Shown here: piece after piece, positions 1-64,000 of the stretch
Position numbering within the stretch: the stretch's first letter is position 1
Layout of the letters: each line of letters begins with the position of its first letter
NCBI RefSeq assembly: GCF_034008635.1
Contig: NZ_CP125378.1
Coordinates: 5,208,501 to 5,272,500 of the forward strand
Reading direction: 5' to 3'
Source: Pseudomonas sp. P8_229
GTDB taxonomy: Bacteria > Pseudomonadota > Gammaproteobacteria > Pseudomonadales > Pseudomonadaceae
Length of the DNA stretch: 64,000 nt
Position numbers and translations under genes: made by a program
Notes under the pieces: model-generated
What the model was told of the DNA's origin: nothing
What the model saw: the letters and a program-made list of their open reading frames with translations, nothing else
The model's database searches: none

Positions 1-2
1 TG

Positions 3-110
3 CCGGGCATCTGGCTCGGCAGCCACCTCACCGGGCGCATTTCCGATGAGTTGCTGCGCCCGTGTCTGGCGACCATGTTGCTGTTGATCGGCTACAAACT
101 GGCGTTCTGA
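3..110 (+). CDS. C-terminal end of a TauE/SafE-type membrane exporter (partial)
   Basis: An open frame enters from the left edge and ends in TGA. The 35 visible residues include GSHLTGRI, a short polar loop and a final hydrophobic helix ending LLLIGYKLAF. This is the usual ending of TauE/SafE (UPF0721) anion exporters, in which a G-x-x-L-x-x-R-I loop precedes the last helix. The start and most of the protein lie outside the window, so the family call rests on the tail only. The next gene starts 9 bases downstream and could be co-transcribed. Confidence 0.6.
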   Translation, partial: PGIWLGSHLTGRISDELLRPCLATMLLLIGYKLAF

Positions 111-119
111 TCGATAGCC

Positions 120-434
120 ATGAGCGAAACCATCCTGCATTGCAACGAGCGTCTGGCCATCACCGTCGAACCCCGGGAAATGCGCATGAGCCATTGGCTG
201 TATGCGCCGCGGGTGGTCGATCGCCAAAGTGGGCGGGTGTTGCTGGATCTGAGTGACAGCCTGTGGGACCTGCTGTCCACGGCCGACGAAACGGCCACTG
301 GCATTGATCTGCTGCTGCGCAAGTATCCGGGGGATCGCCCTGCGGTAACGCTGAGTGTCAGCCTGGAGGACGGGCAGCTCAGAATTGCCGGGCGCCTTGT
401 CGATGCTTCAATGCTGGAGTCCGCGCTGGGCTGA
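120..434 (+). CDS. Small hypothetical protein (104 aa)
   Basis: A 104-residue frame starts just after the exporter stop. The protein has no signal peptide or membrane helix. It is soluble and mildly acidic and reads like an alternating beta-strand domain (strands around LAITVEP, GRVLLDL, AVTLSVSLEDG and LRIAGR). I do not recognise a named domain. Tight spacing to the exporter suggests co-expression. Codon use matches the neighbours, and most Pseudomonas third positions are G or C, which supports a real gene. Confidence 0.6.
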   Translation: MSETILHCNERLAITVEPREMRMSHWLYAPRVVDRQSGRVLLDLSDSLWDLLSTADETATGIDLLLRKYPGDRPAVTLSVSLEDGQLRIAGRLVDASMLESALG

Positions 435-450
435 ATCCGCCCTCACAGGA

Positions 451-930
451 TCAACGCTGGATGACAAACTTCATCACCGTCACCGGCAGATCGTCGTATA
501 GCAGATCCTCGACCACCTCCCAACCCAGTCGCGCATACAGCGCTTGCGAAGCATCGGTATACAGATACAACTCGCGCACACCCAGCGTTGCCGCTTCTTC
601 AACCACCCGTTTGACCAGTTGCGATGCGACTCCGCGCCCGCGCTCCTGCGCGATTACATACACCCCGGCCAGCCAGGGTGTGAGGTTCGGGCGCAGTTTC
701 AGATCGTTTTCGAGCAGCAGTGCGCCACCAAGCAAACGCGAACCATCCAGCGCCACTACCACGCTGGGAATCGCGCCTTTGCCACAGGATGCGCGCATGT
801 GCTCGATGCGGTTCTCGACCGTTTGCCCGGGGCGAAATTGGCCCCACTCCTTGAAGTGGAGTGCGGCCAGTTCTTCGATCAATGGCGGGTGATCACACAG
901 GTAATCGATGTGCATGCGGGTGAACCCCAT
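451..930 (-). CDS. GNAT-family N-acetyltransferase
   Basis: This is a 159-residue single-domain GCN5-related acetyltransferase, expected to move an acetyl group from acetyl-CoA to an amine. Motif A is visible as AGVYVIAQERGRGVASQLV (about residues 88-106), with the R/Q-x-x-G-x-G/A pyrophosphate loop. Motif B follows as ELYLYTDASQALYARLGW (about 120-137), the common GNAT ending in which the Y-x-x-x-G-W helix contacts CoA. The substrate cannot be read. A second ATG five codons in (MHIDYL) is an equally plausible start; neither has a strong ribosome site. It is convergent with the preceding gene. Confidence 0.85.
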   Translation of the reverse strand: MGFTRMHIDYLCDHPPLIEELAALHFKEWGQFRPGQTVENRIEHMRASCGKGAIPSVVVALDGSRLLGGALLLENDLKLRPNLTPWLAGVYVIAQERGRGVASQLVKRVVEEAATLGVRELYLYTDASQALYARLGWEVVEDLLYDDLPVTVMKFVIQR

Positions 931-1117
931 TTCGTCGGCAGAGCAGTCACCCTAAAGTGGTTATAAAAGGTAATCAAATCCCCATTGCGATCACACCGAT
1001 GATGTTGCGCAATGACGGGGCTGACCTAAGCTTCTGACAAGGCGAAACATATTTGCCGGGCATGCCCGGAACAATCGCCACGATGCGCAATCATTAGAGC
1101 GTGGATATCAAAAGGAG

Positions 1118-1696
1118 ATGCGCATGCTCATCAGGTCATTGACCCTGACACTCTTGCTGGCGATTGCCGGCCCCTTGTTCGCCGCAGAAAACGATTCGCC
1201 CATCGCCGGGGACATGGGCCGATCCAGACCGCTGATCGTCATCGCACAAAGCACCGTCGATCCGGTGTGGGTAGGCCTGAAAAAGTCGCTGGAAGATCCG
1301 GCGAACAAGAAAGGCGTCACCGATCGCAACATCAAGGTCTACACCATCCTCAATATGGCCGGTCAGCTCGACGGCAAGGACCTCGGCCAGCAGGACACCA
1401 TGGCCCTGTTGCGCTCGCTGAAGCTGGGCGCCGGGGCGTACCCGAAAGTGTTCCTGTTGGGCAAGGACGGCGAGACCAAGCTGTCGGCCTCGGGCGATGA
1501 AGCGAAGTCCGTGGACCTGAAGAAAATCTTCGATACCGTTGATGCACTGCCGGCGAGCGAGAAAGACATCAGCGCTCCGACAGTGGCCGAAACCGCCGCC
1601 GCTGCCGCCGAACCGGCAGCCAAGAAAGGCGAGAAGGGCGCGAAAGCGACCAAACCTGCCAAACCGAGCAAGCCACCGGAAATGCCGGATGATTGA
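1118..1696 (+). CDS. Secreted DUF4174-type protein
   Basis: The 192-residue product begins with a signal peptide (MRMLIRSLTLTLLLAIAGPLFAAEN) with a likely cut after FAA. The core (about residues 37-145) resembles a thioredoxin-like DUF4174 domain: a strand PLIVIAQS, a D-x-V-W motif and a later strand PKVFLLGKDGETKL. No CxxC redox pair is present. The tail (about 155-192) is a low-complexity Ala/Lys/Pro stretch that is probably disordered. AAAAGGAG lies five bases before the ATG. A strong hairpin follows the stop. Function unknown; the periplasm is the expected location. Confidence 0.75.
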   Translation: MRMLIRSLTLTLLLAIAGPLFAAENDSPIAGDMGRSRPLIVIAQSTVDPVWVGLKKSLEDPANKKGVTDRNIKVYTILNMAGQLDGKDLGQQDTMALLRSLKLGAGAYPKVFLLGKDGETKLSASGDEAKSVDLKKIFDTVDALPASEKDISAPTVAETAAAAAEPAAKKGEKGAKATKPAKPSKPPEMPDD

Positions 1697-1714
1697 TTGA
1701 GACAGGCTCTGAAT

Positions 1715-1751
1715 AAAAAATGGCGAACGTTTGAACGTTCGCCATTTTTTT
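1715..1751. terminator. Bidirectional intrinsic terminator
   Basis: A nearly perfect inverted repeat (TGGCGAACGTT / AACGTTCGCCA, 2-nt loop) is flanked by six A's on the left and a run of T's on the right, so it can end transcription from both sides. It sits between the convergent DUF4174 gene and ptuB. Confidence 0.9.
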
Positions 1752-1782
1752 GTCCGCTGGAATGACCACGATACTTTGAACA

Positions 1783-2403
1783 TCAGGGCAGGAGCTGACG
1801 GATGACATTGACCAGAACCGGAGAAAAAGCCGCAAGCTGGCCATTCTTGGGAGTCAGCATGTCATCAAGGAGAATGCCCAGAAGCTCTTCATCTTCAAGG
1901 TCATCGGGTTGCATGCCTCCTGTAAAGATCAACTGATCAACCAGCTGTTTCCGTGCCCCTATGAGTCCGCGATTGCTTTCTTCGGTATGGCCGAGATTCA
2001 AAATTTCCAGAGCGGAATTTGCGCGTTCAGTTTTGCCGGTCACTCTACCGGACAGATAAAACTTCAATTCCGACTCGCATTCCTCCATCAAGGGCGTCAG
2101 CTCTAGTGGGCGCGTGCCTCGATGATGTCCACATTGATTCTGGCGCTGGCAACTGGCAACGATGTTGGTGAACTCCAATGTGCGATTGGGGGCTTTATCC
2201 TGGGCCTCAACGTGCTCGTTATGTGAGTTGTCGCCTGCAATGGTTTGGCAGCAATAGGCGCAAAGGCTGAACTGTTCCGTTATACAGGCCGTGCGCACGC
2301 TCACGCGTTCTTCGCTGGGCAGGTCCCGGTAACGTAATGTTGTGTTGGCGCGTTTCCATCTGATGAGTTGTTCCGGCTCGGCGCCCTTGGTGATCTTACG
2401 CAC
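1783..2403 (-). CDS. ptuB: Septu defence system HNH nuclease PtuB
   Basis: I place the start at a GTG (2403) that overlaps the ptuA stop, giving 206 residues beginning VRKITKGAEPEQLIRWK, which is a typical PtuB opening. A longer frame to 2514 is only read-through opposite ptuA. The HNH core is visible: C48-x-x-C51 on the knuckle, HNEH at 61-64 (catalytic His region), Asn80 and C85. PtuB is the effector nuclease of Septu and acts in a complex with the ATPase PtuA against phage infection. The overlapping start implies translational coupling to ptuA. There is no reverse transcriptase nearby, so this is a plain Septu pair and not a retron-linked one. Confidence 0.87.
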   Translation of the reverse strand: MRKITKGAEPEQLIRWKRANTTLRYRDLPSEERVSVRTACITEQFSLCAYCCQTIAGDNSHNEHVEAQDKAPNRTLEFTNIVASCQRQNQCGHHRGTRPLELTPLMEECESELKFYLSGRVTGKTERANSALEILNLGHTEESNRGLIGARKQLVDQLIFTGGMQPDDLEDEELLGILLDDMLTPKNGQLAAFSPVLVNVIRQLLP

Positions 2404-3763
2404 GGCGCAGCTCCAGCTTGCGCAGCAACAGCGCTGCTTTCGCCAGTTCGATATGACCGTCTGGAAGTTCTTCTGCCAATTCGGCGAATAGCTTCTGTGC
2501 GGTTTCCAGATCACCGTCCTGCAAGCGTTCGAGCAGTGCGTTCAAGCGTTTTTGTACTTCGCTGTTACGGATGTCGGTGTCCATGACTTCCAGCAACACC
2601 TGATTGGCATCCAGACCGTACAAGCCGTTGTGTTCGTGGATTTCGCCGTCATTGAGTACGTAAACCAGCACATCCTTGGCGTCGCTGATCACCAGCGGCG
2701 AGTGGGTGGTCAGGACGAACTGGCAGTTCGGGAAGGTTTCGCTCAACTGCCGAATGAGGCTGCGCTGCCATCTCGGGTGCAGGTGCAAATCGACCTCGTC
2801 GATCAGCACGATGCCGTCACCGTGCAGCGGGTTGTCCAGCGACTGGTTCATCATCGCCAGGCGACGCGCGATGTCGCCGACCAGCGCCATCATCGACTTC
2901 TCACCTTGGGAGAGTTGGGCGACGTTGAGGGTGACGCCGTCCTTGTCGATGGCCATGTGCAGACGCGGTTTACGTTGCACACGCAGGTTGGTGAAACCGG
3001 GCATGAATGCGGCGATGGCCGAGCGCACGGCGGTCAGCTGGCGGTCGCGGGAGGAGGCTTTCAGATTGGCCAGGGTTTTCCACACGTCACTGTCGGTGCC
3101 AAATTTCTCGGAGATTTCGGCCAGTGCGGTGTCGGAAATGCCGGTCTCGTTTTCACTGTCTTCGCGCTCGCGAAACCATTCGAAGAAACGGCGGAAATCG
3201 ACACCTCGGTTGAGCGAGTTGTCGTAGCCGTCGAGTTGGTCGAAGGTGTGTTTGGTGCGGATTTTCAGCGGGATTTCGAGGACTGAGCGTTCGACCGGGT
3301 AGTAGGCGATTAGGGGGAGGGAGGCTTTGTCGTTAGCGGTAAGTCGTTTGCGGTAGCTATCTGCAAGACGAGTAGCATCGGTAAACGAGCTATTGAAAGC
3401 AGCTTTTCTTCCCTGTTTGGCGCGAGCAACGCTCCATACGAAAACGTTATCTCTAGGGATGGCATTGCGATCAATCGTCGAAGATTCTATTAGATCTACT
3501 ACACAAATCGAAATCGCAGCAGTCGATTCGCCGTTTCGAACATCTTCATTCACCAAATGAATGCCATTGCCTTTTTCAGTTCGAACTCTAGCGACCAGCC
3601 AGCTCAACGAAGTCGCGAGCGATTTTAACAGGGTGGTTTTACCTGCACCGTTGTTTCCTACAAGAACCGTCACATTTGAGGAGTGCTGAAGTGTGGGGGC
3701 CAGCAGAATTTGCAACTCGGTAAACCGACCGATATTGGTGATTTTGAAATTGTGTATTTCCAT
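2396..3763 (-). CDS. ptuA: Septu defence system ATPase PtuA
   Basis: This is a 455-residue ABC/SMC-like ATPase. Walker A GNNGAGKTT is at 36-44, the signature LSQGEKS at 284-290, Walker B VLIDEVD at 319-325 and the H-loop TTHS at 352-355. This layout, with a single long insertion between the two halves of the head, fits the RecF/OLD-like AAA proteins, and the following HNH gene identifies it as PtuA. PtuA is known to form the scaffold that holds and controls PtuB. The 5' half of the gene (about 3340-3763) is visibly AT-richer than the flanking genes, which suggests acquisition by transfer, as is usual for defence genes. Confidence 0.87.
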   Translation of the reverse strand: MEIHNFKITNIGRFTELQILLAPTLQHSSNVTVLVGNNGAGKTTLLKSLATSLSWLVARVRTEKGNGIHLVNEDVRNGESTAAISICVVDLIESSTIDRNAIPRDNVFVWSVARAKQGRKAAFNSSFTDATRLADSYRKRLTANDKASLPLIAYYPVERSVLEIPLKIRTKHTFDQLDGYDNSLNRGVDFRRFFEWFREREDSENETGISDTALAEISEKFGTDSDVWKTLANLKASSRDRQLTAVRSAIAAFMPGFTNLRVQRKPRLHMAIDKDGVTLNVAQLSQGEKSMMALVGDIARRLAMMNQSLDNPLHGDGIVLIDEVDLHLHPRWQRSLIRQLSETFPNCQFVLTTHSPLVISDAKDVLVYVLNDGEIHEHNGLYGLDANQVLLEVMDTDIRNSEVQKRLNALLERLQDGDLETAQKLFAELAEELPDGHIELAKAALLLRKLELRRA

Positions 3764-4114
3764 TACAACGCCCTTTGAGGGTCAGTCGATTTGACAGCTT
3801 TGGCGCGCATTATGTCATCCCAGGCCACGGATTGATTCGATGCAGTGTAGATACAACAAATTCAGTCGCTCCTCAAAATTCGTTGCAGCATATTCCTACA
3901 GAAATGTCTGAGGCAAAGGCCTGCATGTACCGTGGATTTTTCCTGCAAGACGCGGCGGCGTTGGTGAACTGGTGCGCTGTGGGGGAGGGGGATAACTTTC
4001 TGTGGCCGCTGAAAAAAGCAGTGGTCGGATGTGGAAGTCCGCTGGGTAAAGAATGAAGCAAGCTTTCGTGAAGCGCAGGTAGACATTTTTTATGTCAACA
4101 TTGCCGCGTTTTAT
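3764..4114. other. Intergenic stretch without a convincing gene
   Basis: About 350 bases upstream of ptuA. Short frames exist on both strands, but none has a ribosome site, Pseudomonas-like codon use or a recognisable motif. It must hold the ptuA promoter reading left and probably the promoter for the leader RNA at 4115. I saw no reverse transcriptase or retron-like RNA. Confidence 0.6.
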
Positions 4115-4194
4115 GGCGGCTGTGCGCGGGAGCACTTTCGAGTGCGCCGGGGTTTCGTTCTCTCCCAGGTCTTCCACACCTGCGTACAGCTGCC
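4115..4194 (+). ncRNA. Structured leader RNA candidate upstream of the DUF6124-type gene
   Basis: The arms 4115-4130 and 4179-4194 pair along 16 uninterrupted positions: 13 Watson-Crick pairs and three G-U pairs. All three wobble pairs have G on the 5' arm, so pairing is better as this-strand RNA than as DNA. Inside is a second hairpin, GCACT-TTCG-AGTGC (4132-4145), closed by a UUCG tetraloop, then a G-rich/C-rich segment that may form a third arm. The element ends 59 bases before the start of the next gene. It does not look like a terminator because there is no U run. A cis-acting leader is my inference. Confidence 0.6.
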
Positions 4195-4253
4195 ACCTTT
4201 TCATGTGGAAGTGAGTTGGGTGGCTCCATAAAATTCAATAGAGAACTTCTTAC

Positions 4254-4583
4254 ATGAAAAAACACACACCGAATCCCCCCGAATCTTCAACCGATTCAGG
4301 ATACTTCGACTCCCGCAACACACGCTTGCGCCACCCGCATCACCCCGATCCCGTCAGCTACGTCTTCACCATCCGCCCCGGCATCGATACCCCCACGCTA
4401 CTGACCCACGCCAGCGAAACCCTTGCTTCACTTAACGTCCTGACCACTGACATGGCCTGCAAACTCGACGATTCGCAGCGCAGCCTTGCTCTGTCGATTC
4501 AGCAGTTGGCGGTGGTCGGCGAGTTGCTGGTCAATCGCGCACTGGACAATCTCGATCCGCCGCCAGCCGCGACTCAATATTGA
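4254..4583 (+). CDS. DUF6124/DUF3077-type small protein
   Basis: The 109-residue product has a polar, Pro/His-rich N-terminus and a helical C-terminal half (about 40-100), with the pattern PTLLTHASETLASLNVLTTDMA and then a long amphipathic helix. This matches a Pseudomonas-restricted family I know as DUF3077/DUF6124, of unknown function and often found next to a second short gene as here. There is no signal peptide. The structured leader at 4115-4194 lies in its 5' region. The next gene starts 16 bases after the stop. Confidence 0.7.
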   Translation: MKKHTPNPPESSTDSGYFDSRNTRLRHPHHPDPVSYVFTIRPGIDTPTLLTHASETLASLNVLTTDMACKLDDSQRSLALSIQQLAVVGELLVNRALDNLDPPPAATQY

Positions 4584-4599
4584 GCAGGGAGGTGCACTC

Positions 4600-4866
4600 A
4601 TGGCGCGTTACATACCGATCACCGGGATTGACTGCAAAATCCCCTGTGTGCTGATCGACAGCGAAGCTCTCATCGACGTGTTGCACGGCACCGCGGCGTA
4701 CCGCTTGCGCTGTGTGACGCAGTTGATGGAGAGCCTTGCGCTGGACGAGGGCAAGGGACACGATCCGTTGCTGTTGCAGGATTTCGCCCGGGTGCTGGCG
4801 ATTCCGTTGCGTGATAGCTGTGACTTGATGGATCTCATCGGCTGGCGCTTGCAGGCGCAGCTTTAA
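4600..4866 (+). CDS. Small hypothetical protein (88 aa)
   Basis: I start this gene at ATG 4600, which has a clear GGGAGG seven bases upstream. The frame stays open further 5', but that part lies over the preceding gene. The protein begins MARYIPITGIDCKIP and contains acidic and hydrophobic helices. It has no transmembrane segment and no motif that I can name. With 16 bases between the genes it very likely forms an operon with the DUF6124-type gene. The pairing suggests a joint but unknown role. Confidence 0.65.
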   Translation: MARYIPITGIDCKIPCVLIDSEALIDVLHGTAAYRLRCVTQLMESLALDEGKGHDPLLLQDFARVLAIPLRDSCDLMDLIGWRLQAQL

Positions 4867-4879
4867 ACGCTGAAACGAA

Positions 4880-4962
4880 AAAAGATCGCAGCCTGCGGCA
4901 GCTCCTACAGGATCGGGTTTTCACTCGGTCAATGTAGGAGCTGCCGCAGGCTGCGATCTTTT
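4880..4962. repeat. REP-like perfect inverted repeat
   Basis: Two 30-base arms (4880-4909 and 4933-4962) are perfect inverted copies around a 23-base spacer, with A's before and T's after. The arm contains GCAGCCTGCGGCAGCTCC, a REP class common in Pseudomonas and different from the GCGAGCAGGCTC class found elsewhere in the window. It can double as a terminator for the convergent genes on either side. Confidence 0.85.
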
Positions 4963-4967
4963 GATCT

Positions 4968-6134
4968 TTATTCGGTCAACTGACTGAAAATCTCATGCGC
5001 AATCTTCACCCGCTCCGCATTCGGATAGTTCTTGTTCGCCAGAATCACGATGCCCAGATCCTTCGAGGGCACGAACGCCACATATGCGCCGAAGCCACCG
5101 GTCGCGCCGGTTTTGTTGTACAGCACATTGGCCGGTTCAGACTGGGGTGGGGTCAGCCATGTGGCCTTGTGCGCTTGCATGGCCATCGGCGTCGAGTTGC
5201 CGTTCTGCAATTTATCGAGGCTGATCGGGTAGGCGTAACGCTCCCAGCCCAGACCTTGGGTCATGTCGCCAACGGTGTAGTAACCGGTGTGGGTCGCGGC
5301 GATGGCTTTTTGCAGCGGTGCTTCAAGGCCTGCCGGTTTCAGGTTGGCCTGCACGTAACGCAGCAGGTCCGCCGCGCTGGTCTTGATGCCGTAGGCTTCG
5401 GCATCCAGTGCGCCGGGGCTGACGCGCACCGGCTGGTCGTTCTTGTCATAGCCCTGAGCGTAGAGTTTTTCCTCGGACGCCGGCACCTGCAGGTAGGTGT
5501 GTTGCAGGCCGAGTTTTGGCAGCAGGGTTTCGCTCATGGCCTGATCAAACGGCTGGCCCAGACTTTTCGCCGTCAAATAGCCAAACAGCCCAAGGCTCGG
5601 ATTGGAATACAGGCGATGGCTGCCCGCCGGATAATCCGGTTTCCAGTGCTGGTAGTAGCCGAGCATCTTGTCCGTCGAATCCGCCTCGGCCGGGAATTGC
5701 AGCGGCAGGCCACCGGCGGAGTAGGTGCCCAGTTGCAGCACGCTGATGTGGTCGAAAGCGCTGCCCTTGAGTTGCGGCCACAGTTGGCTGGCCTGGGTCG
5801 ACAGGTCCAGTTTGCCGGTGGCTTGCGCGTAACCGGCGAGTGTCGCGGTATAGGTCTTGCTCACCGAGCCGACTTCGAACAGGGTGTTTTCGCTGACCGC
5901 TTGACCGGTGTCCTTGGCGGCAACGCCGTAGTTAAAGTAATGCGCTTGACCGTTAAGCGTGATCGCAACCGCGAGGCCGGGAATGTGCTGTTGCTGCATC
6001 ACCGGGGCCACGGCGTTTTTCACCACAGCTTGCAGTTGCTCGTCGCTGGGTGTGGCGGCGAGGCACGTTGTAGCGCCGAAAATAAGGCCGAAGGCGCTGC
6101 AGGAAATGACTTTGCTCGGGTTGACGAAGTACAT
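4968..6134 (-). CDS. ampC: Class C beta-lactamase AmpC
   Basis: This is a chromosomal cephalosporinase that hydrolyses beta-lactams in the periplasm. I choose ATG 6134 because it gives a normal 388-residue protein with a signal peptide ending CLAA; the longer frame upstream runs over the promoter. The active site is intact: S90-V-S-K93, Y176-S-N178 and K341-T-G343. It is divergent from ampR, the classic arrangement for induction by cell-wall fragments, so expression should respond to peptidoglycan recycling. Nothing looks truncated. Confidence 0.95.
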   Translation of the reverse strand: MYFVNPSKVISCSAFGLIFGATTCLAATPSDEQLQAVVKNAVAPVMQQQHIPGLAVAITLNGQAHYFNYGVAAKDTGQAVSENTLFEVGSVSKTYTATLAGYAQATGKLDLSTQASQLWPQLKGSAFDHISVLQLGTYSAGGLPLQFPAEADSTDKMLGYYQHWKPDYPAGSHRLYSNPSLGLFGYLTAKSLGQPFDQAMSETLLPKLGLQHTYLQVPASEEKLYAQGYDKNDQPVRVSPGALDAEAYGIKTSAADLLRYVQANLKPAGLEAPLQKAIAATHTGYYTVGDMTQGLGWERYAYPISLDKLQNGNSTPMAMQAHKATWLTPPQSEPANVLYNKTGATGGFGAYVAFVPSKDLGIVILANKNYPNAERVKIAHEIFSQLTE

Positions 6135-6293
6135 GAGTGAACCACTCTCCATGAGTGTTGATAGTGTTATCCCGCTACACTGCGGACGATTTCCCGTTGG
6201 GCGGCTGATCAGCGCCGTCAATTTAGGCAGTCCTGGGGTAATCGACAAACGATGAATTTTCGCATGAGCCATTAGAAAAATTTGGGACTGGGC
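6135..6293. promoter_or_regulatory. ampC-ampR divergent control region
   Basis: 159 bases separate the two divergent starts. AmpR-type regulators bind here and control both genes. An ATTAG half-site followed by an AT-rich run (CATTAGAAAAATTTG, about 6270-6284) resembles boxes used by the GcvA/AmpR branch of LysR proteins, but I cannot pair it confidently with a second half, so the exact operator is not assigned. Confidence 0.55.
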
Positions 6294-7166
6294 ATGATTC
6301 GACCGCAATTGCCGCTCAATGCACTGCGCGCATTCGAAGCTTCGGCGCGGCATCTGAGCTTTACCCGTGCTGCCGTGGAGCTGTGCGTGACCCAGGCGGC
6401 GGTGAGCCATCAGGTGAAAAGCCTCGAAGCGCAACTCAACGTCACCTTGTTCAAGCGTCTGCCGCGTGGGCTGATGCTCACGGGGGAGGGCGAAACCCTG
6501 TTGCCGGTGCTGACCACCTCATTTGATCACATCGCGCAGATGCTCGAACGGCTGGCCGGCGGACAGTACCGCGAAACCTTGACCGTCGGGGCGGTAGGGA
6601 CGTTCGCGGTCGGGTGGTTGTTGCCGCGGCTGGCGGACTTTCAGACGAAACACCCGCTGATCGATTTGCGCCTGTCGACCCACAACAACCGGGTTGACGT
6701 CGCTGCCGAAGGGCTGGATTACGCGATTCGTTTCGGCGCCGGGGCGTGGCATGGCATTGAGGCAACGCGACTGCTCGAGGCGCCACTGTCAGTGTTGTGC
6801 GTGCCGGAAATCGCCCGGCAACTGCACACGCCGGGGGATCTTCTGCAACAGCGCTTGCTGCGTTCCTATCGCACCGATGAATGGCCGGAATGGTTTCACG
6901 CCGCAGGCCTGGCAACCCACGCAGCGCCGCCGCAGAGCATTGTGTTCGACTCATCGCTGGCGATGATGGAGGCCGCGCTGCAGGGCAGTGGGGTGGCGCT
7001 GGCACCGCCGCTGATGTTCGCCCGGCAACTGGCGGCGGAGGTGATTCGCCAGCCGTTTGCGATTGAAATCACCACCGGCAGCTATTGGCTGACGCGCTTG
7101 CAGTCGCGCCCTGAAACAGCGGCGATGCTCGCTTTCAAAAACTGGCTGCTGCAAATATCTGGTTAA
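6294..7166 (+). CDS. ampR: LysR-type beta-lactamase regulator AmpR
   Basis: The start at ATG 6294 gives 290 residues beginning MIRPQLPLNALRAFEASARHL, almost the same as the Pseudomonas AmpR opening I know. The winged-helix domain spans about 5-65 (SFTRAAVELCVTQAAVSHQVK). The effector domain includes the conserved VGAVGTFAVGWLLPRL and LRLSTHNNRVD segments. AmpR represses ampC when bound to UDP-MurNAc-pentapeptide and activates it with 1,6-anhydro-muropeptides. Its divergent position next to ampC supports the call. Confidence 0.95.
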   Translation: MIRPQLPLNALRAFEASARHLSFTRAAVELCVTQAAVSHQVKSLEAQLNVTLFKRLPRGLMLTGEGETLLPVLTTSFDHIAQMLERLAGGQYRETLTVGAVGTFAVGWLLPRLADFQTKHPLIDLRLSTHNNRVDVAAEGLDYAIRFGAGAWHGIEATRLLEAPLSVLCVPEIARQLHTPGDLLQQRLLRSYRTDEWPEWFHAAGLATHAAPPQSIVFDSSLAMMEAALQGSGVALAPPLMFARQLAAEVIRQPFAIEITTGSYWLTRLQSRPETAAMLAFKNWLLQISG

Positions 7167-7177
7167 TGCAAAACCCT

Positions 7178-7267
7178 TGTAGGAGTGAGCCTGCTCGCGA
7201 TAGCGGTGTGTCAGTCAAAATTGATATCAACTGACACACCGCTATCGCGAGCAGGCTCACTCCTACA
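7178..7267. repeat. REP pair (inverted)
   Basis: TGTAGGAGTGAGCCTGCTCGCGA appears at the left and in inverse orientation at the right, extended by GCGGTGTGTCAGT / ACTGACACACCGC, around a short loop. It lies between convergent ampR and gudD and is a typical paired REP unit. Confidence 0.9.
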
Positions 7268-7294
7268 GGGACAGTGGTGGATTGGAGATCGGAT

Positions 7295-8638
7295 TCAGCG
7301 CACCAGACACGGCCGCTTGTTATCGAACGTCCATCCCGGCACCAGGAACTGCATCGCCACGCTGTCATCCCGCGCACCGAGGCCCATGCCTTTGTACAGT
7401 TCGTGAGCCTTGGCCACCTGATCCATGTCCAGCTCCACCCCCAGCCCTGGCTTGTGCGGCACTTGCACGCAACCGTCGACAATTTGCAGCGGCGCCCTGG
7501 TCAGGCGCTGGCCGTCCTGCCAGATCCAGTGAGTGTCGATGGCAGTGATATCGCCCGGTGCCGCCGCCGCGACATGGGTGAACATCGCCAGGGAAATATC
7601 GAAGTGGTTGTTGGAGTGCGAACCCCAGGTCAGGCCCCACTCATGGCACAACTGCGCGACACGCACCGAACCCTGCATGGTCCAGAAGTGCGGGTCGGCC
7701 AACGGGATGTCTACCGACTGCAACTGGATGGCGTGGCCCATCTCGCGCCAGTCGGTGGCGATCATGTTGGTGGCGGTTTTCAGTCCCGTGGCGCGGCGAA
7801 ATTCGGCCATGACTTCGCGACCCGAGTAACCGTTTTCCGCACCGCACGGGTCTTCTGCGTAAGCCAGCACGTGATGCTGGTCACGGCACAGGCGGATCGC
7901 TTCTTTCAATGACCAGGCGCCGTTCGGATCGAGGGTGATCCGTGCCTCGGGAAAGCGTTCGGCCAGCGCCGTTACCGCTTCGATTTCCGCATCGCCGCTG
8001 AGTACGCCGCCCTTGAGCTTGAAGTCCTTGAAGCCGTACTTCGCCTGCGCCGCTTCGGCCAGGCGCACGATGGCTTCGGCGGTCATGGCCTTCTCGTGAC
8101 GCACACGGAACCAGTCATTGTCGGCGTCCGGTTCGCTGCGGTAGGCGAGGCTGGTTTCGCGCTGATCACCGACGTAGAACAGATAGCCGAGCATCTTCAC
8201 CTGATCGCGCTGCTGTCCCTCACCGAGCAACGCCGCGACCGGTACGTCGAGGTGTTGGCCGAGCAGGTCGAGCAGGGCGGCTTCGAGCCCGGTGACCGCG
8301 TGAATGGTGATGCGCAGGTCGAACGTCTGCAGGCCACGGCCGCCGGCATCACGCTCGGCGAAGGTCTGGCGCACCTGATTGAGGATTTTCTGATAGTTGC
8401 CGATCGGGCTGCCGAGCACCAGGCTGCGGGCGTCTTCCAGCGTCTGGCGGATGCGCTCGCCACCGGGGATTTCACCGACGCCGGTGTGACCGGCGTTGTC
8501 CTTGAGAATGACGATGTTGCGGGTGAAAAACGGCCCGTGGGCGCCGCTCAGATTGAGCAGCATGCCGTCGTGGCCGGCCACTGGAATCACCTGCATTTCG
8601 GTGATGATCGGGGCTTTGGCGGTGTCGTGATTGGTCAT
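7295..8638 (-). CDS. gudD: D-glucarate dehydratase
   Basis: This enolase-superfamily enzyme removes water from D-glucarate (and L-idarate) to give 5-keto-4-deoxy-D-glucarate. ATG 8638 is preceded by AAGGATAAG at good spacing and gives 447 residues, the family norm; nine further upstream codons are optional. The N-terminal capping domain starts [18 protein letters not shown]. The barrel shows the KxK base (FKLKGG, near residue 212) and metal-ligand strands such as LDPNGAWS. The MFS transporter gene begins upstream on the same strand with about 35 bases between, so the two form a sugar-acid uptake and breakdown operon. Confidence 0.93.
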
Positions 8639-8673
8639 ATTCTTATCCTTGTCAGCATTCTTCAAAACGTAAG

Positions 8674-10035
8674 TCAGGCGTGTTTCGCCGCGGCTTCGGC
8701 GACGGCGAGGTCAGCAGCGGGTTTGGGTGTGGTGCGCGCGGCGAAGACGATGATCGCGGCGATGATCGAGGTCGCAGCCAAACCGTAGAGGCCGCCCTGA
8801 ATCGAGCCGGTGTGCTCTTCGAGCAGGCCGAAGGTGGTCGGCGCGACGAAGCCGCCGAGGTTGCCCACCGAATTGATCAGCGCAATCACTGCAGCGGCGA
8901 TCCGCGCATCCAGATACGCCTGCGGAATCGGCCAGAACAACGACGAAGCGGATTTGAAGCCCAGCGCGGCAAAACAGATCGCGACAAAGGCGAAGATCGG
9001 CCCGCCGGTGGTGGACATGAACATCCCCGCCGCTGCGATCAACAGCGCGGTGGCGACCCAGGCCTGCTGGTGCTTCCACTTGGCCGAGAAGGCGGCGAAG
9101 GCGTACATGCCGATGATCGACAGCAGCCACGGAATCGAGTTGAACAACCCGACCTGGAAGTCACTCATCTCGCCCATTTTCTTGATGATGCTCGGCAGCC
9201 AGAACGTCGCGGCGTAGATGGTCAGCTGGATGAAAAAGTAGATCAGGCAGAACAGGATGATCTGCCGGTCCTTGAGCAGTTTGCCCATCGAGGGCCGGAT
9301 CGGCGTTGCGGCTTCGCGGGCCTTCTGCTCATCGTCGATCGCCGTGACCAAGGCATCCTGTTCGGCGCGGGTCAGCCATTTTGCGTCGTGGGGTTTGGCA
9401 TCAAGCCAGAACCAGACGAACACGCACAGCCCGACCGAGAACATCCCCTCGATGAAGTACATCCACTGCCAGCCGTGCATGCCCAGGCCGTTGATCTGCA
9501 AGAGCAGGCCGGACAGCGGGCCGGAGATCAGCGAGGCGACCGCCGAACCGCTGAGGAATATCGCGATCGCCTTGCCGCGCTCGGCACCCGGCAGCCAGCG
9601 GGTGAAGTAATAGATCACTCCGGGAAAGAACCCGGCCTCGGCCACACCCAGCAGAAAGCGCAGGATGTAAAAGTGCGTTTCGTTCTGGATGAACGCCATG
9701 CCGGCGGCGACCAGGCCCCAGGTGAGCATGATGCGGGTCAGCCAGATCCGCGCACCGACTTTCTGCAAGAGCATGTTGGAGGGGACTTCGAACAGCGCGT
9801 AACCGATGAAGAACAGCCCGGCGCCGAAGCCGTAGGCGGCAGCCCCGATACCCAGGTCATGTTCCATGTGGGTGCGGACGAAACCGATGTTCACCCGGTC
9901 AATGTAATTGACGATGAACATGATCACGAAGAGCGGCAGGACGTGGCGTTTCACTTTCGAGATGGCGGACGCGAGTGTCGAGTCGACGCCCTCGTTCATC
10001 CCGGAGACGGAGGTTTTCACTTGGTTTTCTCCCAC
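8674..10035 (-). CDS. MFS sugar-acid (probable glucarate) transporter
   Basis: The 453-residue protein has about twelve membrane helices and belongs to the anion:cation symporter branch of the major facilitator superfamily. The helix 1 motif [11 protein letters not shown] and the loop 2-3 motif near [17 protein letters not shown] are typical of the tartrate/phthalate/hexuronate permeases. It is less like E. coli GudP than like tartrate-type carriers, so I give no symbol. Position directly before gudD in the same operon points to uptake of D-glucarate or galactarate. GAGAAAACC precedes the next in-frame starts; MGENQVK is accepted here. Confidence 0.88.
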
Positions 10036-10388
10036 TGATTATTTTTATGCGGGGTAGGGACTGGGTGCTGCGTTGTTGATAGACATCATACAACTGAGAT
10101 TTTTTGTCCTACAAGTGGGGTGGAGCGATTAAATTTGTCTGGAGAGCAGATTTTTTATGCCTTTTTATTGATTTTTACCGTGTTTATTGGAGGTTTGTGA
10201 CTGGATTGGACCGGCCGTACAGTCATCGGTGTCGAGGTTTGGGTGGCTGAGATACCTGTCGTATGCGTGATACTTTTGATTTTATTGAGTGTTGTCATAC
10301 AAGCTGGCAGTCGTTTCAGGACTAATATCAATCTCGTCAGCCACTGCGCAGTGCTACGATCCGCAAGCCCCGATGACCGGAACCGAAC
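10036..10388. promoter_or_regulatory. Divergent control region between glucarate operon and GntR regulator
   Basis: A 353-base gap between divergent starts. Two copies of TTGTNNTACAA occur: TTGTCCTACAA at 10104-10114 and TTGTCATACAA at 10292-10302. A further half-site, CATACAA, lies near 10087-10093. The dyad form (TTGT...ACAA) suits a FadR-type GntR dimer. No gene is apparent inside. Confidence 0.6.
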
Positions 10389-11105
10389 ATGCAAGAAGAC
10401 CTCGACGCCCCCGCCCGCAAACGCGCGCATAACCTTGCGCATGATCTGGTGGAAAAGCTCACCCAGAGCATCCTGCTGGGCCAGATGTTGCCAGGCGACA
10501 AGCTGCCGTCGGAGAACGCCATCGTTCAGGAACACGGCGTCAGTCGCACGGTGGTGCGCGAGGCAATTTCCAAATTGCAGGCGTCGGGGCTGGTGGAAAC
10601 GCGGCACGGCATCGGCAGCTTCGTCATCGAACGCGCTGCCGAGCAGGGCTTGCGGCTGAATGTCGACACCGCGCTCGGCGTGCGCAGCATTCTTGAATTG
10701 CGCCTGGGCCTGGAGACGCAGGCCGCCGCGTTGGCGGCGCAACGGCGCAGCGATCAGCAATTGCTGCACATGCGTCAGGCGCTGGATGACTACCAGCGTC
10801 TGCTGGACAGCAACGACAGTTGCGTCGAGGCCGATCGACGCTTTCATCTGCTGATCGCCGAAGCTACCGGCAACGTCTGCTTCAGCGAAATCATGCAGCA
10901 CCTGGGCAGCGCGATGATTCCGCGTCAACGGCTCAACGCTGCCGAACGCGGTGCGGCGGACTTGAGCAAGCTGGGACAGTTGGCCCATCTGGAGCACGAA
11001 GCAATTTTGAATGCGATCAAGCGTCAGGATCCGGATGCCGCGCGCGCCGCCATGTGGCTGCACCTGACCAACAGCCGCGACCGCTTCGGTGCCCGGCACG
11101 GATGA
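10389..11105 (+). CDS. GntR-family (FadR subfamily) regulator, probably of glucarate genes
   Basis: This is a 238-residue repressor-type protein. The winged helix spans about 8-75 with the GntR signature LPSENAIVQEHGVSRTVVREAI. The C-terminal FCD domain (about 90-225) shows the helical D-x-x-F-H motif (EADRRFHLLIAEATGN) and later H residues that bind metal and ligand. Its divergent placement beside the glucarate operon, with two dyads in the gap, suggests that it represses that operon until a sugar acid or breakdown product binds. The ligand is inferred from context. Confidence 0.88.
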   Translation: MQEDLDAPARKRAHNLAHDLVEKLTQSILLGQMLPGDKLPSENAIVQEHGVSRTVVREAISKLQASGLVETRHGIGSFVIERAAEQGLRLNVDTALGVRSILELRLGLETQAAALAAQRRSDQQLLHMRQALDDYQRLLDSNDSCVEADRRFHLLIAEATGNVCFSEIMQHLGSAMIPRQRLNAAERGAADLSKLGQLAHLEHEAILNAIKRQDPDAARAAMWLHLTNSRDRFGARHG

Positions 11106-11216
11106 GCTGGCACTGGCCGATCACGATGCGCCGCCGGGCATGAGCCGACGCCGTTGTCGGATGACAGACGCTGAGGGTAACCCGGCGCGAGAGATTTATT
11201 GTCTGTGTCGGCCCTT

Positions 11217-11279
11217 TCGCGAGCAGGCTCGCTCCCACAGGTTGAACGCGCCCCCTGTAGGAGTGAGCCTGCTCGCGAT
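11217..11279. repeat. REP pair (inverted)
   Basis: TCGCGAGCAGGCTCGCTCCCACA on the left faces CTGTAGGAGTGAGCCTGCTCGCGA on the right. The left arm contains an exact AGGCTCG-CT-CCCAC string (11225-11238), the site type used by the IS110 element at 39698-40873. Confidence 0.88.
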
Positions 11280-11309
11280 AAGGTCATCAGCCTCACTAAA
11301 GATCTTCGA

Positions 11310-12203
11310 TCAGACTTCAACCGGTCGAACCACCACCCGCCGCTCCAGATTCAACGCCAGCACACTGATCAACACCACCGCTGCCCCCACCAGCACCATC
11401 AGCGTCGGCCGCTCGCCCAGGCCCACCGAAGCAATGCCCATCGCCGTCGGCGGAATCAGGTACAGGCTCATCGTTGCCCGGCTCAAGTCCACATGCTTGA
11501 GCACAAAACCCCAGGCCAGATACGCCAGCGCACTGGGAAACACCCCCAGCGCGAGCACCGCCCACTGCACCCGCAATGGCGCCTTCAGCACTGCGTCACT
11601 CAGCCCCGGCAGGTAAATCAGCAACAGCAGCGTCCCCGACCACACCGCGTAACACGCAAGGCTAAAACCGTCGTAACGCCGGGCGTGATGTTTCTGCAGG
11701 GCGAAATAAATGCTCCACGACAGCGCCGCCAGCAGGATCAGCAAGCCATGCGCGTCGATCTGCCCGAGGCCACGGTCGGCGCTGACCACGATCACCACGC
11801 CGATCAGGCCCAGCAGCACACAGCCCCAGCGCCAGGCACTGACCTGATCCTTGAACAGATAGCGCGCCAGCAGCGTGCTGAACAGCGGGCTGGTTTGCGC
11901 CAGTACACTGCTGGCGCCGGCACTGACGCTTTGCTGGCCAATGTTCAGCGCCACGTGATGCAGGCTGACCGCGAACAATCCCAATGCAAACAGCAGGGGC
12001 ACGTCGCGCCGCTGTGGCAGGCGAATGCCCTTGAACGCCGCGATCAGCGCCATGAACAGCGATGCCAGGAGAAACCGCAGCAACGCCAGATGGCCGGGTT
12101 CATAGGCTTGCAGTCCGAGATGGATGCCGGTCGGCGAATAGGCCCAGCAGGCGACCACGAAGACCATGGCCAGAACGACTTTCAAAGGGGAGGGGGACGG
12201 CAT
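11310..12203 (-). CDS. EamA/DMT-family transporter
   Basis: I start at ATG 12203 (MPSPSPLKVVLAMVF), which puts the first membrane helix at the N-terminus; the frame extends 17 codons upstream over the control region. The 297-residue protein shows ten hydrophobic segments in two EamA halves, with the typical PTGIHLGLQAYEPGHLALLRFLLA-like loop region after helix 1 (split motif P-x-x-x-x-x-R-F). Such carriers export small metabolites. It is divergent from the LysR gene that follows, which probably controls it. Substrate unknown. Confidence 0.85.
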   Translation of the reverse strand: MPSPSPLKVVLAMVFVVACWAYSPTGIHLGLQAYEPGHLALLRFLLASLFMALIAAFKGIRLPQRRDVPLLFALGLFAVSLHHVALNIGQQSVSAGASSVLAQTSPLFSTLLARYLFKDQVSAWRWGCVLLGLIGVVIVVSADRGLGQIDAHGLLILLAALSWSIYFALQKHHARRYDGFSLACYAVWSGTLLLLIYLPGLSDAVLKAPLRVQWAVLALGVFPSALAYLAWGFVLKHVDLSRATMSLYLIPPTAMGIASVGLGERPTLMVLVGAAVVLISVLALNLERRVVVRPVEV

Positions 12204-12298
12204 GATGAGCGCACCAGTGAGGTTGATGCGCCGAGTATCCGGGCGCGCAATCATTCGTCACAACTGACTTATACTGTGCTGAATATTCACTTTGAGTG

Positions 12299-13171
12299 AT
12301 GAGTATGGAGCTGGCTCAGATCCGCATGTTCAAGTCCGTGGCCGATGAAGGCAGCATTGCCCGGGCCGCTGAAAAGATGTTTTGTGTGCCGTCGAACATC
12401 ACCGCGCGGATCAAGGCGCTGGAGGCGGAATTGGGTGTGGCGCTGTTTCTGCGCGAAGGGCGCGGGCTACGGATCAGCCCGGCGGGGCAGACGTTTCTGG
12501 TATATGCCGAGAAGATTCTGGCGCTGACTGCCGAGGCCAAGCGTGCGCTCGATCCCGCCGCCGAACCGTCCGGCCCGCTGCGCATCGGTGCCATCGAGTC
12601 CTCGGCCACCGGGCGTTTGCCGCGGCTGTTGGCGAAATTTCACCAGCGCTATCCGCAGGTCGCGCTGGAACTGACCACCGGCACCTGGGGCCAGTTGCTC
12701 GACGACACCGTCAGCCATCGACTCGACGGCGCCATCGTTGCGGTGGACGTCGAGCGCTCGCAACTCAAACGCACACCGATGTACCGCGAAGAACTGCTGC
12801 TGATTGCCTCGACGTCATTCGGACCGGTGCACGATATCCATGACCTGCAGGACAAGACCGTGTTCATGTGGCCGCAGGGCTGCCCCTATCGGGCGGCGCT
12901 GGAGCACTGGTTGTTGCGTCAGGGGCAGGCGCTGCCGATCGTCAGCCTGGCGAGTTACGGGGCGATTGTCGGTTGCGTGAGTGCCGGCGCCGGGGTCGCG
13001 CTGGTGCCCAAGGGCGTGTTCGAGCAATACGCCAAAGGCGCCGGGTGTGTCGGCTATGAGTTCCCTGAGCTGACGGCCATCGAAAACCTGTTCTATTGGC
13101 ACGAAAACGCCGGGGTGCACCCGGCGCGCGAGGCGTTTGTGGCGATGTTGCGCGAGGAGTTTCAGGCCTGA
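12299..13171 (+). CDS. LysR-family transcriptional regulator
   Basis: A roughly 290-residue LysR protein. The helix-turn-helix is at about 4-64 (EGSIARAAEKMFCVPSNITARIK), followed by the effector domain (PLRIGAIESSATGRLP). Starts at GTG 12296, ATG 12299 or ATG 12305 are all possible; I use 12299. It is divergent from the EamA exporter with about 95 bases between, the usual LysR-target layout. Its 3' end overlaps the convergent trhP gene by ten bases, sharing the CAGGCCTGA palindrome for both stops. Confidence 0.88.
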   Translation: MSMELAQIRMFKSVADEGSIARAAEKMFCVPSNITARIKALEAELGVALFLREGRGLRISPAGQTFLVYAEKILALTAEAKRALDPAAEPSGPLRIGAIESSATGRLPRLLAKFHQRYPQVALELTTGTWGQLLDDTVSHRLDGAIVAVDVERSQLKRTPMYREELLLIASTSFGPVHDIHDLQDKTVFMWPQGCPYRAALEHWLLRQGQALPIVSLASYGAIVGCVSAGAGVALVPKGVFEQYAKGAGCVGYEFPELTAIENLFYWHENAGVHPAREAFVAMLREEFQA

Positions 13172-14526
13172 GGGCCGGTGACATCGCGCATCAACAATCC
13201 AAAGCGCAAATCCACCGCATCCGGAATCGGTAGATACACCGTGTGCCCATCGCCCGGGGCGACTTCAATGGCCTCGCCCTTGGCACTCTGCAACTGGTGC
13301 AGATCGAAGTGGAAATTGCCCTTGGGCGTCATCAGCTCCAGGTGATCACCCAGTGCAAAGCGGTTCTTCACCTTGACCTCGGCCAGCCGGTCGCGGCGCT
13401 CGCCGGTCAGTTCGCCGACGAACTGCTGACGCTCGGACACCGAGCTGCCGTTCTGATAATTCTGGTATTCGTCATGCACATGCCGGCGCAGGAAACCTTC
13501 GGTGTAGCCGCGCTGCGCCAGTGATTCCAGGTCGGTCATCAGGCTGCGGTCGAACTCGCGCCCGGCCATCGCATCGTCGATCGCTCGGCGATAGACCTGA
13601 GTGGTGCGCGCGCAATAGAAGTGCGATTTGGTGCGGCCTTCGATCTTCAGCGAATGCACGCCCATGCGGGTCAGGCGTTCAACGTGTTGCACCGCGCGCA
13701 GGTCCTTGGCGTTCATGATGTAGGTGCCGTGTTCGTCTTCGAATGCGGGCATCAGCTCATCGGGGCGATTGGCTTCCTGCAGCAGGAACACCTGATCGGT
13801 CGGTGCACCGATGCCCAGGGTCGGCTCGGGCTGGAACGTCTGCACGATTTCGCCGCGCTGATTTTCCGTGGCCTCCTGCGTCGAGTATTTCCAGCGGCAG
13901 GCGTTGGTGCAGGTGCCCTGATTGGCGTCGCGTTTGTTCATGTAACCCGACAGCAGGCAGCGCCCGGAGTAGGCCATGCACAGCGCGCCGTGAACGAACA
14001 CTTCCAGCTCCATGCCTGGCACCTGCTCGCGGATTTCGCCGATTTCCTCCAGCGATAATTCCCGCGAGAGGATGATCCGGCTCAGCCCCTGTTGCTGCCA
14101 GAACTCGACGCTCGCCCAGTTCACCGTATTCGCCTGCACCGAGAGGTGGATCGGCATCTGTGGAAAATGCCGGCGTACCAGCATGATCAACCCCGGGTCG
14201 GACATGATCAGCGCATCGGGTGCCATCTCGATCACTGGCGCCAGGTCCTTGAGGAAGGTCTTCAGCTTGGCGTTGTGCGGGGCGATGTTGACCACCACGT
14301 AGAAGCGCTTGCCCTGAGCCTGCGCTTCGCGAATGCCGAGCGCGAGGTTGGCGTGGTCGAACTCGTTGTTGCGCACCCGCAGGCTGTAACGCGGCTGCCC
14401 GGCGTAGACCGCATCGGCGCCGTAGGCGAAGGCGTAGCGCATGTTCTTCAGGGTGCCGGCGGGAGCGAGCAGCTCCGGGGCGGCGAGGGGCAGGTCAGGG
14501 ATCATGGCGGCAGGCATCGGTCGCAA
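13162..14526 (-). CDS. trhP: tRNA 5-hydroxyuridine synthesis protein TrhP (YegQ, U32 family)
   Basis: The 454-residue U32-family protein opens with LAAPELLAPAGTLKNMRYAF and GADAVYAGQ, followed by a TIM-barrel-like fold and the Cys cluster that holds an iron-sulfur centre (LCMAYSGRCLLSGY and QGTCTNACRWKY, about 185-225). YegQ/TrhP supports formation of 5-hydroxyuridine at tRNA position 34, working from prephenate. It was long called a protease but is a tRNA modification factor. Start uncertain among M1, M4 and M8. The C-terminal domain (about 370-454) is the usual OB-like tail of the YegQ branch. Confidence 0.9.
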   Translation of the reverse strand: MRPMPAAMIPDLPLAAPELLAPAGTLKNMRYAFAYGADAVYAGQPRYSLRVRNNEFDHANLALGIREAQAQGKRFYVVVNIAPHNAKLKTFLKDLAPVIEMAPDALIMSDPGLIMLVRRHFPQMPIHLSVQANTVNWASVEFWQQQGLSRIILSRELSLEEIGEIREQVPGMELEVFVHGALCMAYSGRCLLSGYMNKRDANQGTCTNACRWKYSTQEATENQRGEIVQTFQPEPTLGIGAPTDQVFLLQEANRPDELMPAFEDEHGTYIMNAKDLRAVQHVERLTRMGVHSLKIEGRTKSHFYCARTTQVYRRAIDDAMAGREFDRSLMTDLESLAQRGYTEGFLRRHVHDEYQNYQNGSSVSERQQFVGELTGERRDRLAEVKVKNRFALGDHLELMTPKGNFHFDLHQLQSAKGEAIEVAPGDGHTVYLPIPDAVDLRFGLLMRDVTGPQA

Positions 14527-14714
14527 AAGCGCGGCAGGGTAGTGCAGTGGCCATCGTGGTTTATTGATCTGGATCTACCTTTGCGCGGGTCGCGCTGATC
14601 TGCGCAGCTGATCTGTGCAGGACTGGCACAAATCATGTGCCGGTTTCACTGTGTTCGGTGGGGGGGTGGCTGCTTAAGATTGGCGCATCCACTCAACCGA
14701 AGCAGGAACATCCC

Positions 14715-15401
14715 ATGCAGAACTTCACCCGTCGTTTACTTGCCGCTTGTGCATTTTCCGGTGTGTTGACCAGTAGCGCGGCCATGGCCGACAACCACCC
14801 GACCATTCGGGCGATGTCCGGCGCCACGCCGGTCGATCATCTACCCGCCGGCAAATCGGCATTGCTGGTGATCGATTTCCAGAATGAATACTTCAGCGGC
14901 AAGATGCCGATCCCGGACGGCGCCACTGCCCTGACGAAAACCGGTGAACTGATCGCCTTCGCCGACAGCCACAAAATCCCGGTGTATCACGTGCAGCACG
15001 TCGCGCCGGCCGGTTCGGCGGTGTTTGCCATCGACGGTGAGACAGTGAAGTTCCACAAGGACATGCAGCCGCGTCCGCAGGATGTAGTTCTGCAGAAAAC
15101 CACGGTCAGCGTGTTCGGCAGCACCGACCTTGACGAGCAACTGAAAAAAGCCGGTATCCAGACGCTGATCATTTCCGGCCTGATGACCCACGCTTGCGTG
15201 GCGGGTGCGGCACGGGATGCTGCGCCATTGGGCTACAACGTGATCGTCGCTGCCGATGCCTCGGCGACCCGCGCCATTACCCGGAGCAACGGTGTGTCCA
15301 TCGACAAGGATTCCCTGCACAAGGCGGCACTGGCGGAAGTCGAAGACACCTTCGGCGACGTGCTCACGACTGAACAGATTGTGCAGTTGCCGGTGCGCTG
15401 A
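14715..15401 (+). CDS. Secreted isochorismatase-like cysteine hydrolase
   Basis: ATG 14715 gives a 228-residue protein with a signal peptide (LLAACAFSGVLTSSAAMA). The mature part is an isochorismatase/nicotinamidase fold: catalytic Asp in LLVIDFQNEYF, the strand VYHVQHVA, and the nucleophile Cys in MTHACVAGAARDA. The family hydrolyses amides such as nicotinamide or carbamates. The periplasmic form is uncommon but known in Pseudomonas. Substrate not readable. It appears to be a single-gene unit; AGCAGGAACATCCC precedes the start. Confidence 0.87.
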   Translation: MQNFTRRLLAACAFSGVLTSSAAMADNHPTIRAMSGATPVDHLPAGKSALLVIDFQNEYFSGKMPIPDGATALTKTGELIAFADSHKIPVYHVQHVAPAGSAVFAIDGETVKFHKDMQPRPQDVVLQKTTVSVFGSTDLDEQLKKAGIQTLIISGLMTHACVAGAARDAAPLGYNVIVAADASATRAITRSNGVSIDKDSLHKAALAEVEDTFGDVLTTEQIVQLPVR

Positions 15402-15511
15402 CGGCGTTTGCCGATCGGCAACTATGCTCCATGAACAAAGATGGCACTCGCGCGCGCCCCGGCGGACTAAGGTTCGTGGCGTGCGAGACGCCTGACTGAC
15501 ATGGACCGGAC

Positions 15512-16573
15512 ATGAACGAGAAAACCCTGCAATTCAAATCCCTCACCGTGTTGCTGCTGTTGGTGACGGTCGCCTTCATCTGGATTCTGCTGCCGTTCTA
15601 CGGTGCGGTGTTCTGGGCGGTGATCCTCGGCATTCTGTTTGCGCCGATGCAACGCCGGTTGCAGCAGAAGTTCGGCTGGCAGCGCAACCTGACATCTTTA
15701 TGCACCCTGGGTATTTGCCTGGTCATCGCGATTCTGCCGGTGATCATCCTCAGCGTGTTGCTGGTCCAGGAAGGCGCGACGTTGTACAACAACATCGAAA
15801 GCGGCCAACTGGACATCGGTGCCTATCTGGCGCAGTTCAAACACAGCCTGCCGCCGTACTTTCAGCACTTGCTCGATCGCTTCGGCATGGGCGAACTCAA
15901 CGGTCTGCGCGAAAAAATCGTCAAGGCGTCGATGCAGGGCAGCCAGGTGCTGGCCACTCAGGCCTTCAGTTTCGGCCAGGGCACGTTCGAGTTCGTGGTC
16001 AGCTTCGGCATCATGCTCTACCTGCTGTTTTTCTTTCTGCGCGATGGCGCCGAACTGGTGCGCAAGGTCCGTACGGCCGTGCCGCTGGAAGAAAGTCACA
16101 AACGGCGTTTGCAGTTGAAGTTCAACCGGGTGGTGCGCGCGACCGTGAAGGGCAACCTGGTGGTGGCGGTCACTCAGGGCGCATTGGGCGGGGCGATTTT
16201 CTGGTTTCTCGACATCCCCAGCGCGTTGCTGTGGGCGGTGCTGATGGGCTTTCTGTCGCTGTTGCCAGCAGTGGGGGCGGGGATCGTCTGGGCGCCGGTG
16301 GCGCTGTACTTCCTGCTCAGCGGGATGATCTGGCAGGGCGCGGTGCTGGCGCTGTTCGGAGTGTTCGTGATCGGTTTGGTGGACAACGTGCTACGGCCGA
16401 TTCTGGTGGGCAAGGACACGCGTATGCCCGATTACATGATTCTGATCTCGACCCTCGGCGGGCTGGCGGTGTTCGGTCTCAACGGTTTCGTGATCGGCCC
16501 GCTGATTGCGGCGCTGTTCATGTCGAGTTGGGCGCTGTTCATCGAGACCAAACCAAAGGTCCAATTACCTTAA
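15512..16573 (+). CDS. AI-2E family (PerM/YdiK-type) membrane permease
   Basis: A 353-residue integral membrane protein with a paired first helix (LTVLLLLVTVAFIWILLPFYGAVFWAVILGILF), a large middle region with amphipathic helices and five to six later helices. The conserved GALGGAIFWFLDIPSALLWAVLMG and PxxxG motifs of the UPF0118/AI-2E family are present. Members move small solutes or autoinducer-2, and several act in ion tolerance, so the name is a family label only. The stop overlaps the convergent small gene at 16570-16752 by four bases. Confidence 0.88.
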   Translation: MNEKTLQFKSLTVLLLLVTVAFIWILLPFYGAVFWAVILGILFAPMQRRLQQKFGWQRNLTSLCTLGICLVIAILPVIILSVLLVQEGATLYNNIESGQLDIGAYLAQFKHSLPPYFQHLLDRFGMGELNGLREKIVKASMQGSQVLATQAFSFGQGTFEFVVSFGIMLYLLFFFLRDGAELVRKVRTAVPLEESHKRRLQLKFNRVVRATVKGNLVVAVTQGALGGAIFWFLDIPSALLWAVLMGFLSLLPAVGAGIVWAPVALYFLLSGMIWQGAVLALFGVFVIGLVDNVLRPILVGKDTRMPDYMILISTLGGLAVFGLNGFVIGPLIAALFMSSWALFIETKPKVQLP

Positions 16574-16752
16574 ACGTGGAACGGCGCGCTGATGATTTTC
16601 TGCGACAGGGCCTGCGCCGCCGGCAAGGACGTGAGCGGGCCACTGATTGGCTCGCCGTCGCGCACCAGATACCAGCAGGCCAGCAATCCCGACTCTCTGA
16701 GGGATGCGGGAACCGCGCTGCCGACCACCGACATGATTTGAACCTGAGCCAT
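16570..16752 (-). CDS. Small hypothetical protein (60 aa)
   Basis: The start at 16752 (MAQVQIMSVVGSA) follows a plausible GGAGGTA-type site in the reverse strand; the frame extends six codons upstream. The product is short, with a compact strand-rich pattern (LLACWYLVRDGEPISGPLTSL). Codon use is Pseudomonas-like. I do not recognise a family. It overlaps the AI-2E gene stop by four bases in convergent orientation. Confidence 0.6.
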   Translation of the reverse strand: MAQVQIMSVVGSAVPASLRESGLLACWYLVRDGEPISGPLTSLPAAQALSQKIISAPFHV

Positions 16753-16854
16753 GACACGTACCTCCATCAATCGATGGAGCTACCTTATGGATTCGCCGCG
16801 CTCAGGGACAATCAACGCTTTCGATAGTCGTCATTGATAACCGTGAGGACTGTT

Positions 16855-17049
16855 TCAGTCGACAACCTGGTCGAGCATGTGCACCACTTCGCGCTCGTTG
16901 AGCAGGCCCTTGTGCACCAGGTTCTCGGCCAATAGCGAAAGAAACTTGGCGCAGCGGTGGCCTTCCAGGTGCTTGAGTTCGGTCAGCGCGCTGTACACCT
17001 TGCTGGAAGTGCATAAACCGACGATGCGGTGCGGATTTTGTGTAGGCAT
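16855..17049 (-). CDS. Small hypothetical protein (64 aa)
   Basis: A 64-residue, helix-rich soluble product starting MPTQNPHRIVGLC, with LTELKHLEGHRCAKFLSLLAENLVHKGLLNEREVVHMLDQ as a pair of amphipathic helices (residues about 22-61). No membrane or signal segment. AAGGACGACTC precedes the start in the coding strand. It looks like a conserved small Pseudomonas protein, function unknown. Confidence 0.65.
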   Translation of the reverse strand: MPTQNPHRIVGLCTSSKVYSALTELKHLEGHRCAKFLSLLAENLVHKGLLNEREVVHMLDQVVD

Positions 17050-17244
17050 GAGTCGTCCTTGTTTTTATCAACCTGTTGTTTACGGACGGATTCAGATTGC
17101 GGTTCCGTCATGACAAATAGATGACCGTTCTGTGTTTTGCCCCCAACGGTCAGGTTCATCATGCCGACTTTAGCTGCTCAAACTGTCCTCACAGCGACCT
17201 TGGCGAGATTTTTTCAGACTCTACCCGACCGACGGTCATAAAAA

Positions 17245-17270
17245 AGCCCCGCTATAAAGCAGGGCTCTGT
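17245..17270. terminator. Intrinsic terminator
   Basis: AGCCCCGC / GCAGGGCT inverted repeat with A's on the left side and mixed T's on the right. On the minus strand it reads as a hairpin followed by a T run, and so ends the Tyr/Pro-rich protein gene that stops at 17278. Confidence 0.75.
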
Positions 17271-17277
17271 CTTGCTG

Positions 17278-17622
17278 TTACCAGCGACCACCGTAGTAGT
17301 GCGGGTGACCGTAGTAGCCGCGTGGTGGGCCGTAGTAAACCGGGCCCGGTACGTAAACCGGTTGTTGTACGTAGACCGGGGCCGGCTGGTAGTAGACCGG
17401 TGGCGGCGGTTGTTGCACATAAACCGGTGCCGGTTGAGCGTAAACAGGCTGTTGGACGTAGACCGGCCGGTCCTGGTTGATCAACGCTGAGCCGATGATG
17501 GCCGAGCCGACGATCGCGCCAAATACCGCCGGGCCTTGCCAGCCACCGCCGTGGGCTTCTGCCTGACCTGTGATAGCGAATGCACCAATCAACAAGGCCA
17601 CGATGGGGAGTTTACGAATCAT
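17278..17622 (-). CDS. Secreted Tyr/Pro-rich protein (VYVQQP repeats)
   Basis: The 114-residue product has a signal peptide ending GQAEA and then a short glycine/alanine segment that could be a membrane-associating helix (FGAIVGSAIIGSALI, about 34-48). The rest is repeats of the form PVYVQQP / PAPVYVQQ and a C-terminal G-Y-x-G-H-P-H-Y-Y tail. Such low-complexity envelope proteins are common in Pseudomonas, with no assigned function. It is followed by a terminator and appears monocistronic. Confidence 0.75.
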   Translation of the reverse strand: MIRKLPIVALLIGAFAITGQAEAHGGGWQGPAVFGAIVGSAIIGSALINQDRPVYVQQPVYAQPAPVYVQQPPPPVYYQPAPVYVQQPVYVPGPVYYGPPRGYYGHPHYYGGRW

Positions 17623-17878
17623 GATAATTCCTCGGTTCTTCGACCCGGCGTCCGGGCCTGCACCAGGCCCAAAGTTGTCGCGGGGATACTTCTATGACAG
17701 CGAAATTCTGAAAATCAGCACAGCCGCTGGGTAAATTTTGTGTAAGGTCTGTACCGGCTTCTTTACCGGTGGGTCAAAGGGGCCTGCGGCCCGTTGCAGA
17801 CAGGCGCTCATGATCGTTCAGAACCCGATGGAATGGCTAACTCCGTCCATCCGAAAGTCCGTTTGAAGGAGAAGTTTC

Positions 17879-18697
17879 ATGCAGATGAATCCCAACAAAG
17901 ACACCCAGCTGTGCATGTCCCTGTCGGGGCGCCCCGGGAATTTCGGTCTGCGGTTTCATAACCATTTGTATGAGCAGTTGGGCCTGAATTTCTACTACAA
18001 GGCGTTCAGCAGTCAGGACTTGCCGGGTGCCGTGGGCGGAATTCGCGCACTGGGCATTCGTGGTTGCGGTGTGTCGATGCCCTTCAAGGAAGCCTGCATT
18101 GCGCTGGTCGATGAGCTGGATGCGTCGGCGGCGGCGATCCAGTCGATCAACACCATTGTTAACACCCACGGCCACCTCAAGGCCTACAACACCGACTACA
18201 TCGCCATCGCCCAGCTACTGCAAACCCACGCGGTGCCAAAAGATACGACGTTCGCCCTGCGCGGCAGCGGTGGCATGGCCAAAGCGGTGGCCAGCGCCTT
18301 GCGCGATGGTGGCTACAAACACGGTTTGATTGTGGCCCGTAACGAGCGCGCGGGCAGGGCACTGGCGGATTCGCTAGGCTATCGCTGGCAGGCGGAACTG
18401 GGCGAAGAACGCCCGCAGATGCTGATCAACGTCACCCCGGTAGGTATGGACGGCGGGCCGGAGGCAGGGCAACTGGCGTTCACGCCTGAGGTGATCAAAA
18501 CCGCCGACACGGTGTTCGATGTGGTAGCGATCCCGTCGGAGACGCCGCTGATCGTGCGCGGCCGGGCCGAGGGTAAAAAGGTGATTACCGGGCTGGAGGT
18601 GATTGCTATCCAGGCGCTGGAGCAGTTTGTCCTGTACACGGGCGTGCGGCCGACTGAAGAGCAGTTTGCGGCGGCGGTCGCGTTTGCTCGTAGCTGA
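17879..18697 (+). CDS. Shikimate 5-dehydrogenase-like protein (AroE paralogue)
   Basis: A 272-residue AroE-fold protein. The substrate domain contains LSGRPGNFGLRFHN (in place of the usual SPS-x-H-N opening) and the catalytic-lysine region GVSMPFKEA (about 63-71); AYNTDY supplies the paired Asp. The nucleotide domain has LRGSGGMAKAVASAL (glycine-rich loop about 127-141). The altered N-terminal motif and lack of other aro genes nearby mark it as an accessory paralogue, perhaps acting on quinate or a related ring acid. AAGGAGAAG precedes the ATG. Confidence 0.85.
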   Translation: MQMNPNKDTQLCMSLSGRPGNFGLRFHNHLYEQLGLNFYYKAFSSQDLPGAVGGIRALGIRGCGVSMPFKEACIALVDELDASAAAIQSINTIVNTHGHLKAYNTDYIAIAQLLQTHAVPKDTTFALRGSGGMAKAVASALRDGGYKHGLIVARNERAGRALADSLGYRWQAELGEERPQMLINVTPVGMDGGPEAGQLAFTPEVIKTADTVFDVVAIPSETPLIVRGRAEGKKVITGLEVIAIQALEQFVLYTGVRPTEEQFAAAVAFARS

Positions 18698-18721
18698 TGT
18701 GTGTTTGCCGGACTGGCCTCA

Positions 18722-18783
18722 TCGCGAGCAGGCTCACTCCTACAATGAAATGCGTTTCTCTGTGGGAGCGAGCCTGCTCGCGA
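18722..18783. repeat. REP pair (inverted)
   Basis: TCGCGAGCAGGCTCACTCCTACA faces TGTGGGAGCGAGCCTGCTCGCGA across a short spacer. The right arm contains, on the minus strand, AGGCTCG-CT-CCCAC (18762-18775), an unoccupied copy of the IS110 target. Confidence 0.88.
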
Positions 18784-18873
18784 AGGCCGCAACCCGGTTC
18801 AGATCGGGTGCCTATACTGCGGCATCAGCAAGCAAAGACTTGCCCCTCATAAAAACCGTGATCGAGGCTGCCC

Positions 18874-19392
18874 ATGCATCCGCCCATCCTCAACCTGCAC
18901 CAGGTCGAACTCGAACCCCTTCCCGAAGCCCTCGCTCCTGAAGGCGAAACCGCTGGTCGCTATCAGCAGAGCATGGCCCGTATCGGCCAGCAGCTTGGCG
19001 CGCAGAAGCTTGGCTATCGGCTGTACGCATTGCCGCCGGGCATGCGCGGCAGTCCGTTTCACAGCCATCGGGTCAATGAAGAGATGTTCTATGTGGTGGC
19101 GGGCGAGGGCGAGGTGCGGCTGGGCGCCGAGCGCTTCCCGATCCGTGCTGGCGATGTGATTGCCTGTCCGCCCGGTGGCCGCGAAACGGCGCACCAGATC
19201 ATCAACACCAGCGATGCAGAACTGCGTTATCTGGCGGTCAGTACGCAGCAGCAACCGGACATCTGTGAGTACCCGGATTCGGATAAATACGTGGTGATGG
19301 ATAACTTCAAGGTCGACGCCCAGGGCAATGCGTCAGGCTTCGTTGCCGTGGCGCGGCAGGCGGATGGGGTGGATTACTGGGATGGCGAATAA
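18874..19392 (+). CDS. Cupin-domain protein
   Basis: This 172-residue single-cupin protein carries the two cupin motifs: GSPFHSHRVNEEMFYVVAGEG (about 63-83, His/His/Glu metal ligands) and a second strand pair around AGDVIACPPGGRETAHQIIN (about 91-110, with the later His). Single cupins bind a metal and act as small isomerases, dioxygenases or ligand sensors. Substrate unknown. It lies between REP elements and seems to be transcribed alone. Confidence 0.85.
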   Translation: MHPPILNLHQVELEPLPEALAPEGETAGRYQQSMARIGQQLGAQKLGYRLYALPPGMRGSPFHSHRVNEEMFYVVAGEGEVRLGAERFPIRAGDVIACPPGGRETAHQIINTSDAELRYLAVSTQQQPDICEYPDSDKYVVMDNFKVDAQGNASGFVAVARQADGVDYWDGE

Positions 19393-19405
19393 TCCGTAGA
19401 TCCCA

Positions 19406-19494
19406 TGTAGGAGTGAGCCTGCTCGCGATGGTGGCCTGTCAGGCAATGAATTTCTGAATGAACCACCGCAATCGCGAGCAGGCTCACTCCTACA
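19406..19494. repeat. REP pair (inverted)
   Basis: TGTAGGAGTGAGCCTGCTCGCGAT and its inverse copy enclose a short AT-richer loop. It lies between the convergent cupin and yceH genes. Confidence 0.9.
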
Positions 19495-19507
19495 AGGGGG
19501 TGTGGTG

Positions 19508-20152
19508 CTATTCGAGGCGGGCCAGGCGCTCTTCCAGCGCGGCGATCCGTGCTTCCAGCTCCTCGATGCGCTCGACCGAAACACCGCCGCTCGCGCGTTC
19601 CCCGGGATTGTGCCGTGCCGCGAGAATCGCCTCGATGTCCGCCGGATCGCCCAGCGCATGGGTGTAGCGGTCTTCGCGCTGACCGGCCTGACGCGGGATC
19701 AACACCGCGAGCCCGCGCGCGATCAGGCGTTCAAGCTGATGCACCACTTGCTCGGCATCTTCGAAATCATGCATGCGGCCGCTGCGGGTCAGCAGTTCGT
19801 TGACGGTCTGCGGGCCGCGCAGAAACATCAGCCCGGTGAGAATCACCTGGGCCGGCACCAGCTCCAGCGCCTTGTCGATCTTGTGCTCCCAGCGATCAGC
19901 GCGACTGCCCATGACAAGCTTGGTGTAACCGTGGCTCTCCAGCGCCCGCAGGCTCTGGCCGACCTGGCCTTGAGTCAGGTTCATCACCGGCTCGCGGCTG
20001 GTTTTCTGATTGCAGGCCAGCACCAGTGCGTTGAGAGTCAGCGGGTAGGTTTCCGGGCTGGTGGCCTGTTTTTCGATCAGCGAACCCAGAATGCGGATTT
20101 CCGTGGCGTTGAGCCGTGGTTCGTCGGTGATGGTTTCAAGTTCGGTGGTCAT
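19508..20152 (-). CDS. yceH: YceH family protein (DUF480)
   Basis: A 214-residue protein with two winged-helix-like halves: [30 protein letters not shown] (about 14-44), a DUF480 hallmark, and [20 protein letters not shown] (about 110-130). A C-terminal coiled coil follows ([20 protein letters not shown]). Function not established, though the fold suggests nucleic-acid or regulatory binding. Length and motifs match E. coli YceH closely. Confidence 0.9.
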
Positions 20153-20277
20153 CGCGCGTTCCCTCTGCAGTCGAAGGCGCCTAGCCTAATCCTTGGCTAA
20201 CAAAAGGCAAGCCGTGTGGTCATCAAGCATGGCTATAATCGCCTCCACGTTCCACCCAGCCACCACACGAGACTGCC

Positions 20278-20787
20278 ATGACCATTTCCCTGTACGCCGC
20301 ATCCGTCCCGGTTTTTCAACAAATGCTCAACGCCCTGAGCGATGTCCTGAAAAAGGCTGAAGCCCACGCCACCGAGAAAAACATCGACCCGAACGCCTTC
20401 CTGCAAGCGCGCCTGTACCCGGACATGTTCCCGCTGGTGCGTCAGGTACAGATCGCGGTCGATTTCGCCAAGGGCGTTTCCTCGCGTCTGGCCGAAGTCG
20501 AAATCCCGAAATATGACGATACCGAAACCACCTTCGCCGAGCTGCAAGCGTTGATCGCCAAGGTCCTGGCCTACATCGGCGAGATCAAGCCTGAGCAGAT
20601 CAACGGCAAGGAAGGCATCGAGATCGTTACCCGTCCGGGCACCCCGAAAGAGAAGCGCTTCAGCGGCCAGGCTTACCTGCTGAGCTACGGTCTGCCGCAG
20701 TTCTTCTTCCACGTCACCACCACCTACGCGCTGCTGCGTCACAACGGTGTTGAAGTGGGTAAACGCGATTTCATGGGCGCGTACTAA
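20278..20787 (+). CDS. DUF1993 family protein
   Basis: The 169-residue all-helical protein starts MTISLYAASVPVFQQMLNALSDVLKKAE and contains the DUF1993 features ARLYPDMFPLVRQVQIA and QAYLLSYGLPQFFFHVTT YALLRHNGV (about 137-160). This family belongs to the DinB-like four-helix proteins. Its role is unknown. No signal peptide. A strong terminator follows, so it is likely monocistronic. Confidence 0.88.
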   Translation: MTISLYAASVPVFQQMLNALSDVLKKAEAHATEKNIDPNAFLQARLYPDMFPLVRQVQIAVDFAKGVSSRLAEVEIPKYDDTETTFAELQALIAKVLAYIGEIKPEQINGKEGIEIVTRPGTPKEKRFSGQAYLLSYGLPQFFFHVTTTYALLRHNGVEVGKRDFMGAY

Positions 20788-20802
20788 AACACCTGGCAAC
20801 AA

Positions 20803-20839
20803 AAAAGCCCGCCAAGGTTTGCGCCTTGGCGGGCTTTTT
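20803..20839 (+). terminator. Intrinsic terminator after DUF1993 gene
   Basis: AAAAAGCCCGCCAAGG and CCTTGGCGGGCTTTTT form a 16-bp stem with a 5-base loop ending in T's. Confidence 0.92.
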
Positions 20840-20849
20840 ATTGCTTTTC

Positions 20850-20938
20850 TGTAGGAGTGAGCCTGCTCGCGACAGCGGTGTGTCATTCAAAGGTACGTTT
20901 GCAGATCAGACGCCATCGCGAGCAAGCTCATTCCTGCA
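20850..20938. repeat. REP pair (inverted, one arm diverged)
   Basis: TGTAGGAGTGAGCCTGCTCGCGA faces TCGCGAGCAAGCTCATTCCTGCA. Two or three mismatches in the right arm show an older copy. It separates the convergent DUF1993 and sstT genes. Confidence 0.85.
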
Positions 20939-20942
20939 GGGG

Positions 20943-22175
20943 TTATGCGGTGCGTTGGGCTTTTGCCTCTTCACCCAGGCATGCCGCTGCAGTGAACAGC
21001 ACGTCAGTGGAGGAGTTCAGCGCGGTTTCCGCCGAGTCCTGCAACACGCCGATGATGAAGCCGACCGCCACCACCTGCATGGCGATTTCGCTCGGGATGC
21101 CGAACAGGCTGCACGCCAGCGGGATCAGCAGCAGCGAACCGCCGGCCACGCCCGAGGCGCCACAGGCGCAGATCGCGGCCACGAGGCTGAGCAGGATCGC
21201 GGTCGGAATGTCCACCGCAATGCCCAGCGTGTGCACCGCGGCCAGGGTCAGCACGGTGATGGTGATTGCCGCGCCGGCCATGTTGATGGTCGCGCCGAGC
21301 GGGATCGAGACCGAATAGGTGTCTTCGTGCAGGCCCAGGCGCTTGCTCAGTTCCAGGTTGACCGGAATGTTCGCCGCCGAGCTGCGGGTAAAGAATGCGG
21401 TGATGCCGCTCTCGCGCAGGCACTTGAGGGTCAGCGGGTACGGATTGCGACGCAGTTTCCAGAACACGATCAGCGGGTTCATCACCAACGCCACGAACAG
21501 CATGCAGCCCAGCAGCACGGCCAGCAGGTGCGCATAACCGATCAGCGCGCCGAAGCCCGAAGTCGCGAGGGTCGAGGCCACCAGACCGAAGATGCCCAGC
21601 GGGGCGAAACGAATCACCACACGTACGATCAGCGTCACGCCGTTGGACAGGTCACCGACCACTTCGCGGGTGGTGTCACCGGCGTGGCGAATGGCGACGC
21701 CCATGCCGATCGCCCAGGCCAGAATGCCGATGAAGTTGGCGTTCATCAGCGCGCTGACCGGATTATCGACCACGCTCAGCAGCAGGCTTTGCAGCACCTC
21801 GGCGATGCCGCCCGGCGCGGTGACTGCCACGTTGTCGGTGGACAGCACCAGATGAGAGGGGAAGGCCATGCTGGCGACAACAGCGACCACGGCTGCCGCG
21901 AAGGTGCCGAGCAGGTACAGGAACAGGATCGGTCGAATGTGCGTTTCCTGACCGTGTTTGTGGTTGGCAATCGAGGCCATCACCAGCACGAACACCAGAA
22001 TCGGTGCCACGGCTTTCAGCGCCGAGACAAACACTTTACCGATGAACGCCGAGCCTTTCGCCACTTCCGGGGCGAACAGCGCCAGGGCTATGCCGGCAAT
22101 CAGGCCGATCAGGATCTGCGTGACCAGGCTTAGGTTTTTCAGGCGTTGCAATAGAGAAGGGGATGAAGCGGTCAT
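20943..22175 (-). CDS. sstT: Sodium/serine-threonine symporter SstT
   Basis: This is a 410-residue dicarboxylate/amino acid:cation symporter-family carrier. It starts [23 protein letters not shown] and shows the re-entrant loop motifs [20 protein letters not shown] (serine-rich HP1-like, residues about 265-285) and the [16 protein letters not shown] signature (about 300-315), both diagnostic of SstT. It imports serine and threonine with Na+ across the inner membrane. It is divergent from the MFS gene that follows. Confidence 0.93.
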
Positions 22176-22510
22176 AACGGCATCTCTGGTTTTTTATAGG
22201 GTGCAAGTTACGTGAAACCAGCGACAACATCGGGGGCAGGCCACTGGCACGAACCGAAAGGGCTGACGCGACATCAACGCCATTAAACCGGTCGTTGATC
22301 AGGGTGTACGTTTTTCGGGGCGCGGACTTTATCACAGGGTAGGCGTTATCCTTCAGGCCTGTGACGATCTGCCACCCGATTGATCGGCAAGTCGGCAGGT
22401 TTGTGCAAGTCAGCGCTGAAACACTCTGTTAAGATTCGCCATCCTCATTTTAATAGTTGCCAGCGGGCCTTTCGGTCATCGCTGGTGTCGTCGTTTTGCT
22501 GGAGTTGCCC
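22176..22510. other. Divergent intergenic region sstT / MFS
   Basis: About 335 bases that must hold both promoters. I saw no gene, clear operator or riboswitch here; part of it is moderately AT-rich just before the MFS gene. Confidence 0.5.
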
Positions 22511-23674
22511 ATGCTGTTGCCCATCCTTCTGTTGTCCGCTGCCGGATTCACGGTGCTGACCACGGAGTTCGTCATTGTCGGACTGCTGCCGGCGATTGCC
22601 CGCGACCTGGCGGTGACCATTCCGCAAGCCGGTCTGCTGGTGACTCTATTCGCTTTCACAGTGGCGATGTTCGGTCCATTTTTGACCGCGTATTTCGCCC
22701 GCTTCGAGCGGCGCAAGCTGTTCATCACCATCCTGATCATGTTCGGCCTGGCCAACACCGTGGCGGCGCTGGCGCCGAACATCTGGGTGATGGCCATTGC
22801 CCGGTTGATCCCTGCGCTCGGCCTGCCGGTGTTCTGGGCGCTGGCCAGTGAAACGGCGGTGGACATCGTCGGCCCGGACTACGCCGGCCGCGCGATTGCC
22901 AAGATCGGCTTCGGCATCGTCTGCGCCACGGTGTTTGGCATTCCGGTGGGCACGCTGATTTCCGATGCGTTCGGTTGGCGCAGTGCTTTTGGCATTCTGG
23001 CGGTGATCGCCTTTGCCAAGGCCTTGCTGCTGTTTGTTTACTTGCCGAAAACCAGCCTGCACCAGCATCAGGTCAGCTTCGCCTCGCAGTTCAAGATTCT
23101 GCGCAGCCCGTTGATGATCGGTCATATCGTGCTGTCGATTCTGGTGTTCAGCGGCATGTTTACCGCTTACACGTATCTGGCCGACATTCTTGAGCGCCTT
23201 GCCGGGTTCAACGGCACTGTGGTTGGTTGGTGCCTGATGGCCTTCGGTGCGGTGGGGCTGATCGGCAACTCGCTGGGCGGTCGTGCGGTGGACCGGCATC
23301 CGCTGGGCGCGTCAGTGCTGTTCTGTGCGTTCATGATTGCCGGCATGGTGTCGCTGGTGCCGAACATTCATTCGCCGCTGGGGTTGTCGGTGGCGATGGG
23401 GATCTGGGGCGTGACCCAGGCCGCGTTGTTTCTGGTCAGCCATGTGCGCCTGATGAAAGCGGCGCCAGAAGCACCAGCCTTTGCCGCCTCCTTGAATATC
23501 GCCGGGGCCAATCTGGGGATCGGCCTGGGCGCCATCGTCGGTGGCCGGGTCATCGACAGTGCAGGTCTGGGCTTCCTGGGCTTTGCCGCCGCCGGCTTCA
23601 TCCTGTTGTCGGTGTTCCTCGCCATGGTGTTGATGACGCTCAAGCCGCGCGAAATGTGCGCCGAAGCGTCATAA
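22511..23674 (+). CDS. MFS transporter (AraJ/drug:H+ antiporter type)
   Basis: ATG 22511, with GGAG seven bases before it, gives 387 residues and twelve membrane helices. The helix 1 segment LTTEFVIVGLLPAIARDLAVTIPQAG and the loop 2-3 R-x-x-R-R-K motif (ARFERRKLF) are typical of the DHA1/AraJ branch. These export sugars, drugs or purines. Its stop overlaps nhaR by six bases in convergent orientation. Substrate unknown. Confidence 0.88.
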   Translation: MLLPILLLSAAGFTVLTTEFVIVGLLPAIARDLAVTIPQAGLLVTLFAFTVAMFGPFLTAYFARFERRKLFITILIMFGLANTVAALAPNIWVMAIARLIPALGLPVFWALASETAVDIVGPDYAGRAIAKIGFGIVCATVFGIPVGTLISDAFGWRSAFGILAVIAFAKALLLFVYLPKTSLHQHQVSFASQFKILRSPLMIGHIVLSILVFSGMFTAYTYLADILERLAGFNGTVVGWCLMAFGAVGLIGNSLGGRAVDRHPLGASVLFCAFMIAGMVSLVPNIHSPLGLSVAMGIWGVTQAALFLVSHVRLMKAAPEAPAFAASLNIAGANLGIGLGAIVGGRVIDSAGLGFLGFAAAGFILLSVFLAMVLMTLKPREMCAEAS

Positions 23675-24568
23675 CGCAGTAAACAGTTCGCGTCGGGCAC
23701 CTTCGGTAATCGCAACGATGCCGGGGTGCTTGACCTTGCGCTCCACCGAAATGGCATAGAACGACTCGGTCACCGCGTCGGTCTGGCCAATCACCTCGAC
23801 GCCGTACTGGCGTTTGACCTCATCGGCAATCACGCTCGGGCCGATGAAAATTCCGCTGCCCGATTGGCCGAAGGCCTGCATCAGGGCGCTGTCATCGAAT
23901 TCCCCAACGATTTGCGGCTGAATCTGCTGCTCGGCGAACCAGCGCTGCAAACGGCTGCGCACTACGGTTTCGGCGCCGGGAATCAACAACGGTGCGCCAT
24001 TGAGACTGCGCGGGAAGTCCTGCCCGTATTGCGCCGCCAACTGCGCGGTGGCGAAGAAACTGATCCCGCATTCCCCAAGCTTCTGGCTGTAGCCCTTGAT
24101 GTCGAGGTGCGAGGGCATGGGGCTGTCGGAGATCACCAGGTCCAGACGCTGGATCGCCAGGTCCGCCAGCAAACGTTCGAGTTTGTCTTCGCGGCAGGTG
24201 ATGCGCAGCGGCTCGTTGAGCTCCATGGTCGGCGCGATCAGGCGATAGACGATGGATTTGGGCACCACATCCGCCACGCCGACGCGGAACAGGATCTGCT
24301 GTTCGTTGGGCTGGGCACGCAGCATCAACTCCAGCTCACCGCCTAACTGGAACATCTGCTCGGCGTAGGGCAGGGCCTGGCGCCCGGCTTCGGTCAGTTC
24401 CAGTTGGCGGCCGACCCGTTGAAACAATTCGATGCCATAGGTTTGTTCGAGCAGCGAAATCTGCCCGCTGATGGTCTGCGGCGTCAGGTTCAGCTGTTCG
24501 CAGGCGCGCACGATGCTGCCGGTCTTGGCGACCACCCAGAAGTAATGCAGTTGTCGGTAATTGAGCAT
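23669..24568 (-). CDS. nhaR: LysR-type regulator NhaR
   Basis: ATG 24568 gives 299 residues starting MLNYRQLHYFWVVAKTGSIVRA, the characteristic NhaR opening. The HTH reads LNLTPQTISGQISLLE. The effector domain shows the NhaR-specific FRVGVADVVPKSIVYRL, LIPG and GEFDDSALMQAFG strings. In enteric bacteria NhaR activates the Na+/H+ antiporter gene nhaA in response to sodium; here no antiporter is adjacent, so its target must be elsewhere. The frame extends upstream of the chosen start into AT-rich promoter DNA. Confidence 0.9.
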   Translation of the reverse strand: MLNYRQLHYFWVVAKTGSIVRACEQLNLTPQTISGQISLLEQTYGIELFQRVGRQLELTEAGRQALPYAEQMFQLGGELELMLRAQPNEQQILFRVGVADVVPKSIVYRLIAPTMELNEPLRITCREDKLERLLADLAIQRLDLVISDSPMPSHLDIKGYSQKLGECGISFFATAQLAAQYGQDFPRSLNGAPLLIPGAETVVRSRLQRWFAEQQIQPQIVGEFDDSALMQAFGQSGSGIFIGPSVIADEVKRQYGVEVIGQTDAVTESFYAISVERKVKHPGIVAITEGARRELFTAL

Positions 24569-24721
24569 CGCGCAATGGCCTCTGCGGGGAGAATTCTGGA
24601 TTCGTAAAAATCGAAGTATAGCCGCTAAAAATACGAATTTTCCTGAAGTGTTTGTCTCCCTAGAATGCCCAGCCATCGACGTGTGGTCTGTGACCCGGTC
24701 TGTTCATTCGAAGGAAACCTC

Positions 24722-24964
24722 ATGAAATACACAATTCCAGCACTGATGTTTACGTCTTTACTGCTTATGGCCGGTTGCGACCAGGCCGAGAAAAGCGCTC
24801 AGCAGTTGATGGGCAAGGCGGCGGAAAGCGCCAAGCAGGCGATCGACGATACGCACAAAGCCGCTGAGCAAGCGCTCAGTGACGCCACCGGCGGCCTGAT
24901 CGAGAAAAAAGCAGCACCGAAAAAAGACGAGGAAATATCCGAATCTTCCTCCAAGACCATCTAA
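24722..24964 (+). CDS. Small lipoprotein (80 aa)
   Basis: The start at ATG 24722 follows GAAGGAAAC. The signal sequence MKYTIPALMFTSLLLMAGC has a clean lipobox (LMAGC), so the mature protein would be lipid-anchored at Cys19. The remaining 60 residues are a charged helix, rich in Ala/Lys/Glu and heptad-like (AEKSAQQLMGKAAESAKQAI), ending in a disordered Lys/Glu/Ser tail. Function unknown. The TerC-like gene begins 29 bases on, so the two probably share a transcript. Confidence 0.8.
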   Translation: MKYTIPALMFTSLLLMAGCDQAEKSAQQLMGKAAESAKQAIDDTHKAAEQALSDATGGLIEKKAAPKKDEEISESSSKTI

Positions 24965-24993
24965 ACCGTCTTACAAAGAGTCAGGACTGACCC

Positions 24994-25743
24994 ATGGAAT
25001 ATCTGTTAGAACTCGCCGCCAGCCCCGCCGCCTGGGTTGCTTTGGCCACACTGGTGGTGATGGAGATCGTGCTCGGCATCGATAACCTGATCTTTATTTC
25101 GATCCTGACCAACAAACTGCCTGTGCAGCACCGGCAGAAAGCCCGTCGCATCGGTATCGGCATGGCGCTGATCCTGCGTCTGGCCCTGTTGAGCACCATC
25201 GCCTTCATCGTGCAGTTGACCGAACCTGTGCTCGAAATCATGGGCCAGGCGTTCTCCTGGAAGGACATGATCCTGATTGCCGGTGGTCTGTTCCTGGTGT
25301 GGAAAGCCACGACCGAGATCCATCACAGCATGGACCCGGCGCCGGAAGACCCGAAAAGCGCAACATCGACTGTGACGCTGGGCTTTGCTGCCGCCATCGG
25401 TCAGATCCTGATGCTGGACATGGTGTTCTCCATCGACAGCATCATTACCGCAGTGGGCATGACTGAGCACTTGCCGATCATGGTGATCGCGGTGGTGGTA
25501 TCGGTAATGGTGATGCTGTTTGCGGCCGAGCCTCTGGCCAGGTTCATCAACGACAACCCGACGGTGGTGATGCTGGCCCTGGGCTTCCTGATCATGATCG
25601 GCATGACGCTGATCGCCGAAGGCTTCGGCGCCCACGTACCGAAAGGTTATGTGTACGCGGCCATGGCTTTCTCGGCAGCGATTGAAGTGCTGAACATGAT
25701 GTCGCGCCGGGCGAAGCAGAAGAAGCTGACTGAGCACGCGTAA
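24994..25743 (+). CDS. TerC-family integral membrane protein
   Basis: The 249-residue protein has about seven membrane helices. The two TerC hallmarks are present: [16 protein letters not shown] (about 21-36) and its paired repeat [18 protein letters not shown] (about 138-155), each placing acidic residues within the membrane. TerC proteins are linked to manganese export and metal loading of exported enzymes. AAAGAGTCAGGACTGACCC lies before the start, which I accept. No yybP-ykoY riboswitch is possible because only 29 bases separate it from the lipoprotein gene. Confidence 0.88.
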
Positions 25744-25756
25744 GCACCGTAAAGCC

Positions 25757-25794
25757 AAAAGCCCCTTGAACGCTTGGCGTTCAGGGGCTTTTTT
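25757..25794. terminator. Intrinsic terminator
   Basis: AAAAGCCCCTTGAACGC / GCGTTCAGGGGCTTTTTT hairpin with a 3-base loop; A's and T's on the two flanks let it work for both convergent genes. Confidence 0.92.
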
Positions 25795-25815
25795 GTGGCT
25801 GGAGCATTTGCGGTT

Positions 25816-25983
25816 TCAGTGCGCGGTCGCGTGGCCTGCGCTGTGTTTTTGCGGTTTCTCGACCGCGGCAGGCGGCAGCGGGTGATGGTGGCGCCGGGCA
25901 ATGCGCAGCACGCCCCACAGCATGGCGGCGGCAACGGCCAGCCAGCCGGCTATCAACATCACGATGGTCATGGTCAGGCTCAT
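25816..25983 (-). CDS. Small single-pass membrane protein (55 aa)
   Basis: Starting at ATG 25983, which has an excellent AGAGGAGG site six bases upstream, this gives MSLTMTIVMLIAGWLAVAAAMLW as a membrane helix followed by a basic, His-rich cytosolic tail. The tail contains RRHHHP and further His residues near the end. It may be a metal-responsive or regulatory small protein; nothing specific can be claimed. Confidence 0.72.
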   Translation of the reverse strand: MSLTMTIVMLIAGWLAVAAAMLWGVLRIARRHHHPLPPAAVEKPQKHSAGHATAH

Positions 25984-26217
25984 CAGTGCCTCCTCTTTGC
26001 CCTGCGTCGGGCGCACACTTTTTCAATTCGCTCTGTTTCAGTGACAGTCTAGTCAATGAGGTGTTTCAGACTATTGACCAAAGGTCGGTGATGACCAATC
26101 AGTTCGCTCTATGTAATCGATGGGTCTGTGGTTTAAGGCTATACCGCAGGCGTGCGCCGTCCTATGATCGCAGGCGTTGCCGGAACACGATGACCGGCGT
26201 CTGATCAGAGAGTGACG

Positions 26218-26889
26218 ATGGTGCAGGTATTGACTCGATTGCGAGGGGCATTGCTGGTGGCCGGTTGCGCGGCCGTGTTGGCGGGGTGTGCGGGCAGTGT
26301 GGCGCCGCAGGTCAAGCGCCTGCCGGAGCGGGTCGAACTCAGCGGCACCTTCTATCGGGGTGAAGCCAACCAGAGTGGCCCGCAAGTGCTGGCCAGCCTG
26401 TTGTCGCAGCAGGGCGTCATGATCACGCCGGGCCTGCTCGAAAAACCGTTGCATCTGCCAGGTGCACAGGATCAGTTGCAGCAGAACCTGCAGAACCTTG
26501 CCCGCGAATACGGCATGGTGGTCTATCCGCTGGACAGCAACTTGCCGGCCTTGCTGACCCAGGTCGCGGCCGGTTATCCGGTGATGGTGCGTTTCAGCGA
26601 AGGCTCGGCGTTTTGGGCTGAACCACGTTACGCGATTCTTTCCGGTTACGACCGGCGCAAGCAGAAAGTGCTGTTGCGCGCTGGCATGAACCATCGTGAG
26701 TTGATGAGTTTCAGCGCCTTTGAATCGGCATTCGAAAAATCAGGTGGCTGGGCCGTGTTGATCCAGAAACCGTCGCAGATTCCCGCCGAGGTTGATCGCC
26801 AGCGCTGGCTCAAGGCTGCTGACGAATTGGCACAGGCCGGTCAGGAGCGTGAAGCGGCGCAAGCGAAGAAGGCCCTCGCGGCGCACTGA
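26218..26889 (+). CDS. C39-peptidase-like lipoprotein, catalytic residues replaced
   Basis: ATG 26218 gives 223 residues with a lipobox (VLAGC) for lipid anchoring. The region 35-180 follows the papain-like C39 layout (F-Y-x-G-E, then an active-site helix, then G-Y-P-V-M-V and a W-x-x-P strand). The expected Q-C-G-P helix reads NQSGPQVLASLL, so the nucleophile Cys is Ser. The expected W-H-Y-A-V strand reads EPRYAIL, so the His is Arg. It is therefore probably not a protease, but may bind peptides. A C-terminal TPR-like helix pair follows. Confidence 0.72.
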   Translation: MVQVLTRLRGALLVAGCAAVLAGCAGSVAPQVKRLPERVELSGTFYRGEANQSGPQVLASLLSQQGVMITPGLLEKPLHLPGAQDQLQQNLQNLAREYGMVVYPLDSNLPALLTQVAAGYPVMVRFSEGSAFWAEPRYAILSGYDRRKQKVLLRAGMNHRELMSFSAFESAFEKSGGWAVLIQKPSQIPAEVDRQRWLKAADELAQAGQEREAAQAKKALAAH

Positions 26890-26977
26890 GTTCCGTTCGT
26901 CATTTGCCGGGCACCACTGGGCCCGGCAAGCCTCTTAAAGGAAACAACCTTCTTTGCGGTTGAATCAGGAGGCGAGC

Positions 26978-27184
26978 ATGGCAGATTCCCCATCCCCCCA
27001 AGGCCCGCACTCGAGCGAGCATTCCTCGGGTCATGAGCTGGACTTCGATCCGGATTCGCCGGACCTCGATGACCCCCAGGTTGACCCGGTAGGCCCCGCC
27101 AAGGCACCGAAAGACGTACAGCCCGGTGAAGACAGCAAGCGCCCGGCCAAGCCTTATGACCCGTTGGCCGATCTGAAACCTTGA
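26978..27184 (+). CDS. Acidic disordered protein with DPDSP motif (68 aa)
   Basis: AGGAGGCGAGC precedes ATG 26978. The 68 residues are almost entirely polar and acidic, with many Pro, Ser and Asp and a DFDPDSPDLDDPQVDPVG motif (about 26-43). No hydrophobic core is visible, so it should be disordered. The next gene, 12 bases downstream, shares the DPDSPxLxDP motif. Function unknown. Confidence 0.7.
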   Translation: MADSPSPQGPHSSEHSSGHELDFDPDSPDLDDPQVDPVGPAKAPKDVQPGEDSKRPAKPYDPLADLKP

Positions 27185-27196
27185 AGTGAGGTGCGT

Positions 27197-27403
27197 ATGA
27201 GTACCGATTCCAGCTTCGACGATAAACATCCGGACACTGTGCCGACCACGCCCGAAGAAGAGGTGGATCCGGTGCTGGATCCGGACAGCCCGCTGCGTGA
27301 TCCGCTCGCCCGACCCTATGTGGTGACGCCTGAGCATCATCGTGACCCGAGTGCCGGTGATGGCATTCCCGATGATGAGCAGATGCCGCTGCCCAATGAC
27401 TGA
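27197..27403 (+). CDS. Acidic disordered protein with DPDSP motif (68 aa), partner
   Basis: GAAGTGAGG precedes ATG 27197. The product has the same length as its neighbour and shares VDPVLDPDSPLRDPLARPY. It is rich in Asp, Pro and Glu with no hydrophobic segment. The matching length, composition and core motif suggest the two arose by tandem duplication. It ends at a strong bidirectional terminator. Confidence 0.7.
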   Translation: MSTDSSFDDKHPDTVPTTPEEEVDPVLDPDSPLRDPLARPYVVTPEHHRDPSAGDGIPDDEQMPLPND

Positions 27404-27410
27404 TTCACAG

Positions 27411-27448
27411 GCAATAAAAAGCCCCGAAATATCGGGGCTTTTTATTGC
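27411..27448. terminator. Bidirectional intrinsic terminator
   Basis: GCAATAAAAAGCCCCGA / TCGGGGCTTTTTATTGC form a near-perfect palindrome around AATA. It serves both the acidic-protein operon and convergent pbpG. Confidence 0.93.
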
Positions 27449-27456
27449 TGCGCGAA

Positions 27457-28395
27457 TTACTTGGACGCTTCGACCACGCCGCTCTGGCGACTCTTCAGGT
27501 TTTTCTCGGCCTTGTATTGTTGCGCGACCGCCGGGACGCTGGCGCTCCGGCCGGTTTCCATCCAACTGCGGATGCGACTCGCATCAGCGAAATGGGTGTA
27601 CTTGCCGAACGCGTCGAGAATCACCAGGGCGACTGGGCGGTTGCCCATCTTTGTGACCAATACCAGGCAATGCCCGGCCGGATTGGTAAAGCCGGTTTTG
27701 GTGATCTTGATGTCCCAGTCGGCCTTGTTCACCAGGTGATCGGTATTGCGGAAACCCAGTGTGTAGTTGGGTTTACGGAACGACACGGTTTTTTCCTTGG
27801 TGGTGGTCAGCTCACTGAGGATGGGGTGCTTGCTCGCGGCCACCAACAACTTGCTCAGGTCGCGGGCGGTGGAGACGTTACGCTCGGACAGGCCCGTTGG
27901 CTCAACGTAGTGCGTGTTGGTCATGCCCAGCGCCTTGGCCTTGGCGTTCATCGCTGCGATAAAGGCTGCGTAGCCGCCCGGATAGTGATGGGCCAGGCTG
28001 GCGGCAGCGCGGTTTTCCGAGGACATCAGGGCGATCAGCAGCATCTCTCGGCGCGGTAGTTCGCTGCGAAGCTTGACCCGGGAAAACACACCTTTCATTT
28101 CTGGCGTGTGACTGATGTCGACGTCGATCCATTCGTCCATGTTCTGGTGCGCTTCAACCACGACCAGTCCAGTCATCAGCTTGCTCACCGAGGCGATCGG
28201 CACGATCACGTCGGGGTTGCTCGAATAGATGACTTTATTGGTCTGCAAATCCATAAGCAGGGCGCTGCCGGAGGCGATTTTCAGTTGCGAAGCATCACGT
28301 GGCGCAGCGGTGGTTTCAGCGGCGTTGACAGTTGGCGTGACGAATGTGCCTGAAACAGCAAAAACCAGGCTCAGGATCGAAAGACGAATTTTCAC
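27457..28395 (-). CDS. pbpG: D-alanyl-D-alanine endopeptidase PbpG (PBP7)
   Basis: The 312-residue protein has a signal peptide (to about residue 25, TVNAA) and the low-molecular-mass penicillin-binding motifs S69-V-S-K72, S126-E-N128 and KTG in [11 protein letters not shown] (about 230). Peptidase S11 family; PBP7 cuts D-Ala-mDAP cross-links in the peptidoglycan during growth. Length and motif spacing are normal. The polar C-terminal tail of about 35 residues ([12 protein letters not shown]) is usual for Pseudomonas PbpG. Confidence 0.93.
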
Positions 28396-28577
28396 GCGGG
28401 CGAACTCATAAAGGTTGGATATTCCGTTAGTTTGTAACGGGTTGTTTCTTAAAAACGTCGCATTCTAGGAGTATGGCTGAAGTTCTGTCGATGGTTGTTT
28501 GAATGACCTGAAAATCTCGTGAAAACGCCTGTAAAAAGAGGGGTTTCCGGCGAACGGTTAGTGTTTTTTCTCGGATA

Positions 28578-28606
28578 CAAAAAACCCCGCACAGGGCGGG
28601 GTTCTT
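28578..28606 (-). terminator. Intrinsic terminator after folD
   Basis: AACCCCGC / GCGGGGTT hairpin; on the minus strand it is followed by TTTTTTG, positioned 20 bases after the folD stop. Confidence 0.9.
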
Positions 28607-28624
28607 TTATTGGGGAAAAACGCC

Positions 28625-29479
28625 TCAGGCGTGCAGGGTTTCTGCCGCGTAGAGGGTGTTTTCCAGCAGGCAGGCACGGGTCATCGGACCGACGCCACCC
28701 GGAACCGGAGTGATCCAGCCGGCACGGGGCAGGGCGGTTTCGTACACCACGTCACCGACCAGCTTGCCATCGTCCTGACGGTTGATGCCGACGTCGATCA
28801 CGATCGCGCCTTCCTTGATCCACTCGCCCTTGACCAGGCCTGGTTTGCCGGCAGCTACGACCACCAGATCTGCACGACCGACGTGGCCGGCCAGATCCTT
28901 GGTGAAACGATGCGTGACGGTCACGGTGCAACCGGCCAGCAGCAGCTCCATCGCCATCGGACGCCCGACGATGTTGGATGCGCCAACCACCACCGCGTCC
29001 AGACCATAAAGGTCCACACCCGTGCTTTCCAGCAAGGTCATGATGCCTTTCGGGGTGCATGGGCGAAGCAGCGGGATGCGCTGGGCCAGGCGACCGACGT
29101 TATAAGGATGGAAGCCGTCGACGTCTTTGTCCGGGCGGATGCGTTCCAGCAGTTTGGAAGCGTCCAGGTGCTCGGGCAGCGGCAGTTGCAGCAGCACGCC
29201 GTCGATGGCCGGGTCGTCGTTGAGGCGATCGATCAGATCGGTCAGCGCTTCTTGAGTGGTTTCGCAAGGCAGGTCGTAGGCTTGAGAGAGGAAGCCGACC
29301 TCTTCACAGTCTTTACGCTTGTGCGAGACATAAACCTGAGAGGCAGGATCGCTGCCGACCAGGATCACCGCGAGGCCGGGAGTGCGCAGGCCGTGCTGGC
29401 GACGCTCGGCAACTCGTTTGGCGATCTGCTGGCGCAGGCTGGCGGCGATCGATTTGCCGTCGATTAGTTGTGCAGTCAT
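28625..29479 (-). CDS. folD: Bifunctional methylene-THF dehydrogenase/cyclohydrolase FolD
   Basis: The 284-residue enzyme interconverts 5,10-methylene-, methenyl- and 10-formyl-tetrahydrofolate in one-carbon metabolism. The family signatures are visible: [23 protein letters not shown] (catalytic Lys in the Y-x-x-x-K motif, about 52-56), [13 protein letters not shown] (about 98-110) and the nucleotide loop [14 protein letters not shown] (about 160-174). Starts [12 protein letters not shown], as usual. It is divergent from the tRNA cluster. Confidence 0.95.
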
Positions 29480-29610
29480 TGCGCGTGATTAACCATCGAG
29501 AGGGGAAAAAAAGAGAACGCATTCTCGCATGTCGAGCGGTGAGGGCAAAGGCGCTTGGTCAGCAAATTCCCCTAACTCCTTTAATTAAATGAATTTTTTT
29601 CAAAAAGGAT

Positions 29611-29639
29611 TTGACGACCTTGGGAGCGCTCTATACTAT
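29611..29639 (+). promoter_or_regulatory. Sigma-70 promoter of the tRNA cluster
   Basis: TTGACG (29611-29616) and TACTAT (29634-29639) with 17 bases between, within an AT-rich stretch. Transcription would start near 29646, about 110 bases before tRNA-Arg. Confidence 0.75.
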
Positions 29640-29754
29640 TCGTCGCACTTGTCGGGCACAGCCTAGCACTGGTTAGGAAGGTCGAGCGGAATTACGGTTC
29701 TGCAAGGCTGGAAAGCATTTAGTTTGTAGTCCTTCAAGGGTACAGATTAATAAG

Positions 29755-29831
29755 GCGCCCGTAGCTCAGCTGGATAGAGCATCCGCCTTCTAAGCGGATG
29801 GTCGCAGGTTCGAGTCCTGCCGGGTGCGCCA
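29755..29831 (+). tRNA. tRNA-Arg (UCU anticodon)
   Basis: A 77-nt cloverleaf with encoded CCA. Acceptor GCGCCCG / CGGGTGC, D arm GCTC..GAGC, anticodon loop CTTCTAA with TCT, T arm GCAGGTTCGAGTCCTGC. Confidence 0.96.
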
Positions 29832-29863
29832 TTAGGCAGCTTTGGCACAAGTAACGCGATATG

Positions 29864-29939
29864 GTGGGCGTAGCTCAGTTGGTAGAGCACGGGATTGTGA
29901 CTCCCGTTGTCGTGGGTTCGATCCCCATCGTCCACCCCA
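29864..29939 (+). tRNA. tRNA-His (GUG anticodon), copy 1
   Basis: A 76-nt cloverleaf with acceptor GTGGGCG / CGTCCAC, anticodon loop TTGTGAC with GTG, TTCGATC T loop and encoded CCA. A G precedes position 1, as needed for the His G-1 residue. Confidence 0.96.
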
Positions 29940-29946
29940 TATTTCG

Positions 29947-29978
29947 AAAGGCGCCAGATGTAACAGTCTGGCGCCTTT
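29947..29978 (+). terminator. Hairpin after tRNA-His copy 1
   Basis: AAAGGCGCCAGA / TCTGGCGCCTTT, 12-bp stem. The T run is short, so it may be a processing or partial terminator within the cluster. Confidence 0.7.
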
Positions 29979-29996
29979 GCTTTAAAAGCTTCATCT

Positions 29997-30081
29997 GCGG
30001 ATGTGGTGGAATTGGTAGACACACTGGATTTAGGTTCCAGCGCCGCGAGGCGTAAGAGTTCGAGTCTCTTCATCCGCACCA
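29997..30081 (+). tRNA. tRNA-Leu (UAG anticodon)
   Basis: An 85-nt class II tRNA with acceptor GCGGATG / CATCCGC, anticodon stem CTGGA/TCCAG with TAG, long variable arm CGCCGCGAGGCG and encoded CCA. Confidence 0.96.
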
Positions 30082-30157
30082 ATTAAAGCTTCATTCATGC
30101 CGCAGGCCTGGTGAGGTTCAGCAAAAAAGTCGAAAGGCTTGTTTGCACTGCAATATG

Positions 30158-30233
30158 GTGGGCGTAGCTCAGTTGGTAGAGCACGGGATTGTGACTCCCG
30201 TTGTCGTGGGTTCGATCCCCATCGTCCACCCCA
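30158..30233 (+). tRNA. tRNA-His (GUG anticodon), copy 2
   Basis: Identical to copy 1 over all 76 bases and followed by the same hairpin. The repeated unit includes flanking DNA on both sides. Confidence 0.96.
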
Positions 30234-30240
30234 TATTTCG

Positions 30241-30276
30241 AAAGGCGCCAGATTTAACAGTCTGGCGCCTTTTTTG
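30241..30276 (+). terminator. Terminator of the tRNA cluster
   Basis: AAAGGCGCCAGA / TCTGGCGCCTTT stem followed by TTTTTG, a longer T run than the hairpin after copy 1. Confidence 0.88.
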
Positions 30277-30631
30277 TTTTACGGCTTGTGGTTTGGTCGC
30301 GCAGGTTTCGGGTCGCAAGGGCGGGGCGTTTCGTCGTGCTCGTGAGCTGAGACTGTCGTGCCGACCGCCGGCCATGTTCACGGGATCGGCTGTCAGGGAG
30401 ATGGCTCGCAGTTGCTTCTATATATAGAAGCGGTTGAAGCAGAGCCCTGGCGTGATGGTCCTTATTCGTCTTCGGGGTGGAGTGCATTGCTGCATTCACA
30501 CCTATAAATGGCCTGCTGTTTTTTTACCCGTTTTCAGTAGGGTGACTTCTTGAGTTTGACCCACTAGAATGCATGCCCTTGATTCTGGGGTCGGAAACGG
30601 CCGGCTAACGTCTGTGCAACGAGGAATATCC
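30277..30631. other. Upstream region of tig with a perfect 18-bp palindrome
   Basis: 355 bases without a gene. It holds GCTTCTATATATAGAAGC (30414-30431), a perfect 18-base dyad. Closer to tig, a TTTTTTTACCC stretch and TTGAGTTTGACCCACTAGAAT probably contain the promoter, but spacing does not let me fix the -35 and -10. Confidence 0.5.
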
Positions 30632-31942
30632 ATGCAAGTTTCTGTTGAAAATACTACTGCTCTTGAGCGCCGCATGAGCGTCACCGTGCCGGCTGAGCGC
30701 ATTGAGAGCCAGGTCAACAAGCGTCTGCAGCAGACTGCCCAAAAGGCCAAGATTGCTGGCTTCCGTCCAGGCAAAGTGCCAATGAGCGAAATCAAGCGCC
30801 GTTTCGGTGCTGACGCTCGTCAGGAAGCTGTTGGTGATGTCATTCAGTCCTCCTTCTACGAAGCTGTGGTTGAGCAGAAGCTGAACCCTGCCGGTTCGCC
30901 TTCGATCGAGCCTAAGTCGCTGGAAGCAGGCAAGGACCTGGAATACGTAGCCGTATTCGAAGTGTTCCCTGAGTTCACTGTTGCTGGTTTCGACGGCATT
31001 ACTGTCGAGCGCCTGAGCGCTGACGTGGCTGACGCTGATCTGGACAAAATGCTGGACGTCCTGCGCAAGCAGAACACCCGTTTCGAAGTGGCCGATCGCG
31101 CTGCTCAGAACGAAGACCAGTTGAACATCGATTTCGTTGGCAAGGTTGACGGCGAAGCATTCGCTGGCGGCTCCGCCAAGGGTACTCAGCTGGTGCTGGG
31201 TTCCGGTCGCATGATTCCGGGCTTCGAAGAAGGCCTGGTTGGCGCTAAAGCGGGCGAAGAGCGCGTTCTGAACCTGACCTTCCCAGAGGACTATCAGAAC
31301 CTGGACCTGGCTGGCAAAACCGCCGAGTTCACCGTGACTGTAAACACCGTTTCCGAGCCAAAACTGCCTGAGCTGAACGAAGAGTTCTTCGCTCAATTCG
31401 GCATCAAGGAAACCGGTCTGGAAGGCTTCCGCACCGAAGTTCGCAAGAACATGGAGCGTGAACTGCGTCAGGCCATCAAGTCCAAGGTCAAGAATCAGGT
31501 AATGGACGGTCTGCTGGCCACCAACCCGATCGAAGTGCCAAAGGCTCTGCTGTCCAACGAAGTTGACCGTCTGCGCGTGCAGGCTGTTCAGCAGTTCGGT
31601 GGCAACATCAAGCCTGACCAGCTGCCGGCCGAGCTGTTCGAAGAACAAGCCAAGCGCCGTGTAGTGCTGGGTCTGATCGTGGCTGAAGTGGTCAAGCAAT
31701 TCGACCTGAAGCCTGACGACGCCCGCGTTCGTGAAATGATTCAGGAAATGGCTTCGGCTTACCAAGAGCCTGAGCAGGTCGTGTCCTGGTACTACAAGAA
31801 CGAGCAGCAACTGAACGAAGTTCGTTCGGTTGTGCTGGAAGAACAAGTTGTGGATACTGTTCTGCAGAAAGCTAGCGTGACCGACAAATCGGTCTCTTAC
31901 GAAGAAGCGGTCAAGCCGGTAGAAGCTCCAAAAGCCGACTGA
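30632..31942 (+). CDS. tig: Trigger factor
   Basis: ATG 30632 follows GAGGAATATCC and gives 436 residues beginning [20 protein letters not shown]. The ribosome-binding signature GFRPGKVP is at about 43-50. The FKBP-type prolyl isomerase domain spans about 160-245 ([16 protein letters not shown]), and the rest is the helical chaperone cradle. It binds nascent chains at the ribosome exit. It heads the tig-clpP-clpX-lon proteostasis block. Codon use is strongly optimised, as for highly expressed genes. Confidence 0.97.
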
Positions 31943-31967
31943 TTGTTTTTGCGTTAAGAAGTACACA

Positions 31968-31995
31968 CATAAGCCAGCCTTCGAGCTGGCTTATG
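31968..31995 (+). terminator. Hairpin between tig and clpP
   Basis: CATAAGCCAGC / GCTGGCTTATG, 11-bp stem with a 6-base loop and no T run. It may attenuate or protect the transcript end between tig and clpP rather than stop transcription fully. Confidence 0.6.
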
Positions 31996-32034
31996 CGTAT
32001 TCAAGACATAACTATTTGGGAGTGACTGCAGAGC

Positions 32035-32670
32035 ATGTTCCGTAATTCGTATATTCAGCAGAACTCTGATATCCAGGCCGCAGGCGGCCTGGTCCCGATG
32101 GTTGTCGAGCAATCTGCTCGTGGCGAGCGCGCCTATGACATCTACTCGCGCCTTCTGAAGGAGCGCGTAATTTTTCTGGTGGGTCCTGTAGAGGACTACA
32201 TGGCCAACCTGATCTGTGCGCAATTGCTGTTCCTTGAAGCGGAAAACCCGGACAAGGACATCCATCTTTACATCAACTCCCCGGGCGGTTCGGTGACAGC
32301 GGGTATGTCGATCTACGACACCATGCAGTTCATCAAGCCAAACGTATCGACAACCTGCATTGGTCAGGCGTGCAGCATGGGTGCATTCCTGCTGACGGCC
32401 GGTGCTCCCGGCAAGCGTTTCTGCCTGCCGAACTCGCGCGTGATGATTCACCAGCCACTGGGCGGTTTCCAGGGCCAGGCGTCGGACATTGAAATCCATG
32501 CCAAGGAAATCCTCTTCATTCGCGAGCGTCTCAACACGCTGATGGCCAAGCACAGCGGTCGTACGCTTGAAGAAATCGAGCGTGACACCAACCGCGACAA
32601 CTTCATGAGTGCAGAAGCTGCGAAGGAATACGGCCTGATCGACGAAGTCATCAGCCAGCGTCCCGCGTAA
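32035..32670 (+). CDS. clpP: ATP-dependent Clp protease proteolytic subunit ClpP
   Basis: A 211-residue serine protease subunit that forms a double heptamer with ClpX or ClpA caps. Catalytic Ser114 lies in [11 protein letters not shown] and His139 in [10 protein letters not shown]. The N-terminal axial loop region ([17 protein letters not shown]) is typical. GGGAGTGACTGCAGAGC precedes the ATG. It lies between tig and clpX as in most gammaproteobacteria. Confidence 0.97.
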
Positions 32671-32715
32671 AATAAGCAGCTCAAAATAAGGTTGGTCGGC
32701 AGGTCCGACCACCAG

Positions 32716-32736
32716 CGGGCTTGAAAAAGCCCGCAA
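32716..32736 (+). other. GAAA-loop hairpin before clpX
   Basis: GCGGGCTT-GAAA-AAGCCCGC is a strong stem with a GNRA tetraloop and no T run after it. It overlaps the -35 of the heat-shock promoter listed next, so its role as RNA or DNA is ambiguous. Confidence 0.55.
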
Positions 32737-32748
32737 TAGCCTTCATCT
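32720..32748 (+). promoter_or_regulatory. Heat-shock (RpoH) promoter candidate for clpX
   Basis: CTTGAAA (32720-32726), a perfect sigma-32 -35 element, is followed after 14 bases by CTTCATCT (32741-32748), near the CCCCATNT -10 consensus. It would give clpX a heat-inducible start independent of clpP. Confidence 0.6.
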
Positions 32749-32782
32749 TGTGTTGCAAGCCTATCGGATTTGGATCGAACGA

Positions 32783-34066
32783 ATGACTGACACCCGCAAC
32801 GGCGAGGACAACGGCAAGCTGCTCTATTGCTCCTTCTGTGGCAAAAGCCAGCATGAAGTGCGCAAATTGATTGCCGGCCCCTCGGTCTTTATCTGCGACG
32901 AGTGCGTCGACCTGTGCAATGACATCATCCGCGAGGAGGTGCAGGAAGCACAGGCCGAAAGCAGCGCGCATAAATTGCCTTCGCCTAAAGAAATCAGCGG
33001 CATCCTTGACCAGTATGTAATCGGTCAGGAACGTGCGAAAAAGGTTCTGGCCGTAGCGGTGTACAACCACTACAAGCGTCTGAACCAGCGTGACAAAAAG
33101 GCTGACGACGTCGAACTCGGCAAGAGCAACATCCTGCTGATCGGCCCGACAGGCTCGGGTAAGACCCTGCTGGCCGAAACACTGGCCCGCCTGCTGAACG
33201 TTCCGTTCACCATCGCCGACGCAACCACCCTCACCGAGGCCGGTTACGTAGGTGAGGATGTCGAGAACATCATTCAGAAATTGCTGCAAAAGTGCGATTA
33301 CGACGTGGAAAAAGCCCAGATGGGCATTGTCTATATCGACGAAATCGACAAGATTTCCCGCAAGTCCGACAACCCGTCGATCACCCGCGATGTTTCCGGT
33401 GAAGGCGTGCAGCAGGCCTTGCTCAAGTTGATCGAAGGCACGGTCGCTTCCGTTCCACCGCAAGGTGGCCGCAAGCATCCGCAGCAGGAATTCCTGCAGG
33501 TCGACACCCGTAACATCCTGTTCATCTGCGGTGGTGCGTTCTCCGGTCTGGAAAAGGTTATTCAAAACCGTTCCACCAAGGGCGGCATCGGTTTCAACGC
33601 AGAAGTGCGCAGCAAGGAAGAGGGCAAGAAAGTCGGTGAATCCCTGCGTGAAGTCGAGCCTGACGATCTGGTCAAGTTCGGTCTGATCCCGGAATTCGTC
33701 GGTCGTCTGCCGGTCCTCGCGACGCTGGACGAGCTTGATGAGGCTGCGCTGATGCAGATCCTCACCGAGCCGAAAAATGCTCTGACCAAGCAGTATGCCA
33801 AGCTGTTCGAGATGGAAGGCGTGGATCTGGAGTTCCGGACCGACGCACTGAAATCGGTCGCCAAGCGTGCCCTGGAGCGTAAAACCGGTGCCCGTGGTCT
33901 GCGTTCGATTCTCGAAGGTGTGTTGCTCGACACGATGTACGAAATCCCCTCGCAGTCCGAGGTGAGCAAAGTCGTCATCGATGAAAGCGTGATCGAAGGC
34001 AAGTCCAAGCCACTGTATATCTACGAAAACAGTGAGCCGACGGCCAAGGCAGCGCCGGACGCGTAA
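32783..34066 (+). CDS. clpX: ClpX ATPase subunit of the Clp protease
   Basis: ATG 32783 gives 427 residues. The zinc-binding domain shows [15 protein letters not shown] and CDECVDLC (about 14-44). Walker A GPTGSGKT is at about 120-127 and Walker [10 protein letters not shown] at about 190. The R-K-H pore and IGF loops that contact ClpP are expected in the middle region (GIGFNAEV in this protein). It unfolds tagged proteins and feeds them to ClpP. A terminator follows. Confidence 0.97.
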
Positions 34067-34089
34067 GCGTCCACTCTGTCGAAACAAAG

Positions 34090-34118
34090 AAGGGGCCTTC
34101 GGGCCTCTTTTTTTTTAT
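34090..34118 (+). terminator. Intrinsic terminator after clpX
   Basis: AGGGGCC-TTCG-GGCCTCT hairpin with a UUCG loop followed by a run of nine T's. Confidence 0.92.
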
Positions 34119-34142
34119 GTCGTTTTTTACATCCGCTTTGCG

Positions 34143-34171
34143 CTTGTTTTTTTTCAAGGCAGCCCCCATCT
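34143..34171 (+). promoter_or_regulatory. Heat-shock (RpoH) promoter of lon
   Basis: CTTGTTT (34143-34149), 14-base spacer, CCCCATCT (34164-34171). The -10 is a full match to the sigma-32 consensus CCCCATNT. lon is a classic heat-shock gene, and this lies 58 bases before its ATG. Confidence 0.8.
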
Positions 34172-34229
34172 TGGTTTCAAGCTTAATTCCATCTGATTAC
34201 GGCCATATGGCCGCCGTAGAGGCGAAATC

Positions 34230-36626
34230 ATGAAGACAACCATCGAATTGCCTCTCCTGCCATTGCGTGATGTCGTGGTTTATCCGCACATGGTTATCCC
34301 GCTGTTCGTGGGGCGCGAGAAATCCATCGAAGCCCTCGAGGCTGCGATGACGGGTGACAAGCAGATCCTGCTGCTGGCCCAGAGAAACCCGGCTGATGAT
34401 GATCCCGGTGAAGACGCTCTCTATCGCGTAGGTACCATCGCCACTGTGCTGCAGCTGTTGAAGCTGCCGGATGGCACCGTCAAGGTTCTGGTCGAAGGTG
34501 AGCAGCGGGGCGCTGTAGAGCGCTTCAGCGAAGTCGACGGGCATTGCCGCGCCGAGGTCTCGCTGATCGACGAAGTCGACGCCGCCGAGCGCGAGTCGGA
34601 AGTTTTCGTGCGCAGCCTGCTGTCGCAGTTCGAACAATATGTACAGTTGGGCAAGAAAGTCCCGGCTGAAGTCCTGTCGTCGCTCAACAGCATCGATGAG
34701 CCTGGGCGCCTGGTCGACACCATGGCCGCGCACATGGCGCTGAAAATCGAACAGAAGCAGGAAATCCTCGAAATCATCGATCTGTCGGCCCGGGTCGAGC
34801 ATGTGCTCGCCTTGCTGGATGCCGAGATCGATCTGCTGCAAGTTGAAAAACGCATTCGCGGCCGCGTCAAAAAGCAAATGGAGCGCAGCCAGCGCGAGTA
34901 CTACCTGAATGAGCAGATGAAGGCCATTCAGAAGGAGCTGGGCGACGGTGATGAAGGTCACAACGAAATCGAAGAGCTGAAAAAGCGCATCGATGCTGCC
35001 GGCTTGCCGAAAGATGCTCTGGCCAAGGCCACCGCCGAGCTGAACAAGCTCAAGCAAATGTCGCCGATGTCCGCTGAAGCCACCGTGGTGCGCTCCTACA
35101 TCGACTGGCTGGTGCAGGTGCCGTGGAAGGCACAAAGCAAGGTACGCCTCGACCTGGCGCGTGCTGAGGATATTCTCGATGCCGATCACTACGGCCTCGA
35201 AGAGGTCAAGGAGCGCATCCTTGAGTACCTCGCCGTGCAGAAGCGCGTGAAGAAGATCCGTGGGCCGGTGTTGTGCCTGGTCGGTCCTCCTGGCGTGGGT
35301 AAAACCTCGCTGGCGGAGTCGATCGCCCATGCCACCAACCGTAAATTCGTGCGTATGGCCCTCGGTGGTGTGCGTGACGAGGCGGAAATTCGTGGTCACC
35401 GCCGAACCTACATCGGTTCGATGCCGGGAAGATTGATTCAAAAGATGACAAAAGTGGGCGTACGCAACCCACTGTTCCTGCTTGATGAAATCGACAAAAT
35501 GGGCAGCGACATGCGTGGCGACCCGGCGTCGGCGTTGCTGGAAGTGCTCGATCCGGAGCAGAACCACAACTTCAACGATCACTATCTGGAAGTCGATTAC
35601 GACCTGTCCGATGTGATGTTTCTGTGCACCTCGAACTCGATGAACATCCCGCCGGCACTGCTGGACCGGATGGAAGTCATTCGCCTGCCAGGCTACACCG
35701 AAGACGAAAAGATCAACATTGCCGTCAAATACCTCTCGCCAAAACAGATCGCAGCTAATGGTCTGAAGAAGGGCGAACTGGAATTCGACGCGGAAGCGAT
35801 CCGCGACATCATCCGTTACTACACCCGTGAAGCCGGTGTGCGTGGCCTCGAACGTCAGATCGCCAAGGTCTGCCGCAAAGCTGTGAAAGAGCACGCGCTG
35901 GAAAAACGCTTCTCGGTGAAAGTGACAGCTGATTTGCTGGAACACTTCCTCGGTGTGCGCAAGTTCCGCTACGGCCTGGCCGAGCAACAGGATCAGATTG
36001 GGCAGGTGACTGGCCTGGCCTGGACGCAGGTTGGCGGTGAATTGCTGACTATCGAAGCTGCTGTGGTGCCGGGTAAAGGCCAGTTGATCAAGACCGGTTC
36101 GCTGGGTGATGTAATGGTCGAATCGATCACTGCCGCCCTGACCGTGGTGCGCAGCCGCGCGAAGAGCCTGGGTATTCCCCTGGACTTCCACGAGAAGCGC
36201 GACACGCACATCCACATGCCGGAAGGGGCAACGCCCAAAGACGGCCCTAGTGCTGGTGTAGGCATGTGCACGGCATTGGTTTCGGCATTGACCGGGATCC
36301 CGGTGCGCGCCGATGTCGCCATGACTGGTGAGATCACCCTGCGGGGTCAGGTGCTGGCGATTGGTGGTCTGAAGGAAAAACTGCTCGCGGCCCACCGCGG
36401 CGGAATCAAGATTGTGATTATTCCGGAAGAGAACGTGCGCGATCTGAAGGAGATTCCTGACAATATCAAGCAGGATCTGCAGATTAAACCGGTTAAATGG
36501 ATTGACGAGGTCCTGCAAATTGCGCTGCAATACGCGCCGGAGCCCTTGCCGGATGTGGCTCCGGAGATAGTTTCCAAGGACGAAAAACGTGAGTCTGATT
36601 CAAAGGAAAGAATTAGCACGCATTAA
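34230..36626 (+). CDS. lon: ATP-dependent protease Lon
   Basis: The 798-residue Lon starts MKTTIELPLLPLRDVVVYPHM. The LAN substrate-binding domain spans about 8-200, followed by a coiled-coil segment and the AAA+ module, with Walker A GPPGVGKTS near 355 and Walker B FLLDEIDKM near 422. The protease domain has the Ser in KDGPSAGVGM (near 680) and the Lys in GGLKEKLLAA (near 723), forming the Ser-Lys dyad. It degrades misfolded and regulatory proteins. Transcribed from the heat-shock promoter upstream. Confidence 0.97.
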   Translation: MKTTIELPLLPLRDVVVYPHMVIPLFVGREKSIEALEAAMTGDKQILLLAQRNPADDDPGEDALYRVGTIATVLQLLKLPDGTVKVLVEGEQRGAVERFSEVDGHCRAEVSLIDEVDAAERESEVFVRSLLSQFEQYVQLGKKVPAEVLSSLNSIDEPGRLVDTMAAHMALKIEQKQEILEIIDLSARVEHVLALLDAEIDLLQVEKRIRGRVKKQMERSQREYYLNEQMKAIQKELGDGDEGHNEIEELKKRIDAAGLPKDALAKATAELNKLKQMSPMSAEATVVRSYIDWLVQVPWKAQSKVRLDLARAEDILDADHYGLEEVKERILEYLAVQKRVKKIRGPVLCLVGPPGVGKTSLAESIAHATNRKFVRMALGGVRDEAEIRGHRRTYIGSMPGRLIQKMTKVGVRNPLFLLDEIDKMGSDMRGDPASALLEVLDPEQNHNFNDHYLEVDYDLSDVMFLCTSNSMNIPPALLDRMEVIRLPGYTEDEKINIAVKYLSPKQIAANGLKKGELEFDAEAIRDIIRYYTREAGVRGLERQIAKVCRKAVKEHALEKRFSVKVTADLLEHFLGVRKFRYGLAEQQDQIGQVTGLAWTQVGGELLTIEAAVVPGKGQLIKTGSLGDVMVESITAALTVVRSRAKSLGIPLDFHEKRDTHIHMPEGATPKDGPSAGVGMCTALVSALTGIPVRADVAMTGEITLRGQVLAIGGLKEKLLAAHRGGIKIVIIPEENVRDLKEIPDNIKQDLQIKPVKWIDEVLQIALQYAPEPLPDVAPEIVSKDEKRESDSKERISTH

Positions 36627-36650
36627 TACGTTTTTGCCTGGGTGGCTTCC

Positions 36651-36679
36651 TTGACAGCTTTTTAGAGCCCTTGTTATAA
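36651..36679 (+). promoter_or_regulatory. Sigma-70 promoter of hupB
   Basis: TTGACA (36651-36656) and TTATAA (36674-36679) with the ideal 17-base spacing, a near-consensus promoter 95 bases before the hupB start. Confidence 0.85.
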
Positions 36680-36774
36680 AGCGGCTCTTAAGTGTCTGTA
36701 GGCCATTCAGCACTCGTTTTTGCTTTCACCAAAAAACTTAGAATCATCTCAAAATAGATATAAGGGGACTTAGA

Positions 36775-37047
36775 GTGAACAAGTCGGAACTGATTGATGC
36801 TATCGCTGCATCCGCTGATATCCCGAAAGCTGCTGCTGGCCGTGCGCTGGACGCTGTAATCGAATCCGTCACTGGCGCTCTCAAGGCTGGCGACTCCGTT
36901 GTTCTGGTTGGTTTCGGCACTTTCTCCGTGACTGATCGTCCAGCTCGCGTTGGTCGTAACCCACAGACCGGCAAGACGCTGCAAATCGCTGCTGCTAAAA
37001 AGCCAGGTTTCAAAGCCGGTAAAGCACTGAAAGAAGCGGTTAACTAA
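36775..37047 (+). CDS. hupB: Nucleoid protein HU-beta
   Basis: A 90-residue DNA-bending protein. It starts at GTG 36775 after AAGGGGACTTAGA and reads [26 protein letters not shown]. The DNA-binding beta arms include [24 protein letters not shown] (about 46-69) with the conserved R-N-P-Q-T-G tip. Length and sequence are as in other gammaproteobacterial HU. It follows lon and has its own near-consensus promoter. Confidence 0.96.
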
Positions 37048-37104
37048 GTTAGTTTGTTTCAGGTTTTTACCCATCCGGGTCGGGGTCATGCCTGACTTGG
37101 CAGC

Positions 37105-37180
37105 GGAGCGGTAGAGCAGGTCGCTGAAGCAGTGGCTTGTAACGCCGGGATCGAGGGTTCGAGCCCTGTCCGCTCCGCCA
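37105..37180 (+). pseudogene. tRNA-Asp-derived pseudo-tRNA (GUA anticodon, collapsed D stem)
   Basis: Exactly 76 bases with acceptor GGAGCGG / CCGCTCC (7 of 7 pairs), discriminator G73 and encoded CCA, and the T loop TTCGAGC. The acceptor, TA at 8-9, G73 and the region after the anticodon match tRNA-Asp. The anticodon stem GGC/GCC encloses TTGTAAC, so by alignment with Asp the anticodon reads GTA and not GTC. The D stem has lost its pairing, one T-stem pair is mismatched and the variable loop is one base short. It lies in the hupB-ppiD gap and has its own terminator. It is unlikely to be a working tRNA. Confidence 0.68.
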
Positions 37181-37188
37181 GTTACGAG

Positions 37189-37215
37189 AAGGCGCATCCT
37201 CGGATGCGCCTTTCT
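37189..37215 (+). terminator. Intrinsic terminator after the pseudo-tRNA
   Basis: AAGGCGCATC-CTCG-GATGCGCCTT with a T-rich tail; 8 bases after the CCA end. Confidence 0.9.
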
Positions 37216-37283
37216 TCTATCCGGATTCTACCCACGCTCCACGGTTGCCAAATTTTTGAAGTTCAACCGTTTCTGGGGGACGC

Positions 37284-39155
37284 ATGCTGCAGAATATCAG
37301 GGACAATTCACAAGGCTGGATTGCCAAGACCATTATCGGGGTCATCGTTGCACTGATGGCTCTGACCGGTTTCGATGCCATTTTCAAGGCCACGACGCAC
37401 ACCAACGATGCGGCCAAGGTCAATGGTGAAGAAATCAGCCAGAACGAGCTGAGCCAGGCCGTTGACATGCAACGCCGTCAGCTGATGCAACAGCTGGGCA
37501 AGGACTTCGATGCTTCCTTGCTTGACGAAAAAATGCTCCGCGAATCGGCCCTCAAGGGTCTGATCGATCGCAAGCTGCTGCTGCAAGGTGCAGAACAATC
37601 GAAATTCGCTTTCTCCGAAGGTGCACTGGATCAGGTGATCCTGCAGACCCCTGAATTCCAGGTGGACGGCAAGTTCAGCTCCGAGCGCTTCGACCAGGTG
37701 ATCCGTCAACTGGGCTACACCCGCATGCAATTCCGCCAGATGCTGGCTCAGGAAATGCTGATCGGCCAGCTGCGTGCAGGTGTTGCCGGCAGCGGTTTCG
37801 TCACCGATGCCGAAGTACTGGCTTTCGCCCGTCTGGAAAAACAGACCCGTGATTTCGCTTCGCTGAACGTCAAGGCCGATCCGGCCGCAGTCAAGCTGAC
37901 CGACGATGAGGTCAAGGCTTACTACGACGAGCACGCCAAGGAATTCATGACCCCTGAACAGGTGGTTGTCGATTACGTCGAGCTGAAGAAGTCTTCGTTC
38001 TTCGACCAGGTCGCCGTCAAGGACGAAGACCTGCAGGCGGCGTATCAGAAAGAGATCGCCAATCTGTCGGAACAGCGTCGTGCCGCGCACATCTTGATCG
38101 AAGTCAACGACAAGACCACCGACGCTCAAGCCAAGGCGAAGATCGAAGACGTCCAGGCGCGTCTGGCCAAGGGCGAGAAGTTCGACGCGCTGGCCAAGGA
38201 GTTCTCGCAGGATCCGGGTTCGGCGAACAATGGCGGTGACCTCGGTTTCGCAGGTCCTGGCGTCTACGATCCAGCCTTCGAAAAAGCCCTGTACTCGCTG
38301 AACAAGGACCAGGTGTCCGCGCCGGTGCGTACCGATTTCGGTTACCACCTGATCAAGCTGCTGGGTGTTGAAGCGCCTGAGGTGCCGACCCTGGCCAGCC
38401 TGAAAGACAAGCTGACCCGCGAGCTGAAGACGCAACAGGTCGAGCAGCGTTTCGTCGAGGCGACCAAGCAACTGGAAGACTCGGCGTTCGAAGCGTCTGA
38501 CCTGGCTCAGCCAGCGGCGGATCTGAAGCTGACCGTGCACACTTCCAAGCCGTTCGGCCGTGAAGGTGGCGAAGGCATTTCGGCCAATCGTGCTGTGGTG
38601 GCGGCTGCATTCAGCCAGGAAGTGCTGGAAGAAAACGCCAACAGCACCGGTATTGAGCTGGACCCGGAAACCGTGGTCGTGCTGCGCGCCAAGGAACACC
38701 TGAAGCCAGAACAACTGCCGCTGGAAGCCGTTAACACGGCAATCCGTGCCCAGTTGACCAAAGAGCACGCCAGCGCTGCTGCCAAGACCAAGGCTGATCA
38801 GTTGATCGCCAGCCTGCGCGATGGCAAGACTGCGTTGGACAAAGCGGTTGATGGTCAGAGCTGGAAGGTTGTTGCAGCGGCAACTCGCGCTCAGGAAGGG
38901 GTTGACCCGACTGTGCTGCAGGCGCTGTTCCGCATGCCGAAGCCGGCAGCGAAGGACAAGCCGACCTTCAGCAGCGTAACGCTGCAGGACGGTAGCCTGA
39001 TGATCGTGCGCCTCAATGGCGTGAACGAAGCGGTGGCGCCGACCGATGAAGAGAAGGCGCAGTATCGTCGCTTCCTCGCTTCTCGTGAGGGGCAGCAGGA
39101 CTTTGCGGCGTTCCGCAAGCAGTTGGAAAGTCAGGCGGACATCAAGCGGTATTGA
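37284..39155 (+). CDS. ppiD: Periplasmic folding chaperone PpiD
   Basis: The 623-residue protein starts MLQNIRDNSQGWIAKTIIGVIVALMALTGF: a short cytosolic part and one membrane anchor (about 12-32). A SurA-like N-terminal chaperone region follows. The parvulin domain (about 265-365, RRAAHILIEVN...GGDLGFAGPGVYDPAF...FGYHLIKLLG) is recognisable, although PpiD domains are often inactive as isomerases. It assists outer membrane protein release at the Sec translocon. GGGGGACGC precedes the start. Confidence 0.94.
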   Translation: MLQNIRDNSQGWIAKTIIGVIVALMALTGFDAIFKATTHTNDAAKVNGEEISQNELSQAVDMQRRQLMQQLGKDFDASLLDEKMLRESALKGLIDRKLLLQGAEQSKFAFSEGALDQVILQTPEFQVDGKFSSERFDQVIRQLGYTRMQFRQMLAQEMLIGQLRAGVAGSGFVTDAEVLAFARLEKQTRDFASLNVKADPAAVKLTDDEVKAYYDEHAKEFMTPEQVVVDYVELKKSSFFDQVAVKDEDLQAAYQKEIANLSEQRRAAHILIEVNDKTTDAQAKAKIEDVQARLAKGEKFDALAKEFSQDPGSANNGGDLGFAGPGVYDPAFEKALYSLNKDQVSAPVRTDFGYHLIKLLGVEAPEVPTLASLKDKLTRELKTQQVEQRFVEATKQLEDSAFEASDLAQPAADLKLTVHTSKPFGREGGEGISANRAVVAAAFSQEVLEENANSTGIELDPETVVVLRAKEHLKPEQLPLEAVNTAIRAQLTKEHASAAAKTKADQLIASLRDGKTALDKAVDGQSWKVVAAATRAQEGVDPTVLQALFRMPKPAAKDKPTFSSVTLQDGSLMIVRLNGVNEAVAPTDEEKAQYRRFLASREGQQDFAAFRKQLESQADIKRY

Positions 39156-39177
39156 TGTTTGACTGAGTGGTGACAGG

Positions 39178-39210
39178 AAAGCCCCGATCTTATGGTCGGG
39201 GCTTTTTTTT
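39178..39210 (+). terminator. Intrinsic terminator after ppiD
   Basis: AAAGCCCCGA / TCGGGGCTTT stem with a run of eight T's. Confidence 0.93.
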
Positions 39211-39267
39211 GTCTGGGTTTTTGGTCGTGGCGGCCTTTGCGCCGGCCATGTTCTTGGGGGGTGGGTG

Positions 39268-39576
39268 AATATCCGTTGTTTCGGGTGTGGCGGCTGGCGG
39301 TTTCGCCCTTACGGCGAGTCACTTTTTCAGACGCCAAAAAGTAACCAAAACGCTGGGCCCCGGCGTACGGCCCTCGCCGTGGCTCGGGTTCCTTCGTTGC
39401 GGGGTTCATCCGGGGGCATCGCCTCCGGTTTGCTTCGCTGCACCTCCTCTCGATGTGTTTGGCTTCGCCAAACGGTCGCTGCGCTCCCACCCCCGGATAA
39501 ACCCCTCCACTCAGCCTGCCGATGGGGCCAGCAGATCAAGAGCTGCAGCCGAGCTTGCGCTCATCCTGTTGAGTGG
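39268..39576 (+). repeat. Interspersed ~300-bp intergenic repeat, copy A
   Basis: Closely similar to 58055-58370, same orientation. Shared blocks include CGCCCTTACGGCG, GTGGCTCGGGTTCCTTCG, GGGGCATCGCCTCCGG and CGGTCGCTGCGCTCCCACCC. Frames inside it (with a RNEGTRATARA-type string on the minus strand) change at indels between copies and are not genes. It is the intergenic content between ppiD and the IS110 element, together with one REP near 39612-39655. Confidence 0.88.
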
Positions 39577-39720
39577 GGCGGCTGCGCCGCGTGCGATGCA
39601 CACAGTTCAAAATTGTGGGAGCCAGCCAGCCTGCTGGCGATGGCGGCCTGACAGCCGACCACTCTCCAACTGCCTGCACCCAATCCCACTGTGGGAGATT
39701 CTATGGTTCATGCCTAGCCC

Positions 39721-40668
39721 CTAAACGGCTTTAGGTGAGTATTCGCTCTGGTTTTTCAACAGAGCAAATACCACCCGGGCAAGCTTGCGGGCTAGTGCGA
39801 CCAGTGCTTGGGTAGTGCTCAATCCGCGCTCTCTTAAAGCCTCATAAAACCCTTTCCACGCCGAGGTCCGGCTCGCCGCCATTGCAGCGTTGTGCAGCAA
39901 TCGACGTGCCTCTGAGTCGCCTCGTTTGGTCAGGCAGCGACGGCCTTTCTTTTTGCCTGAGTCCGATATGCGCAGATCCAGGCCCAGAAAGGCGATGAAA
40001 GCGTCGGCATTCCTGAAGTCCCCACGCTGAAAGGATGCGAGCAAGCGGGCGCCGGTCAACGTACCGATGCCTTCTACCTTCATGCAACGCTTGAGCTGAG
40101 CGCCTAAACCGGCTTCGTCTATCTGCGCCAGGATCGTTTTCTCCAGCAGGATTTCCAGTCTTTGCATGGCGTTTATCTGATTTTTGAAAACGGTTTTGAG
40201 CAATGGCTCATTCTCCCAGCTCTGCTTGAGGCTAACACGAGCCTGGACCAGAGCCGCACGGCGCCGGAAAAGACTGATGAGCCGGCAATACAAGGGCGAC
40301 GGCGGTGTCCAAGGGCGTAAGTGGTCCCCTTCGTTTGTCAGATAACGGGCCAGTAATCGGGCATCCAGCGCATCAGTTTTGGCGCGAACGTTCACACCTT
40401 TGCGGTAATGGCTGAGCTCATAACCGCCAACCATATAGATCACGCAACCATCGGCATACGCCAGATCAGCAAATTCCTGGTGATAGATATTGGTGGCTTC
40501 GATGGCGATTGCCACTGGCTTGGCAGCGGTTTTGAGCCATTTCTTGATCGCCGCTTTGGTATTGGAGATTGTCTCGAGCTGATCTGATTCGGCGTGATAA
40601 ATCACCAGTTCGTCCTTGGCGACATCAACCCCGATAATCGACTGAGTGGTAACGACGGGCATTGCCAT
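39721..40668 (-). CDS. IS110-family transposase/recombinase
   Basis: A 315-residue DEDD recombinase, apparently intact. The N-terminal RuvC-like domain has Asp in IIGVDVAKDELV, Glu in IAIEATNIYH and the Asp pair in RAKTDALDARLLARY. The C-terminal transposase_20 domain begins EGIGTLTGARLLA (helix-hairpin-helix) and contains FLGLDLRISDSGKKKG and LLHNAAMAASRTSAW, where the second catalytic residue (Ser) lies. GGAGGATTTCTC is the ribosome site. It acts with the bridge RNA encoded just upstream. Confidence 0.93.
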   Translation of the reverse strand: MAMPVVTTQSIIGVDVAKDELVIYHAESDQLETISNTKAAIKKWLKTAAKPVAIAIEATNIYHQEFADLAYADGCVIYMVGGYELSHYRKGVNVRAKTDALDARLLARYLTNEGDHLRPWTPPSPLYCRLISLFRRRAALVQARVSLKQSWENEPLLKTVFKNQINAMQRLEILLEKTILAQIDEAGLGAQLKRCMKVEGIGTLTGARLLASFQRGDFRNADAFIAFLGLDLRISDSGKKKGRRCLTKRGDSEARRLLHNAAMAASRTSAWKGFYEALRERGLSTTQALVALARKLARVVFALLKNQSEYSPKAV

Positions 40669-40699
40669 GAGAAATCCTCCGGGCTAAGGTTTGAACGCT

Positions 40700-40860
40700 T
40701 GAAGGGTTCACCCAGAGGCGCAGGCTTGTTCCTATCGTCGGTCTAGGCCAGATGCATTCTTTATCGGCGCTTGGGTGAAAGGAGGAGGGGTGAAATCTCC
40801 CACGGTCTGTACTGCGCTAACAGTCAGAATCGAGCCTTGTCCCTCCTCCTCCCTTCAAGT
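40700..40860 (-). ncRNA. Predicted IS110 bridge RNA
   Basis: Read 5' to 3' on the minus strand. Stem 1, GGAGGAGGG (40849-40841) with CCCTCCTCC (40789-40781), encloses the target loop. Its 5' side has AGGCTCG (40837-40831), identical to the left REP target; its 3' side has GTGGGAG (40803-40797), complementary to CT-CCCAC on the right of the target. Stem 2, TTCACCCA-x-GCGC with GCGC-x3-TGGGTGAA (40779-40707), encloses the donor loop: AAAGAAT (40762-40756) against the element end ATAGAAT, and ACAAG (40729-40725) complementary to the other end CTTGT. The exact ends of the RNA are estimated. Confidence 0.8.
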
Positions 40861-40926
40861 CCTACCATACAAGCGAGCCTGCTCGCGAAGGCGGCCTAGC
40901 AGCCACCCATCTCCTCACAATCCCAA

Positions 40927-42123
40927 TCACTCAAACCCATGCCCCCGCGCCCTGAGCGCCGCATACAAGGTCAATACCAGCAATCCCACCACAATCCACG
41001 GAAAGCCCCCAACCCCCAGATTCCCCAGCAACAATCCACCCGCCAGCCCACCCCCGGCAATCCCGACATTCCACAGCGTCACCAGCATCGACTGCGCTGT
41101 ATCGGCAGCCTTTCCAGCGGTTTTCGCCAAGGCAGTCTGCAGCAGCGAGGGCATCGCGCCGAACGCCAATCCCCATATGGCGACGGCGATGTATATCACT
41201 GGCGCCGATTCGCGCCACAGGCCCAGAGCGACGGCTGAGAGCATGAACAGCACCGTGCTGATGAGCACCAGTTCGCGCAGCCAGCGATCGATCAGGCTGC
41301 CGACGATCCACAGGCTCAGCACTGAGGCCAGGCCGAACACCAGCAGCACGCGATCAATATCGCCGCCCAGCCCCGACGGTTGCAGGAACGGGGCAATGTA
41401 GGTGTACAGCAGGTTGTGGGCGACCACGTAGGACAGGGTCACGAACAGCACCGATCGCACGCCGGGCAGGGTAAAGACCTGACGTAGGGGCAGGCGCTTT
41501 CCTGTCCGTTCGCCGGCAAAGTCCGGCACTTGCCAGCGCACCCAGATCACCAGCAGCAGCGTCAGCGCGGTCATGATGGCGAAGCTCAGGCGCCAACCCA
41601 CCAGGGTGCCGAGCAACGTGCCGGCCGGTATGCCCAGCGACAGTGCAAGCGGCGCCCCGAGCATGGCCACGGTGATCGCCCGGCCTTGCAGGTGCGGGGC
41701 AACCATGCGGCTCGCATAGCCGGCCAGTAGCGCCCACAACAGTCCGGCAAAGATCCCGGCGAGCAAGCGTGCGATCAAGGTCAGCCAGTACAGCTCCGAT
41801 AGGGCGGTGATGCTGTTGGCGATGGCAAAGCCGCCGATGGCGGACAACAACAATGGCCGACGACGCCAGCCTCGGGTGGCGATGGTCAGCGGGATGGCCG
41901 CCAGCATCGAGCCGATGGCGTACAGCGTCACCAGTTGCCCGATCAGCGCCTGTGAGACATTCAGGCCCGCGCTCATTTGCGGCAGCAGGCCGGCGGGCAT
42001 GGCTTCGGTCAGCACCGTGATGAAGCCGGCGGTGGCCAGGGCCAGCAGGGCGCCGAGGGGTAATCGTTCGCGCGCCTCGGCCGGTTGGGTGAGGTCTGCG
42101 GAGGTCAGTTGTGCATCATTCAT
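40927..42123 (-). CDS. MFS transporter (sugar efflux/DHA1 type)
   Basis: ATG 42123 gives 398 residues (MNDAQLTSADLTQ); the longer frame to 42549 runs back across the divergent LysR gene and is rejected. It has about twelve membrane helices, with TAGFITVLTEAMPAGLLPQMSAGLNVSQALIGQLVT as helix 1 and the R-x-W-R-R-R-P loop 2-3 motif. This is the pattern of sugar or drug exporters of the SotB/Cml type. It is divergent from a LysR gene that probably regulates it. Confidence 0.88.
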   Translation of the reverse strand: MNDAQLTSADLTQPAEARERLPLGALLALATAGFITVLTEAMPAGLLPQMSAGLNVSQALIGQLVTLYAIGSMLAAIPLTIATRGWRRRPLLLSAIGGFAIANSITALSELYWLTLIARLLAGIFAGLLWALLAGYASRMVAPHLQGRAITVAMLGAPLALSLGIPAGTLLGTLVGWRLSFAIMTALTLLLVIWVRWQVPDFAGERTGKRLPLRQVFTLPGVRSVLFVTLSYVVAHNLLYTYIAPFLQPSGLGGDIDRVLLVFGLASVLSLWIVGSLIDRWLRELVLISTVLFMLSAVALGLWRESAPVIYIAVAIWGLAFGAMPSLLQTALAKTAGKAADTAQSMLVTLWNVGIAGGGLAGGLLLGNLGVGGFPWIVVGLLVLTLYAALRARGHGFE

Positions 42124-42243
42124 GAGTCTGCGTCCATTTGCCCAAGGGGGTGAAGTCCTTAGGCTAGGGCGCTGCGCATTAGAGAAAAATGGGTTACGGT
42201 TCCGAACATATCGGACACGGATGTCGTGAATGGGAGGATTGGA

Positions 42244-43143
42244 ATGGACAGCCTGGGCAGTATTTCGGTGTTTGTGCAGGTCGCCGAGACCCGCAGTTTT
42301 ACCGAGGCCGGACGGCTGCTGGGCGTGTCGTCCTCGGCGGTCGGCAAAAGTATTGCGCGGCTTGAGGCGCGACTCGGTGTGCGGCTGTTTCATCGCACCA
42401 CCCGCAGCATCACGCTGACCAGTGAAGGCGCGCTGTTCCTTGAGCGCTGTCGCAAGATTCTCGCCGAGGTGGAAGCGGCCGAGTTCGAACTGTGCAATTC
42501 GGCCTCGCAGCCCCACGGCAAGCTGCGCATCAGTCTGCCGCAGGTGCACGGGCTGGTGATGCCGGTGATGAACCAGTTCATGGCGTTGTACCCGCAGATC
42601 GAACTGGATCTGGACCTGACCGATCGCATGGTCGACGTGGTCGAGGAGGGCTTTGATGCGGTGATTCGTACCGGCAAGCCGCGCGATTCACGGCTGATGG
42701 CACGGCCCTTGGGCGAGTTTCACATGGTGTTGGTGGCAAGTCCGTTGTATCTGCAGCAGCGCGGAGTGCCGCAGACACCAGCCGATCTGGCTGAGCATGC
42801 GTGCCTGCGGCACACCTTCCACGCCACCGGCAAGCTGGAGCCGTGGCCGTTGATCCGCGAGGAGGGCGCGCCGGAGCCGAGCTTGCCGACGCGGCTGGTC
42901 AGCACGTCCATCGAAGCTGTCAGTCATGCGGCGCTGGCCGGAATGGGCATCGCCTGTCTGCCGGACTTCATGACTCATGAGGATGTGGCGCATGGGCGCC
43001 TGCAGCGAGTTCTGGATGCGCATCTGCAGCATGTCGGTCAGTTCTGGGTGTTATGGCCTTCCAGTCGCCATGCCACCGCCAAATTACGTGTCTTCATCGA
43101 TCACTTGTCGCTGCGACTTTTCCCGGCAAACAATGGTCAATAG
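42244..43143 (+). CDS. LysR-family transcriptional regulator
   Basis: ATG 42244, with GGGAGGATTGGA just upstream, gives 299 residues. The DNA-binding domain (MDSLGSISVFVQVAETRSFTEAG, then LLGVSSSAVGKSIARLE) fits the CrgA/PA0477-like subgroup. The effector domain ends with LRVFIDHLSLRL. Divergent placement beside the MFS exporter, about 120 bases apart, suggests control of that exporter. Ligand unknown. Confidence 0.88.
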   Translation: MDSLGSISVFVQVAETRSFTEAGRLLGVSSSAVGKSIARLEARLGVRLFHRTTRSITLTSEGALFLERCRKILAEVEAAEFELCNSASQPHGKLRISLPQVHGLVMPVMNQFMALYPQIELDLDLTDRMVDVVEEGFDAVIRTGKPRDSRLMARPLGEFHMVLVASPLYLQQRGVPQTPADLAEHACLRHTFHATGKLEPWPLIREEGAPEPSLPTRLVSTSIEAVSHAALAGMGIACLPDFMTHEDVAHGRLQRVLDAHLQHVGQFWVLWPSSRHATAKLRVFIDHLSLRLFPANNGQ

Positions 43144-43234
43144 GGTTGTAACGGCTTTAAGACACAATCCATGCGCCGCAGGGCCAAGTTCTGTTGCACA
43201 ATACGCCCCGGACCGTTTTCCCTCAGGATGTTTA

Positions 43235-44104
43235 ATGTTGATTTCAACTCCCATGCGTGTCGTTGGGTTGGCACTGTTGTTGACCGCTGTCGCCGGCTGT
43301 TCGAAAGACAAGCCGATCTATGAGCATGAGAATTTCGACGATTCCGGTACGTATTCTCGCAATTACCCGGTGGCCGATGTCGCCAGCTGCGAGGCGGCCC
43401 GTCGTGCGCTGCTCAGCCAGGGTTACATCATCACCAGCAGTGACCCGAAACTGGTCAGCGGCCACAAGAGCTTCCAGCAGACCGGTGAAACCCACCTGGA
43501 GATCAGTTTCAACGTGGTGTGTGCCGAAGATGGCAGTGCCAAGCATCATGCCACGGTGTTTGCCAACGCCTTGCAGGACCGTTATGCGCTGAAGAAGACC
43601 AACAACTCTGCCAGCCTCGGGGTCGGCGTGTTGGGTTCGGTGTCGATGCCGATTGGCTCCTCGGACGATTCGATGGTCAAGGTCGCCAGTGAGACCGTGA
43701 CCTCGCAGAAGTTCTATGAGCGTTTCTTCACTCTGGTCGAACTGTTCCTGCCGGCCGATGCGAAGAAAGCCGCGCACATCGAAGAAAAGCCCAAGACTGA
43801 TCTGGGTGTGCCGGAGCCCAAACCCGCCTCTGTCGCGCCGGCAACACCGTCGCCGGCGGTAGAAACAACTCCCGCGCCGCTGCCGGCCGGGATTGTCGAG
43901 CCAGCCCAGACCACTGCTCCGGTAGCCCCGGCAGCAACACCGACGCCGGCCCCGGTTTCACCGACGCCGGTGGGTTCCGAGCCGGTGGTGCCGCCAGCCG
44001 AGTCCGCGCCGATCACCCCGGCACCGGCCACCGAAACGATCACGCCACCGCCCAACCCGAGCAATATCCCGCCGCCATCCGAGCCGATTCCGGCGATGCA
44101 ATAA
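43235..44104 (+). CDS. DUF2242 lipoprotein
   Basis: ATG 43235 gives 289 residues with a lipobox (LLLTAVAGCSKDKP). The DUF2242 domain (about 30-165) carries Y-x-R-x-Y-P, the CEAARRALLSQGY string and F-F-x-L-V near its end. The last 110 residues are Pro/Ala/Thr-rich and probably disordered, typical of the Pseudomonas members. The long upstream frame is read-through from the LysR gene region. Function unknown; envelope location expected. Confidence 0.82.
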   Translation: MLISTPMRVVGLALLLTAVAGCSKDKPIYEHENFDDSGTYSRNYPVADVASCEAARRALLSQGYIITSSDPKLVSGHKSFQQTGETHLEISFNVVCAEDGSAKHHATVFANALQDRYALKKTNNSASLGVGVLGSVSMPIGSSDDSMVKVASETVTSQKFYERFFTLVELFLPADAKKAAHIEEKPKTDLGVPEPKPASVAPATPSPAVETTPAPLPAGIVEPAQTTAPVAPAATPTPAPVSPTPVGSEPVVPPAESAPITPAPATETITPPPNPSNIPPPSEPIPAMQ

Positions 44105-44121
44105 CTCACACGCACATCCCC

Positions 44122-44210
44122 TGTGGGAGCGGGCTTGCTCGCGAAAGCGGTTGTTCAGTCACATCGATGCTGAATGTACTGACGCTTTCGCGAGCAAGCA
44201 CGCTCCCACA
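44122..44210. repeat. REP pair (inverted)
   Basis: TGTGGGAGCGGGCTTGCTCGCGAAAGCG faces CGCTTTCGCGAGCAAGCACGCTCCCACA. This variant has GGGCTTGC in place of GAGCCTGC. The rest of the gap up to 44400 shows nothing else clear. Confidence 0.9.
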
Positions 44211-44400
44211 GTTGTTTCTGCAGTACGTGAAATCTCGTTACATTCCCCTGACAAAAATCCCGCGATAAATTCCTGACCACCTGCTACGTTTTATTTCATG
44301 AAGGCCGGGTTTCACTTTTCCTTCATACGGGCACGATATGCTCGAAGCACTGGTCATTTGGCCGGGCTATTTTTCAAGCGGGCAGCAAGGGGATGACACG

Positions 44401-44487
44401 ATGGACGACTATCAAGAAGAACTGCTCGAATACCAGGCGTTTGAACTGGATCAGCCAGAGCCGGCCGAAGACGCCACCGAGCTGTAA
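44401..44487 (+). CDS. Possible very small acidic protein (28 aa)
   Basis: ATG 44401 is preceded by AAGGGGATGACACG. The frame reads MDDYQEELLEYQAFELDQPE and ends in a Glu/Asp-rich tail; it has a regular acidic helix and Pseudomonas-like codon choice. It stops five bases before the convergent AraC gene's stop. It is too short for usual gene calling. The ribosome site and codon pattern favour a real small protein, but it cannot be proven from one sequence. Confidence 0.5.
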   Translation: MDDYQEELLEYQAFELDQPEPAEDATEL

Positions 44488-44491
44488 GGCG

Positions 44492-45532
44492 TCAGGCGCT
44501 TTTGCGGTGACTGCGGCGAAACTCGCCGGGGGTCTGGCCGTTCCAGCGTTTGAAGGCGCGTTGAAACGCCTCGGCTGAGGCAAAGCCCAGCAGGTAGGCG
44601 ATCTCGCCGAACGCGAGTTCGGTGTCACGAATATAGGTCATTGCCAGGTCGCGGCGGGTGTCATTGAGGATCGCGCGAAACTGCGTGCCTTCCTCGGCCA
44701 GTTTGCGTCGCAAGGTCCAGGTCGGCAGCTTCAGGCGTGCCGCCACTTCTTCCAGATCGGGTTCCCGGCCACCATTGAGCAACGGCCCCAGCAGTTGAGT
44801 GATGCGTTCACGCAGGCTGCGGGTGCGGGTCAATTGCTCCAGTTCCCGCTCACACAACGCAAGCAAATGCTTCCAGGTGCTCGGGCAGTGTTCCGGGTTG
44901 CGCAGGGCGAGGCTGTGGAGGTTCAGGCGCAGTTGATTGCGTTCGGCGCCGAACTGAATCGGGCAGTCACCCAGCACGCTGTACGCGTCGCGGTAGTCCG
45001 GCTCGTCGAATTCGATGTCGATGTGCTCGGCCCGCAGTGGCTCGCGGCCGACGCTGGATAACTGATGCAGCCAGCCGGCGATGATCGAATCCACCACAAA
45101 GCGGTTATAGGCGTTGTACGGGCTGATCGAGTAGAAACGCAGCCAAGCGCCGTGGGCGTCTTCGTGAAAACTCGATTGCCCGCGATAGTTGGAGCCGTAC
45201 AGCGGCTCGAAGCGGATCAGGCAACGGGCCGCTTCACGCACGGTCGGTGCCTGTGCGGCGGTGACCCCGGCCAGTCCGGCCTGGCTCAGACGGCTGAGCT
45301 GGCCCATGCGCAGGCCCAGCGCCGGATCGCCGGTCAACTGAATTGCGCTGTGCCCCAGACGCATGTAACGCGGGATCGACAGCCGCGCACCGGCCTCGGC
45401 CAGTCGCGCGGTGTCCAGGCCGTATTGTTCGAGCAACGGTTGCGGATCGGCGCCATGGCTGCGCACCGCATCGGCAAGGCTGTGGACGAAACCTACCGAC
45501 AGATCCCCGAGGCGCATCGGCAGCGGCTGCAT
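44492..45532 (-). CDS. AraC-family regulator (OruR/ToxR-like, with Arabinose_bd domain)
   Basis: A 346-residue protein. The N-terminal ligand-binding-like domain (about 20-200) is of the Arabinose_bd type, and the C-terminal AraC HTH spans about 245-340 with the second helix-turn-helix FGEIAYLLGFASAEAFQRAFKRW and the ending TPGEFRR. It stops 4 bases from the nitrilase-like gene's region to the right, which reads the same way, and the two may be co-transcribed. Target unknown; the neighbour fadH suggests lipid metabolism but this is weak. Confidence 0.87.
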   Translation of the reverse strand: MQPLPMRLGDLSVGFVHSLADAVRSHGADPQPLLEQYGLDTARLAEAGARLSIPRYMRLGHSAIQLTGDPALGLRMGQLSRLSQAGLAGVTAAQAPTVREAARCLIRFEPLYGSNYRGQSSFHEDAHGAWLRFYSISPYNAYNRFVVDSIIAGWLHQLSSVGREPLRAEHIDIEFDEPDYRDAYSVLGDCPIQFGAERNQLRLNLHSLALRNPEHCPSTWKHLLALCERELEQLTRTRSLRERITQLLGPLLNGGREPDLEEVAARLKLPTWTLRRKLAEEGTQFRAILNDTRRDLAMTYIRDTELAFGEIAYLLGFASAEAFQRAFKRWNGQTPGEFRRSHRKSA

Positions 45533-45535
45533 GGT

Positions 45536-46666
45536 TTACAACCAGATATTCAGCAGACGTGCGCCACGGGCTTCGCCATCGGCGAATTGCTGGCCGTTGC
45601 TGCTGAGGAAGCTTTGCCCTGCACTGGGTTTATCCCAGAACTGCCCGCGCAGGAACACACTCATGCCGGCAATGGCGCGGCTGCTCGGCGGCTGCGCGGT
45701 CAGCGTCAGGCGATGCCACGCCTGACCCTCACTGATTTCCCCGGGCTTGAGGCTGACCGACCCCGGTGTGTTCGAGCCCTTGTAGCCGCCCCACGGCTGA
45801 TTCCACGCACCGTGACCGACCACGAACGCCGGCACCGCCACCAGTTGTGCGCCTAACTCATCGAGTTGGCGATAGTTGTCCGGATACCAGCTGTCACTGC
45901 CGATCAGCACCCCCAAACGCCCGGCCGGGGTGTCGACTACGGTGATTGCGTGCTCGTCTTCGCTCTCGATCACGTCACGCTGTTCGAAGATCGGGTGCAT
46001 CTGCCGCTGTGGCTGGCCCAGCGGCAAACCATCACGGCCAAACACCACGCTGCTGTTGAACAGCGCACCGCTGCCGGGCTTGAGCTGGCCGTCGCGAATA
46101 CTTGGTTCGGGCAGCACGATAGAGCCGGCCACCAGCGTTATATGGAACTCTTTGGCAAGACCACCGAACAGCGCCTGATAATCCTTGGCCATGGCCCTGG
46201 ACTTCATGCGCAGGTGCGCGTCGTCGAGGCGATTTTCGCCCTTGGCACTGAGCCAGGCGCGGGCGAACAGCAGCGGGTTGCTTGCCGCCAGCCAGTTCAT
46301 CGCTTCGGCGAGGGTGGGGGCCTGATACAACTCGTCTTTCTCGCCGCTGATCATCAGCCAGGTGCCGACGTGCTCGGGCAGTACCACCACGGTTTTTTCG
46401 TTCAACAGCCCCTGGTCCTGCGCCTGCTGCAGATAGGCCGCGAGTTTGCGGTGCAGGCGCTCCGGGCTTTGGTAGTCGGTGGGGAACAGTTCCGGTTGAA
46501 TTCCCAGCAAGTTGCCACGGTCGGCCGGTGTGCCCTGATCGACCGCCAGTTTGATCCGCAGGTCCGACAGGTAATGCCCCGCCGGCCGGTCCGCCGCCCA
46601 CATGGCGTAGGTGGTAAGGGCGGCAACGATGGCCATGGAAAAGAACAGGTACAGAAGTTTGCGCAT
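45536..46666 (-). CDS. Membrane-anchored nitrilase-like protein lacking catalytic residues
   Basis: ATG 46666 gives 376 residues with one N-terminal membrane segment (LLYLFFSMAIVAALTTYAMWA). The rest follows the carbon-nitrogen hydrolase fold. Glu98 is present in VVVLPEHV. The Lys position reads QPQRQMHP (about 218-225) and the nucleophile Cys position reads VLIGSDSWYPD (about 253-263), where active members have I-C-x-D. Both Lys and Cys are thus missing. It is next to and in the same direction as the AraC gene. The fold is clear but activity is doubtful. Confidence 0.78.
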   Translation of the reverse strand: MRKLLYLFFSMAIVAALTTYAMWAADRPAGHYLSDLRIKLAVDQGTPADRGNLLGIQPELFPTDYQSPERLHRKLAAYLQQAQDQGLLNEKTVVVLPEHVGTWLMISGEKDELYQAPTLAEAMNWLAASNPLLFARAWLSAKGENRLDDAHLRMKSRAMAKDYQALFGGLAKEFHITLVAGSIVLPEPSIRDGQLKPGSGALFNSSVVFGRDGLPLGQPQRQMHPIFEQRDVIESEDEHAITVVDTPAGRLGVLIGSDSWYPDNYRQLDELGAQLVAVPAFVVGHGAWNQPWGGYKGSNTPGSVSLKPGEISEGQAWHRLTLTAQPPSSRAIAGMSVFLRGQFWDKPSAGQSFLSSNGQQFADGEARGARLLNIWL

Positions 46667-46851
46667 GAAAACCAACAACAGCCGGGTACAGGGTGTGGCG
46701 ACTAGGGTAGGGCGCATGTCTGCGCTTGCCAAGGGGTGCTGCGCATTTGGATCAATAAGTTGTCAGTTTCGGTCATTGAGTGACAGCGGTGCGACTCTTA
46801 GTCTGTCGAACATGACTGACGGGGGACGCAGAGCTCCCGCAATTTCCGTGA

Positions 46852-48912
<2,061 letters not shown>

Positions 48913-48930
48913 GCCCAACACATCTCTAGG

Positions 48931-49018
48931 GTGGGAGCGGGCTTGCTCGCGAATGCGTCGGGTCAGTCATTGCATATGTCGACTGATACACCGCATTCGC
49001 GAGCAAGCCCGCTCCCAC
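48931..49018. repeat. REP pair (inverted)
   Basis: GTGGGAGCGGGCTTGCTCGCGAATGCG faces CGCATTCGCGAGCAAGCCCGCTCCCAC around a loop containing AGTCATTGCATATG. Confidence 0.92.
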
Positions 49019-49074
49019 AGGGGAAAGTGTTTTTGACTGTTAACATGGCGGTTCTTGTTCCGGAACCGCCACTC

Positions 49075-49998
49075 ATGCTGCTTCCTCCCGCCCACTGGCT
49101 ACCCCAGGCCCCCCTCGAATTGTTGCAACTCGACTGGCTCACCCGCGCCGCAATCGAGGTCGCGATCCTGCGTCTGGATCAGATCGACCCGCTGATCAGC
49201 GGCAACAAATGGTTCAAGCTCATCGAACACCTCAAGGCTGCCGACCGCGTCGGCGCGCAGGGCGTCATCAGCCTCGGTGGCGCGCATTCCAATCATCTGC
49301 ATGCGTTGGCGGCTGCCGGTAAACGCCTGGGCTTCGAAACCGTCGGCCTGTTGCGCGGCCATCCGCAGCAAACGCCCACGGTGATGGACTTGCAGGCGTT
49401 TGGCATGCAATTGCATTGGCTCGGTTACGGTGGCTATCGGGCGCGACATGAACCCGGCTTCTGGGAGCCTTGGCAGGCGCAGTACCCGAATCTGTACGCA
49501 GTGCCGGAGGGCGGCGGCGGATTGGCCGGCGCACTGGGCTGCAAAGCGCTCAAGGAACAGGTGAGCGGGCAACTGAGCAAATTGGGCTGGAGCGATTATC
49601 ACGGCTGGTGGCTGGCGTGTGGCACCGGGACGACCCTGGCAGGGCTGGTGCTCGCCGAGGCGGGTGCGCATCCGGTGTACGGCGCGCTGGCGGTGCCTGA
49701 TGATCATGGGGTGGCGCCGCAGGTTGAGGCGATTGTTCGCGAGGCGGACCTGCCGGCGGCGGACTACGCGTTGTTCGACGCAAGCCGGGGTGGTTTCGCC
49801 AAGGTTGATCCGGTGTTGCTTGAATTCATCGACAACACTGAACAGAGCAGCGGCATCCCGTTTGAGCCGCTGTATACCGGCAAAGCGTTGATGGCGCTGA
49901 AACAGCAGATTGAAACAGGAGGGTTCGAACACGGTACGCGGTTGATATTCGTACATACCGGCGGTTTGCAGGGGCGCCGCGGATTCATCACAAGATGA
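49075..49998 (+). CDS. PLP-dependent D-cysteine desulfhydrase/ACC deaminase-like enzyme
   Basis: A fold-type II PLP enzyme of about 307 residues. The PLP lysine lies in ISGNKWFKL, and the region GGAHSNHLHALAAAGKRLG (about 65-83) binds the cofactor phosphate and substrate. The later ACGTGTTLAGL loop (about 181-191) cups PLP. These motifs are shared by 1-aminocyclopropane-1-carboxylate deaminase and D-cysteine desulfhydrase; without the deaminase-specific residues I prefer the general name. Start uncertain: ATG 49075 here, or ATG 49045 within an 8-bp hairpin. Confidence 0.82.
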   Translation: MLLPPAHWLPQAPLELLQLDWLTRAAIEVAILRLDQIDPLISGNKWFKLIEHLKAADRVGAQGVISLGGAHSNHLHALAAAGKRLGFETVGLLRGHPQQTPTVMDLQAFGMQLHWLGYGGYRARHEPGFWEPWQAQYPNLYAVPEGGGGLAGALGCKALKEQVSGQLSKLGWSDYHGWWLACGTGTTLAGLVLAEAGAHPVYGALAVPDDHGVAPQVEAIVREADLPAADYALFDASRGGFAKVDPVLLEFIDNTEQSSGIPFEPLYTGKALMALKQQIETGGFEHGTRLIFVHTGGLQGRRGFITR

Positions 49999-50009
49999 AT
50001 GAGTAACTC

Positions 50010-50141
50010 TGTGGTGAGGGGATTTATCCCCGAAGGGCTGCGAAGCGGCCCAAAACCTGTGCATGCGGTGTATCAGATTTAATTGCCCATTGCATGCGCG
50101 GAGCTGCTGCGCAGCCGTCGGGGATAAATCCCCTCGCCACA
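50010..50141. repeat. Large inverted repeat (second REP class)
   Basis: TGTGGTGAGGGGATTTATCCCCGA at the left faces TCGGGGATAAATCCCCTCGCCACA at the right, with a smaller hairpin-like interior. A different family from the GCGAGCAGGCTC REPs, and common in Pseudomonas. Confidence 0.88.
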
Positions 50142-50156
50142 GGGTACTGCCTGACC

Positions 50157-50708
50157 TTATTGACTACGCTTGGGCATCATCCGCAACAGCGTGTTATCGC
50201 CCACCACATAATGGTGATAAAGCCCCGCCAGCGCATGCAGTCCGATCAGCCAGTAGCCGATGTTGCCGATCAGTACGTGCCAGTGCTCCACCTGCTTGGC
50301 GAGCGCCTTGTCTTCATGGACCAGCAACGGCAAGTCGAAACCGTAAAACATCACCTGATGCCCCTCGGCGCTGGTGATCAGCCAGCCGAGAATCGGCATG
50401 CTGATCATGAACAGGTACAACAGCCAGTGCATCGCCCGCGCCAGCAGGGTTTGCCACTGCGGCGAGGCCGGGAAGATTTTCGGTGCCGGGCCAATACTGC
50501 GCGCTACCAGGCGAAACCACACCAGCACGAACACGGTGAGGCCGAGCATGTAGTGCACTTCGCGGATCAGTGAGCGGCCACCACTGCCTTTGGGAAAGAT
50601 CCCGCGCAACTCCATGCTGGCGTACACCAGCACCAACAGGACCAGCATCAGCCAGTGCAACAGGACGGATACGGTGCTGTAGCGTGATTCGGAACTTGTC
50701 CACGGCAT
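50157..50708 (-). CDS. Cytochrome b561-type membrane protein
   Basis: ATG 50708, with GAGGAAAT before it, gives 183 residues and four membrane helices. Haem-ligand histidines are seen in LLHWLMLVLLV (helix 1), REVHYMLGLTV (helix 2), the W-H-V loop and GLHALAGLYHHY (helix 4), the prokaryotic cytochrome b561 pattern. It carries electrons at the inner membrane, often to respiratory quinones or superoxide. It is apparently alone on its transcript; the previous gene is on the other strand. Confidence 0.88.
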   Translation of the reverse strand: MPWTSSESRYSTVSVLLHWLMLVLLVLVYASMELRGIFPKGSGGRSLIREVHYMLGLTVFVLVWFRLVARSIGPAPKIFPASPQWQTLLARAMHWLLYLFMISMPILGWLITSAEGHQVMFYGFDLPLLVHEDKALAKQVEHWHVLIGNIGYWLIGLHALAGLYHHYVVGDNTLLRMMPKRSQ

Positions 50709-50840
50709 ACGGTATTTCCTCACAGATCAGGGTCGCTACTGCCGCTCTTGTGCGACGGCATGCTTTAACTGTAATCCGCTTTGGCGGATTTGCCTGATGC
50801 TGATCGGAGTTTCAATGCGCTGAGTCAGGGCTTTAGCCAA

Positions 50841-50877
50841 AAAAAACGCCAGTGTCGCGAAGACCCTGGCGTTTTTT
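50841..50877 (-). terminator. Intrinsic terminator after phnX
   Basis: AAAAAACGCCAG / CTGGCGTTTTTT hairpin with a long A/T flank on both sides, 24 bases after the phnX stop. Confidence 0.92.
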
Positions 50878-50900
50878 GTTGTTTTGACGAATAGGCGCGA

Positions 50901-51728
50901 TCAACTCGACTGCGGCATCTCACCCTTGGCCAGACGCTTGTTGATGTCGGCAATCACTTGCGGCAGGTCGCTGATGGTGTCGATCATGTAGTGCGGGCGC
51001 GAACCGGCGAACAGCGCGTGGATGCGCTCGCGCTCGCTGGCCAGTTCGTCGCTGCCCAGCGCGCGGTAGCCAGCGTAATCCAGGCCCAGCGCGTTGCCCG
51101 AGCAGATCAACGCCACGGTCCACATCCCGGCGCGACGGCCTTCGAGGATGCCCGGCACGGTGTCGTCGATCTTCACGCAGGCGCCGACGTCGTCGATACC
51201 CAGCGCAATCACGTTGGCCAGGGCCTGAGCCGGCCATGGGCGACCGTTCGGCACCTCGTCGGTGGCCACCACGTGGTCGGCGACGTAGCCGTTGGTGGCG
51301 GCGAGGGCCACGACCTTGTCCATCACCTGTTTCGGGTAGCCGGAGCAGGAACCGATCTTGATTCCTTGCTGACGCAGGTTGGCGATGGTTTCCAGCGCGC
51401 CGGGAATCAGCGCCGAGTGTTCGGCGATCTTCTCGATCTGCAGCGGCATGAAGCGGTTGTAGATCGCGGTCACGTCATCGTCGGTCGGGGTGCGGCCGAA
51501 GGCTTTGCGATAACGCTCGGCGACCTGCGGCTGATCGCACAGGGTGCGGATGTGGTCCCACTTGCCCATGCCCATCGGGCCACGGGCCTCTTCGATGGAC
51601 ACCTGAACGTCGAATTCGGCGAAGGCCTCGACGAAGATCTGCGTTGGCGCGAACGAGCCGAAATCGACCACGGTGCCGGCCCAGTCGAGGATGGCGGCTT
51701 GCAGTTTGCTTGGGTTGGTGTAGTTCAT
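50901..51728 (-). CDS. phnX: Phosphonoacetaldehyde hydrolase PhnX (phosphonatase)
   Basis: ATG 51728 gives 275 residues. It is a HAD-family enzyme that splits the C-P bond of phosphonoacetaldehyde to acetaldehyde and phosphate. HAD nucleophile Asp15 lies in [14 protein letters not shown] and the Schiff-base lysine K56 in MGMGKWDH, both diagnostic. Later motifs [11 protein letters not shown] and [13 protein letters not shown] are the HAD II and IV regions. It is downstream of phnW in the same direction, with a REP between. Confidence 0.95.
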
Positions 51729-51767
51729 GTTGAGCAAATTCCTGAGTTGGCAATGCAATTCAAAACG

Positions 51768-51856
51768 GTGGGAGCGGGCTTGCTCGCGAATGCAGTGGCA
51801 CATTCAACATTGATGGCGGCTGACACGACGCCTTCGCGAGCAGGCTCACTCCTACA
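51768..51856. repeat. REP pair within the phnW-phnX operon
   Basis: GTGGGAGCGGGCTTGCTCGCGAATGCAGTGG faces CCTTCGCGAGCAGGCTCACTCCTAC. The unit lies between phnW and phnX, two genes that should act together, so it could set their relative transcript levels by 3' protection. Confidence 0.87.
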
Positions 51857-51875
51857 AAGGGATTTTTGGTGTGGG

Positions 51876-52985
51876 TTAGATCTCTAGCACTTCCATCTCG
51901 CGCAGCACTTCACCCACTGCCGCCACGGCCTGGCGCATTTCGTCCGGGTTGACGTGGCCGATGCAGCCGACGCGGAAGGTTTCGACCTGGGTCAGTTTGC
52001 CGGGGTACAGGATGTAGCCCTTGGCCTTGACCCGTTCGTAGAAGTCCTTGAACTGGTAGCTCGGGTCTTTCGGCGCATGGAAGGTGGCGATGATCGGCGC
52101 CTGGATCGCCGCCGGCAGGAAGCTGCGCAAACCGAGCTTGCCCATCTCTTCCATCAGCGCCTGACAGTTGGCGGCGTAGCGCGCATGTCGCGCTGGCAGG
52201 CCACCTTCTTCGTTGTATTGCAGCAACGCTTCGTGCAACGCGGCGACCACGTGGGTCGGCGGGGTGAAGCGCCACTGGCCGGTCTTCTGCATATAGGTGT
52301 GCTGGTCATACAGGTCCATCGCCAGCGAATGCGAGTTGCCGGCGGCTGCAGCCAGCGACTCCTTGCGAGCGAAGACGAAGCCCATCCCCGGCACGCCTTC
52401 CAGGCACTTGCCCGAAGCGGCGATCAACGCATCGAACGGTACCTTTTGCGCGTCCACCGGCAGTGCGCCGAACGAGCTCATGGCATCGATGATCAGGCGC
52501 TTGCCGTGTTGCGCAACAACCTCGGCAATCTCCGGCAGCGGGTTGAGGATGCCGGTGCTGGTTTCGCAGTGGATCAGCGCGACGTGGCTGATATCGCCAT
52601 CGGCGCGCAGCAGACGGTCGACGTCGGCGCCGGTGGTCGGTTCGTCTTCGGCGGTTTCAAAGGTGCTGAATGAGCGCCCGAGCACTTCGCAGATCTTCGC
52701 CAGGCGCTTGCCGTAAGCGCCATTGATCAGCACCAGGACTTTGCCGTCACGCGGCACCAGCGTGCCGATGGCCGCTTCGACGGCGAAGGTGCCGCTGCCT
52801 TGCAACGGCACGCAATGGTGGCTGGAGGCGCCGTTGAGGATCGCCAGCAATTGTTCGCAAAGGCTGGCGGTCAGCTGATTGAAGCGGTCATCCCATGACC
52901 CCCAGTCAACCATCATTGCCTGGCGGGTGCGGGCCGAGGTGGTCAACGGGCCGGGAGTGAGCAGGATGGGTGCGGCAGTACTCAT
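51876..52985 (-). CDS. phnW: 2-aminoethylphosphonate:pyruvate transaminase PhnW
   Basis: ATG 52985 gives 369 residues. It moves the amino group of 2-aminoethylphosphonate to pyruvate to give phosphonoacetaldehyde, the PhnX substrate. The PLP lysine is in [13 protein letters not shown] (about 195). The N-terminus [21 protein letters not shown] and the [16 protein letters not shown] segment are typical of PhnW. It is the first gene of the leftward operon and is divergent from a LysR gene. Confidence 0.95.
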
Positions 52986-53098
52986 TCGTGTGTCCTCGCG
53001 ATAGCGCTGTGGGATGAAGCTACGGGGCATACGTTGCAATTGAGCGTCGCATCAATCAAATTGTTTGTTGTTATGCCAGCCATCAGTGAGGGTTATTC
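52986..53098. promoter_or_regulatory. Divergent control region phnW / LysR
   Basis: 113 bases with CAAATTGTTTG (53057-53067), a short dyad with T-x11-A-like spacing in reach, a plausible LysR site. No sigma-54 -24/-12 element was seen. Confidence 0.5.
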
Positions 53099-53959
53099 AT
53101 GAATCTGTTCCAGCTGCGCGCCTTCGACGCCGTGGCCCGGGAAGGCAGCTTCACCCGCGCCGCCGCGCGCCTGTTCATCAGCCAGCCGGCGGTCACCGGT
53201 CACATCAAGGCGCTGGAGGAGCATTACCAGATCACCTTGTTACGGCGTACCGCGCGCCGGGTGGAGCTGACCGAGGAGGGCATCAAACTGGCGGCGATCA
53301 CCCGGGCCATGTTCGGTCTGGCCGAGGAAGCGCAGACCCTGCTCGAAGCCAACCGCCAGTTGCTCACCGGGCGCCTGGAAGTGGCGGCAGACGGCCCGCA
53401 CATGGTCATGCCGATGCTTGCCAGCCTGCGCGCGCGGTATCCAGGGATCACGGTGAACCTGCGACTGGGCAATGCCCAGGAAACCCTCGCCGCGCTGCTG
53501 TCGGAACACGCCGATGTGGCGGTGCTGACCGAGGTCGAACCGCGCAAGGGCCTGCACCTGCAAGCCTTGAGCGAGTCGCGGATCTGCGCACTGGTGCCCG
53601 CCACACATCCGTGGGCGCAGCGTGCCGGCGAGGTGCAGCTCAAGGAGCTGGATCAGGTGATCATGGTGCTGCGTGAGCCGAGTTCGATTACCCGGCGCAC
53701 CTTCGATCAGGCGTGTGCGCAGGCGGCGGTCAATCCGCGAGTGCTGCTGGAACTGGACAGCCGCGAGGCGGTGACCGAGGCGGTGGCGGCGGAACTCGGG
53801 GTGGGTGTGGTGTCATCGGTAGAAGTCAGCCATGACCCGCGAGTGGTGGCGATTCCGATTGTCGGGGACGGGCTGGTCAATCGGCACATGATCGGCTGCA
53901 TGGAGCGGCGGCGGGAGTTGCGCTTGATTCAGGCGTTTTTTGGTCTGGCGCCGGCCTGA
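53099..53959 (+). CDS. LysR-family regulator, probably of phnWX
   Basis: The 286-residue protein has an HTH (FTRAAARLFISQPAVTGHIKALEE) and an effector domain. It is divergent from phnW and strongly resembles LysR proteins that control phosphonate use (CbbR/PhnR-like). It is clearly a paralogue of the next LysR gene: both contain the REA-x-x-EAV-x-x-x-x-G-V-G-V-V-S segment near residue 220. Ligand could be aminoethylphosphonate, but this is inferred from position. Confidence 0.87.
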   Translation: MNLFQLRAFDAVAREGSFTRAAARLFISQPAVTGHIKALEEHYQITLLRRTARRVELTEEGIKLAAITRAMFGLAEEAQTLLEANRQLLTGRLEVAADGPHMVMPMLASLRARYPGITVNLRLGNAQETLAALLSEHADVAVLTEVEPRKGLHLQALSESRICALVPATHPWAQRAGEVQLKELDQVIMVLREPSSITRRTFDQACAQAAVNPRVLLELDSREAVTEAVAAELGVGVVSSVEVSHDPRVVAIPIVGDGLVNRHMIGCMERRRELRLIQAFFGLAPA

Positions 53960-53977
53960 TACACCGTGGTGCCCCAA

Positions 53978-54051
53978 TCGCGAGCAGGCTCACTCCTACA
54001 GGGGGATTTGTTCTCGCCGCAAGTCCAATGTAGGAGTGAGCCTGCTCGCGA
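53978..54051. repeat. REP pair (inverted)
   Basis: TCGCGAGCAGGCTCACTCCTACA faces TGTAGGAGTGAGCCTGCTCGCGA; it lies between the two convergent LysR genes. Confidence 0.9.
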
Positions 54052-54067
54052 TGAGGCCGGACCTGCC

Positions 54068-54940
54068 TTACACAAGACTCTCGCGAACCATCTCGAGAAA
54101 CGTCGCCACCACCCGCCGCGAACTCTGCTCACGCAAGCACACCAGTGTCTCGGTCAAACGCCGGGTGCAATCGGTAATCGGCAACGCACACACCCGCGAA
54201 TCCGCACCAAACTCCGCCGCCGACACCACCCCCACACCAATCCCCACCACCACCGCCTCGCGCGCCGCTTCCCGGCCTTCGACCTGAATCGCCGGACGAA
54301 TGCGAAACCCGGCGCGGGCCATTTCCTCTTCCAGGGTCTGGCGGGTCACCGAACCGTGTTCGCGCAACACCAGGGGCGTGTCATCCAGATCCGCCAGGCA
54401 GATCGACTCGCGTTCGGCCCACGGGTGATGGCGCGAGACAAACGCCACCATCGGGTCGTTACGCAGCGGCACGCAGAGCAGGCGTTCATCACTGACATCG
54501 CGCCCCAGCAATGCCAGATCGGCCTGATAGTTGAACAGGCGAAACAGTGATTCATCGGTGTTGCCGGTCTCGATCTTCACGCTGATCCCTGGGTAGCGCT
54601 CGCAGAACCGCGCGATCTGCGGCAACACATGCACCGGGGCGTCGACCGCGAGAATCAGGCTGCCGGTTTGCAACGCCTGGGATTCCTGCAGCAATTCCTG
54701 TGCTTCAGCCTCAATCACAAACAGCCGCTGGGTGATGGCCAGCAGGCGTTCGCCAAGATCGGTCAGGCGTACCGAACGTTTATTGCGGTGAAACAGCAAC
54801 ACACCGAAGCGTTCTTCAAGTTTGCGCACCTGGTCGGAAATTGCCGGTTGCGTGAGAAAAAGCCGTTCGGCGGCTTTGGTGAAGCTTCCATGCACGGCCA
54901 CGGCGTGGAAGGCTTTGAGCTGGGCGTGGGAGACAGACAT
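54068..54940 (-). CDS. Second LysR-family regulator of the phosphonate locus
   Basis: A 290-residue LysR protein (MSVSHAQLKAFHAVAVHGSFTKAAERLFLTQPAISDQVRKLE). It is convergent with the first LysR gene and divergent from the MFS gene, so it likely controls the MFS-oxidase pair. An AAATCGATTT palindrome (54983-54992) lies upstream. Paralogy with the first regulator suggests that both sense related aminophosphonates. Confidence 0.87.
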   Translation of the reverse strand: MSVSHAQLKAFHAVAVHGSFTKAAERLFLTQPAISDQVRKLEERFGVLLFHRNKRSVRLTDLGERLLAITQRLFVIEAEAQELLQESQALQTGSLILAVDAPVHVLPQIARFCERYPGISVKIETGNTDESLFRLFNYQADLALLGRDVSDERLLCVPLRNDPMVAFVSRHHPWAERESICLADLDDTPLVLREHGSVTRQTLEEEMARAGFRIRPAIQVEGREAAREAVVVGIGVGVVSAAEFGADSRVCALPITDCTRRLTETLVCLREQSSRRVVATFLEMVRESLV

Positions 54941-55209
54941 CGTGACTCCAGTAACAAGCTGAGCTTATGTGTGAAATACGATAAATCGATTTTATTTATT
55001 AAACAGTAATTGCTTTGATCCGCTCACGCCAGCGCTGACTGCCCGTGCGGGCAGCAACCCTGGCGATGAGCCTGGGCGTGCAACAACAGGACTCATCTGA
55101 CCGTTATCGCCACAGGGATGGGGCGATAACGCAGTGCTCAACAATAAAAAACACAGGCGTTTACTTAACGATTCTGCCGGCACACTCACACCCTGAGGTC
55201 AGAACCACA

Positions 55210-56535
55210 ATGAACAAGCACATCGGCACCATTGCGCGTTGGCGCATGCAGATTTTCGCTATCACCTGGCTCGCGTACGCCGCTTTCTACTTCACCCGCA
55301 AAGCCTTTTCGGTGGCCAAACTGGGCATCGCCGAAGACCCGACCTTCATGCTCGACAAGATGGCCATGGCCAACCTCGACGCCATCTATCTGGCGGCCTA
55401 CGCCATCGGCCAATTCACCTGGGGCATGCTCGCCGACCGCTTTGGCCCAAGGGTCGTGGTGCTGGGCGGCTTGCTGATTTCCGCCGCTGCCGCGTTGGTG
55501 ATGGGCAGTTTTGCCACGCTGCCGATCTTCGCCACCTGCATGCTGATTCAAGGGCTGGCGCAGTCCACCGGCTGGTCGGGATTGTGCAAGAACCTCGGCA
55601 GTTTCTTCCCCGCCGAACAGCGCGGGCGCGTGCTCGGCTTATGGAGTTCCTGCTACGCGTTTGGGGGGCTGGTGGCTTCGCCGTTCGCCGGTTGGTGGGC
55701 GTATACGCTGATGGGCACCTGGCACGCTGCGTTCATTTCCAGCGCGGCAGTGGTTGCGGCGGTGGCGGTGCTGTTCTTTATCTTCCAGCGCAACAAACCG
55801 GAAGACGTCGGCCTGCCGGCAGTAGAGCCGGAGCCGGAACTGAGTGCCGAAGAGACCGCAGCCAACAGCAAACTCAGCGTCTGGGAGCCATTGAAGGAGA
55901 TCCTGCGCAACCGCACGGTGCTGGTCCTGGGCCTGGCGTACTTCATGTTGAAACCGGCGCGCTACGCGATTCTGTTGTGGGGGCCGGTGATCGTCTTCGA
56001 ACAGATGCCGAGTGTCGGCAAGGTCGGCGCGGCGATCATTCCCACTTCGTTCGAACTGGCCGGGTTGCTCGGGCCGATCATGATCGGCATGGCCTCGGAC
56101 AAACTGTTCGGTGCCCGGCGCATGCCGGCCTGCGTCCTCAGCCTGCTGGCGCTGACCGTAACCCTGGCGCTGTTCATGGGCGCGTTGCACACCGGCAGCG
56201 TGATGCTGGTGGTGGCGCTGCTGTTTGTCATGGGCCTGACCCTGTACGGCCCGGATTCGATGATCAGCGGCGCCGCCGCCATCGATTTCGGCAAGGCCAA
56301 GGCTGGCGCGACCGCTGCCGGTTTCGTCAACGGTTGTGGCTCGGTCGGCGCGGTGCTCGGCGGACTGCTGCCGGGTTACTTCGACTCGGTGACGGTGTTC
56401 ATCGTCTTTGCCGGCTGCGCGTTGTTCTCGGCACTGGTGCTGATCCCGCACTGGAATAGCCGCCCGGTCGAGGTGATGGAGCCGCGCGCGTCCATTCCCA
56501 ATTGCCCGCTGACGATCAAACCGCTGCGTTCCTGA
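55210..56535 (+). CDS. OPA-type MFS permease of the phosphonate locus
   Basis: ATG 55210 gives 441 residues with twelve helices. The start (MNKHIGTIARWRMQIFAITWLAYAAFYFTRKAFSVAK) and the G-x-L-A-D-R-F-G-P-R loop show the organophosphate:phosphate antiporter branch (GlpT/UhpT). Such carriers take charged phospho-compounds, so uptake of aminoethylphosphonate or its N-methyl form is a sensible guess. The amine oxidase gene follows about 70 bases on. Canonical AEP uptake is by an ABC system, which is absent here. Confidence 0.85.
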   Translation: MNKHIGTIARWRMQIFAITWLAYAAFYFTRKAFSVAKLGIAEDPTFMLDKMAMANLDAIYLAAYAIGQFTWGMLADRFGPRVVVLGGLLISAAAALVMGSFATLPIFATCMLIQGLAQSTGWSGLCKNLGSFFPAEQRGRVLGLWSSCYAFGGLVASPFAGWWAYTLMGTWHAAFISSAAVVAAVAVLFFIFQRNKPEDVGLPAVEPEPELSAEETAANSKLSVWEPLKEILRNRTVLVLGLAYFMLKPARYAILLWGPVIVFEQMPSVGKVGAAIIPTSFELAGLLGPIMIGMASDKLFGARRMPACVLSLLALTVTLALFMGALHTGSVMLVVALLFVMGLTLYGPDSMISGAAAIDFGKAKAGATAAGFVNGCGSVGAVLGGLLPGYFDSVTVFIVFAGCALFSALVLIPHWNSRPVEVMEPRASIPNCPLTIKPLRS

Positions 56536-56606
56536 AACCCTTTGCCTCGCGGCCTGCTGCGGTGTTCGCGGCAGGCTGTGGCGTGGCCCGATGACTGGAG
56601 AATCCC

Positions 56607-57998
56607 ATGAGACCGTTTTGGCTCGAGCAAGCCTTGCAGGCTGATCCATCCGCGACTTGCCCGCCGTTACAAGGCGAAGTGCGCACTGACGTGTGTATCG
56701 TCGGCGGCGGCTACACCGGGTTGTGGACGGCGATCATGCTCAAGCAGCAGAACCCTGAACTCGATGTTTTGCTGATCGAAGCCGACATCTGCGGCGCCGG
56801 TGCCAGTGGGCGCAACGGTGGTTGTGCGCTGTCGTGGTCGGCCAAGTATTTCACCCTCGAGCGCCTGTTTGGGGTCGAGGAAGCGGTGCGCCTGGTCAAG
56901 GAATCCGAGCGCAGCATTCACGCCATCGGCGAGTTCTGCGAACAGTACGGCGTCGACGCCGATTACCGCCTCGACGGCACGCTGTACACCGCCACCAACC
57001 ACGCTCAGGTCGGCTCGACCGACGCGGTGATCGCGGCGCTGGAGCGCAATGGCATCAACTCCTTCACCCAGCGTCCAGTCGCTGACGTGCAGCGCATGGC
57101 CGGTTCGAGTAAGCATCTGGAAGGCTGGTTCTCGCCGGCGGCGGCCAGTGTGCAACCGGGCAAACTGGTGCGCGGGCTGCGTCGGGTGGCATTGCAACTG
57201 GGGGTGAAGATCCACGAAAACACGGCGATGACCGGTCTGGAAGAAGGCCGTCCGGCGCGAATCCACACGGCCAATGGCAGCGTGATCGCCGACCGTGTGG
57301 TGCTGGCGATGAACGCGTGGATGGCCCGGGCGTTTGCGCAGTTCGAACGCAGCGTGGCGATCGTGTCCAGCGACATGCTGATCACCGAACCGCGCCCGGA
57401 TCTGCTACAGGAAATCGGTTTGACCAGTGGTGTCACGGTGCTCGACTCGCGGATCTTCGTGCACTACTACCACAACACCCCGGACGGCCGGATCATGCTC
57501 GGCAAGGGCGGCAACACCTTTGCCTATGGCGGGCGAATGCTGCCGGTGTTCGATCAGCCATCGCCGTATGCCGGGTTGCTCAAGCGCAGTCTTGGCGACT
57601 TTTTTCCGGCGTTCGCCGAGATCAAGGTCGATGCGACGTGGAACGGGCCGTCGGATCGTTCGGTCACCGGTCTGCCGTTTTTCGGGCAGATGAGTGCCAG
57701 TGGCAATGTGTTCTACGGTTTCGGTTATTCCGGCAGTGGCGTCGGTCCGTGTCATATGGGCGGGCAGATTCTCGCCTCGTTGGTTCAGGGGCTCGACAAC
57801 CCGTGGACCCGTTCGCCATTGGTCAATGGGCCGCTGGGGTATTTTCCGCCGGAGCCGATTCGTTATCTGGGGTCATTGATGGTGCGTAATGCGATTCGCC
57901 GCAAGGAACATGCCGAAGATCATGGGCGTCGGCCGCGGCATCTGGATGTGCGTCTGGCGAAATTTGCGGCGGCGGCGGGTAAGGCTGACAAGGGTTGA
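56607..57998 (+). CDS. FAD-dependent amine oxidase of phosphonate catabolism
   Basis: The 463-residue DadA/GlpO-like oxidoreductase has the dinucleotide loop VCIVGGGYTGLWTAIML (about 31-47) and ends with the family pattern GFGYSGSGVGPCHMGGQILA (about 370-390). In phosphonate clusters such FAD enzymes have been shown to oxidise N-methyl-2-aminoethylphosphonate, and in some cases the parent amine, directly to phosphonoacetaldehyde. With phnX close by, this supplies a second entry to the same intermediate. Assignment to that function is by context. Confidence 0.83.
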   Translation: MRPFWLEQALQADPSATCPPLQGEVRTDVCIVGGGYTGLWTAIMLKQQNPELDVLLIEADICGAGASGRNGGCALSWSAKYFTLERLFGVEEAVRLVKESERSIHAIGEFCEQYGVDADYRLDGTLYTATNHAQVGSTDAVIAALERNGINSFTQRPVADVQRMAGSSKHLEGWFSPAAASVQPGKLVRGLRRVALQLGVKIHENTAMTGLEEGRPARIHTANGSVIADRVVLAMNAWMARAFAQFERSVAIVSSDMLITEPRPDLLQEIGLTSGVTVLDSRIFVHYYHNTPDGRIMLGKGGNTFAYGGRMLPVFDQPSPYAGLLKRSLGDFFPAFAEIKVDATWNGPSDRSVTGLPFFGQMSASGNVFYGFGYSGSGVGPCHMGGQILASLVQGLDNPWTRSPLVNGPLGYFPPEPIRYLGSLMVRNAIRRKEHAEDHGRRPRHLDVRLAKFAAAAGKADKG

Positions 57999-58054
57999 AT
58001 ACACAGGGAACGTGTGGGAACTGGTGCTCGGCTTGGCTTTTGATCGAGGGGTAC

Positions 58055-58370
58055 ATATCCGTTTCTGCGGTAACGGCTGCTTAGGGTTCCGCCCTTACGG
58101 CGGGTCACTTTTCCAGACGCCGAAAAAGTAACCAAAAAGGCTTTACCCTGACGTTCGGCCCTCGCTGTGGCTCGGGTTCCTTCGCTCCGGGATTCATCCG
58201 TGGGGCATCGCCTCCGGTTTGCTTCGCTGCACCTCCTCTCGATGTGTTTGGCTACGCCAAACGGTCGCTGCGCTCCCACCCCCGGATAAACCCCGGAACG
58301 AGGCCTGCCGACGGGCTCCGAGATCAAAATCAAAAGCTGCAGCCGAGCTAACGCTCATCCTGTTGAGTGG
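58055..58370 (+). repeat. Interspersed ~300-bp intergenic repeat, copy B
   Basis: Closely similar to 39268-39576. The copy continues into two REP units (58402-58438 and 58474-58510) in the same arrangement as copy A, but with no IS110 element in the second REP. The whole gap 57999-58557 holds no gene. Confidence 0.88.
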
Positions 58371-58401
58371 TGAGAAGCGGATGCGGTCTGCTTTTGCCTT
58401 T

Positions 58402-58510
58402 CTGTGGGAGCGAGCCTGCTCGCGAAGGCGGCCTGTCAGCCGACCAATTTCGAACTGAACGCACCCAATCCCATTGTGGGAGCGAGCTTGCTCGCGAAGG
58501 CGGCCTGTCA
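58402..58510. repeat. Two direct REP units
   Basis: CTGTGGGAGCGAGCCTGCTC (from 58403) and TTGTGGGAGCGAGCTTGCTC (from 58475), each followed by GCGAAGGCGGCCTGTCAGCC. Here the REPs are in direct and not inverted order. The second is the vacant counterpart of the REP hit by the IS110 element. Confidence 0.85.
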
Positions 58511-58557
58511 GCCAACCGGTTTCTGGCAGGTGTACTCGAATCCAGTGTATGGCGCGG

Positions 58558-59946
58558 CTACGGCCCGGCGCTGTTGAGCAGCCAATCGAGCAGCAGGCTG
58601 CTGTCGCGGGTTGGCGGAGTTTCACGCGGTGGCGCAGGGCGCGGGTTGGCGAGACACAGGATCGGTCGATCCGGATCACTGTCGAGAAAGCTCACCCAGA
58701 CTTCGCTGCCGGCGCGGGGCAGTTCATGGGCGGTGAGGCGGCCATTGGCGCCGGTCAGTGCAATCGGCAACCACAGACAAGCAGCGTCCGCTTCCTGCGC
58801 AGGCCACAGGCTGACGCCGATGCGCCCCAGCTCATCCAGTTGCGCCGGCTGGCCGGACGTACCCAGCACTCGGGCCAGGTGATATCCAGCGATGTTCGGA
58901 CGCGGCTGAGCCAGGGGCGGGCGGAACTCGGTTGACCAGGGCAGGGCGGTGAAGTGGTTGCGATAGTGATGCTCCTCGCTTGTCGGGTCGAGGATCGAGG
59001 GGTGCTGGCCTTGATGCTGCAGCTCGGTCATCAGCCATTGCTCGTTGAACGCATTGATCGGGTGCTCGCTGATCTGCAACAGGTGCCCGCTGCGCAGTGC
59101 GCTGCAATCGCTGCGCCCGTGGATCGAACGGGACTGGCAGCGTTGGCGCTGCAGGTGGCGACGGCTGCGTTGTTCGGCGTGGCGCTGTGTGCCCGACAGC
59201 TGCAAGGGTATGACCGTGGGCACAGAGTGATTGGCCGCGTCTTCGGCAATCACCTGTTGGCCCCGGTTGCGAATGCCCGGCGCGGCCATGATCGGTGTCG
59301 CGTCGTGGCGTTGAAACACTGTATTGAGGCGAGGTGAAGGGCTGTCGTCAGCGACGGCGAACGGCAGCGGCATCGGCTCCTGCGGCAGGCTCAGGTTGTC
59401 ATCGGCAAACACCACGACATGCCCCAGCGGGTAATGTTCGAAGTGATAGTGAATGCCTTCCTCCTCGCACAGCCGTTGCAGCAAGGCCAGGTCGCTTTCC
59501 TCGTACTGAATGCAAAACGGCCGCACCGGGTAATGACCGACGCTCATCTCGATCCGGTAACTGTCCGCAGTCAGCCCGTGTTCGCCGAGCAGTTGGGCGA
59601 GGATCGCCGGTACGCTTGATTGCACGAAGACCCGGCGCCGCGGCGCCTGCGCCAGGCTCAGCAACTGCGGGACCAGGGTCAGCCGGTAGGCGATCCGGTG
59701 GCTGGCGCGATGCTCGCAACTGACGCTGTGGATCTGGCCATGAATCCCGTGATCGGCACCCAGACGCAGGTACGCCGGTTGTCGCAGCAGGCTGCCTGGG
59801 GGGAGGGCCGGGGCCAGACCCATCACTTCAATCTCGAAACGAAAAGGCTGATTGAGGGCTTCCTTGCCACTGAAACGCAGCACTGGCAGGCACAGTGGGC
59901 CGTCGGTCAGGGTCAGGGTGAACGGGCTTTGCTGATCATTGAGCAT
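58558..59946 (-). CDS. Short VgrG-like type VI secretion tip protein
   Basis: A 462-residue protein. The N-terminal gp27-like part (SPFTLTLTDGPLCLPVLRFSGKEALNQPFRFEIEVMG, and YEESDLALLQRLCEEEGIHYHFEH) is typical VgrG. The OB-fold gp5 segment follows (about 375-440, DELGRIGVSLWPAQEADAACLWLP). It ends soon after, without the long beta-helix spike of most VgrG proteins and with no effector domain. No other type VI genes are nearby. It could be a functional short tip or a decayed one. Confidence 0.8.
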   Translation of the reverse strand: MLNDQQSPFTLTLTDGPLCLPVLRFSGKEALNQPFRFEIEVMGLAPALPPGSLLRQPAYLRLGADHGIHGQIHSVSCEHRASHRIAYRLTLVPQLLSLAQAPRRRVFVQSSVPAILAQLLGEHGLTADSYRIEMSVGHYPVRPFCIQYEESDLALLQRLCEEEGIHYHFEHYPLGHVVVFADDNLSLPQEPMPLPFAVADDSPSPRLNTVFQRHDATPIMAAPGIRNRGQQVIAEDAANHSVPTVIPLQLSGTQRHAEQRSRRHLQRQRCQSRSIHGRSDCSALRSGHLLQISEHPINAFNEQWLMTELQHQGQHPSILDPTSEEHHYRNHFTALPWSTEFRPPLAQPRPNIAGYHLARVLGTSGQPAQLDELGRIGVSLWPAQEADAACLWLPIALTGANGRLTAHELPRAGSEVWVSFLDSDPDRPILCLANPRPAPPRETPPTRDSSLLLDWLLNSAGP

Positions 59947-60167
59947 GCATACGGGCTCTGTGGGGCAGTACGGACGGCAGAGGGTACGAAAACGCGAGCA
60001 CGAATGGTCATGGCCAGTGGGTTTTTCAGAATCGCCCTACAAGGTGTGGTGAAGATGTCGATTCAACAATGCATTTTTTTGGTCGATTGCCGACTTTAGG
60101 CCGTATAAACTTGGCGCCACGCGTCGGCCAATAGATGTCTCGGCGCCACAGATCAAGAGAGTGAGTA

Positions 60168-60872
60168 ATGGGCGCACAGTGGAAGGTTAAACACAAAGAA
60201 GCGGCAGCCAACGCCAAGGGCAAGATCTTCGGCAAACTGGTGAAAGAAATCACCATCGCTGCCCGCAACGGTGCCGATACCGCCACCAACGCACACCTGC
60301 GTCTGGTGGTCGAACAGGCCAAGAAAGCCTCGATGCCCAAGGAAACCCTGGACCGCGCCATCAAGAAAGGCGCCGGTCTGCTGGGCGAAACCGTGCAGTA
60401 CCACCGCGTGACTTACGAAGGTTTCGCGCCGCATCAGGTGCCGTTGATCGTCGAGTGCGTCACCGACAATATCAACCGCACCGTTGCGGAAATCCGCGTG
60501 GCGTTCCGCAAGGGTCAACTGGGGGCTTCCGGTTCGGTGGCCTGGGACTTCAACCACGTCGGCATGATCGAAGCGTCGCCGGACACCCCGGACGCCGATC
60601 CGGAAATGGCCGCGATCGAGGCTGGTGCCCAGGACTTCGAGCCGGCTGAAGAGGGCGCGACCCTGTTCCTGACCGATCCGACCGACCTCGACGCCGTGCA
60701 GAAAGCCCTGCCCGAGCAAGGTTTCACCGTGCTGTCGGCCAAACTCGGCTACCAGCCGAAGAACCCGGTCAGCGGCCTGAGCGACGAGCAGATGGCTGAA
60801 GTCGAAGCGTTCCTCGAAGGCCTCGACAACCATGATGACGTGCAGGACATGTTTGTCGGTCTGGCAGGTTGA
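60168..60872 (+). CDS. YebC/PmpR-family DNA-binding protein
   Basis: A 234-residue YebC/TACO1-family protein. It starts [35 protein letters not shown] and contains [15 protein letters not shown] and the Y-E-G-F-A-P motif (about 62-100). Compared with the canonical YebC (which begins MAGHSKW), the N-terminus is divergent, as in the second YebC-like (YeeN type) paralogue. Members act as regulators or, as recently shown for relatives, help ribosomes on proline stretches. Confidence 0.88.
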
Positions 60873-60896
60873 TCGGCTGAGTCACTGATACCGCCT

Positions 60897-60955
60897 TCGC
60901 GAGCAGGCTCGCTCCCACAGGGGATTTGTGAACGCCACAGATCCAGTGTGGGAGC
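60897..60955. repeat. REP unit and partial second arm
   Basis: TCGCGAGCAGGCTCGCTCCCACAG followed by a shortened inverse arm (AGTGTGGGAGCGTGCGCAGCGG). The first arm holds AGGCTCG-CT-CCCAC (60905-60918), an unoccupied IS110 target. Confidence 0.82.
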
Positions 60956-60966
60956 GTGCGCAGCGG

Positions 60967-62280
60967 TCACAGCAGCGCCAGCACCTCAATCACTTCGCTG
61001 AACCCCGGCCGCGCCAGCACATCCGCCTGGCAGCAACGCCGTTCCAGATTCTCCAGTACCTTGCGCCGTTCGACACTCAACCCCGAGTCGATGCGCGCCA
61101 GCAATTCGCCGAGCAGAATCGCGAACGCCCGCACTTCGATGCGTTGCAGCGCCTGTGTTTCCAGATTGTCGGTGGTGGCATGGAACGACGCCGCGCCAAA
61201 ATCCCCCAGCAGGCAATCGCCGTGTTCGTTCAACAGAATGTTGTGCCCGTAGAGATCGCCGTGGGTGATGCCCTGTTGATGCAGGTGTTCGGCCGCCGAA
61301 GCGATGCCTTGGGCAATGTTCAACGCGACCTCGGCACTGAACCGGCAATCCTCGCGGTAAACATCCCGCGAGCAACTGGCCAGGCTCGGCAATGCCGCCA
61401 GGTTGCGGAAACTCGGGTCGATCAGTTGCATGACCAAGCCCTGTTGCCCGTCAGGATGACCCTGAATGCGGCCCTCGACGCGGATCAGGTTCGGGTGCAG
61501 GCCGGCGGTGATGCAGGCGTTCATCTCATGCAACGGCGAACCGTCGCTGGTCATCTCGCCTTTGTACAGCTTCACCGCGACCGGGACTTGCGAGTGCTCG
61601 GTACGTTGCCACAGCGCCCGGGAAATTACCCCGGAAGCGCCTTCGCCCAGGCGTTGTTCCAGACGCAGCGCCGACCAGTCGATCAGCGGCGTGGCCTCCA
61701 GCGCGGCGGCGTCGGCTTCGGTTTCCAGCGGATTGCCGGCATACGCCAGCCAGGTCAGGCTCGGCAGGGTCAGCAGCCACTGCGGTAGTTCGCGCAGGCG
61801 GTTGGCGGCGATGCGGATCAGTTCCAGACGATGACATTGGCTCATCGACGCTGGCAGCGTTTGCAGGCGATTGCCGGCCAGCAGCAATTTTTGCAGGTAC
61901 GGGCGCTCGCCCAGTTCGTTCGGCAAGGTTTCGATGCAGTTGTCGGTCAGGATCAACCAGCGCAACAGCGGCGGAAGGGCTGCGCCCGGCACGTGACGGA
62001 TGCGGTTGGCCTTGAAGGCGACCATCGTCAGTGCCACACATTGACCGACGCAGACCGGCACTTCGGTGAAGCGGTTGTCCGAGCAGAACAGAATGCGCAT
62101 CTTCGTCAGCCGATGCAGGTCGTCCGGCAGGCTGCTCAAGGCATTGCCGCTGAGGTTGAGCACCTCCAGCGTATCGGCCAGCTCGAAAATTTCCCGGGGG
62201 AACTCGGTCAGGCCGCAAGACAGGTCAAGCCGGGTAATGCCCGACAACTCGCCGGCGCGCAATTGAGCAAGGGTGTGCAT
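60967..62280 (-). CDS. Leucine-rich-repeat protein kinase
   Basis: ATG 62280 gives 437 residues. Residues about 15-190 are seven LRRs of about 22-23 residues (e.g. LEVLNLSGNALSSLPDDLHRL). Residues 205-437 are an eukaryotic-like kinase: glycine loop GEGASG 212-217, Lys237 in VAVKLYK, HGDLYGHN 340-347 (catalytic Asp342, Asn347) and DFG Asp360. All key residues are present. No membrane helix or signal is seen, so it should be cytosolic. The LRRs may select a protein partner. Target unknown. Confidence 0.9.
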   Translation of the reverse strand: MHTLAQLRAGELSGITRLDLSCGLTEFPREIFELADTLEVLNLSGNALSSLPDDLHRLTKMRILFCSDNRFTEVPVCVGQCVALTMVAFKANRIRHVPGAALPPLLRWLILTDNCIETLPNELGERPYLQKLLLAGNRLQTLPASMSQCHRLELIRIAANRLRELPQWLLTLPSLTWLAYAGNPLETEADAAALEATPLIDWSALRLEQRLGEGASGVISRALWQRTEHSQVPVAVKLYKGEMTSDGSPLHEMNACITAGLHPNLIRVEGRIQGHPDGQQGLVMQLIDPSFRNLAALPSLASCSRDVYREDCRFSAEVALNIAQGIASAAEHLHQQGITHGDLYGHNILLNEHGDCLLGDFGAASFHATTDNLETQALQRIEVRAFAILLGELLARIDSGLSVERRKVLENLERRCCQADVLARPGFSEVIEVLALL

Positions 62281-62390
62281 GTGGATGTTCACTATCAAGG
62301 GAAAGAAGCGCCGGGCGCTCGGAATGGGCGACATGATAACGGCAATGGCTGGATTTGCACTGATCTGACCCTCGATAACTCCGTAAACCC

Positions 62391-62478
62391 TGTGGGAGCG
62401 GGCTTGCTCGCGAAGGCGTCCTGTCAGTCAGTAACTCGTCGCTGACACTGCGCTTTCGCGAGCAAGCCCGCTCCCACA
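62391..62478. repeat. REP pair (inverted)
   Basis: TGTGGGAGCGGGCTTGCTCGCGAAGGCG faces GCGCTTTCGCGAGCAAGCCCGCTCCCACA. It lies in the gap between zapE and the kinase gene. Confidence 0.92.
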
Positions 62479-62495
62479 AAAAGGGATCTTTAGGG

Positions 62496-63617
62496 TCAGT
62501 GAATTTCCTGCAATTGCCCCAAACGGCTGCGCGTGCGGGCCAGGTCGATGACGTTGCCGCCGAGGGCCTCACGCAGTGGCAAGCGGCCGAGCAGGGTCAG
62601 GTGTTTGTCCTGGTCGTAGAGCACGTCGATCAGGTTGATGAAGCGCTGTTGCGCGGCGATTGAGCATTCGTCCAGTTCCGGCAGGTCGTCGATGATCCAG
62701 TGGTCGAAACGCCGGCACAGCTCTAGATAATCCATCACCGCTGTCGGTTGCTCGCACAGGTCGTTGAAGGTAAACGCGACCCGGCCGCCATCGCACAGGC
62801 GCGCCTGAACGTGTCGGGTGCCCACCGGAAGCGCAATGGCCGGGGCACCCTCGGGCGGCAGGTTCAGGGTCTGGCGCTGTATTGCCGTGGCCGGCCACAC
62901 ATAGTGGCCCTGAGTGAATACTTGATGCGCATGGTTGCTCGCGTGACTGCGGTAATCGTGCGCGCCGCCGACTTCCATGATTTGCATCCGCGCGTTGATC
63001 AAATCGATCACCGGTTTGAAGCGAGCGTGATAGAGCGGGTTGGGCAGCAAGCCTTCCGGCGGATAGTTGGAGGTCACCAGCAGCAGGACGCCGCGTTGGA
63101 ACAAGGCCTTGAACAGTCGGGTGATGAGCATCGCATCGCCGATGTCATGCACATGAAACTCGTCGAAACACAGGACCCGGCAATCGTGCAGCAGCTCGTC
63201 GAGGGTGACGGCGAGGGCGTCGTCGCGTTGACGATGGTTGAACATGCCCTGATGCAGCCGGGCAAAGAATTCATGAAAATGCACGCGCTGTTTCTGCGCG
63301 GTCGGCAACGCCTGGAAGAAGCCATCGAGCAGCCAGCTCTTGCCGCGTCCGACTGCGCCGTGCAGGTACAGGCTCGGTGGCGTTTGCGCGCTGGCACCGA
63401 ACAACTGGCTGGCCTGTTGCGCCATGCAGTCGATCACCCGCTGCTGGCTGTGACTGAGGGTGTAACCCTGGCCATGGGCCTTGTGCCGGAAGTAATCACG
63501 GATCGACTGGCCACTGGCGTCATGCCCGCTGTTGCCCGGCCGGCCTTTCGCGAGCCAGCGGCGCAACGCCGACCAGCGTTGGGTCAGTGGTGATCGTTTG
63601 GGCGCTTGAGAGGGCAC
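62496..63617 (-). CDS. zapE: ZapE/AFG1-family ATPase
   Basis: The 373-residue AFG1-like ATPase has Walker A GAVGRGKS (87-94) and Walker B LCFDEFHV (149-156), and the family string LLVTSNYPPEGLLPNPLYHARFKPVI (about 180-205). ZapE in E. coli acts at the division ring under stress. The N-terminal tail of about 45 residues is longer and more basic than in E. coli, so it may be a second ZapE-like protein and not the main one. Confidence 0.85.
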   Translation of the reverse strand: MPSQAPKRSPLTQRWSALRRWLAKGRPGNSGHDASGQSIRDYFRHKAHGQGYTLSHSQQRVIDCMAQQASQLFGASAQTPPSLYLHGAVGRGKSWLLDGFFQALPTAQKQRVHFHEFFARLHQGMFNHRQRDDALAVTLDELLHDCRVLCFDEFHVHDIGDAMLITRLFKALFQRGVLLLVTSNYPPEGLLPNPLYHARFKPVIDLINARMQIMEVGGAHDYRSHASNHAHQVFTQGHYVWPATAIQRQTLNLPPEGAPAIALPVGTRHVQARLCDGGRVAFTFNDLCEQPTAVMDYLELCRRFDHWIIDDLPELDECSIAAQQRFINLIDVLYDQDKHLTLLGRLPLREALGGNVIDLARTRSRLGQLQEIH

Positions 63618-63903
63618 AGTGCGGTCACTCCGTGTTCATCAAACCGGCTCCCGGGAGCGCGGCGACGTAGTGTAACCAGAGGCTGCGGCAACCGGCCATC
63701 GCGGCTCGTCGACAGTGGGCGATAACTGAACAACATTGTGCGCAACGTACAGCAATTTTCAGCGATGTAATTCGCCTTGTTGCCAATCTTTCGAAACATA
63801 TCCCGGCAGATCGATGGATCCAATCGACTGGCGGATTCGTCGACCGTTGCTAACCTGAAACACAGTAACGTCATCCAGGGGTTCCCTCACAAGGAATGGG
63901 ACA
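63618..63903. other. Upstream region of zapE and the secreted protein gene
   Basis: 286 bases. A hairpin-like stretch with CCGGCTCCCGGGAGC (about 63642-63656) lies near the zapE start. The rest is AT-richer and should hold both divergent promoters. No gene is evident. Confidence 0.5.
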
Positions 63904-64000
63904 GTGATTGCACGCGTGGTGGTGGGCCTGCTCGGCTTGCTCGGGGCCTCGGTGTACGCGGCGGATCTTCAGGTTGAAGTCCGCGTCGACGTGCAACGTG
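63904..64000 (+). CDS. Start of a secreted protein (partial)
   Basis: A GTG start at 63904 follows AAGGAATGGGACA at suitable spacing. The 32 visible codons give a signal peptide (MIARVVVGLLGLLGASVYAA) with a cut after YAA, then a mature part starting DLQVEVRVDVQR. This beginning is compatible with a spore coat U/Csu pilin-type protein, but too little is seen to claim it. It runs off the right edge of the window. Confidence 0.6.
   Translation, partial: MIARVVVGLLGLLGASVYAADLQVEVRVDVQR

Follow-up and report, generated by a model that had tools for sequence, protein, structure and literature searches.

A REP-targeting IS110-group element of Pseudomonas with a predicted bridge RNA whose left guide covaries with its target

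The bridge RNAs of IS110 elements and their reprogramming have been published (PMC11208160 and PMC11208158), and PMC11208160 reports that guide and target covary in a set of 5,511 target pairs. Pseudomonas IS110 elements specific to REPs are also known (PMC1525189), and, according to its legend, a figure of PMC11208160 shows an ISPpu10 bridge RNA. Natural redirection through changed guide bases is described in PMC11187229 for the pairs ISEc11/ISXne4 and ISEc21/ISMch6. Here, we compare with these systems an element found in a stretch of 64,000 nucleotides from Pseudomonas sp. P8_229 (the window).

The element, its insertion site and its recombinase

The element (Table 1) is very probably an autonomous insertion sequence of the IS110 group, with a bridge RNA encoded in its left end immediately before the recombinase gene. 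On the left, the flank ends in GCGAGCAGGCTCG and is followed by a core CT; on the right, the element ends in CATAGAAT, followed by a second core CT and then by CCCAC. The host genome holds 228 intact copies of AGGCTCGCTCCCAC and eight intact copies of the element, each 1,178 bp including both cores. The eight copies differ from that in the window at no more than four of 1,178 positions, have exact ends and intact reading frames, and stand in eight different flanks, all at the identical REP position with CT on both sides. A preliminary description had proposed an element aimed at REP palindromes, and a complete IS110-group element does sit inside a REP, as do its siblings. The same description called it active or recently active; of the two, it is recent activity that fits eight intact copies with so few differences. 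Nothing similar to the element was found among plasmid records.

Table 1. Positions of the element, its recombinase gene and the parts of its predicted bridge RNA in the window
Feature	Position	Strand	Basis
Whole IS110-group element, 1,178 bp with both CT cores	39696..40873	-	ends set by comparison of eight copies
Recombinase gene, 315 aa, DEDD_Tnp_IS110 and Transposase_20	39721..40668	-	ORF and Pfam
Interrupted REP, left half (GCGAGCAGGCTCG and preceding base)	40874..40887	-	sequence and copy comparison
CT core dinucleotide, left end	40872..40873	-	sequence and copy comparison
CT core dinucleotide, right end	39696..39697	-	sequence and copy comparison
Interrupted REP, right half, CCCAC	39691..39695	-	sequence and copy comparison
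Predicted bridge RNA unit, 162 nt, both closing-stem arms included	40698..40859	-	fold
Closing stem, 5' arm CTTGAAGGG, pairs with 40706-40698	40851..40859	-	fold
Target-binding stem-loop (predicted)	40780..40850	-	fold and relatives
Left target guide AGGCTCG, same as left target	40831..40837	-	sequence and relatives
Right target guide GTGGGAG, complement of CT-CCCAC	40797..40803	-	sequence and relatives
AT after right guide, which may serve as handshake guide to the donor AT at positions 6-7	40795..40796	-	sequence; IS621 analogy
Donor-binding stem-loop (predicted)	40707..40779	-	fold
Left donor guide AAAGAAT, 6/7 with element end ATAGAAT	40756..40762	-	sequence
Right donor guide ACAAG, complement of CTTGT	40725..40729	-	sequence
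Closing stem, 3' arm CCCTTCAAG	40698..40706	-	fold

The recombinase scores above the Pfam cut-off for both of its domains and is homologous to that of IS621 (E 4.7e-21); IS621 and ISCro4 are the only solved structures with a sequence match to it. Residues D11, E60, D102, D105 and S241 of IS621, whose role as catalytic residues is described in PMC11208158, align with D15, E57, D99, D102 and S237. A threonine nucleophile, T247, in place of the catalytic serine was considered and rejected, as counting along the IS621 alignment gives S237, in the sequence DSG. The DEDD recombinase, the Transposase_20 domain and the conserved serine place the element in the IS110 family. Within it, a long non-coding left end with the predicted RNA (40669-40871, 203 nt) and a short right end (39698-39720, 23 nt) point to the IS110 group and not to IS1111, the long left end holding the RNA being the distinction drawn in PMC11208160. 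The subterminal inverted repeat, CCATA/TATGG, is short as in the IS110 group: at 5 bp it is slightly above the reported 2-3 bp and not 7-17 bp long.

Elsewhere in the window, we noted a C4 antisense RNA (Rfam RF01695; 4109-4200, plus strand), a type whose usual home is in phages and prophages, and four consecutive tRNA genes (29755-30230, plus strand). Beside the element, at 39332-39359 on the plus strand, lies the sequence CGCCAAAAAGTAACCAAAACGCTGGGCC, present once in the window, which we take to resemble a common Pseudomonas intergenic sequence.

The predicted bridge RNA and its relatives

The preliminary description read two stem-loops upstream of the transposase, with guides in both, and every guide motif was found in place, base for base. 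Two points are amended. Both stem-loops sit within a 9-bp closing stem, so the fold-supported RNA unit extends from one arm of that stem to the other. The target guides stand as read, but AT follows the left guide where the target has the core CT, and thus the whole core can be paired by the right guide only. The dinucleotide at this place is AT in 97 of 115 rows from relatives, CA in 14 and CT in four. The minus strand of 40860-40695 has a predicted folding energy of -65.4 kcal/mol, compared with a mean of -49.3 (sd 4.2) for 200 shuffles, none of which was as good (z -3.81). The motif AGGCTCG with GTGGGAG downstream arose in 15 of 100,000 dinucleotide-preserving shuffles of the 166-nt stretch. 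At the Rfam gathering score there was no match at the locus, and no sigma-70-like promoter was found in 40500-41100.

The donor guides match the ends of the element at 6/7 and 5/5 positions. Since close relatives hardly vary in these ends and guides, the case for the donor part is this match itself. The AT 3' of the right target guide could pair with donor positions 6-7, in the manner of the handshake guide of IS621 described in PMC11208158.

A lack of conserved structure among relatives had been named as one of two observations that would speak against a bridge RNA; instead, the fold is kept among relatives, and a covariance model matches seven other genomes of the class. The target-loop stem AGGAGGAGGG/CCCTCCTCCT is present in 28 of the 56 leaders scored (six further leaders were unscorable). 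Other leaders carry the compensated stems GGAGGGAC/GTCCCTCC, GGTGGGAC/GTCCCACC and GGGCGGGAC/GTCCCGCCC, the variants being A-T, T-A and C-G at one position. Nine rows in which the longest stem lies in another register (TGGTGGGA/TTCCACCA and the like) were not counted as support. RNAalifold credits little covariation to the target-loop stem because a plain alignment misplaces this stem between subgroups. By predicted folds, then, relatives conserve a two-loop structure of the IS621 type. One leader, that of L140 in G091 (minus strand, with the left end near L140:1431-1630), lacks the donor loop and has just the target loop; its closing stem leads directly into the target stem and then to the recombinase start. 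The guide of L140 fits its own left flank poorly (3/7).

Under strict filters, with which weak matches may be lost, the covariance model matches eight of 274 genomes of the class, the host included. In the host genome it recovers the same eight copies and nothing else. There are eight foreign matches, with a readable left end in seven. Guide and target agree at 6/7 positions in five of these (GAAGACG/GAAGGCG, AGCGCCG/GGCGCCG, CAAGTCG/CAAGACG, AGCTTCG/AGCTGCG and AAGCTCG/AACCTCG), at 5/7 in AGCGCCG/GGCACCG and at 3/7 in AAATCCG/GCTACCG (L159, from another family). For the most part, related RNAs in other families match their own, different sites. An extra CAAG/CTTG hairpin was seen by eye upstream of the RNA in some other-family relatives (L156, L157), and it could compete with the closing stem.

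If the element works as IS621 does, the bridge RNA would be expressed and bound by the recombinase in a ribonucleoprotein, and the element would exit as a circle with the joined ends CCATAGAAT-CT-TGTATGG. Loop 2 would pair with the junction of these ends, and loop 1 with both strands of a REP, through the left guide AGGCTCG and through the right guide GTGGGAG over CT-CCCAC. Strand exchange beside the CT core would then split the REP and leave CT on both sides.

Guide, target and choice of REP class

Relatives of the element were collected from 298 sampled genomes of the genus, 125 of which had a hit to the element query at E 0.001; among the short hits, many cover nothing but its ends. The 154 loci represent 127 distinct sites, and 115 sites in 58 distinct leaders yielded a readable left guide. 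From 141 profile matches 14 were dropped (12 duplicates or cut flanks, two cut heads), and from the 131 rows of the left-guide table 16 were dropped as duplicates or for want of a left flank or a readable guide.

Left guide and target agree at 5/7 positions or better in 107 of the 115 sites and at 7/7 in 67. Guide AGGCTCG lies at AGGCTCG in 36 of 49 sites, AAGCCCG at AAGCCCG in 12 of 17, AAGCTCG at AAGCTCG in 12 of 15 and AAGCCAG at AAGCCAG in three of six; AGCCGCC (2/2) and AAGCCGG (1/1) are found at their own sequences, and TAGTTCG, with right guide GTAGGAG at CTCCTAC, lies at AAGTTCG (2/2). The match averages 5.82/7 for the 17 guide types, compared with 4.13 (sd 0.24) when shuffled, and none of 20,000 shuffles was as high; for the 58 leaders it averages 6.03 compared with 4.99, both comparisons being made with descent ignored. 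In a protein tree of 59 rows, guides AAGCTCG, AAGCCCG and AAGCCAG are each found in parts that lie well apart, in most cases at targets that match; L037 pairs guide AAGCCCG with target AAGCTCG. In L027 and L107, both guide arms have changed together (CTTAGTTCG and GTAGGAG, at AAGTTCG-CT-CCTAC). Relatives with the same loops at unrelated targets had been named as the second observation that would speak against a bridge RNA; what relatives with changed guides have is correspondingly changed targets.

Eight of the 115 rows match at fewer than 5/7 positions. Three of them (L126, L131, L132) may reflect a one-base register shift, and degeneration or an assembly edge affects L150 and one end of L069; this leaves L023, L032 and L140 as apparent exceptions. 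L023 (the same site as L075) is an otherwise normal copy with the usual guide and an unrelated left flank. That flank, CTCCCACATTTGGTAG in Pseudomonas fluorescens ISL-62 (G186), resembles the right flank of the same copy and not a REP arm, perhaps through rearrangement or off-target insertion. Elsewhere, at L029 (G066), two near-identical copies share one left flank and follow each other in direct order at a distance of about 1.35 kb.

For the right guide the evidence is thinner because most right targets are CTCCCAC. GTAGGAG occurs with CTCCTAC in L027/L107, L156 and L160; in L115, GTGGGAG faces CTCCTAC, and the right guide of L036/L114 shows one mismatch. Covariation of the kind known from IS621-type target guides is thus strong on the left, with few independent cases on the right. 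A wobble rule, by which G/U-tolerated mismatches would be favored, was not supported: in 30 distinct guide/target combinations (rows L041, L069, L140, L141 and L150 left out) there were 10 wobble-compatible transitions, nine other transitions and 19 transversions.

The guide's class is also preferred within single genomes. The host has 975 intact RRGCYCGCTCCCAC sites, of which 228 are AGGCTCG, 670 AAGCCCG, 62 AAGCTCG and, by subtraction, 15 others; six of its eight insertions are in the AGGCTCG class spelled by the guide (P 0.003), with one at AAGCTCG and one at AAGCCCG. Copies fitting one guide and target pattern make up 60 sites in 16 genomes, and three REP classes were counted in 14 of these. 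Five of the 60 sites were left out of the class test, having targets outside the three pooled classes or being a degenerate copy with another guide. Across the 14 genomes the guide's class holds 46 of 55 insertions compared with 31.4 expected (P about 1e-6, one per million simulations), where the pools are present intact sites and the insertions may be older than the pools. By guide, insertions in the own class number 18 of 27 for AGGCTCG (13.8 expected, P 0.03), 10 of 10 for AAGCTCG (4.7 expected) and 18 of 18 for AAGCCCG (12.8 expected), which suggests strict targeting by the two AAG guides and looser targeting by AGGCTCG. All six AGGCTCG-guide insertions in G205, G290 and G267 are at AAGCTCG. 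In G290 (L016, L100 and two further sites), where AAGCTCG is the commonest of the three counted classes with 1,132 sites, all four copies lie at AAGCTCG; the guide is AGGCTCG in three of them and AAGCTCG in the fourth. Both of the two copies in G094 have left and right guides that fit a local family, AAGTTCG-CT-CCTAC; this family accounts for 70 of 100 listed places, and 79 AAGCTCG-CT-CCCAC sites are also present.

In nine of 14 genomes the guide is that of the REP class most common in the host (permutation P 0.012, descent ignored). We are evenly divided on whether the bridge RNA of this Pseudomonas clade tracks host REP families by point changes, with elements re-specializing repeatedly, even inside one genome. 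On that account, and with the same balance of belief and doubt, the right guide would carry the head of the REP, which is GTGGGAG or, in G094 and similar hosts, GTAGGAG (both heads are tabulated in PMC2817692). The left guide would carry the arm of a single REP class, and the element would thereby be specialized to the repeat pool of its host. If this is true, REP pools and element guides together form a natural record of RNA-guided target evolution.

Other explanations of these observations fare less well than an element guided by its own RNA. The recombinase or a host REP-binding protein might read the REP palindrome itself, with the leader a regulatory 5' UTR and the guide match a relic or chance. 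Nearly all sites are indeed REPs, and the leader of the related ISPpu9 is described as regulating the translation of its transposase (PMC8450116). Such recognition is nevertheless very unlikely, as it predicts neither guide/target covariation nor class preference inside one genome; moreover, leader regulation and guiding are compatible. Nor would it lead one to expect insertions that fit the guide but lack the usual outer REP arm, an arm that is absent at some copies in G039 and G252 (exact guide match) and in G183 (6/7), although the loss of the arm may be a later rearrangement. Even less probable is a guide that is a passive copy of the flank, written into the leader from the local REP arm by recombination or imprecise excision. 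It would account for guides equal to local REP arms and for their agreement with the commonest host class, but not for copies that share one guide at several REP variants (6/1/1 in the host) or for two guides that occupy separate places in one conserved loop, each matching a different strand, as in IS621 (PMC11208160). That the element is dead or domesticated and was multiplied otherwise, for example inside duplicated segments, is consistent with no movement having been observed but hardly credible given the different flanks, exact ends, intact frames and near identity of its eight copies.

Comparison with described systems

Among the closest described systems is IS621 of E. coli, as presented in PMC11208160 and PMC11208158. 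The element studied here shares with it a homologous recombinase with the catalytic residues kept, a predicted RNA in a long left end with two loops, a left guide like the top strand and a right guide complementary to it, a CT core, a REP target and a short inverted repeat at the ends. It differs in its target bases, in having AT at the core positions of the left guide, and in its end repeat, CCATA/TATGG. Its two loops, furthermore, lie within a closing stem preceded by just 12 nt of element, which leaves no room for a 5' stem-loop as in IS621.

Compared by description (PMC1525189, PMC8450116), ISPpu10 and ISPpu9 of Pseudomonas putida are likewise IS110-family elements with one fixed REP position and 2-bp repeats; the P. 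putida REP heads given in PMC2817692 are GTAGGAG, whereas that of our element is GTGGGAG. The seekRNAs of IS1111 and IS110 elements (PMC11187229) resemble the present RNA in being leader RNAs that match both target strands and in their natural redirection. They are described with target matches only, and redirection appears as single pairs, compared with 17 guide types in one clade here, with REP pools from the same genomes as background.

In open-licence PMC papers we found no report of guides following host REP classes or of discrimination between REP classes within a genome. Because bridge RNAs, REP targeting and retargeting are all published, the element joins a known type, and it puts guide function to an unusually good test in nature. 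With their hundreds of sites in each genome, REP pools amount to a competition assay run by nature, in which genomes alone show how well a natural bridge RNA separates single-base variants and how guides evolve to new targets. This bears on the specificity and evolvability of bridge-RNA recombinases outside the laboratory.
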